Assembly (NCBI GenBank): GCA_027484125.1
Contig: JAIXUI010000069.1
Coordinates: forward strand, 1-33,603
Direction of reading: 5' to 3'
Source: Bacteroidota bacterium
GTDB taxonomy: Bacteria > Bacteroidota > Bacteroidia > UBA7662 > JAIXUI01
DNA length: 33,603 nt
The notes beneath the pieces are model-generated. The model saw nothing but the letters and a program-made list of their open reading frames with translations. It made no database searches and had not been told where the DNA came from. A program made the position numbers and the translations under genes. Each line of letters starts with the position of its first letter. Position 1 is the stretch's first letter. Below, one piece after another: positions 1 through 33,603 of this stretch.

Positions 1-120
1 TGCCGCCAGCTTCCTTCAGATTCCGCTTCACAACGGACACCCTTGCTCTTGGCTAACGGTAAGTACTGCAACTCCCGCTCGGGACTTCCACCCTAGAGCT
101 GATACACATGCCTGACACAC
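1..120 (-). mobile_element. Group II intron, 5' end (partial, runs off the window)
   Basis: Read on the minus strand from position 120, the sequence opens with GTGTG, matching the GUGYG 5' consensus of group II introns. It continues with segments I recognise from bacterial group II intron domain I: a GGGTGGAAGTCCC block, TTAGCCAAGAGCAAGGGTG, and a GAATCTGAAGGAAGC block near the window edge. Only about 120 nt are present, so the rest of the ribozyme and any reverse transcriptase/maturase lie outside. The first intron base follows the T-run of the aconitase terminator with one G between. Insertion just behind a terminator hairpin is the known habit of class C introns; the class itself cannot be fixed from this fragment. 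Confidence 0.8.
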
Positions 121-121
121 C

Positions 122-157
122 AAAAAAAGCCTGTCCAGATTTGGACAGGCTTTTTTT
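122..157 (-). terminator. Rho-independent terminator of aconitase
   Basis: A perfect 8-bp stem GCCTGTCC/GGACAGGC with a 6-nt loop is flanked by seven A on one side and seven T on the other. It starts about 30 nt past the aconitase stop codon and could act in both directions. It also appears to be the insertion landmark of the group II intron that begins at 120. Confidence 0.92.
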
Positions 158-187
158 GTTAGGTGATTGAGGCTAATGTGCTTCTTT

Positions 188-2452
188 TTATTTCACAGAA
201 GCACGAATGATGTTTAATGCTCCACCTGCTTTGAACCACTCTATCTGCTGTGCATTATAAGAGTGCAACACTTCGATGGTATCTGAGCTTCCGTCGGAAT
301 GGCGAAGTACCAATTGAAGCGACTTACCGGGAGCAAATGAAGTTAAACCAAGAATATCGATTTGATCGTCTTCCTGAATTTTGTTGTAGTCCTCTTTATT
401 CGCAAAAGTAAGGGCTAACATGCCTTGCTTTTTGAGGTTAGTTTCGTGGATACGAGCAAATGATTTAACCAATACTGCGCGAACTCCTAAATGACGCGGC
501 TCCATAGCAGCATGTTCACGGCTTGAGCCTTCACCGTAGTTTTCATCACCCACTACAATTGATCCAATACCTGCTGCTTTGTAGGCACGTTGTACTTTAG
601 GCACTTCATCATAGCTACCATCCAGCTGATTTTTAACACTGTTGGTCTTCTCATTGAAGAAGTTAGTAGCGCCAATCAGGAGGTTGTTGGAGATGTTATC
701 GAGATGACCGCGGAATTTGAGCCAAGGGCCAGCCATGGAGATGTGGTCAGTTGTACACTTCCCTTTGGCTTTAATCAGAAGTCTAAGATGATGCAAATCG
801 GTGCCTTCCCAAGCTGCGAAAGGATCGAGCAATTGGAGGCGGTTGGAAGTAGGACTTACCTTTACTTCAACTGAAGAACCATCAGCTGCAGGCGCCTGAT
901 AGCCGGCATCTTCTACTGCAAATCCTCGTGATGGTAATTCATCGCCGGTTGGCGCATCTAACCTCACAGCAACACCTTCTTCATTGATTAGCGTATCAGT
1001 AAGTGGGTTGAAGCCTAAATCACCTGCAATAGCGAGCGCTGTAACCAATTCAGGAGATGCAACGAAAGCATAAGTATTGGGATTTCCATCCTGACGAGCT
1101 TGAAAGTTTCGGTTGAAAGAGTGAACGATGGTGTTCTTCTCTTTTTTCTCAGCTCCTACCCTGTTCCACATTCCGATACATGGACCGCAGGCATTGGCAA
1201 ACACTTTCGCTCCAATTTGGTCAAAAATGCTGATGAAACCATCGCGTTCGATGGTGTAACGCACTTGTTCTGAACCAGGAGTGATGGTGAATTCCGCTTT
1301 GGTTTTCAACTTCTTATCCGCTACTTGCTTTGCTAAAGAAGCTGCACGTGCGATATCTTCATAGGAAGAATTGGTACAGGAGCCAATAAGACCAACCTCT
1401 ACTTTTGTAGGCCAGCCATTGGCTTCGGCTACTTGTTTAAGTTGGCTGATAGGGGTAGCAAGGTCCGGAGTAAACGGTCCGTTAACATGAGGCTCTAGCG
1501 TGTCGAGGTTGATTTCGATTACTTGGTCGAAGTATTGTTCCGGATTGGCATAAACTTCAGGGTCAGCGGTAAGGTGTTCACGGATGCCATCGGCTAGGTC
1601 GGCAACTTCTGCACGACCGGTTGCACGGAGGTAGCGAGCCATGCTATCGTCGTACCCGAAAGTGGAAGTTGTAGCACCAATTTCGGCGCCCATGTTACAA
1701 ATAGTACCTTTTCCGGTACAACTCATGGAGGTTGCACCTTCACCGAAGTACTCTACTACAGCTCCGGTACCACCTTTAACGGTAAGGATTCCGGCAACTT
1801 TCAGGATAACATCTTTTGCTGAGGTCCAGCCATTGAGGCGACCGGTAAGTTTAACCCCAATAAGCTTAGGAAATTTAAGTTCCCAAGGGAGGCCTGCCAT
1901 CACATCGCAAGCATCTGCACCACCTACCCCAATGGCTATCATGCCTAATCCACCGGCATTGACCGTATGAGAGTCAGTTCCAATCATCATTCCACCTGGG
2001 AATGCATAATTTTCTAGTACAACTTGGTGAATAATCCCGGCACCAGGTTTCCAGAAACCGATGCCATATTTGTTAGATACTGATGATAAAAAGTTGAAAA
2101 CCTCTTCACTTTCAGTAGTAGCAATTTTAAGATCCTCATTAGCGCCGGTTTTTGCAGTAATGAGGTGGTCGCAATGAACAGTAGAAGGCACTGCTACTTT
2201 TGGTCTGCCGGCTTGCATGAATTGCAAAAGAGCCATTTGAGCTGTTGCATCCTGCATGGCTACGCGGTCTGGACCAAAATCAACGTAGGACTCTCCTCTT
2301 ACATAGGCCTTGGAGGGAGCTGAATCCCAAAGATGGCTGTAAAGAATTTTCTCTGTAAGTGTAAGAGGACGGCCTACCAGCTCACGAGCAGCGGAAACCC
2401 GCTCTCCCATTCGGCTGTACACCGCCTTGATCATATCAAGGTCAAATATCAT
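188..2452 (-). CDS. acn: Aconitate hydratase (aconitase)
   Basis: This TCA-cycle enzyme interconverts citrate and isocitrate in the cytoplasm using a [4Fe-4S] cluster. The three cluster cysteines are visible: one in IGSCTNSS (about residue 359) and two in [10 protein letters not shown] (about 422 and 425). Other family blocks include [20 protein letters not shown] and, in the C-terminal swivel domain, the [10 protein letters not shown] motif. The length of 754 aa suits the mitochondrial-type aconitase common in Bacteroidota. The frame is open back to a TTG at 2461, but the ATG at 2452 gives the usual MxFDLDMIK start and lies downstream of a TAAATTTG -7 box. The gene is monocistronic, with its own promoter and terminator. 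The kinase operon upstream ends only about 80 bp away. Confidence 0.97.
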
Positions 2453-2480
2453 GGCATTCAAAGGGTTAAGTTTTCGGTCG

Positions 2481-2488
2481 CAAATTTA
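2481..2488 (-). promoter_or_regulatory. Putative -7 box of the aconitase promoter
   Basis: The minus strand reads TAAATTTG, an exact match to the Bacteroidota -7 consensus TAnnTTTG, 28 nt before the ATG at 2452. No clear TTG -33 element is seen at the expected distance. It lies in the 80-bp gap after the kinase operon, so aconitase probably has independent transcription. Confidence 0.6.
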
Positions 2489-2533
2489 CAGACTAATACC
2501 CTAAAATGCCTTATTGGCAGGAGATTATGCGGA

Positions 2534-3871
2534 TTATTGTTCTGCTTTTTTGGAAATCACTTTGTTCGAAGGAAAGTGAAGTTCCACCAGGGTTCCACCT
2601 TCTTGCGGATTGTGCAAAATCACCCCTCCTCCCATTTGCTCCATGGCCTTTTTTACCACTGCCAAACCTATTCCTGTAGTTTCGATTTCGTCCTTGTTGT
2701 TCAGGGTTTGAAAAATTTCGAATACCTTACCATGAAAGCGACCGTCAATTCCTGGTCCATTATCGCGAATTAAAACGGCGACCCCATCCGGACGTGGTTC
2801 TGAATACACCCAAATTTTAGGAGTTTCTGAATGATTGAACTGGATTGCATTGTGTATCAAATGCTCGAAGATTCTACGAATTACGGCCGGATTAGAGCTT
2901 AAAGTGGGTAAGTACTGTTCGGTTTTTAACTCTATTGGGAGACTCTTGGTAAGAGATTGAAATATTTTATCTATAACAGGCCCTATGGCTACAGCCTCAT
3001 CCGGCTCATCAGTTCTGTTGATACGGCTATACTCCAAAATCCCATTGATTAAGCGCTCCATGCGCCGTACTCTGTTTTTCAAAATTTCGAAATAACGCTT
3101 TGCCTCTTCTGATAATTTAGAATCTGAATCCTCGTCAATCCATTCAGCTAGGTTATTGATTGCTCTTAATGGAGATTTTAAATCATGAGAAGTGACATAA
3201 GCGAACCGATCTAAATCGCGGTTGGTTTGAATGAGTGCTTTATTTTTTAACAGCAATTCTTCTTTTTGTTTCTCGAGCAACCTTTGAGAAAGTTGATATT
3301 TCAAAGTGAAAGGACGATAAATAAACAACCAAAGTATCAGCACGAAAGCGAGGCTGGAAACAAATAAAACGAGATGATTTCTACTTTGTCGAACTTCTAA
3401 CGCTTTATATTTCTGGAGCTCAACCAGCAGCAATTGGTCCAGCTGTTCAAGCGAATTTTTCTGAAGAAAAAGCAGTTTTTTCACATCTTGCTCCTGTAGC
3501 TGATTGCTATGTAGTATCTGAGAGGCTCGGTTATAAACAGACTCAACAACTCGTAAAGTAGAAGCGAAAAACGGATTTCCATTGTCTTTGGATTCAGAAT
3601 GAAATCTCCTCAAAGAGGATTGGGAATTCCGCACAAACGACATCAAATCAGCTTTTTGCTCAGGGCTCACTACCCCGTAAGGAATGGTTAGTAAAGTATT
3701 GACTATTCGATAAATGGCCGTTCGTTGCTTGCTTACATTCACCATAAAATCAGAGGATTTTTCCCACTCTGTTCGTTCTGACTTCATGATCCAAAAAGCA
3801 CTGCAAGCAAACATTAAAAATGCAATTGCTGTAAACAGAAAGATTAATTGTATTCGCTTTGCGTCACGCAT
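2534..3871 (-). CDS. Membrane sensor histidine kinase, 445 aa
   Basis: A two-component sensor kinase without a receiver domain. TM helices at about 9-29 and 166-186 enclose a roughly 135-residue extracytoplasmic region predicted to be helical. A short coiled coil (190-220) leads to HisKA, with the phospho-acceptor His229 in TSHDLKSPLRAI. The ATPase domain has an N-box (EHLIHNAIQFN, about 336-346), G1 DNGPGI (370-375) and G2 TTGIGLA (398-404). The motif SKQRTAIYRI (47-56), just after TM1, looks like a degenerate form of the PilJ/NarX-type GRQRMLSQ box of the neighbouring kinase. The start overlaps that gene's stop by 8 bp, indicating translational coupling. It is the last gene of a three-kinase operon, and no partner response regulator is visible. 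Ligand unknown. Confidence 0.93.
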   Translation of the reverse strand: MRDAKRIQLIFLFTAIAFLMFACSAFWIMKSERTEWEKSSDFMVNVSKQRTAIYRIVNTLLTIPYGVVSPEQKADLMSFVRNSQSSLRRFHSESKDNGNPFFASTLRVVESVYNRASQILHSNQLQEQDVKKLLFLQKNSLEQLDQLLLVELQKYKALEVRQSRNHLVLFVSSLAFVLILWLFIYRPFTLKYQLSQRLLEKQKEELLLKNKALIQTNRDLDRFAYVTSHDLKSPLRAINNLAEWIDEDSDSKLSEEAKRYFEILKNRVRRMERLINGILEYSRINRTDEPDEAVAIGPVIDKIFQSLTKSLPIELKTEQYLPTLSSNPAVIRRIFEHLIHNAIQFNHSETPKIWVYSEPRPDGVAVLIRDNGPGIDGRFHGKVFEIFQTLNNKDEIETTGIGLAVVKKAMEQMGGGVILHNPQEGGTLVELHFPSNKVISKKAEQ

Positions 3872-5486
3872 GACCTTCTATGTTGAGTGGCCAAGTAAAT
3901 TCAAAGGTACTGCCATTACCTAAAGCCGAGTGCACCTGTATAACACCGCCCACCTCCTGAACTATTTTCTTCACAATGGCTAATCCAACCCCTGTACTCT
4001 CTGCCACATCCCTGGCTTTGAGCGTTTGGAAAATCTCAAAAATCTTTTCGAAATGCTCAGACGAAATCCCTGGACCATTGTCGCGCACTTGAATGCGAGC
4101 CATCCCTTCTACAGGTTGAGCAGAAAGCCAAATTTCCGGATTTTGATTGTCATTGTGTTTGATGGCATTGCTGATAAGATTGTTGAGAACCTGACTAAAC
4201 TTGATAGGATCTCCATAAAGCGAAATAGATTCACCTTCAAGATGTATGTTTACCTCATTGCGGTTAATTAGTTGCTCAATTGCGTCTTTAGCTGCTTTTC
4301 CAAAGATAAAGTCATGCGCAATAGCTTGAGGGTTTTGGCGGGTTGCTCTTGAATAAGCTAGTACGCCATTGATTAAAGCTTCTAAACGCGCCACTCTATT
4401 TCGCAATAACTCAAAATTCTTACTGATACTCTCCGTAGTTTTTCCTTCCAAATCTTCTTCAATCCAAAGACTGAGATTGGAAATAGCCCTCAAAGGGGCT
4501 TTCAAATCATGTGAAATGATGTAAGCAAATCGTTCTAACTCCAAATTAGTATCCTGAAGTTTCTGAGAATAGTGAGTAAGTGTTTCATTGAGTTCCAATA
4601 ACTCATTATTCTGTTTTTGCATTTGCCTTTCTTTCTCTAACAGAGAATCATTGGCTGACTCCAAAGCTTTATTTGAATCTTTCAATTTATCTGTATAGCC
4701 TTGAAGGGTTCTATTTAAAATACTCAATTCTTGATTCTTGGTTTCAAGCAATTGCTCGTTTTGAATCAAGGTTTCATTGACGGTTTGAAGCGCCAAATTT
4801 TTCTCTTTATTTCTTCGGTTGGCCTCCTCAAGGAAAGAAAGCGATTTGTCCAGCTTGTCCAACATTGGCCTGAAAAGCAAGAAACCTTCCGCAAAAAGAA
4901 GTACTAAAACCACTATTAGAATAAGGATAGAAACCATTCTGGTTTTATCTATCTTCAAACTTGCTCTGTTTTGAAAACTTGACATAGCTTCTTCCATTAA
5001 TGGAAGGAACACGATTGAGCTATTGACAAAGATTAGTTTAAGTTCTTTCAGTTGCCTTTTACCTTCGGGAGAAATGCAATTAAAACTAGGCTCTTTGATT
5101 GTTGATGCTACTTGCATCATTCTACTAACCATTGGAGAAGCCTGATTAAGCGCTCGTCGAGATTGAGGAGTTCCAACAGTTCTAATGTTTTTATAGAGCC
5201 TTTCCCGAATTAATGCTTGGTGCACTTGAAAAAAAGTATCGGCTTGATGAATAAAAATTGACTTGATCTTTTGAGCCGAATCAGGTTCGGTTATTTCAGC
5301 CAAAATCAGAAGGTCCTTCGCAAGCTTTTGTGATAACATTCGCTGACGACCTACTAAATTAAGCAAGGAAGCATCCGTGACTTGAGTAGATAGATTGTAA
5401 TAAATAACCAACTGCCCTATCGACATTATCAACGCGATAGAAAAGATAGCCATTAAGTAATATCGGCGGATGATGTTAGAGTTCAT
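3864..5486 (-). CDS. Membrane histidine kinase with PilJ/NarX-like sensor, 540 aa
   Basis: A sensor kinase with TM1 at about 10-30, a helical periplasmic region, TM2 at about 184-206, a long coiled coil (about 207-318, rich in LxxxNxxL spacing), HisKA with His326 in ISHDLKAPLRAI, and an ATPase domain (N-box about 434-443, DNGPGI 469-474, STGVGLA 497-503). Right after TM1, NLVGRQRMLSQKLAK (43-57) matches the start of the PilJ/type IV pili MCP-like N-terminal domain, related to the P-box of nitrate sensors NarX/NarQ. That suggests a small-molecule sensor, but the ligand is not shown. The start overlaps the upstream gene by 4 bp (ATGA) and the stop overlaps the next kinase by 8 bp. It resembles the 445-aa kinase in layout and probably arose by duplication. 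Confidence 0.94.
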   Translation of the reverse strand: MNSNIIRRYYLMAIFSIALIMSIGQLVIYYNLSTQVTDASLLNLVGRQRMLSQKLAKDLLILAEITEPDSAQKIKSIFIHQADTFFQVHQALIRERLYKNIRTVGTPQSRRALNQASPMVSRMMQVASTIKEPSFNCISPEGKRQLKELKLIFVNSSIVFLPLMEEAMSSFQNRASLKIDKTRMVSILILIVVLVLLFAEGFLLFRPMLDKLDKSLSFLEEANRRNKEKNLALQTVNETLIQNEQLLETKNQELSILNRTLQGYTDKLKDSNKALESANDSLLEKERQMQKQNNELLELNETLTHYSQKLQDTNLELERFAYIISHDLKAPLRAISNLSLWIEEDLEGKTTESISKNFELLRNRVARLEALINGVLAYSRATRQNPQAIAHDFIFGKAAKDAIEQLINRNEVNIHLEGESISLYGDPIKFSQVLNNLISNAIKHNDNQNPEIWLSAQPVEGMARIQVRDNGPGISSEHFEKIFEIFQTLKARDVAESTGVGLAIVKKIVQEVGGVIQVHSALGNGSTFEFTWPLNIEGHA

Positions 5487-8400
5487 GCGTTTTTAGGCCA
5501 AGTGAAATGGAAGGTTGAACCTACGCCAAGTGCTGATTCAACCCAGCATTTCCCCCCTTTATCTTCAATGATCTTTTTCACAATAGCTAAACCAACGCCT
5601 GTACTTTCAACTTTATCGCGTGCATTAAGCGTTTGAAATATGACAAAGATTTTATCATGATATTCTTTATCAATGCCCGGGCCGTTGTCAGAAACGCTAA
5701 AATGCCAATACCTTCCATCGTCTTTCCAATTAATTTTCAGTTCGGGTTCCGGATTGGAATTGTACTTGATTGCATTGCTAATAAAGTTGGAGAATACTTG
5801 TTCAAGTGCCACTTTTTCTGCCAGAATTACAGGCAATCCACTTTGAATTTGAACTTTAAAGTTATCGGGTGTCCCAAGTAGGCTAATTAAATCCGGAATG
5901 AAGTCAGCCAAATCAATCTTGACAGGATTTGTTTTCATTCTTCCAGCTCTTGAATAATTCAAAATGCCATTAATCAAACTTTCCATGCGTTGAACACGGC
6001 CTCTAAGCATTTTAAATTGATCTTTAGTGTCACCGGTCAGAACATCCTGAATATCTTCTTCTATCCATAATGATAAGTTGTTGATAGCCCGCAATGGCGC
6101 CTTTAAATCATGAGATACTACGTATGCAAATTGATCGAGTTCCTTATTAATTTTCTCGAGATCTTGGGTGTAGGCCATCAATTTGGATTCAGATTCTTTC
6201 GATTCTGTTATGTCCCAATTCACCCCCAACATCCTGACAGCCGTCCCATTGGCATCTCTGTAAACATTGGCCTTTCCTGCAATGTGTCTGATTTCATGAC
6301 CACCTTTTACAATTCTGAATTCAGATGAAAAATCTTTATTTCCCTTTAATGCCTCTTGCACATCAGCGAATGCTCGTTCTTTATCATCCGGGTGCAAAGT
6401 AGCTGCCCAAGCTTCAAAATTATTAGAAAACTGATTTTTCTCAACACCAAATAGTTCATAAAGGGTGTCGTCCCAAACCAGACTATTCAACTTTACATTC
6501 CAGTCCCAAACGCCAAAACCAGCTGCCTGAGTGGCCAGTTGCATGCGGTCATTAAGAATTCTCAGCTTTTCTTCATTAACTTTTCTTTCAGTAATATCTA
6601 CTCCATAACCAATCACATAAGCGATTTCTCCGGAGCCGTCTTCAACAGGAAAGAGCCGCCTCAGTCTCCAGATTGGCTCCGATTCCGGAATTTCTAATTG
6701 TTCCTCATACTCTATATGACGATTCGTGCTGATGACCTGATTGAATTCTTTCCTGCGTTGTTCTGCTACATGGAGCGGACGGTTATATTTTTTACAGTAT
6801 TCAAAATCATCATGCCCGATGGCCCACTCTCTTCTTTCCTTGTTCTTGATAGCCGTTGAATTTATGAATTTATACTTATGCTCGGCATCAAAAACTACCA
6901 CGTCTAACGGAATTGAGTGAAGAATACGTTCATAGAATTCCTTGGTTTGAAGTATTTCCTTTTGGGCACGGTCTCGCTCAGTTACATCCCTGGCATTGAC
7001 TACAATCGCATTAACACTTTCATCTTCCACTAAATTATTCCCCACTGCTTCCAAATAAAGATACTCTCCATCCGCTTTTCTGTACCTAAAGTTGATTGGA
7101 TCAGAAACTCCGCCTGTTTGAATGCCGTAGTTAAACTCAAAAATGGACTTTTCTACATCTTCTGGATGCACCAATTCAAATACATTTCTACCCAAAAGAC
7201 TGTCCTCTTCATATCCAAACATTCGGTAAAATGAAGGGCTCATGTATTGGATAGTTCCATTCGGAGCAATAACTGTAGTGATGTCAGAAGAGTTTTGCAC
7301 CAAACTTCGGAACCTGCGCTCGCTCTGAGCAAGTTTGGCTTCCGAAGCTTCTCTTACTAAATAAGAACCCAATGAATTGGCCAAATTACTCAAGATGTTT
7401 TCTTCGGCGGAAGTCCAAACTTTCTCCCGGGTACAATCGTCGAATCCAACAAATCCCCAGAGTACATCGCTCACATAAATGGGTAAAACCAGTAACGACT
7501 TGATGTCTTGCTCTTCTAAGAGTGGCTTTTCTGACTCTGGAAAGTCTTTCACTAAACCCTTGATGCAATTTCCTTCCAAAAAAGCATCCATCCAGCGCTT
7601 GTAGCCAATATCAGACATGGGAATATCCTGTAAATCCGGATTATCCAACTGAACTGAAACTCCGCCTTTTACCCATTCAAAACGCTGACTACTCAGTAAA
7701 ATGCCTTCCTCTTCTCTGTTCTCGAAAATATACACACGGTCAGCTTCTACAATTTTTCCGGCATATTCAAGCGCTTGCTCAACGCTTTGACTTAAATTTT
7801 GGCTATTTAAGAGGGTAAAAGAAATATTATTGACGGTATTCAAGAGTTTTTCATTGTAGAGAAGATGCTCTTCAAATCGTTTACGTTCTGTAATATCTTG
7901 AGCTGTTCCTCTTAACGCTACCACGTCACCTGCTTCATTAAAAACAGGTTTTCCAATTCCAAGTATATATTTTTCTTCTCCCCTTGGAGTGATTATTCGA
8001 TGCTCTATCGATTGTTCCTTTTTCTCAGTGAAAACTTTCTCTATGGTTTGTCTGAAAGGACTGATTTGCTCAGGATGGATAATTTGGAAATAATCTTGAA
8101 GGCTTACTTGCTTCTTTTCAATTCCAAAAATGTTGTAAAGTTCATCCGACCAAAGTACTTGTTGATTGTGTAAGTAATATTCCCAACTTCCAATATGTGC
8201 GATTGCCTGAGCTTCATTGAGCAACATTTGGCGTTTTAGTATTTCTTCTTCGGTTTTCTTTCGCTCTGAAATATCCCGAATAATCGCCATGATGTAGCCT
8301 TTTCCTTCTAAACTCAGATAACGAACATTGGCTTCAACAGGAAATAATTCACCGTTTTTTCTCTTGTTCATCCCTTCAATAAGGGTGCTTCCTATTCGTT

Positions 8401-10006
8401 TAAGTTCCAACACATGGCTTTCCCAGCTTCCCGGCTCTTTAAATAAATCTTCAACATCCTGAACATGCATTTTTAATAACTCATGGCGGTCGTAGCCTAA
8501 TCCCTCAGCTGCTTTTGAGTTTACAAAAATGAAATACCCCTTTTCATCGGAGATTTGAATGGCGTCACTGGAATGATCAATTAACGACTGTGTAAGCAGC
8601 AACTGCTCTCGTGCTTCTTTCTTTTCTGTAGTATCAGTAAGGATTAAGAGATGTCCTGTAATGTGTTGAAACTCATCTATTAAATTAGACATTGTAAGCG
8701 TGAGCCAACGACTTCTATTGAACGCATCTTTATATTGTATTTCTACATCTTCAAAACGGTTCTGCTGAAAAAGCCCCTCAAGCTGTTTTACAAGTTCGCG
8801 ATTGTCTGAAAGTTTAATTTTTTGTTTTGGGTGCTTGAATTTCATGACAGAAAACAGATCAACTAAGGTTTTTTGCCCAGTGAATTCTGTTGCCTTTAAC
8901 CCGAACATTTTTTCAGCTCCTTTATTAAAAGTTCTGATTCGTCCATCTAAGTCGATCGCAATTTTGGCGTTATGAATTCCATCAAGAATCGCATTCTGAA
9001 ACCGCAGCGTATCGTTGAGGCGCATTTCAGCAAGGGTCTTTTCAGTAACATCATTTAAAGTTCCTGAAAGTCCACTAGCTTCTCCATTAGAACCGATGGT
9101 TAATCGGACAAAAATATCGACATAGCGAAAATCGCCCGACTTGGTTTTGAACCGTACTACCTCTCTTACATATTCTGCTTTACCCTCCATGAGCTTCATG
9201 AAAATGGATTTGCATTGAGGAATATCCTCCTCAAGTAAAAAAGAAGATACTTGATCGTGTAGGGACTCCTCAACTGAGAATCCTGTCATCTCTTCCCAGG
9301 CAGGATTTAGGAAAATCCACTGGCTGTCAAGATTGGTTTGAAAGACCACCTCCTTGAGGGAGTTGATTACAAATCGAAACCTTGCTTCACTTTCTTCTAT
9401 TTTCTCTTGTTGTAGTTTGGATTGTGTGATATCAGATTCGATTGCAATAAATCCCTGAAAATCATCATTCTCTCCAATGATTGGCGCTATCGACAAGTTC
9501 AACCAATAACCTTGTCCAGATTTATTGTAATTATAAATTTCTCCTTCAAACGGTCTTTTTTCTCGAATTGCTTCACCAATAGCTTTTACTGTGAAAGGAT
9601 CTGTTTTGGGCCCTTGTAGTAAACGTCCAGGTTTTTTGCCCATCAACTCCTCAACCTCATAACCCGTAATCCTTACAAATGCGTCATTGGCCCAAACTGC
9701 TTCTCCCAAATCGTTGGCAATAATGACCGCATTTTGTGTTTTCTGTGCTACTAAGGCCAATCGTTGAACTTGGCTGGTGCGCTCCTCTACCAACTTTTCT
9801 AAACGCTCATTGTAGGCTATAAGCTCTTTGTTCTTTTTAAACAGCTCCCTTGAAGATAAGTCGAGCGCTCGCTCGATGTGAGCATATTGGTCTTCATAGT
9901 TCTGATAGGCATCATCTATGGCGTTTAAGAACGCTTTGAAATTGGGATCTTCCGGATCTATGTCGGGTAAAAATCGACTGACCTGTCGTTTCAAAAGCCT
10001 ATTCAT
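5483..10006 (-). CDS. Soluble multi-PAS/GAF histidine kinase, 1507 aa
   Basis: A very large sensor kinase with no TM segment, probably cytoplasmic. Order by residue: a helical N-terminus with LSSRELFKKNKEL coiled coil (1-80); PAS1 (85-190, LOV-like GRLLQGPKTDP but without the photoactive Cys); PAS2 (205-325); PAS3 (335-455); PAS4 (475-590); PAS5 (597-715, PAS_3 type); a GAF domain (725-890); PAS6 (895-1015); PAS7 (1020-1145); PAS8 (1150-1270, PAS_3 type); then HisKA with His1299 in SHDLKAPLRAI; and HATPase with DNGPGI and STGVGLA. Most PAS units end in a D(I/V)TER-type linker. There is no receiver domain. It is first in the operon and overlaps the next kinase by 4 bp. Bound cofactors and signals cannot be read from the sequence. 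Confidence 0.95.
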   Translation of the reverse strand: MNRLLKRQVSRFLPDIDPEDPNFKAFLNAIDDAYQNYEDQYAHIERALDLSSRELFKKNKELIAYNERLEKLVEERTSQVQRLALVAQKTQNAVIIANDLGEAVWANDAFVRITGYEVEELMGKKPGRLLQGPKTDPFTVKAIGEAIREKRPFEGEIYNYNKSGQGYWLNLSIAPIIGENDDFQGFIAIESDITQSKLQQEKIEESEARFRFVINSLKEVVFQTNLDSQWIFLNPAWEEMTGFSVEESLHDQVSSFLLEEDIPQCKSIFMKLMEGKAEYVREVVRFKTKSGDFRYVDIFVRLTIGSNGEASGLSGTLNDVTEKTLAEMRLNDTLRFQNAILDGIHNAKIAIDLDGRIRTFNKGAEKMFGLKATEFTGQKTLVDLFSVMKFKHPKQKIKLSDNRELVKQLEGLFQQNRFEDVEIQYKDAFNRSRWLTLTMSNLIDEFQHITGHLLILTDTTEKKEAREQLLLTQSLIDHSSDAIQISDEKGYFIFVNSKAAEGLGYDRHELLKMHVQDVEDLFKEPGSWESHVLELKRIGSTLIEGMNKRKNGELFPVEANVRYLSLEGKGYIMAIIRDISERKKTEEEILKRQMLLNEAQAIAHIGSWEYYLHNQQVLWSDELYNIFGIEKKQVSLQDYFQIIHPEQISPFRQTIEKVFTEKKEQSIEHRIITPRGEEKYILGIGKPVFNEAGDVVALRGTAQDITERKRFEEHLLYNEKLLNTVNNISFTLLNSQNLSQSVEQALEYAGKIVEADRVYIFENREEEGILLSSQRFEWVKGGVSVQLDNPDLQDIPMSDIGYKRWMDAFLEGNCIKGLVKDFPESEKPLLEEQDIKSLLVLPIYVSDVLWGFVGFDDCTREKVWTSAEENILSNLANSLGSYLVREASEAKLAQSERRFRSLVQNSSDITTVIAPNGTIQYMSPSFYRMFGYEEDSLLGRNVFELVHPEDVEKSIFEFNYGIQTGGVSDPINFRYRKADGEYLYLEAVGNNLVEDESVNAIVVNARDVTERDRAQKEILQTKEFYERILHSIPLDVVVFDAEHKYKFINSTAIKNKERREWAIGHDDFEYCKKYNRPLHVAEQRRKEFNQVISTNRHIEYEEQLEIPESEPIWRLRRLFPVEDGSGEIAYVIGYGVDITERKVNEEKLRILNDRMQLATQAAGFGVWDWNVKLNSLVWDDTLYELFGVEKNQFSNNFEAWAATLHPDDKERAFADVQEALKGNKDFSSEFRIVKGGHEIRHIAGKANVYRDANGTAVRMLGVNWDITESKESESKLMAYTQDLEKINKELDQFAYVVSHDLKAPLRAINNLSLWIEEDIQDVLTGDTKDQFKMLRGRVQRMESLINGILNYSRAGRMKTNPVKIDLADFIPDLISLLGTPDNFKVQIQSGLPVILAEKVALEQVFSNFISNAIKYNSNPEPELKINWKDDGRYWHFSVSDNGPGIDKEYHDKIFVIFQTLNARDKVESTGVGLAIVKKIIEDKGGKCWVESALGVGSTFHFTWPKNA

Positions 10007-10123
10007 AGGTGGGTGGCAAGTGGTTTCTAATGGTTTGAAGCTTAACTGTGGGGTAATTTCTTAAAATTCCGTAAAAATTGGATGAAAAACCACGGTTGTA
10101 AAATTTATCTTTTACTTTAGAAA

Positions 10124-11518
10124 ATGCGCAAATTTTGGATGCCAACCCTCTTAATGGCCTTATTTTTAGGAAGTTGTCAAAGGGAAGGCACGGAAACCAT
10201 ACCTGTTCCAGTTGCAGAAAAAGGCAACTTTGACTTTAAAACGGAACGCAGTATCGCTGTTGACATTCAGTTTGAGACCCATGGTTTGAATCTTCAACCT
10301 ATGTTGGGTACTCCAGTAGATGTAGAAATTTTAGTAGATGGCCGCCGCCTCCAAGTGGGCCGTGCCTTCGTAAAGGCTCAAGGTGTTACTCTAGATGTAA
10401 GGGTTCCATCTTTTACCAAACATGCATGGTTGATTTCGCCTTTGACTAAAGCCGAATTGGCTTTTGAGTTAGACCATGCCAAGAAATCTATTTCATTCGA
10501 AATCTATCAATCCGCTATGGGCATCCATGCGCGTAAGCAAGTTTCCGAAGAAGGCATGTACCTGCACATGGCCGGAATGAGACCTGAAGGTGGCTCTAAT
10601 AGCCGCGACTTTGACCGTGATGGCGTAGATGATGATTTTGACGAATTCCCGCAAGACCCAGCCAGAGCTTTCACTATGATGGAACCCGCTTGGGGCTATA
10701 ATACTTATGCGTTTGAGGATTTATGGCCTAGTCAGGGGGACTACGATTTCAACGACTTAGTCCTCGACCATCGGATACGTTGGGTCTTTAATGGCAAACA
10801 AGAACGGGTGGAAGCAGCGGGTGAGTTGGTTGTAAGAGCTCAAGGAGCAGGGCTTCCAAATGGATTAGCGATGCAACTCCTAGAGTTCACCCCTGAAACC
10901 CAATCGTATCAATCTTTACCCGCAGGTTTGTTAGGAAATTTAGGAGGACATTTATCTCAAGACCCTTCCGGTGCTGCCAATACCGCCATCGTCTCCAATC
11001 ACCTTAGCGCTTCGCTAAAATCTTATTACACCAACCTCAACGATGTTGGACCTAATAGAATACCAGATACGCTGAGATACCAATTTAGCTTAACTCAGCC
11101 TTCGGCAGCATTCGTAAGAACAGACTTCTTCTTATTAAAAGGCGATGCCGCAACTGGACAGGCCGACCGAAGCATGGAAATTCATGTATGTGGCCGTCCG
11201 GCAACTTCAGCAGCCAACACCGAATACTTCGGAACGTATGCCGATAAAACGGGCAATGGTTCTTGGTATAAAGACCATAACAGCATGCCCTGGGCCATGG
11301 AAATATTCGCAGCGCCCTTGCTATTGGGCCCAAATAATGCAGTGACCGGCCACAATGTCGGAACTTGGACACCCTTCGCTTATCCTAAATCAAAGGTACG
11401 TATTGATATCGCCTATCCTGGATTTGGCACTTGGGCCCGCAGCAATGGAAGAAGTGCCGATACTTGGATGACACAAAGCTTATCCGACAAAATCTGGATA
11501 CCAGATTGGCAGCGATGA
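10124..11518 (+). CDS. LruC domain (DUF4842) lipoprotein
   Basis: A predicted exported lipoprotein: a short signal peptide with lipobox LFLGSC puts the lipidated cysteine at residue 18. A calcium-binding-like acidic repeat, DRDGVDDDFDEFPQDP (164-179), is followed by the LruC/DUF4842 signature AFEDLWPSQGDYDFNDLV (196-213). The family is common in Bacteroidota and Leptospira and its function is unknown. The C-terminal half (about 230-464) is the rest of the LruC domain. A second in-frame ATG at codon 6 is possible, but codon 1 keeps the positive n-region. It is divergent from the kinase operon across a 117-bp gap and could be a target of those kinases, though nothing in the sequence proves it. 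It faces the glycosyltransferase operon tail to tail, 8 bp apart. Confidence 0.88.
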   Translation: MRKFWMPTLLMALFLGSCQREGTETIPVPVAEKGNFDFKTERSIAVDIQFETHGLNLQPMLGTPVDVEILVDGRRLQVGRAFVKAQGVTLDVRVPSFTKHAWLISPLTKAELAFELDHAKKSISFEIYQSAMGIHARKQVSEEGMYLHMAGMRPEGGSNSRDFDRDGVDDDFDEFPQDPARAFTMMEPAWGYNTYAFEDLWPSQGDYDFNDLVLDHRIRWVFNGKQERVEAAGELVVRAQGAGLPNGLAMQLLEFTPETQSYQSLPAGLLGNLGGHLSQDPSGAANTAIVSNHLSASLKSYYTNLNDVGPNRIPDTLRYQFSLTQPSAAFVRTDFFLLKGDAATGQADRSMEIHVCGRPATSAANTEYFGTYADKTGNGSWYKDHNSMPWAMEIFAAPLLLGPNNAVTGHNVGTWTPFAYPKSKVRIDIAYPGFGTWARSNGRSADTWMTQSLSDKIWIPDWQR

Positions 11519-11526
11519 GGGTTGGG

Positions 11527-12792
11527 TTAAATGACAATCTCTTCCTTAGTTTTTGAAATTCGATGTAGTCGGTAAACTTCTTTGTACATCCAGATAAGGA
11601 TGATTAAAAAGAGTATCCCCAAAAATCGCTGGTTAAAAACCAAAACAGCTTCGTAGTTTAAATGATAGGTATGCTTGAGCACCCTTTCTAAGGTCAAGTA
11701 ATAAGTTAATCCAGAAAAAACGACCCATCTGTAAGCCCCACAGAACTGTGCATAAGCTGCTATATAGATGGGTAATTGATGCCAATAACGTTCATGCATT
11801 TCGGTGTTCCAAAAAACAAACAATCCATAGGTTAATCCTATTGTTAGAAAAGCCAAAGAAGGAGAAGTATTGACCCGCGAATCTGAATTACCCATGTCCA
11901 CGATAACTTGAAGTAAAAGAGGAAACATGGAAAAGCAGGCAGAAATCATAAATAAAATCATGCCCCAGTGTTTGAGGGTAAGACCATACCTAAGAGAATC
12001 ACTCTGGATCAGGATACTTTTCTCATCGTAGAGAATGGTCCAAAAATTTGGAGCATTCAACGATGCTTGAGGATATCGACCTGCTGAAGTGTAAACTACT
12101 TTCCAGATTAAATCTAGATTCCCTGCTACCCAAAAGGGTAATAGTATGGCCAATTCAAGCATTATCAACGGAACGATAATCTGAAGCAATACTCGTTTTA
12201 CACCCAATTGATAGATCGATTTAAGATTGAGTAGTGCTACTAGCGGTATGAAAACAATCGTCAAGACTTTGAAATTCAGCGCCAATAACAGAAACAAAAG
12301 CGACCAACCAGGACGATTCTTTAACGCCAATAACACACTGACAAGCAGCAGTAAAGAAAGCATTGCTTCCAATTGTCCCCAGAAAAGTGAATTGAATAAA
12401 ACCCCACTGAGCATCAAATAAATCCAGCTACCGATGACTGATTTTTCTCGACTCAATTTTCCCCACTTTCTCCCGATATAATAAATCAGAACCGCGATAA
12501 GTCCGTCGCATACTACCATGATATCCCTCAACCGCGAAATCTTGCTTCCTATCTGATCTACATGCTCTGAAAACAGATTTAAGAACCAAAGTATGTAATG
12601 CAATAGTGGCACATAATCGGTTCCACTTTGATAAACTTCTCCAAGGCCATGCTCTTTAATCCATACTGCCCACCTTATCCAACAATTAACGTCTCCCTGA
12701 AATCCACCTGACTTCATAAAAGCCAACATTGGAATACTTAGGACGAGGTACCAAAGTGGATGATTCTTTAATCTGTTGTATAGCTCCTTCAT
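11527..12792 (-). CDS. GT-C-like membrane glycosyltransferase
   Basis: A 421-aa integral membrane protein with about ten hydrophobic helices. The first extracytoplasmic loop carries GDVNCWIRWAVWIKE with an Asp at about residue 34, where GT-C enzymes place a catalytic acid. Near the C-terminus the motif EMHERYWHQLP recalls the HERY-type motif of bacterial mannosyltransferase-like GT-C proteins. Such enzymes transfer a sugar from a polyprenyl-phosphate donor to an acceptor on the outer face of the inner membrane. Its start overlaps the stop of the polyprenyl-phosphate glycosyltransferase by 4 bp (ATGA), so donor synthesis and transfer are probably coupled. Sugar and acceptor are unknown, and the assignment is by topology and motifs only. 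Confidence 0.78.
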   Translation of the reverse strand: MKELYNRLKNHPLWYLVLSIPMLAFMKSGGFQGDVNCWIRWAVWIKEHGLGEVYQSGTDYVPLLHYILWFLNLFSEHVDQIGSKISRLRDIMVVCDGLIAVLIYYIGRKWGKLSREKSVIGSWIYLMLSGVLFNSLFWGQLEAMLSLLLLVSVLLALKNRPGWSLLFLLLALNFKVLTIVFIPLVALLNLKSIYQLGVKRVLLQIIVPLIMLELAILLPFWVAGNLDLIWKVVYTSAGRYPQASLNAPNFWTILYDEKSILIQSDSLRYGLTLKHWGMILFMISACFSMFPLLLQVIVDMGNSDSRVNTSPSLAFLTIGLTYGLFVFWNTEMHERYWHQLPIYIAAYAQFCGAYRWVVFSGLTYYLTLERVLKHTYHLNYEAVLVFNQRFLGILFLIILIWMYKEVYRLHRISKTKEEIVI

Positions 12793-13730
12793 AAGGATGC
12801 TCTTCTTTCTTGATTCGTTGATTTCACTACATAATTCGGCCTGTTTCTAACATTCTCATCTATTCTTTTTATGTATTGGCCAAGCACTCCTATTGAAATC
12901 ATCTGTATTCCCCCAAGAAATAGCAATGAGATAATTATGGAAGCCCATCCAGGCACGGTTGACTCTCCAGCTAAACGGGCAGACAAAGCATATATAATAA
13001 GTAACAAAGCCAAAAATGAAACTATGAATCCAGCCCAAATAACCAGTTTAAGTGGAAAGCTTGAAAAAGAAGTAATCCCATCCATTGCTAGTTTTAACTG
13101 CTTCTTGATGGGGTAAGCAGTTTCACCAAAAAGCCGTTCATCACGATCATATTCTACATAGGTAGATTTCATACCTATCCAAGCAACTTGCCCACGCAAG
13201 TACTTTTGATGTTCCTTTAATTGAAGCAATATTTTCACCACCTCCTTGTCCATTAACCGAAAATCTCCAGTATCAAGCGGAATGTCAAAGCCAACCAAAC
13301 GTTTCAAAAATCGGTAGAAAACAAAGGCCGAGACTTTTTTTATCCAAGTTTCACCCTTTCTACTTTTTCTTCGTGCATAAATGAGTTGAAAACCCTGTTT
13401 CCATTGTTGATATAACTCAATGATTATCTCTGGAGGATCTTGTAAATCCGCATCGATGGTCACAATTGCTTCTCCGGATGCGTTTTCTAAGCCACAAAGT
13501 AGGGCGTACTGATGGCCAAAATTTCTCGTAAAAGCATGATACTGAACATTTGAGTTGAGGTTAGCCAATTCAACGATTAGTGCAAGTGAATCATCCTTAC
13601 TTCCATCGTCCACAAAAATTAGTTCATAAGAAATCTCAAGCTTTTCAACAACTGCTATACATCTCTGATATAGTGAAGAAAGGTTTTTTTCTTCATTGAA
13701 AATCGGTACTACAATACTTAATTGCTTCAT
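12789..13730 (-). CDS. Family 2 polyprenyl-phosphate glycosyltransferase (GtrB/DPM-like)
   Basis: A 313-aa GT2 enzyme that would attach a sugar from a nucleotide donor to undecaprenyl phosphate on the cytoplasmic face. The N-terminus has SIVVPIFNEEKNL, nucleotide-binding VDDGSKD (40-46), and the metal-binding DADLQDPPE (93-101). The DTGDFRLMD block (153-161) is typical of the GtrB/ArnC/DPM1 group. Two C-terminal TM helices (about 229-250 and 263-285) match the GtrB architecture. It overlaps both neighbours by 4 bp, placing it in the middle of a tightly coupled operon. No GtrA-type flippase is nearby, so lipid flipping would need another protein. Confidence 0.92.
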   Translation of the reverse strand: MKQLSIVVPIFNEEKNLSSLYQRCIAVVEKLEISYELIFVDDGSKDDSLALIVELANLNSNVQYHAFTRNFGHQYALLCGLENASGEAIVTIDADLQDPPEIIIELYQQWKQGFQLIYARRKSRKGETWIKKVSAFVFYRFLKRLVGFDIPLDTGDFRLMDKEVVKILLQLKEHQKYLRGQVAWIGMKSTYVEYDRDERLFGETAYPIKKQLKLAMDGITSFSSFPLKLVIWAGFIVSFLALLLIIYALSARLAGESTVPGWASIIISLLFLGGIQMISIGVLGQYIKRIDENVRNRPNYVVKSTNQERRASL

Positions 13731-15496
13731 TCTATTATAACTTCTGAGTATTCACTGATTGGCAGTTGATAGAGGTCACTGCTTCTTTTTAACACCAATC
13801 TCACTTGATAACTCCCCTTTTCAATGGGGTATCTAATTAAAATTCGTTGACGCAAGTATTGGTGTAAATCTATCATTAATGGGTTTCTTACATCCAGATC
13901 TGGAACGTTCTTACCTTGACTATTCACCCATTCCATTGTTATCCATAGCTTTTCATCTAAAAGTCCAGAGTGGAACAAGTAACCAGAATTGTTTAGTATT
14001 TCAACTGTAGCCATTCTTTCATGATTGATTTGAATGGCTTCGACATCATCCCACTTTCCTACTATTTCACCCGGTTTAATCTGACTTAAACGCATTTGCG
14101 AACCATCTGAATTGGCTTCAACCCAACTATCCGAGGGCAGTATAAAATAAACAGGATTGAGTTTAGACAAATCTTCACCATCCTGGTAGTAAGCCAAAAA
14201 GTCAGTTCCCTTCAATCGCTGTAAATGTTGTTCATCTAAAAGCTCTTTAATGAATACTTGACAAGTTTGAGTTGGGCCATCCATTGCACTTCTTACTAAA
14301 CTCTCATTTCCCAAAATCCAATCATGCCCATATATCCGAGGCAACTCCTCACTTGGGTAATAATTTGCCTTTCTGATATACACCTTTCGCTCTTTGGTGT
14401 GCTTTATATTCAATAAGGCATGGTCGAGAAATTGATATCTATTCTTTACAAATTGAGCATAACTCAACAAAGTTGAACTGTGAAAAATAATCACCAATAT
14501 AAAACCTGCTATTAGTCTATGATTGATTTTGAAAGATACTTGGGAGGCCAGTAAACATAATCCTAAAGGAATAATAAACATGTACCGCTCAAAGGGCTCA
14601 AAAGTTTGGGGATAAAGAAAACTGTATTGTCTAAGTACAATGATTACCCAGCTTAAGACAAATCCGATAACGAGTACCCTAAATAAATGTAGCCTTTTAA
14701 CATCTGAAAAAAGAAGTATAACAAAGAACAAGAAAAAGACCCCAACATAGGCTTTGGCTAAATCAAAACAGTATTCCGGCGTTGCAAATTTCTTTAGAAT
14801 TGCCTCCCAACTTTCTCTTTCACTTAAATGCTGCAAGGGTGCTTTTTCATAAGCATCCATGTACCACCAACGGACGACAAAGGAAACTAAAATCAACATA
14901 AGACATGCGTACCATCGCGCATTGGTGTGTTGACTTATCCCACAATAGGCAGCTTGCAAGGCAAGAATGGCCATGAGTAAAGGATGGCTGAAAACCAGGA
15001 AAAGTGTGAGAAGTACTAAAGCTAAATAGGCATACCAAGGATTGGATGCTTTCCAAATTTGTTGAAACAAATCGGGTAAAAAGAACACCATTGGAGCGGC
15101 TAGCACAAGCTCACTTACTGGGTTAAAAAAATTCCACCGAATGCCAATTAACAACGCAAACAGCATAAAAAAAGCCAACTGTGGCTTCTTACGCCAAAGA
15201 AAAAATCCTGTTATCGTGGATAAATAGATAATCTCCGCCAAGGTAATCCCAAGTATCACTTGCGCCATTGGCCTGTTTAACTTGATGAGTAGCAAAGGAA
15301 GCCACTCCAGCAATACTGAAGCTGGACGGCTATGGGTTATGAAAAATTCCTCTTCGTTGATCATCACCATTAGGTAATGAGACACATCCCCGTAGAGTCG
15401 AAAAGGGAAAAACACCAAGGCAATTCCTACCCAAACGAGTAATATCAAATATATGGCTCCCGAATAAAAATTTTTATCTCTTAATGTATAGCGCAT
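13727..15496 (-). CDS. Polytopic membrane protein, possible GT-C enzyme, 589 aa
   Basis: I do not recognise a named family. About ten hydrophobic helices cover residues 15-345, followed by a soluble, probably periplasmic, C-terminal domain of some 240 residues. The first loop holds FRLYGDVSHYLM with an Asp in the position typical of GT-C glycosyltransferases, as in the downstream 421-aa protein. The soluble part contains ILPSDSWVEAN and ends in a strand-rich segment. First gene of the operon; its stop overlaps the GT2 start by 4 bp. Context suggests a role in making or exporting an envelope glycan, either as a second transferase or a lipid-sugar translocase. Neither activity is proven. Confidence 0.72.
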   Translation of the reverse strand: MRYTLRDKNFYSGAIYLILLVWVGIALVFFPFRLYGDVSHYLMVMINEEEFFITHSRPASVLLEWLPLLLIKLNRPMAQVILGITLAEIIYLSTITGFFLWRKKPQLAFFMLFALLIGIRWNFFNPVSELVLAAPMVFFLPDLFQQIWKASNPWYAYLALVLLTLFLVFSHPLLMAILALQAAYCGISQHTNARWYACLMLILVSFVVRWWYMDAYEKAPLQHLSERESWEAILKKFATPEYCFDLAKAYVGVFFLFFVILLFSDVKRLHLFRVLVIGFVLSWVIIVLRQYSFLYPQTFEPFERYMFIIPLGLCLLASQVSFKINHRLIAGFILVIIFHSSTLLSYAQFVKNRYQFLDHALLNIKHTKERKVYIRKANYYPSEELPRIYGHDWILGNESLVRSAMDGPTQTCQVFIKELLDEQHLQRLKGTDFLAYYQDGEDLSKLNPVYFILPSDSWVEANSDGSQMRLSQIKPGEIVGKWDDVEAIQINHERMATVEILNNSGYLFHSGLLDEKLWITMEWVNSQGKNVPDLDVRNPLMIDLHQYLRQRILIRYPIEKGSYQVRLVLKRSSDLYQLPISEYSEVIIE

Positions 15497-15551
15497 AGGA
15501 CTGCAAGATATACTTTCTTCTCAAATAGGCAATATTTTTACCTTTACCTCC

Positions 15552-16379
15552 ATGAAAATTATTGCCGAATCAGGAAGCACCAAATGCAACTGGAAAGGTG
15601 CAGATGGGCAACTTTTCCAAACGATAGGATTGAATCCCTATCAAGCAGATGAAGCCCTTTTAGCAGGGGTCATGAGCAGTTTACCTGAGCTGGTTGAAGC
15701 AGCAGCAGCTTGCGATAAATTGATTTTTTTCGGCGCCGGATGTGGCCCTGACGAAGCTGCTTCCAGAATGAAAGCGCTTCTGATTCCCTATTTCCCAAAT
15801 GCAGAAATACTAATTCTTTCCGACATGGAAGCAGCTGCTATTGCGCTTTTGGGCCAACAAGATGGATTGGTTGGTATCGTTGGAACCGGCTCTAACGTTG
15901 GTTTTTATCACGCAGAAAGCCAGACTTGGAGCTACCAGATTCCCTCTTTAGGTTGGGCCCTCGCCGATGAAGGTGGCGGAGTGAGTTTAGGCCGAGCATT
16001 GGTAAAAGCTTTCACCAGAGGTAAACTCAGCGCAACAGTGACGCATCAACTCAAGCAACTCCCGGAATTAGAGCTATCTGCAATACTCAATCACTTATAC
16101 CGTCAGCCTCTTCCCAACCGATACTTAGCATCATTCGCACCAATCATCCTTCGCTTAAGCCACGATGAGTCCGTTGTTCGTGAAGTTATGGATCCTGTGT
16201 TTGATGAATTTGTCCGCGAGCTGGCCCTTCCTACTGCACAAGCCCACCAATGCTTCGATATACACTTGGCCGGAAGTGTTGCTTTTTATTTCAAGGAACC
16301 TATAAGTAAAGCCCTCGGTCGTTATGGCATGACATTGAAAGAAGTCTGTGCCTCTCCTATCGACCGTTTATCTTACTGA
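15552..16379 (+). CDS. BadF/BadG-family ATPase, probable N-acetylglucosamine kinase
   Basis: A 275-aa protein of the ASKHA kinase superfamily. The phosphate-1 loop is ESGSTKCNW (6-14), where most relatives have DGGSTK. The phosphate-2 loop is IVGTGSN (109-115), with LADEGGGVSLG following (137-147). Bacteroidota proteins of this type are generally annotated as N-acetylglucosamine kinase-like, phosphorylating GlcNAc in amino-sugar salvage; substrate specificity is inferred from the family. The ATG follows a TACCTTTA stretch resembling the TAnnTTTG -7 box only 5 nt away, so the leader would be very short. It is divergent from the glycosylation operon (55 bp) and its last 23 bp overlap the sulP gene tail to tail. 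Confidence 0.82.
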   Translation: MKIIAESGSTKCNWKGADGQLFQTIGLNPYQADEALLAGVMSSLPELVEAAAACDKLIFFGAGCGPDEAASRMKALLIPYFPNAEILILSDMEAAAIALLGQQDGLVGIVGTGSNVGFYHAESQTWSYQIPSLGWALADEGGGVSLGRALVKAFTRGKLSATVTHQLKQLPELELSAILNHLYRQPLPNRYLASFAPIILRLSHDESVVREVMDPVFDEFVRELALPTAQAHQCFDIHLAGSVAFYFKEPISKALGRYGMTLKEVCASPIDRLSY

Positions 16380-17913
16380 GCATTTCCTCGGAACCTTTCC
16401 AACTCAAGCTAATGTGACGGTGTTGTGCTCTGGGAATAAAATCTCGAATCACTTCTGCCACCTCAGGATCAATAAAGCGCGTATCTGACAAGTTAATATC
16501 CAGTTTAGCATGCTCCGGAACGCTTTCTAAACTTTCTTTCAGCTTTACTTTATTAAGGAAGCTAACATTCGCATTCATGCTGAGCAAATAACTATTCGAA
16601 TCCTTGGCCTTCAGATGCACCAATTCAAACTCCGATTGAACACTATCTCGCAATACAAACCAAATGGCAATTAAAAGTCCAACCGTTACCCCAATGAGCA
16701 AATCGATGATTAAAATCATCAAGATGGTAAGCGCAAAAGGTAAAAACTGCTTAAATCCTTGCTTGTAGATAGACCTGATGATCGCAGGTTTAGTAAGCTT
16801 ATAACCTGTCATGAATAAAATGGCTGCAAGACTGGCGTAAGGAATATGATTCAGGTATCGAACTAGGAAAGCAACCGATAACAACAGTAAAGCACCATGC
16901 GTAACTGAGGACAATCGGGTTTTTGCTCCTGCTTCAACGTTGGCGGCACCTCTTACAATAACCGCGGTAATGGGAAGCGCTCCAATCCATCCACAAATGA
17001 TATTACCCACTCCTTGAGCAATCATTTCCCTGTTCACCGGAGAATTTCTGTGTTGAGGATCCAACTTATCCACAGCCTCTAAACAAAGCAAAGTTTCAAG
17101 TGAGGCTAAAATGGCTAAAATAGCTCCTTCCCTCAACACCCGGTTCCATGCGGGTGTCATATTCAAGTCGATGCCATTCCATTGAGTTAACACATCAGTA
17201 GGAACTGACACACATAAATTGGCAGGCAAGGCAATTTCAGGGAAGTATTTGGCGGTAACAAACTGGTATATCAAGCCCAAAAGCACCACTAATAGAAAAG
17301 GGGGAAGTGGAAAATAAGGTTTGATGCGAGGATTTTCAGCCGCAGCCAATAACAAAAGACTCACTATCCCAATCCCGGCAGCTTCCATGCTCATGTTTTC
17401 CCAGACTTGCCAACCATAATTGGCAGACGACAGCATCCGCGTAAAGTCATCAGACCAGAAATCCGGCTGATTAAGCCCAATAACTAGAGGTATTTGCTTG
17501 CCTATCAACAAGATACCAATAGCAGCCAACATGCCTTTAATTACAGAGGCAGGCGTATAACGCGCAAGGTCGCCCAATCTGAATACCCCTATAGCCAACT
17601 GCATAATGCCGGCGATAAGTACACTCCAAATGTAGATTTGAAAATTTCCGAATAGTAAAATTCCCGAGGATACAACCGTGGTTAAACCCGCAGCCGGGCC
17701 GGAAACCGACAATGGTGAGCCACTAATCCACGGAACAACCAACCCGCCAACAATCCCTGCCAATAAACCCGATGAAACTGGCGCCCCACTGGCAAGTGCG
17801 ATGCCCAAACACAATGGCAAGGCAACTAAAAAAACAGATAAACCCGCTGGTAAATCAAAGTACCAGTACCGCTTCAATAAATACTTAAAACCTCGCCAAC
17901 TGTTGTTTGCCAT
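16357..17913 (-). CDS. SulP-family inorganic anion transporter with STAS domain
   Basis: A 518-aa SLC26/SulP permease for sulfate, bicarbonate or a similar anion across the inner membrane. The signature ISGSPLSVSGPAAGLTTVV (63-81) lies in the transport core, and about 10-12 hydrophobic helices span residues 20-415. A cytoplasmic STAS domain occupies about 430-518 (LDINLSDTRFIDPEVAEVI). The ion cannot be told from sequence. It starts 8 bp after the stop of the upstream lipoprotein gene, so the two are probably co-transcribed. The stop overlaps the convergent kinase gene by 23 bp, and no terminator is seen between them. Confidence 0.93.
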   Translation of the reverse strand: MANNSWRGFKYLLKRYWYFDLPAGLSVFLVALPLCLGIALASGAPVSSGLLAGIVGGLVVPWISGSPLSVSGPAAGLTTVVSSGILLFGNFQIYIWSVLIAGIMQLAIGVFRLGDLARYTPASVIKGMLAAIGILLIGKQIPLVIGLNQPDFWSDDFTRMLSSANYGWQVWENMSMEAAGIGIVSLLLLAAAENPRIKPYFPLPPFLLVVLLGLIYQFVTAKYFPEIALPANLCVSVPTDVLTQWNGIDLNMTPAWNRVLREGAILAILASLETLLCLEAVDKLDPQHRNSPVNREMIAQGVGNIICGWIGALPITAVIVRGAANVEAGAKTRLSSVTHGALLLLSVAFLVRYLNHIPYASLAAILFMTGYKLTKPAIIRSIYKQGFKQFLPFALTILMILIIDLLIGVTVGLLIAIWFVLRDSVQSEFELVHLKAKDSNSYLLSMNANVSFLNKVKLKESLESVPEHAKLDINLSDTRFIDPEVAEVIRDFIPRAQHRHISLSWKGSEEMLSKINGR

Positions 17914-17921
17914 ACCTACTC

Positions 17922-19310
17922 TTAAGGAAATCGGTACTCATAACAACCGGCCGCAGGAATGATTTTCCTTGGAAAACCACTTAAATCTCGTGTTACGCCC
18001 GGATAAATTGCTCTTAAATCCTCTCCTATTCCAGCGGCACGACTCAACGAGTCTAATTGGTAATTTCCATCTCCCGGATTTTGGAAAAGCGGATTCACAT
18101 TGATGCGATTGCCGTTGATATTCAAATTGGTTAGCCTGGTTCGAAAAATAGAATTTTTGAAGTTAATGGTAAAAGTACCATTGCCTGAACTTTCTAAAGC
18201 CAACTGCTCATCTCGACTTCCCCATACGATACAATTGAGCAATTCCGCGTAAAGATTGTTGGCTAAGGTTCTGTTATTGGCATTAGTTACAGCAAAAGCC
18301 GCTTCTGGATTACTGAATCCTCCCCCACTATTGGCAAATGTGGCATGTCTAAAGACATATCTTCCGCCTAAATCTCCTACAAAACAATATTTACCACAAT
18401 TGGCTACGAGCAAGTTCTCGCCTTCAATAGAAGCGGAGTAACCTAAAAGTCCTACCAAGCTCATGTTTTGAATGTTGGTATTGCGAATGAGCAGGTTACG
18501 GCTCGAGCCATCTGCCGGCAAGCTATCCACTCGAACTCCTACTAAACCATTTCTGATGTCAGCCCAATCAATTAGGTTGTGGGTGCTTCCTCTCAAAAAA
18601 TGGATACCCTGCCAGGTGCCTGGCAAATCTCTGTAAAATGGATCTATCCGATCTCCGCGAAAGGTTACCGGAACACCCTCTCTTCCTTGCACCTGGAGTG
18701 AGCCCAGCACAAAAAGCGAGGAGTTTCGGTTGAAGTAAATTTCTGTTCCAGCTTCAATTTTCAACTCACAAAGTGAGTCCACTAAAACAGAATTGTAAAT
18801 GATAATGGGTTTATCGCTAGTCCATACCGTATTACAGGGAAGAACTTGGCTGCGATAGAAAATAGCGTTTCGCCCTACTGCTTCCAATTGTACCTGCTGA
18901 AATCGTCCGTTACCACGGTCAACCACCAACGAATCTCTCACCATCATAGGCTTTTGTGCATTGTTGGGATCCACCGTTACTTCAACGAAAACATATATGC
19001 TGTCTCCAGCCGGAATTTCAACTTCTTTTAAACTGTTGGTCGGAACTCCATTGATATTGAGTCGGAAATCACTTTTACCCGTAAGCTTTCGTCCTGATAA
19101 ATAGATTTCAGGAATCAGCAAATCGGTAGTAGAAGGGTTGTAAACTACAATACGGGAAGTGGTAGAACCAACATTACTGAAGACCGTATCAAACAATAGG
19201 GTATCGGTTGAAAAACGCAGCGAAATATCGGGAGCGTATTCAAACGACTGCTTGCGGCATCCTGCGGCTGCAAGCAAGGAGAAAAGAATGAGCAGAAGGG
19301 TTCTGTTCAT
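17922..19310 (-). CDS. Lipoprotein with probable right-handed beta-helix
   Basis: A 462-aa exported lipoprotein of unknown function. The signal peptide ends in LAAAGC, putting the lipidated Cys at residue 18. The N-terminal part (LFDTVFSNVGSTTSRIVVYN) looks like an immunoglobulin-like strand domain. The middle and C-terminal parts are short beta-strand repeats (IEAGTEIYFNRNSSLFVLGS, RNLLIRNTNIQNMSLVGLLG) typical of a right-handed parallel beta-helix. The frame is open to a TTG at 19322, but the ATG at 19310 gives a normal signal peptide and is preceded by a TACATTTG box. It is upstream of sulP by 8 bp. A surface or periplasmic role is likely; the ligand is unknown. Confidence 0.82.
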   Translation of the reverse strand: MNRTLLLILFSLLAAAGCRKQSFEYAPDISLRFSTDTLLFDTVFSNVGSTTSRIVVYNPSTTDLLIPEIYLSGRKLTGKSDFRLNINGVPTNSLKEVEIPAGDSIYVFVEVTVDPNNAQKPMMVRDSLVVDRGNGRFQQVQLEAVGRNAIFYRSQVLPCNTVWTSDKPIIIYNSVLVDSLCELKIEAGTEIYFNRNSSLFVLGSLQVQGREGVPVTFRGDRIDPFYRDLPGTWQGIHFLRGSTHNLIDWADIRNGLVGVRVDSLPADGSSRNLLIRNTNIQNMSLVGLLGYSASIEGENLLVANCGKYCFVGDLGGRYVFRHATFANSGGGFSNPEAAFAVTNANNRTLANNLYAELLNCIVWGSRDEQLALESSGNGTFTINFKNSIFRTRLTNLNINGNRINVNPLFQNPGDGNYQLDSLSRAAGIGEDLRAIYPGVTRDLSGFPRKIIPAAGCYEYRFP

Positions 19311-19319
19311 GAGGTGGTG

Positions 19320-19327
19320 CAAATGTA
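19320..19327 (-). promoter_or_regulatory. Putative -7 box for the lipoprotein-sulP operon
   Basis: The minus strand reads TACATTTG, an exact TAnnTTTG match, ending 9 nt before the ATG at 19310. The resulting leader would be only a few nucleotides. This argues against the upstream TTG at 19322, which overlaps the box. Confidence 0.55.
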
Positions 19328-19362
19328 CGTCATTGTTACGCAGGAGCTAACTTGCAAGTCAA

Positions 19363-20109
19363 ATGGATATTGTATTACTGCACGGATTCACCGAAACTCC
19401 GGCCATGTGGAGTAAAATTCAACAAGATTTAACCCAAGTTGGCCACCGGGTACTCACGCCAGCTCACTTAGGTAACATCGAAACTCCTTATTCAACCTTG
19501 ACCATGGAGGATATGGCTAATTGGATTTTCCAACAAACTAAACAGGCAGATTTCCATGCTTTTGTGGTTGTTGGTCATTCCATGGGTGGCTATGTAGCGC
19601 AACAAATGTTACGTCAAAACCCGAAAGGAATTATCGGGTTAGGTTTGATGCAATCAACGGCTGCCGCTGATGGAGAAGAAAAGAAACGCAACAGAACGCA
19701 ATTAGCTGGAATTCTGAGAGATAAAGGAAGTTCATCCTTTTTAAACACCTTTCTCCCTTCCCTTTTTGCTGAATTTAACAGAGCGCAATCCAAGCCAACC
19801 ATCGCGGAACTTGGTCAGTTAGCTTCGCTTATTCCTGCAGCCGGACTAGCCGCTCAAACGGAAGCCATGCGCGATAGATTAGATGGAGTAGAGCTGCTGC
19901 AAAAGTCCGAGATTCCACTTCTATTTCTGCCCGGACGCAACGATACTTTGATTAAAGTCGAAGACTTGATCAAGCAGGCTGCTGGTTGCAAAGGCCCATT
20001 TCAACTTGATATTTTAGAGAATAGTGGGCACATGGGTATTTTCGAAGAATACGAAAGAACGCTTGCAGCTCTGCACAACTTTATTGATTTTGTGTTGTTT
20101 CATCAATAA
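19363..20109 (+). CDS. Alpha/beta hydrolase
   Basis: A 248-aa cytoplasmic alpha/beta-fold hydrolase. The oxyanion motif LHGFTE is at 6-11, the nucleophile elbow GHSMGG places Ser73, and the other triad members are probably Asp194 (PGRNDTL) and His223 (SGHMG). This is close to small esterase/lactonase-like members, but the substrate is not predictable. There is no signal peptide. It begins a four-gene plus-strand run (hydrolase, cytochrome, CarboxypepD_reg protein, GT-B-like protein), with 18 bp to the cytochrome gene. It is divergent from the lipoprotein gene, with only 52 bp between start codons. Confidence 0.9.
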   Translation: MDIVLLHGFTETPAMWSKIQQDLTQVGHRVLTPAHLGNIETPYSTLTMEDMANWIFQQTKQADFHAFVVVGHSMGGYVAQQMLRQNPKGIIGLGLMQSTAAADGEEKKRNRTQLAGILRDKGSSSFLNTFLPSLFAEFNRAQSKPTIAELGQLASLIPAAGLAAQTEAMRDRLDGVELLQKSEIPLLFLPGRNDTLIKVEDLIKQAAGCKGPFQLDILENSGHMGIFEEYERTLAALHNFIDFVLFHQ

Positions 20110-20127
20110 TACCCGAATTTAGCGCTC

Positions 20128-20841
20128 ATGTACACCGGAATCCTACACACCCACAAACTGGTTGTAACCCTATTTTTGATTTACTACCTCGTCCGTACCA
20201 TTTTGTTGCTCAGCAATAAACATGAAGCTCTGGACAAGCTGACGAAAAAATTGGCTATTCCGGATAGGATAATCTCGGCCTTATTCCTGGCAACCGGCAT
20301 TTACTTGGCTGTTTTTTCAGGTACTTCAGCAGCAGGATCATGGTTGTGGGTTAAATTGATAGCCGTTTTCGCCTCGATTCCCTTGGCTGTTATTGGCTTC
20401 AAGAAGAAGAATAAAGCACTCGCTTTACTTTCATGGTTACTCATTGCCTACGCTTACGGCATTTCTGAAACCAAAAGTCCAACCATGAACAAGAAAGCCT
20501 ATTTCGAAAGCCTGGCTGGCGATGTTCAGGTGAATACCGCTGAAGCCAACATGGTTCCCGGACAAGAAAACTATGACATAGCAGCTCATGGCCAAGCGCT
20601 TTATGCGAAGAACTGCCAAGTTTGTCACGGCGAAGACGGAAAACTAGGTAAAAGCGGAGCGAAAGATTTAGCTGCCAGCCAAAAGACCAGAGACGAAAGC
20701 CGTACCCTGATTGAAAAAGGCAAAAACGCGATGCCAGGCTTCGCCGGATACCTCTCAGAAGATGAAATCATGGCCGTTAACGCCTACATTCATACCAAGT
20801 TTATCCAAGGAAGTGACCTTCAGGCTCCTGCTGCACATTAA
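20128..20841 (+). CDS. Membrane protein with C-terminal cytochrome c domain
   Basis: A 237-aa two-part protein. Residues 8-110 form four hydrophobic helices in a SirB-like membrane unit with His8 and His10 near the start. A linker (115-150) leads to a single class-I-like cytochrome c domain with the haem motif CQVCH (163-167) and a probable distal Met202 in KNAMPGF. The cytochrome part would face the periplasm, and the protein likely carries electrons at the inner membrane. Partners are not seen here. The next gene's most plausible start lies inside its 3' end (29-bp overlap). Confidence 0.87.
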   Translation: MYTGILHTHKLVVTLFLIYYLVRTILLLSNKHEALDKLTKKLAIPDRIISALFLATGIYLAVFSGTSAAGSWLWVKLIAVFASIPLAVIGFKKKNKALALLSWLLIAYAYGISETKSPTMNKKAYFESLAGDVQVNTAEANMVPGQENYDIAAHGQALYAKNCQVCHGEDGKLGKSGAKDLAASQKTRDESRTLIEKGKNAMPGFAGYLSEDEIMAVNAYIHTKFIQGSDLQAPAAH

Positions 20842-21535
20842 ACTTATCGCGGTCTTCAGCCTGCTGCTTTTTATTGCTCATCCAGCAAAAGCGCAACTGT
20901 TTCTAAGGCAGCTCGATAGCCTTCCAAGACCTATACAGTTCAGTGGACTCGTCATTGATGAGGACTCCGGACAGCCTATGCCCTTTGTCACCATCTTGAT
21001 TAAAAACCGGGTTAAAGGAACCATCACCGATAACCGAGGATTCTTTTCATTCGTTGCTTTGATTGGAGACACCATTCGCTTTTCCAGCATGGGCTACAAA
21101 AAAGCCTACCTCGTGATTCCGGATACCATTGTTGGAACGAGCTGGTCAGTGGTTCAACCCATGGAAACAGACCCCATCACACTTAAACCGATAAGAGTAT
21201 GGCCTTGGGCGAACAAAGAACAATTCAAGCATGAATTTATGGCCGCTCAGCTCCCAGATGAAAAGGCAGAAATTGCTAAAAGAAATTTGGAAGCTGAACT
21301 ACTAGCAGAAATCTCAGGTAACCTGAGTATGGATGGTTATGAAAATCAAAGAAACTTTATCCAAAACGAAATTCAAAAAACCTACTTCGCAGGTCAAATG
21401 AATTTTGCCCAGTTAGGTGGTCCAAATGCGGTTCCAATTCCTTCTACCCTACTAAGTCCTATTGCGTGGGCAGAATTTGTGAAGGCTTTACAAAGGGGAG
21501 ATTTTTGGAAGAAGAAAAAGAAAAAACTTAATTAA
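20813..21535 (+). CDS. CarboxypepD_reg-like domain protein, exported
   Basis: A predicted secreted or periplasmic protein of about 240 aa. From the GTG at 20813 it begins with a good signal peptide (FRLLLHIKLIAVFSLLLFIA, then HPAKAQ). A CarboxypepD_reg-like (beta-sandwich) domain follows: FSGLVIDEDSGQPMPFVTIL through GTITDNRGFFSF to IRFSSMGYKKA. The C-terminal half is charged and helical. Such domains occur alone or at the N-terminus of TonB-dependent transporters; here there is no barrel. The frame is open to an ATG at 20711, but that would add a charged stretch before the signal peptide and overlap the cytochrome gene by 130 bp, so GTG is preferred. It is 6 bp upstream of the next gene. Confidence 0.78.
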   Translation: MTFRLLLHIKLIAVFSLLLFIAHPAKAQLFLRQLDSLPRPIQFSGLVIDEDSGQPMPFVTILIKNRVKGTITDNRGFFSFVALIGDTIRFSSMGYKKAYLVIPDTIVGTSWSVVQPMETDPITLKPIRVWPWANKEQFKHEFMAAQLPDEKAEIAKRNLEAELLAEISGNLSMDGYENQRNFIQNEIQKTYFAGQMNFAQLGGPNAVPIPSTLLSPIAWAEFVKALQRGDFWKKKKKKLN

Positions 21536-21541
21536 CAGGTC

Positions 21542-22606
21542 ATGTTGGCAGTTTTGGAGTTCTCTGCCTCCCACGATGAATGTCTTTGGTCGTGGAAGAC
21601 GTTAGCGGAAGCCAATAACAAAGATGTCATCTTTTTTGTACATCCACACATTGCTAAGCGTGCACCCTTTATTCTTCCCAATGCCAAAGTTGTTGCCTTT
21701 GATTTACCGGAAAAAACCTTAGATCGCTTCAGGTTTCTGATTCAAATAAAAAAGCAGCTGAAAAGCCTGGGAATTAAAAAAGTCCTTTTCAACACGGCTA
21801 CGGGTTCTATGGTGAGAGATTTCTTGCTGATTTCAGGAAGGAGTTTTCTTTATACCGGCGTTCTCCATGATGGCGAAAAACTGAAAAGAAGTTTAAGTCA
21901 AGCCACCATTTCCCGTTGGATTAAGCACTATATCGTGCTATCCGAACCTATCAAACAAAACATTAGTAAATTCAGTAAACTGAAAACAGAAGCCGTTTAT
22001 CCGGTTTATTTCCCCTCGTCGCTAACCGCTTTCCCTCGTTCTTCTTCAGGATTCAGAGTGGTAATCCCAGGCCAACTGGAATTGGCAAGAAGAGATTATC
22101 CTACCCTTATCAACTCTTTAAAAGGATTAGCTCTTCCTGCTGATTTCAAACTGATTTTTCTTGGAAAATCTCGTCATGCTCAAGGCAGTAGAACCGAAGT
22201 AGAGGCACTATTGCAGGAAGCAGGAATGATGGACCATGCCATTCTTTTCGATGATTTTGTGGACGACCACACTTTCTACGCTGAACTTCAGAAAGCCAGC
22301 CTCATTCTTCCCTTGGTACATCCCGGCGCTGGCCATTACGAAAGTTATTTCCGTTATCAGGTTACCGGTTCATGGAACCTTGCTTTTGGATTTCAAATCC
22401 CATTACTGATGCACCGCAGTTTTGAAGGTTATCCCATTTTCAGAGAAACTTCTCTGTTTTATGCGCGTGAAGAATTGGGCAACCGCCTCCTCGATTTATA
22501 CCACCAGCCATGGCGTTTAGAAAACGCTACCGAACGGATTAAAGCCTGTTCAAACTTTGAACTTGAAGTTCAAGCAGAAAAATTCAAAGAGATAGCTCGA
22601 CTTTAG
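21542..22606 (+). CDS. Probable GT-B-fold glycosyltransferase-like protein
   Basis: A 354-aa soluble protein without signal peptide or TM helix. The layout suggests two Rossmann-like halves: an N-terminal part (MLAVLEFSASHDECLWSW..., DVIFFVHPHI) and a C-terminal half with FRVVIPGQLELARRDYPTLI, FKLIFLGKSRHAQGS and a LILPLVHPGAGHYESYFR segment, as in family 4-type GT-B enzymes. The usual EX7E motif is not obvious, so this is a fold-level guess. It starts 6 bp after the CarboxypepD_reg gene and ends overlapping lptD by 4 bp, tail to tail. Given the lptD neighbour, a role in surface glycan assembly is possible. Confidence 0.65.
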   Translation: MLAVLEFSASHDECLWSWKTLAEANNKDVIFFVHPHIAKRAPFILPNAKVVAFDLPEKTLDRFRFLIQIKKQLKSLGIKKVLFNTATGSMVRDFLLISGRSFLYTGVLHDGEKLKRSLSQATISRWIKHYIVLSEPIKQNISKFSKLKTEAVYPVYFPSSLTAFPRSSSGFRVVIPGQLELARRDYPTLINSLKGLALPADFKLIFLGKSRHAQGSRTEVEALLQEAGMMDHAILFDDFVDDHTFYAELQKASLILPLVHPGAGHYESYFRYQVTGSWNLAFGFQIPLLMHRSFEGYPIFRETSLFYAREELGNRLLDLYHQPWRLENATERIKACSNFELEVQAEKFKEIARL

Positions 22607-25185
22607 AAGTCGTACCAATCGCGGCGGCGGCTAAGTCTAAGTTGTTGCAACATGGCACTTTTCACCCGCAAATCGAAGGTATAACTCTGCCGAAATCCAA
22701 CCGGAATCCAGTTGAAACTCATGTCCCAACAGTGTAAATCTCTGTAAATCCCGAATTGCATACCCGATAAATTGCCTCTCACCATGTCGTAACTGGCACT
22801 GTAGGTAACCTTCCACTTTGTGGTAATTCGAAAATCTCCATTCAAACCTAAAGTTTGATTCAGCTGAGGAGGTAGTCCCTCACGAACAGGCGCGTTATAA
22901 CCCAGAATAAGTGCGAAATTAAGTGAATAAGGGACGTTGAAGTCCACAAACCTTCTAGGATCATAATTCCTGATGGCAATATCGCGGCTGTTTAAATTGC
23001 CTCCTTGTGTTTTGGAACGAATCGAGCCGTTGAAAGCAATGTTATAATTCGAAAGCCGGGCAATTCCTTCTCCTGCCTCCAAATAGGTTTCCTTCTGCCG
23101 AATGCCGGTTTGCATATTCATCACATAAGGATCAAAAGTTGCATTCATCACCACACTAAACCCATTGCCGAAGGTGGTTCTTGCATTCAGTGTGAAAGGA
23201 GCAATCTGAAAACTATCAGCGGCCAAATTGTAGGAAGTGTTGAAATCAAAAGCATCGAAAACCTTCACTTTCTTCATCCCGGTTATGGTATCCGATTTTG
23301 ATTTTACTTTTAATTCAAGATTGTTCGTGATATTCAAACTTACAAGTCCACTTCTTCCTTGCCCGGGTACACCGTACAGCGTTCCCTCAAAAGGAGAATA
23401 ACGAATCTGACGTCCGCTGGAATCAACAACAGTTCTATAATAACCAAAGCGCTCGTCGCCAAAATCAGGACGGTAAGAAAAACTCAAGGTAGGCGCCATC
23501 ACGTGACGAATCGCTCTGATTTTTCCCTTTTTAAACTGCACCAACCCAAAAAGTCGGAAGTTTAAACCTGCACTAAAAGAATAATCATACACACGGTTAA
23601 ATCCATCAACAGTGTCTCTCACAATGGCATTGGTGGCACCATCTAATCTTCTTTCAACTGACCTAAAGTACCAACGCTCGTTATAAGTAACTGAAGGGGT
23701 TAAAGTAAAATACTTCAACACGTTCAAGCTAAGATTCACAGGAATACTATGATTGATTCCACTATTGATCCGGCGCGTGAACTGGTCATTAAATAGCACT
23801 GAGTCAACGCCATTGATTTCGGCACGACCGGTGGTAGTGAGGTTAAAGCCTACCCTTTCATACCAGCGTGTTGCACCTACAAAGTTCTTGCGCTTAAAAG
23901 GTTCTATCCGCTGAACCGTAAAAACCGCGTCTGGCAATGTTACCGATACGTTTCTGGTTTGGGTATTTTGAGAGTGGCGGGCTGATACTGATAAATTATA
24001 GGGTTTGTTAGGAAAAGTCTTGGTATAAGAAACTGATGAATTGAGTGAATTACGAAGGAAGTTATTGGAAGCGAAACTGTTGTTCAAAATTGCGGTTGCG
24101 GTTCCTAAGTCAACGCTTGCACTAAAGCGTCCATTAGGGCTTGCTTTCGGGTCTTGGTTGTGCGTCCAAGTAATCCTAAAATCCAAGGTTTTGCTGTAAT
24201 TGGGATCTTCGCGTTCGCCAATAACGGTATTGGAAAACGATAAGTTAAAGTTGCCGTTGAATTTATAGCGTTGGTTATAGTTAAGCGACGGATTCAATCG
24301 CCAGGAACCTTTGGTATAAAGGTCACCTACAATGCGGAGATCGAGGTAATCATTGATAGGAATATAATAACCACCATTTCTGAGAAAAAAACCGAGCTGT
24401 GGTGACTCTCCATATTCCGGGAAGATAATTCCGGCTTTCCGCGTTTTCATTACCGGGAAATAGCCAAAAGGCAGCGCTATAGGCAAAGGAACATCTTCTA
24501 TCACCATATAGCTGGGACCCGCAATAATGGTTTTGTTGGGAATAACTTTCGCTCTGGTGAGATTTAAATAAAAATGGGGATGCTCATTGTCATCGCAAGT
24601 GGTGTATTTCATCCCTCGCATAAACAGCTCTTCGCTATTCATCATTTTCACATCCTTTCCTAACAAATAGCCTTCACCTGATTTAGTCACTACATCTTTA
24701 ATTTTCGCTTTCTTGGTTTTGATGTTGTAAACAATCTGCTTACTCAAAATTTCATCTTTTCCTGCTTCCTTAAAAACTGGATAATCAGCCATTCTTCCTG
24801 AACTATCAGGCAAGCCAACCGCCGTCACTAAATTCTTTTCCCAGTTGATCACAATGTAACCCGCAGTGAGGTTAATTTCTCCATAAACCACCTTGGCCTT
24901 TCCAAACAAATGGACTTCTTTTTTAGCAATATCCATTCGAATTGAATCCTGAGCTTCATAAATAACCTCATCCTCCAACCCGGAGTCCGAAGTTAAACTA
25001 TCCCCTAAAGCAATCGTGGTATCCGGCTTAGCCATACCGGAAGAATCCAGCTGGGTTTTCTTTAATGAATCCGCCACCGGTGATGGAGATACCGGCTTTA
25101 ATCCTTGAGCTCCGGCTGTTGCTACACAGAGCAGCAGCAGGCAGAGAAAAAGATAATAGAGTTGATTAGTTTTGCGTTGAGCCAA
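22603..25185 (-). CDS. lptD: LPS-assembly outer-membrane protein LptD
   Basis: LptD inserts lipopolysaccharide into the outer leaflet. After a signal peptide (QLYYLFLCLLLLCVATAGAQ), an OstA/LptA-like periplasmic beta-domain covers about 75-190 (EVHLFGKAKVVYGEINLTAG). A long barrel of Bacteroidota type follows, with many alternating aromatic strands (YYIPINDYLDLRIVGDLYTK). The frame is open to an ATG at 25230. However, that start would precede an exact TACTTTTG -7 box (25202-25195) and overlap the divergent amidase gene, and it would put an extra hydrophobic stretch before the signal peptide. TTG codons at 25188 or 25185 give a clean signal peptide, so 25185 is preferred with moderate confidence. 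The C-terminus overlaps the convergent gene by 4 bp. Confidence 0.9.
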   Translation of the reverse strand: MAQRKTNQLYYLFLCLLLLCVATAGAQGLKPVSPSPVADSLKKTQLDSSGMAKPDTTIALGDSLTSDSGLEDEVIYEAQDSIRMDIAKKEVHLFGKAKVVYGEINLTAGYIVINWEKNLVTAVGLPDSSGRMADYPVFKEAGKDEILSKQIVYNIKTKKAKIKDVVTKSGEGYLLGKDVKMMNSEELFMRGMKYTTCDDNEHPHFYLNLTRAKVIPNKTIIAGPSYMVIEDVPLPIALPFGYFPVMKTRKAGIIFPEYGESPQLGFFLRNGGYYIPINDYLDLRIVGDLYTKGSWRLNPSLNYNQRYKFNGNFNLSFSNTVIGEREDPNYSKTLDFRITWTHNQDPKASPNGRFSASVDLGTATAILNNSFASNNFLRNSLNSSVSYTKTFPNKPYNLSVSARHSQNTQTRNVSVTLPDAVFTVQRIEPFKRKNFVGATRWYERVGFNLTTTGRAEINGVDSVLFNDQFTRRINSGINHSIPVNLSLNVLKYFTLTPSVTYNERWYFRSVERRLDGATNAIVRDTVDGFNRVYDYSFSAGLNFRLFGLVQFKKGKIRAIRHVMAPTLSFSYRPDFGDERFGYYRTVVDSSGRQIRYSPFEGTLYGVPGQGRSGLVSLNITNNLELKVKSKSDTITGMKKVKVFDAFDFNTSYNLAADSFQIAPFTLNARTTFGNGFSVVMNATFDPYVMNMQTGIRQKETYLEAGEGIARLSNYNIAFNGSIRSKTQGGNLNSRDIAIRNYDPRRFVDFNVPYSLNFALILGYNAPVREGLPPQLNQTLGLNGDFRITTKWKVTYSASYDMVRGNLSGMQFGIYRDLHCWDMSFNWIPVGFRQSYTFDLRVKSAMLQQLRLSRRRDWYDF
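25167..25174 (+). promoter_or_regulatory. Putative -7 box of the amidase-MCE operon
   Basis: The plus strand reads TAGTTTTG, an exact TAnnTTTG match, 43 nt upstream of the GTG start at 25218. It lies inside the lptD 5' region and faces the lptD promoter at 25202-25195. No good -33 TTG was found. Confidence 0.4.
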
Positions 25186-25194
25186 CAAAGCGCT

Positions 25195-25202
25195 CAAAAG
25201 TA
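25195..25202 (-). promoter_or_regulatory. Putative -7 box of lptD
   Basis: The minus strand reads TACTTTTG, an exact TAnnTTTG match, a few nucleotides before the TTG codons at 25188 and 25185. Transcription from here could not include the ATG at 25230. A leaderless or nearly leaderless lptD mRNA would result. Confidence 0.45.
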
Positions 25203-25217
25203 AGAAAACGCCCCCAC

Positions 25218-25988
25218 GTGCGAAACGCATTTCGAATCATACTTGCATACAGTGTGCTTATGTTATTGTCTGCCAATAGCTTTAGCGCAAAAACTCCACG
25301 ATTGAGAACAGTGGTTATTGATGCTGGCCATGGTGGACACGATGCCGGGTGCCTCGGAAAAGGTAGCAAAGAAAAAGAAGTCTCTCTGGCTGTTGCGCTC
25401 AAATTAGGGCAGCTTATCAAACAAAAACATAAAAATGTAAAGGTCATTTTCACCCGCGATGATGACACTTTCGTTGAGCTTTACGAACGAGCTGCCATCG
25501 CCAACCGTGCCAATGCTGACTGCTTCATCTCTATCCATTGCAATTCAGGACCTAAATCTGTTTATGGTACCGAAACTTATGCCATGGGTCTTCATGTCAA
25601 CAAAGCAAGTTTAAACGTAGCCAATAGGGAAAACTCGGTCATCTTGAAGGAAAAAGACTATGAAGCCAATTACGACGGCTTTGTCCCTAACACTCCAGAG
25701 GCTTACGCCATCCTCGACATGTATAAAAATGCCTACCTCGACCAAAGCCTGCGTCTCGCATCCTTTGTTGAGGAAGAGTTCGAAGCTTGTGAAAGATCAA
25801 GCAGAGGCGTTAAACAAGCTGGCTTTCTGGTACTCTATAAAACGCAAATGCCCGCAGTCCTCATCGAAACCGGATTTCTTACCAACAACAAAGAAGGTCA
25901 GTACATGAGCTCAAAATCCGGCCAATCCGAAATCGCTTCCTGTATCTTCGAGGCATTCAATCGGTTCAAAAATCAATACGAAAAATAA
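25218..25988 (+). CDS. N-acetylmuramoyl-L-alanine amidase (Amidase_3)
   Basis: A 256-aa zinc-dependent cell-wall hydrolase that cuts the bond between N-acetylmuramic acid and the stem peptide. A signal sequence (RIILAYSVLMLLSANSFSA, about 6-24) directs it to the periplasm. Zinc and catalytic residues are visible: His38 in DAGHGGHD, Glu in KEKE (52 or 54), His108 in SIHCNSG, and the catalytic Glu217 in LIETGFLTN. There is no extra peptidoglycan-binding domain. The start is GTG; no ATG upstream fits. It is 5 bp upstream of the MCE gene, so one operon, and divergent from lptD. The triad LptD, amidase, MCE protein suggests linked outer-membrane and wall maintenance. Confidence 0.93.
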   Translation: MRNAFRIILAYSVLMLLSANSFSAKTPRLRTVVIDAGHGGHDAGCLGKGSKEKEVSLAVALKLGQLIKQKHKNVKVIFTRDDDTFVELYERAAIANRANADCFISIHCNSGPKSVYGTETYAMGLHVNKASLNVANRENSVILKEKDYEANYDGFVPNTPEAYAILDMYKNAYLDQSLRLASFVEEEFEACERSSRGVKQAGFLVLYKTQMPAVLIETGFLTNNKEGQYMSSKSGQSEIASCIFEAFNRFKNQYEK

Positions 25989-25993
25989 CTCCC

Positions 25994-26929
25994 TTGAAAA
26001 ACGAGATTAAAATCGGCATTCTTGCCACTGTTTCTATTTCAACACTGCTACTCGGAATCAACTTCCTAAAGGGGAAAGACCTCTTTTCCAAATCTTTCTC
26101 TTATCAAGTTGAGTTTACCGATGCCACAGGCCTCCAAAAATCTACACCGGTTTACTACCGAGGATTTAAGGTTGGAAAAATCAAAGACATCATCTTTGAT
26201 GATTCAAAAGGTGGAAAAATCATTACTTATTTCGACGTGAGTTATGACCTGAAACTTAAAGAAGGAAGTAAGGCGGTTATATCCAGCACAGATTTACTTG
26301 GTAGCAAAGGCTTGGTTATCCTCAATAATGAAGCAGAGCAAAAATTACTCTCAGAAGGAGGCATGTTAATTGGTGAACAAGAGCAGTCGCTCACTGCTTC
26401 TATCACTCCCATTAAAGACAAAGCAGAATCAGTAATCTCACGCATCGATACGCTTGTAGCCAATTTAAACCAGCTTACCAGCGCTAATAACCAGAGTAAA
26501 ATCAATCAAGCTCTTGCCAGTACAGCCAACATTACTCACCAAATTGACCAATTGTTGGCTAAAGAATCTCAACGCCTCGATCAGATTTTAGCTTCAGCCT
26601 CCTCCATTGCCTCTAACTTGGAAAAAAACAATGCGCTGATTTCTAAAACACTTCAAAACGTCGCTACTGTTTCTGACTCATTGGCAAAAGCTGACCTCAA
26701 TGGCGTAATTGTTCAAGCGCGTGAAGCATTGGCGCAAACTCAAATCATGTTGAAAAAGGTAAATTCGGGTCAAGGCACTTTGGGGCAATTGGTCAACGAC
26801 GATAAACTCTATAAAAACCTGACACAATCCGCTCAATCGTTAGATAAACTGCTTATCGATCTTCGTGAGAATCCAAGCGAGTACATCCATTTCTCTGTGT
26901 TTGGCAAGAAGAGTAAGAAGTCAGAATAA
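25994..26929 (+). CDS. MlaD-family MCE protein
   Basis: A 311-aa inner-membrane-anchored lipid-transport protein. A single N-terminal TM (IGILATVSISTLLLGINFL, about 7-25) is followed by the MCE/MlaD domain (about 36-115: VEFTDATGLQKSTPVYYRG, KAVISSTDLLGSKGLVIL). A long helical tail (140-285), rich in Ser, Asn and Gln, probably forms a coiled coil. Such proteins bind an ABC permease/ATPase (MlaE/MlaF type) to move phospholipids between membranes; those partners are not in the window. The start is TTG, with the typical MKNEIKIG N-terminus. It is the second gene of the amidase operon and is followed by a strong terminator. Confidence 0.92.
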   Translation: MKNEIKIGILATVSISTLLLGINFLKGKDLFSKSFSYQVEFTDATGLQKSTPVYYRGFKVGKIKDIIFDDSKGGKIITYFDVSYDLKLKEGSKAVISSTDLLGSKGLVILNNEAEQKLLSEGGMLIGEQEQSLTASITPIKDKAESVISRIDTLVANLNQLTSANNQSKINQALASTANITHQIDQLLAKESQRLDQILASASSIASNLEKNNALISKTLQNVATVSDSLAKADLNGVIVQAREALAQTQIMLKKVNSGQGTLGQLVNDDKLYKNLTQSAQSLDKLLIDLRENPSEYIHFSVFGKKSKKSE

Positions 26930-26955
26930 GGAAATTCCTTTAAAAAGGCATCAAA

Positions 26956-26990
26956 TAAAAAAGCCCGAACTAATTGTTCGGGCTTTTTTT
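26956..26990. terminator. Bidirectional terminator between the MCE and isocitrate dehydrogenase genes
   Basis: A perfect 8-bp stem GCCCGAAC/GTTCGGGC with a 5-nt loop TAATT is flanked by an A-run on the left and seven T on the right. The genes on both sides converge on it, so it can serve both. Confidence 0.92.
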
Positions 26991-27012
26991 GGTGTCAGTG
27001 TCAGGCCGTTAA

Positions 27013-28458
27013 TTATTGACCTTGTCCGAGTGAGTAAGCATCTTTTCCGTTGAAGCGAACCAAGTTCTCGGTTTTGATGAAGTCATAACCGGCACCCATA
27101 ATCGCATTCAGCTGATTTACAATTTGTTGGTGGTTGATGGTGGTTCCCTCAGCCGGCTTGTAACGAAGTCTCCAGTGGTCGGTACAATAAGTTTCAGGGA
27201 AACCTTTTGGCCATACCATGATACCACGGTTGGAAATCATGCTCAATGACATGCCAGGAACATCTAGTGCTTTTACCGCATTTCCTAATTCCATCGCATC
27301 GGTTCCGTGCCAGTGAAGGAAAATATCAACACCTGCGATTTCTTTCGCAGCAGGAGCCTTACGACCTACAGCAGGAAGATTCATCTTCTTGCCGGTGGTG
27401 TAATGTACTGGCTTCAATTGAGAAGGTTTTTGGCCAAGACGAGCGATAACTGCATCAGCAAACTCCTTCGTTCCTACTTTCTCCTTCGACAAACCTTCTT
27501 TGTAGATGTCGTAGGTGTGGATACCGTCTTCCAGTGTTTTCAACCAGGCGTTGTGCACGTTCTCTGCAATATCAGGTTGCTCGATGTGAACCAACATCTG
27601 TACAGCGCCCATCAACAAACCTGAAGGGTTGGCTACATTCTGACCCGCACGACGTGGCGCAGAACCGTGAATGGCTTCAAACATGGCGCAATTGGGTCCA
27701 ATATTCGCAGAACCTGCCATACCAACAGAACCTGCTATCTGAGCAGCGATGTCAGAGATGATATCTCCATAAAGATTGAGTGTTACGATCACGTCAAAAA
27801 CTTCAGGAGTATCCGCAAGTTTAGCAGAACCGATGTCGATGATCCAGTGCTCTTGCTCGATGTCAGGATATTCAGCTCCAATTTCATCGAAGATAGCATG
27901 GAACATTCCGTCGGTTTGCTTCATAATATTATCCTTGGTGAAGCAGGTAACCTTCTTACGGCCATAAAGTCTGGCATATTCGAAAGCATAGCGGATGATA
28001 CGCTCGCATCCAGGGCGGCTGATGAGCTTCAAACACTGAACCACTTCATCCGTCTGCTGATGTTCGATACCGGCATACAAATCCTCTTCATTCTCACGGA
28101 TGATCACCACATCCATATTCGGATAATGGGTATCAACATAAGGATGATAAGCGATACACGGACGAACGTTCGCGTATAGGCTGAGCATTTTCCTGGTGGT
28201 CACATTTAGACTCTTATAACCTCCACCTTGTGGAGTGGTTATTGGGGCTTTCAGGAACACTTTATTCCTTCTCAAGGAATCCCAAGAGGAGTCTGCGATA
28301 CCGGAAGTATTTCCGCTTAGATAAACTTTTTCACCGACTTCGATCGTGTCGATATCGATGCGGGCGCCTGCAGCCTGAATGATGCGAAGCGTGGCGTCCA
28401 TGATTTCTGGACCGATGCCATCGCCATAGGCCACTGTAATGGGTACGTTTTGAGACAT
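27013..28458 (-). CDS. icd: NADP-type isocitrate dehydrogenase (Thermus-like, C-terminally extended)
   Basis: A 481-aa cytoplasmic enzyme that oxidatively decarboxylates isocitrate to 2-oxoglutarate. The catalytic core (about 5-335) has AYGDGIGPEI, the substrate loop SLNVTTRKMLSLYANVRP (83-100), RENEEDLYAG, and the metal-binding NLYGDIISDIAAQIAGSVGM segment. About 145 extra C-terminal residues, including FLHWHGTDAMELGNAVKAL, match the extension of Thermus thermophilus IDH. Coenzyme preference is inferred from the family. The frame is open to TTG at 28479, but the ATG at 28458 gives the usual short start and has a TATTTTTG box 19 nt upstream. It is convergent with the MCE gene and divergent from cinA. 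Confidence 0.95.
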   Translation of the reverse strand: MSQNVPITVAYGDGIGPEIMDATLRIIQAAGARIDIDTIEVGEKVYLSGNTSGIADSSWDSLRRNKVFLKAPITTPQGGGYKSLNVTTRKMLSLYANVRPCIAYHPYVDTHYPNMDVVIIRENEEDLYAGIEHQQTDEVVQCLKLISRPGCERIIRYAFEYARLYGRKKVTCFTKDNIMKQTDGMFHAIFDEIGAEYPDIEQEHWIIDIGSAKLADTPEVFDVIVTLNLYGDIISDIAAQIAGSVGMAGSANIGPNCAMFEAIHGSAPRRAGQNVANPSGLLMGAVQMLVHIEQPDIAENVHNAWLKTLEDGIHTYDIYKEGLSKEKVGTKEFADAVIARLGQKPSQLKPVHYTTGKKMNLPAVGRKAPAAKEIAGVDIFLHWHGTDAMELGNAVKALDVPGMSLSMISNRGIMVWPKGFPETYCTDHWRLRYKPAEGTTINHQQIVNQLNAIMGAGYDFIKTENLVRFNGKDAYSLGQGQ

Positions 28459-28476
28459 GTCTATTAAATTGACGCC

Positions 28477-28484
28477 CAAAAATA
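28477..28484 (-). promoter_or_regulatory. Putative -7 box of the isocitrate dehydrogenase promoter
   Basis: The minus strand reads TATTTTTG, an exact TAnnTTTG match, ending 18 nt before the ATG at 28458. It rules against the in-frame TTG at 28479, which lies within it. On the other strand, TATTTTTC at 28510-28517 is a weaker candidate for cinA. Confidence 0.55.
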
Positions 28485-28524
28485 CTCATTTAGGATGAAG
28501 GGATTTGGCTATTTTTCGTCCGAA

Positions 28525-29763
28525 ATGAATTGTGAGATAATTACCGTAGGAGATGAAATCCTGATCGGGCAAATTGTAGATACCAACAGCGCCTGGATGG
28601 GCGAACAATTGAGCAAAATTGGGGTTCGTGTTATACGCATTAGCTCCGTTCAAGACAAGCAAGAAGCTATTGTTGAAGCGCTCCATCAAGCTTTTGAACG
28701 AGCAGACCTTTTGCTGATGACCGGTGGTCTTGGTCCCACTAAAGATGACATCACCAAACACACCCTCGCAGCTTTTTTTAACACGCAACTCATTAGAAAC
28801 AAAGAGGTTGAAGCAAGGCTTGAAGCTTGGTTTACTAAACGTGGAAGGGTACTCAAAGAAGTGAATCGGATGCAAGCCGATTTGCCAGAATCTTGTACTG
28901 TACTACCCAATTTTATGGGGACAGCCTCCGGTATGTGGTTCAATCATCATGGTAAAATCTTGGTTTCAATGCCCGGTGTGCCCTATGAAATGAAACACCT
29001 AATGGAAACCCAAGTGATACCTAAGTTATTAGAAGAGCGTTCTTTACCCGCTCAATTCCATCATACCATTATGACCGCCGGCATCGTTGAATCTGCTTTA
29101 GCGGAAGCCATAGCGGATATTGAAAATCGATTGCCCGATTTTATCAAGCTGGCTTACCTTCCCAAGCCCGGCTTGGTACGCTTGCGCCTAAGCGCTTATG
29201 GCGCTGATGAGAAATCCCTGAAAGTAGCCACTTTGAGTTTTGCAGGTGAAATAAAAACTCGAATAGGAGTTAAAGCCTATGGAGTAAACGAAGCCTCGCT
29301 CACAGAATCAATCGGAATAAAACTTCTGGAAAAACAACAAAAACTATCTCTGGCTGAAAGCTGCACTGGAGGCCTGGTAAGTCATTTGATTACCAGCATA
29401 CCCGGAAGCTCAGCATGGTATGAAGGCGGTGTAGTAAGCTATTCCAATGACCTAAAAATGAATATTCTTGGAGTGCCTCATGAATTAATTGCACTAAATG
29501 GCGCGGTTAGCGAACCTGTGGTAAATGCCATGGCCAAAGGAATTACTCAGTTAACAGGGACTGATTGGGGGATCGCCCTTTCAGGCGTCGCCGGACCAAG
29601 CGGTGGTAGTGAAGAAAAACCGGTAGGAACCGTCTGGATAGGCCTTTTCGGCCCAAACTTTCAATTTTCAGAATGTGTAAATTTTGGTGACCAAAGAGGA
29701 TTAGTCATCGAACGAGCAGCTTGGCATGCGCTTTTTCGTCTTTGGGAAGCTATCAACCGATAA
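28525..29763 (+). CDS. cinA: CinA family protein (competence/damage-inducible; NMN deamidase-like)
   Basis: A 412-aa two-domain protein. The N-terminal MoCF_biosynth-like domain (about 1-170) has EIITVGDEILIGQIVDTNSA and LMTGGLGPTKDD. The C-terminal CinA/PncC-type domain (about 250-410) has SLAESCTGGLVSHLITSIPG and SGVAGPSGGSEEKPVGTVWI, matching the nicotinamide mononucleotide amidohydrolase domain that recycles NMN to NaMN in pyridine nucleotide salvage. The frame is open to an ATG at 28495, but ATG 28525 gives the standard CinA N-terminus (MNCEIITVGDEIL). It is divergent from the isocitrate dehydrogenase gene, with 66 bp between starts. Confidence 0.94.
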   Translation: MNCEIITVGDEILIGQIVDTNSAWMGEQLSKIGVRVIRISSVQDKQEAIVEALHQAFERADLLLMTGGLGPTKDDITKHTLAAFFNTQLIRNKEVEARLEAWFTKRGRVLKEVNRMQADLPESCTVLPNFMGTASGMWFNHHGKILVSMPGVPYEMKHLMETQVIPKLLEERSLPAQFHHTIMTAGIVESALAEAIADIENRLPDFIKLAYLPKPGLVRLRLSAYGADEKSLKVATLSFAGEIKTRIGVKAYGVNEASLTESIGIKLLEKQQKLSLAESCTGGLVSHLITSIPGSSAWYEGGVVSYSNDLKMNILGVPHELIALNGAVSEPVVNAMAKGITQLTGTDWGIALSGVAGPSGGSEEKPVGTVWIGLFGPNFQFSECVNFGDQRGLVIERAAWHALFRLWEAINR

Positions 29764-30335
29764 GCATTTATTTAGCAATCCTCTCAAAAGACACAATTGC
29801 CTAACCACTTCTAAACGCTGATTAGCTTACATCATGGCCTATTCACTCTGGTAAAAGGCAAACTAACATCCACTATCTAAGCTAACTATGCAGCACTTTT
29901 CCAGCGAATTAGTGTTGGTTGCACCGCAACTCTATGCGCTAAACGCCTTGAGCGGCCATCTTTTAATCTGGTGGGAATCTGATTCGAAGAAAATCTTTTT
30001 CTCTGGTGAATATCCGTTGATAAAATCAGATGCGAATACCCATCGAAATGGTAGTGTAAAATCTTAATTCCGAAGATAAAATGTCGAATGAATACCCTCA
30101 GTTGACGACTTACAGGAAAAAGTGGAAATTCTGAACATTCATGAATTACAACTGCTTATTCAGCATGTATGACCCATAAATTCAAACCAATAATAGTTCG
30201 AATTGGTTATTCAGCAACCATTGATGAAAACATACACATTTAGTAAAAGGGGCAAATTGATCCTGTTGCATTCAATTCATCAAAAACGATAGGTCGATAT
30301 CCGGCAAAATCCCATTAGACAAACGAGGAAATAGC
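29764..30335. other. Intergenic region with one doubtful 59-codon ORF
   Basis: No recognisable gene lies between cinA and the E2 gene, and no clear terminator follows cinA. The only open frame of note is plus-strand 29888-30067 (59 codons, starting MQHFSSELVLVAPQL, ending NGSVKS), with no matching family that I recognise and no strong start signal. An imperfectly spaced inverted repeat AACCAAT/ATTGGTT (arms 30185-30191 and 30202-30208) could be an operator or chance. The region is more AT-rich than its neighbours. Confidence 0.5.
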
Positions 30336-30343
30336 TACCTTTG
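30336..30343 (+). promoter_or_regulatory. Putative -7 box of the E2 gene
   Basis: TACCTTTG is an exact TAnnTTTG match, 39 nt upstream of the ATG at 30383. No convincing -33 TTG was found. Confidence 0.55.
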
Positions 30344-30382
30344 GGCCAACAATCAAATTAATCTCAGCACAAATCCTGAATC

Positions 30383-31711
30383 ATGGCCAAAGCAGAACTT
30401 GTCATGCCCAAGATGGGCGAAAGTATCATGGAAGCAACCATTCTAAAATGGTTGAAGAAACCCGGAGACACCATCGCCCTCGACGAAGCTGTACTAGAAA
30501 TTGCGACTGATAAAGTGGATTCAGAAGTCCCAAGTCCGGTTGCAGGCACATTAGTTGAAATTCTATTCAACGAAAATGACGTTGTACCGGTTGGAAAAGC
30601 ACTGGCCATCATCGAAACTGAAGCTGGCGCCGCCGTTGTCTCAGCTCCGCCAGCGGCTCCAGCACCCGCAGTTACTCCAGTTGCAGTAGCAGAAAAGCAA
30701 ATCGCTGCTGCAGTAGAGCTCACAGCACCCGCAGCATCAGGCTCCCGTTTCTATTCTCCTTTGGTCCTCAATATCGCTGCACAGGAAGGCATTTCTATGG
30801 CTGAACTGGAAACCATTCCGGGAACCGGTAGTGAAGGAAGAGTCACGAAAAAAGACATCATTAGCTATGTTGCCTTGAAAAAAGAAGGCAAAGTATCTGC
30901 TGCCGCGGCAGCAACCACACCTGCTTCCGCTCCTACTCCTGTTGCTCCTTCACCCGCCCCGGCTCCAGTTGCGGCTGCTGCACCTGCTGTTTCAGTCAAT
31001 GGGCAGGTAGAAATCATCGAAATGGATCGCATGCGCAAGCTTATCGCCGAAAACATGGTGAAAAGCAAGCAAACTTCCGCTCACGTTACGTCTTTCGTAG
31101 AAGCAGACGTTACCAACATCGTGAACTGGAGAAACAAGGTGAAGAAGGAATTTGAAAAACGTGAAGGAGAATCCCTCACGTTCACCCCTATTTTCATGGA
31201 AGCCATCATTCGTGCGATCAAAGATTTCCCAATGATCAATGCCTCGGTGGATGGCAACACCATTGTAGTGAAAAAAGACATCAACATTGGAATGGCTGCC
31301 GCTCTTCCAAACGGTAACCTCATCGTTCCGGTGATCAAAAATGCGGACCAATACAACTTGGTAGGCCTCGCGAAAAAAGTCAATGACCTTGCTCAACGTG
31401 CCCGCACCGGAAAACTCAGCCCTGATGAAATTCAAGGTGGCACTTATACTTTATCCAATGTGGGAACTTTTGGTAATGTTATGGGAACTCCTATTATTCC
31501 ACAACCTCAAATTGCAATTTTGGCAGTAGGCGCTATTCGCAAAAAGCCAGCTGTAATTGAAACTCCCCAAGGCGATTTCATTGGCATCCGACAAATGATG
31601 TTCCTCTCCCATTCTTACGACCATCGTGTAGTAGATGGTGCATTAGGTGGCATGTTCGTGAAACGAGTAGCTGATTACCTGGAGCAGTTTGATATCAACA
31701 GAGCTTTCTAG
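30383..31711 (+). CDS. 2-oxoacid dehydrogenase complex E2 (dihydrolipoamide acyltransferase)
   Basis: A 442-aa core subunit that carries acyl groups from E1 to CoA. The lipoyl domain (1-80) has the attachment Lys44 in IATDKVDSE. An Ala/Pro-rich linker follows, then the peripheral-subunit-binding domain (about 124-162, SPLVLNIAAQEGISMAEL). A second, long Ala/Pro linker (165-205) leads to the catalytic domain (210-442) with His414 and Asp418 in SYDHRVVDGALGG. Which complex it serves (pyruvate, 2-oxoglutarate or branched-chain) is not decided by sequence alone, and no E1 or E3 gene is nearby, so it is a stand-alone locus. It is followed by a strong hairpin terminator. Confidence 0.95.
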   Translation: MAKAELVMPKMGESIMEATILKWLKKPGDTIALDEAVLEIATDKVDSEVPSPVAGTLVEILFNENDVVPVGKALAIIETEAGAAVVSAPPAAPAPAVTPVAVAEKQIAAAVELTAPAASGSRFYSPLVLNIAAQEGISMAELETIPGTGSEGRVTKKDIISYVALKKEGKVSAAAAATTPASAPTPVAPSPAPAPVAAAAPAVSVNGQVEIIEMDRMRKLIAENMVKSKQTSAHVTSFVEADVTNIVNWRNKVKKEFEKREGESLTFTPIFMEAIIRAIKDFPMINASVDGNTIVVKKDINIGMAAALPNGNLIVPVIKNADQYNLVGLAKKVNDLAQRARTGKLSPDEIQGGTYTLSNVGTFGNVMGTPIIPQPQIAILAVGAIRKKPAVIETPQGDFIGIRQMMFLSHSYDHRVVDGALGGMFVKRVADYLEQFDINRAF

Positions 31712-31732
31712 GTGCACTATCAATCATCTTTG

Positions 31733-31763
31733 AAAAGGCTTTCCCTAAAGGAAAGCCTTTTCT
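31733..31763 (+). terminator. Terminator of the E2 gene
   Basis: A perfect 12-bp stem AAAAGGCTTTCC/GGAAAGCCTTTT with a 5-nt loop begins 22 nt past the E2 stop codon. The right arm itself ends in TTTT. Confidence 0.88.
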
Positions 31764-32557
31764 ATTGTTAATTATTACATTGGAGCTATTCTACTTCCTG
31801 TAAACTCATTAAATCATTACTCTTAAACCACTTTTGCTTTTGACTGCTGCTTCAACCCTAAAGACCACAAAAACAAAACTTAACTCGATGTGCTTTATGA
31901 TTGATTTACTCACTTGCTTATCAAATAAAATGCATTGTATAACGAATATTTAGGTAAACTATAAAACGCATTCATCATGAACAACTGAACCTTACAAAGA
32001 GGTTGCATTTTAATAAGAACCCTTGTGCCTAGTACTAAAATGAAAATAAGCGTATATCCTTTTCTTACTTTTTATTCAATAATGTTGAATATGGGCATAG
32101 TTTATTAACATTTATTTATAACACATGGCAAATTTGCATCAATTTCAATAATCAATAACTGTAGTTATTACATAAACTTTTGCACCAATCTTGAAATCTC
32201 CCCTTTATGCCAATTACATTCAGATTCCGGGCCTTTTTAGAAATACCGTCCAAAACACAGTCTTCAATCATGTGACTTTCCAATATTTAAAACATTCAAA
32301 CATGGAGTTAGGGTACTATAACAATTGAACTTATATAAAACGAGATAGCCGAAATGACTTATTCATTTCGGCTATCTCTGGAAGGTTAAACTGGAAAAGT
32401 ATTTATTCTACAAACAAAACACTTCATCGAAGCGGCTGGACCTAATACCAATAAGTAAACAGCCCTTATGAAGCCGCATCAAGCTTCTTTATTGCTTAAA
32501 AATAAAGGGTGTTTTACGTCAATATATGAATTCCTTTCCGTCAAAAAAGATTAGCTA
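31764..32557. other. Long AT-rich intergenic region
   Basis: About 800 bp without a supported gene, clearly more AT-rich than the coding DNA. The only open frames are very short (for example a 22-codon one starting at 32040), and none is convincing. It holds one perfect 16-bp hairpin near 32342-32378 (listed separately) and a copy of AACATTCAAACAT at 32291-32303 that recurs at 33241-33253, on the other side of the AT-hook gene. No tRNA-like or riboswitch-like structure was recognised. Confidence 0.5.
32342..32378 (-). terminator. Perfect 16-bp hairpin, possible terminator of the AT-hook gene
   Basis: GAGATAGCCGAAATGA (32342-32357) is perfectly complementary to the arm at 32363-32378 around a 5-nt loop CTTAT. 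On the minus strand it is followed by GTTTTATAT, a short U-tract. It lies 180 nt past the stop of the minus-strand AT-hook gene. The U-tract is weak, so a small-RNA or mRNA-3'-end structure is also possible. Confidence 0.5.
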
Positions 32558-33139
32558 TTAGCCTTCACGGTTGAAAACATATTTGTTTTCTTTTGATCCA
32601 AGGTCTTTGTATTTCTTTAAAACACCTTCTGATGCAAGTCCTTTCAAAGACTCAACCAAATACTTATCAGCTATTGAACGCTCATCGCTTGCATTAGCAT
32701 TGAAATGATTGTAAACAACACGCTTTAAATCATTGGTTGTAAAGGTCTCCATTTGACTTTCCATGAAGTTATGCAGGAAAGGTCCAACCTCTGAAGTCCA
32801 TGCAGGTACCGGCTTTGGTTTACGTCCAGGACGACCCTTCGGGCCTTCAGCAACTTTCTCTACCTTTTCTCCAGCAGCTTTTGGCTTACGACCGCGTTTC
32901 CCGGGAGCCTTTGCTAATACTGGTTCAACATTGGTGCGAGCAGGTCTTCCGCGTTTGCCTTTCGCAGGAGCAGCCGCAACCGCTACTGGAGTGCTTGCAA
33001 CTGATGCAATTGTTTGACCTTTTAGCTGAGCAAGTGTGGCTTTAATTTCATCCACTTTTGTAAGTGCTTTGCTCAATTCGGACTCATAGAATGTAATAAG
33101 TCCGCTTACGTGTTCGCTTGAAATTTCAATTTTAATCAT
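32558..33139 (-). CDS. AT-hook DNA-binding protein with C-terminal winged-helix-like domain
   Basis: A 193-aa basic protein in three parts. Residues 1-42 are a predicted helical, probably oligomerising segment (FYESELSKALTKVDEIKATL). Residues 50-112 are an Ala/Pro/Lys linker with three AT-hook-like motifs: GKRGRPAR (61-68), GKRGRKPK (80-87) and GRPGRKPKP (102-110), where the GRP/GRK core would grip the minor groove of AT-rich DNA. Residues 115-193 form a compact domain (TTNDLKRVVYNHF, LVESLKGLASEGVLKKY, ENKYVFNR) that looks like a winged helix. A chromatin or regulatory role is inferred. The gene stands alone amid long AT-rich non-coding DNA. A TTTATTTG stretch (33163-33156) is one base off the -7 consensus. 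Confidence 0.85.
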   Translation of the reverse strand: MIKIEISSEHVSGLITFYESELSKALTKVDEIKATLAQLKGQTIASVASTPVAVAAAPAKGKRGRPARTNVEPVLAKAPGKRGRKPKAAGEKVEKVAEGPKGRPGRKPKPVPAWTSEVGPFLHNFMESQMETFTTNDLKRVVYNHFNANASDERSIADKYLVESLKGLASEGVLKKYKDLGSKENKYVFNREG

Positions 33140-33483
33140 GGCTATTTTGAATACACAAATAAACTAAAATGGTTTGTAATTGATACACTTTATTTTTTTT
33201 CTAAATTTTTTTAACGTTAATCTTGGCCATGAGAACCTTTAACATTCAAACATCTAGCAAATGATAAATTGATTGATGTATAGGAAAAACAACTCTAGCG
33301 TATTACAACTTTCTTGAATAACGTTACATATCTCGTTTGTTTCAGTAAAAGGACTAAATAGATTGTAAATAAGCTTGTTAAGTCTTTACAATAGGTTAAA
33401 AACTGATCCAATTCAACTTGAAACAAACCCAATAATGCAAATCAGTAAAGACAAGCATTTCAATTCTAAAAACATAAAAATCT
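33140..33483. other. AT-rich intergenic region upstream of the AT-hook gene
   Basis: No gene or RNA is recognised. It contains long A/T runs (33181-33212) and the second copy of AACATTCAAACAT (33241-33253). It presumably includes the AT-hook gene promoter and ends at the ISL3 element. Confidence 0.5.
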
Positions 33484-33501
33484 GTGGTTCTTCGCCACTA
33501 A

Positions 33502-33532
33502 TTGTGGGTAAGGGATTAGATATCTAAATTTG
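33502..33532 (+). promoter_or_regulatory. Promoter of the ISL3 transposase
   Basis: TTG at 33502-33504, a 20-bp spacer, and TAAATTTG at 33525-33532 match the Bacteroidota -33/-7 pattern well. The ATG at 33536 is only 3 nt after the -7 box, so the mRNA would be leaderless or nearly so. Confidence 0.5.
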
Positions 33533-33535
33533 AAC

Positions 33536-33603
33536 ATGCGAAACGAAGACATATTTGCCGTTGCTCTAGGGCTATCCAAACCTTGGTTTATTGAACAAGT
33601 CAA
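33536..33603 (+). CDS. ISL3-family transposase, N-terminal fragment
   Basis: Twenty-two codons are present before the window ends: MRNEDIFAVALGLSKPWFIE and two more. The pattern (D/E)(I/L)FxxALGLxxPW near the N-terminus is characteristic of ISL3 transposases. The zinc-finger and DDE catalytic parts lie outside. The assignment rests on this short match and the IS-like terminal sequence just upstream. Confidence 0.72.
   Translation, partial: MRNEDIFAVALGLSKPWFIEQV

Follow-up and report, generated by a model that had tools for sequence, protein, structure and literature searches.

Three overlapping histidine kinase genes of a Bacteroidota bacterium as the likely sensor arm of a dispersed multikinase network

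Rcp1/CheY-like stand-alone receivers occur next to SHDL-type kinases. In several proteobacteria, NosP and other FIST proteins make a kinase responsive to NO (PMC12570481, PMC8846402). Nitrate kinases that lack a HAMP domain are known in Bacteroidetes (PMC8199190), and the nitrate-binding N-box of the McpN sensor follows the pattern [IVL]-[ND]-x-A-G-x-Q-R-M-L-[ST]-Q (PMC6381276). Our search of an open-access paper collection found no paper joining the FIST domain, a histidine kinase and Bacteroidetes. Here we analyzed a 33,603-nucleotide stretch of DNA from a Bacteroidota bacterium (hereafter the window), which carries three overlapping histidine kinase genes, K1, K2 and K3. We consider it likely that K1-K3 provide the sensors of a dispersed multikinase network that converges on a single receiver, REC, encoded on another contig.

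Anatomy of the kinase trio

The original prediction described three kinase genes overlapping by 4 and 8 bp, encoding one cytoplasmic PAS/GAF kinase and two two-TM kinases that share a nearly identical phosphorylation site and have no receiver at the locus. The ORF coordinates on the minus strand (Table 1), the Pfam scan and the hydrophobic segments bore out each of these points.

Table 1. Coordinates of the kinase trio, its motifs, its neighbor and its candidate partners; positions without a contig label are those of the window.
Feature	Position	Strand	Description
K1	5483..10006	-	Cytoplasmic histidine kinase, 1507 aa; PAS array and one GAF, HisKA, HATPase_c
K2	3864..5486	-	Two-TM histidine kinase, 540 aa; PilJ-type periplasmic sensor
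K3	2534..3871	-	Two-TM histidine kinase, 445 aa; sensor without Pfam match
K1/K2 overlap, 4 bp	5483..5486	-	From sequence
K2/K3 overlap, 8 bp	3864..3871	-	From sequence
K1 phospho-acceptor motif SHDLKAPLRAI (H1299)	6083..6115	-	Motif
K2 phospho-acceptor motif SHDLKAPLRAI (H326)	4482..4514	-	Motif
K3 phospho-acceptor motif SHDLKSPLRAI (H229)	3158..3190	-	Motif
K1 N-terminal module, ~85 aa	9752..10006	-	Other kinases with this module all directly follow a FIST gene
K2 nitrate N-box-like motif LNLVGRQRMLSQ, residues 42-53	5328..5363	-	9/10 specified McpN N-box positions
Aconitase (context)	188..2461	-	Directly downstream of the trio; ~78% identical to both the G002 and the G004 aconitase
REC	C140:16069-16530		Stand-alone Rcp1/CheY-like receiver; same genome, other contig
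HYB	C140:14114-16054		REC-PAS-HisKA-HATPase-REC hybrid kinase, adjacent to REC
FIST gene	C89:1399-2586		Single in genome; Pfam FIST domain; away from any kinase seen on C89

All three proteins have HisKA and HATPase_c domains above the Pfam cut-offs, and the N, G1, F and G2 boxes were found in each, together with the phosphorylation-site motifs FAYVVSHDLKAPLRAI, FAYIISHDLKAPLRAI and FAYVTSHDLKSPLRAI in K1, K2 and K3, respectively. K1 contains up to eight PAS stretches when PAS_4 is counted and lacks a convincing membrane segment, the single marginal stretch lying within its GAF domain; K2 and K3 have two hydrophobic segments each. No receiver domain was detected in K1, K2, K3 or any other window ORF scanned against Pfam, and scans for promoters and terminators returned sites no more numerous than in shuffled sequence.

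Upstream of K1 and divergent from it lies a gene for a 464-aa DUF4842 protein (window 10124-11518); 117 bp separate the starts of the two genes, so one control region may serve both. Elsewhere in the window, a 237-aa ORF (20128-20841) combines a SirB-type domain with a cytochrome c domain of the cbb3 subunit III type.

Gene order across the class and the unlinked receiver

A search with REC against 295 genomes of the class, in which a close REC was defined by E ≤ 1e-45 and a kinase of the trio's clade by E ≤ 1e-60, revealed close REC relatives in 33 genomes from 11 families. Every one of these 33 genomes also encoded a clade kinase, eight genomes had a clade kinase and no close REC, and 254 had neither, an association for which the Fisher value serves as a guide only, the surveyed genomes being kin to one another. 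At 22 loci, a SHDLKxPLR kinase, REC and HYB followed one another on one strand (at L192, REC was placed from the REC search match, ORF picking having masked it), and a FIST gene directly preceded the kinase at 10 of them. Eight REC-HYB pairs, counting that of the window's genome, had no kinase in front. Clade kinases away from REC-HYB were also found in genomes G096 and G033, indicating that dispersal is recurrent.

Several relatives place more than one kinase before REC. Kinase pairs do so in G004, G157, G187, G104 and G065, the order in G004 being PAS/GAF kinase, PilJ kinase, REC and HYB, with the PilJ kinase directly before REC. G141 carries three tandem clade kinases with three different N-termini, the last of which overlaps REC by 4 bp, and in G208 three sister-type kinases (SHDLQEPLR) precede receivers. 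None of the other genomes sampled, the nearest of which belong to the same order, contained the exact K1-K2-K3 trio; what relatives have are the PAS/GAF and PilJ pair of G004 and the different three-kinase array of G141. Searching genome contigs with K2 yielded six loci, all remote and uninformative. The third kinase of that array (L213:8424-9620) has an N-terminus resembling a sensor globin, a putative assignment. At three other loci (L193:10463-11179, L195:1269-1991 and L197:1880-2581), a sensorless kinase of 233-240 aa separates a full sensor kinase from REC; these short kinases form one group (100/99) though they come from two families, and that of L193 has HisKA and HATPase domains above cut-off.

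The DHp domains of the trio closely resemble one another. DHp identity within K1-K3 was 57-62%, compared with a median of 20.8% over kinase pairs of the same genome, which has 35 HisKA matches, and the other kinases compared showed at most 30% DHp identity to any of the three; the likeness is more than chance. We built a tree from 77 kinase cores picked by similarity to K1-K3, among them 29 receiver-linked kinases and 20 other kinases of the genome; in it, one clade (100/96) united the trio with all 29 receiver-linked kinases sampled and contained none of the 20. Because the tree kinases were picked in this way and the genomes share ancestry, the counts are not independent. A separate clade for the trio was neither established nor rejected (AU p 0.21), and the CA domain of K1 showed at most 67% identity to the receiver-linked kinases of family f5.

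Within this clade, K1 was placed in the FIST/REC-linked part (98/89), and K2 and K3 have no resolved place, K3 forming a long branch. This pattern would fit a history in which K1 alone keeps the ancestral connection to REC and HYB, with K2 and K3 being duplicates that would pair with K1 in heterodimers or take phosphate off REC, much as RetS acts on GacS. The gene overlaps, which favor co-assembly, and DHp helices similar enough for mixed dimers point the same way. However, K2 and K3 have kept every kinase motif, and among relatives a PilJ kinase directly precedes REC in G004 and three kinases precede one REC in G141; we consider a K1-only connection unlikely.

The candidate receiver for all three kinases is REC on C140, which is 81% identical to the REC of G002, a genome of the same order, and is the only receiver of the genome near the module's REC, the next ones reaching at most 38%. 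Its neighbor HYB is 55% identical to the G002 HYB and 49% identical to the G004 HYB. In G002, where the order is one kinase, REC and HYB, and in G004, the cluster is adjoined by aconitase and an FtsX/MacB permease gene. In the window's genome, aconitase stays with the trio, and REC-HYB sits on C140 behind the same FtsX gene that adjoins the intact cluster in both relatives. The simplest reading of these gene orders is that one ancestral cluster was broken in two, leaving the kinases by aconitase and REC-HYB by FtsX, and the orphan status of the trio appears to reflect this operon break-up. An assembly artefact was judged unlikely as the cause of the split, since REC-HYB is flanked by FtsX and an ispE-like gene in the interior of a 91-kb contig, and the trio is likewise interior to its 33.6-kb contig. 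The G004 REC (L041:11238-11606) reads 122 aa, its stop coming some 20 residues sooner than in relatives, and the sequence beyond the stop still matches.

Since REC and the trio are unlinked in this genome, their pairing rests on relatives and on sequence similarity. In an alternative reading, the trio acts on different or other unlinked regulators, its DHp resemblance reflecting descent only. The genome does contain further unpaired receivers, two of them stand-alone and without an adjacent kinase (on C47 and C109), and related kinases elsewhere are paired with more distant receivers. As partners of the trio, the C47 and C109 receivers rank low, at no more than 38% against 81% for the C140 REC, which alone is near the module's REC, and the C47 receiver is closely followed by a sugar-transferase-like gene; this alternative seems improbable to us. 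That the split from REC and HYB broke the pathway and left the kinases as drifting remnants, as the long branch and degenerate N-box of K3 might suggest, is very improbable given the open frames and intact motifs of all three kinases, the full-length REC, HYB and FIST, and the split arrangements in G033 and G096.

Convergence on REC is the reading we retain. Calling the kinases orphans was correct as to their position, yet the genome does hold a matching receiver on C140, in line with the class-wide kinase-REC-HYB order. The suggestion that their inputs converge on one unlinked regulator is well supported, by a clade (100/96) that includes 29 receiver-linked kinases and by a single occurrence of its receiver in the genome; hetero-oligomers, the other option named in the original prediction, may form as well.

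Candidate inputs of the three kinases

A link of K1 to FIST proteins is suggested by its N-terminal module: all 11 kinases matching the first 85 residues of K1 have a FIST gene directly upstream. Along most of its length, the FIST protein of C89 shares 42-48% identity with those encoded beside these K1-type kinases. Adjacency of FIST and kinase genes, a trait of NosP-NahK, is absent from this genome. The C89 protein scored 47.7 bits against the NosP model NF041558 (cut-off 450), and K2 and K3 scored 89.1 and 64.7 bits, respectively, against the NahK/ErcS model NF041832 (cut-off 400), which was not among the best 25 matches listed for K1. Because these NCBIfam cut-offs were not reached, we describe K1 and FIST as wired like NosP-NahK and not as a member of that family. 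Another ORF of the FIST contig (L210:5576-6844) contains near-identical repeats (TASSISATICAGAVYNFNGTPL...) and has a C-terminus resembling a sorting domain; the contig ends inside this ORF.

The sensor of K2 matched the PilJ domain PF13675 (E=1.4e-6, 28.8 bits, cut-off 26.6), and its N-box-like motif keeps the nitrate-binding Arg, the deviation being Ala to Val. K3 had no Pfam match to PilJ, and its N-box is degenerate, with QR alone kept in register. Searched against solved structures, a profile built from K2, K3 and the PilJ kinase of G004 matched McpN (6gcv, E=0.0035). In moderate-confidence structural models, whose alignments each contained the other kinase's sensor, the top fold matches of K2 were to NarQ (E 0.02-0.06), and the K3 sensor formed a NarQ-like helical bundle (TM 0.55-0.66) with an E-value that was not significant. 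The copper nitrite reductase NirK was not found in the genome, so nitrogen-oxide sensing is without metabolic support there, and naming nitrate or NO as the actual signal is a guess.

A dispersed network and its known counterparts

From these features we infer the following scheme for phosphotransfer, ligands and output. Because relatives place such kinases directly before REC and HYB, the trio probably feeds different signals to one REC: K1, K2 and K3 would each autophosphorylate in response to a different input and pass the phosphate to the same receiver. The input of K1 would probably come through the genome's single FIST protein, that of K2 through a PilJ/NarQ-type site in the periplasm, possibly one for nitrate, and that of K3 through a related, diverged helical sensor. 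The N-terminal receiver of HYB, which is akin to REC, possibly also takes phosphate from K1-K3, and HYB would relay it onward via its own kinase and its C-terminal receiver. As the module contains no DNA-binding or enzymatic output domain, output would be via protein contacts or a further relay.

We put forward only tentatively a more specific version, in which a class-wide FIST-kinase-receiver-hybrid module, to which tandem kinases were added and which here occupies three loci, would form a nitrogen-oxide integrating multikinase network that brings a FIST signal (possibly NO), nitrate and a third periplasmic signal to one receiver.

The analysis gives three orphan kinases a concrete partner candidate and shows how pairings lost through operon break-up can be recovered from the gene order of relatives. 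The occurrence of one, two or three kinases of the same DHp class before one receiver forms a natural series for studying how bacteria give a pathway new inputs while keeping its specificity.

Comparison with described systems shows resemblances and differences at each level. As with Rcp1/CheY-like receivers, a small receiver without an output domain stands beside a PAS kinase, but here a REC-PAS-HisKA-HATPase-REC hybrid is the recurrent third gene. As in NosP-NahK/NosK (PMC8846402, PMC12570481), the FIST gene of relatives directly precedes a PAS kinase that is predicted to act on a receiver, and K1 has the N-terminal module of the FIST-linked kinases. In contrast, the FIST gene, the kinases and the receiver are spread over three contigs here, the partner is a stand-alone receiver plus a hybrid kinase instead of an HD-GYP or GGDEF/EAL regulator, and the scores of the FIST protein and the kinases fall far short of the NosP and NahK cut-offs of NCBIfam. 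Resemblance to the PilJ/NarQ/McpN sensors (PMC6381276, PMC8199190) extends to the PilJ domain, G-x-x-R core, 9 of 10 N-box positions and lack of a HAMP match in K2 and to the NarQ-like models of K2 and K3, whereas the Ala to Val change and the long linker to a SHDLKxPLRAI kinase set K2 apart and the N-box is absent from K3. The trio shares the DHp class of the receiver-linked clade, in keeping with a multikinase network on one receiver. The arrangement resembles the GacS/RetS multikinase networks (PMC5992135, PMC8175716) in that several related kinases are predicted to meet at one regulator; it differs in the overlap of the kinase genes, in having a stand-alone receiver as that regulator and in that convergence is deduced from gene order.
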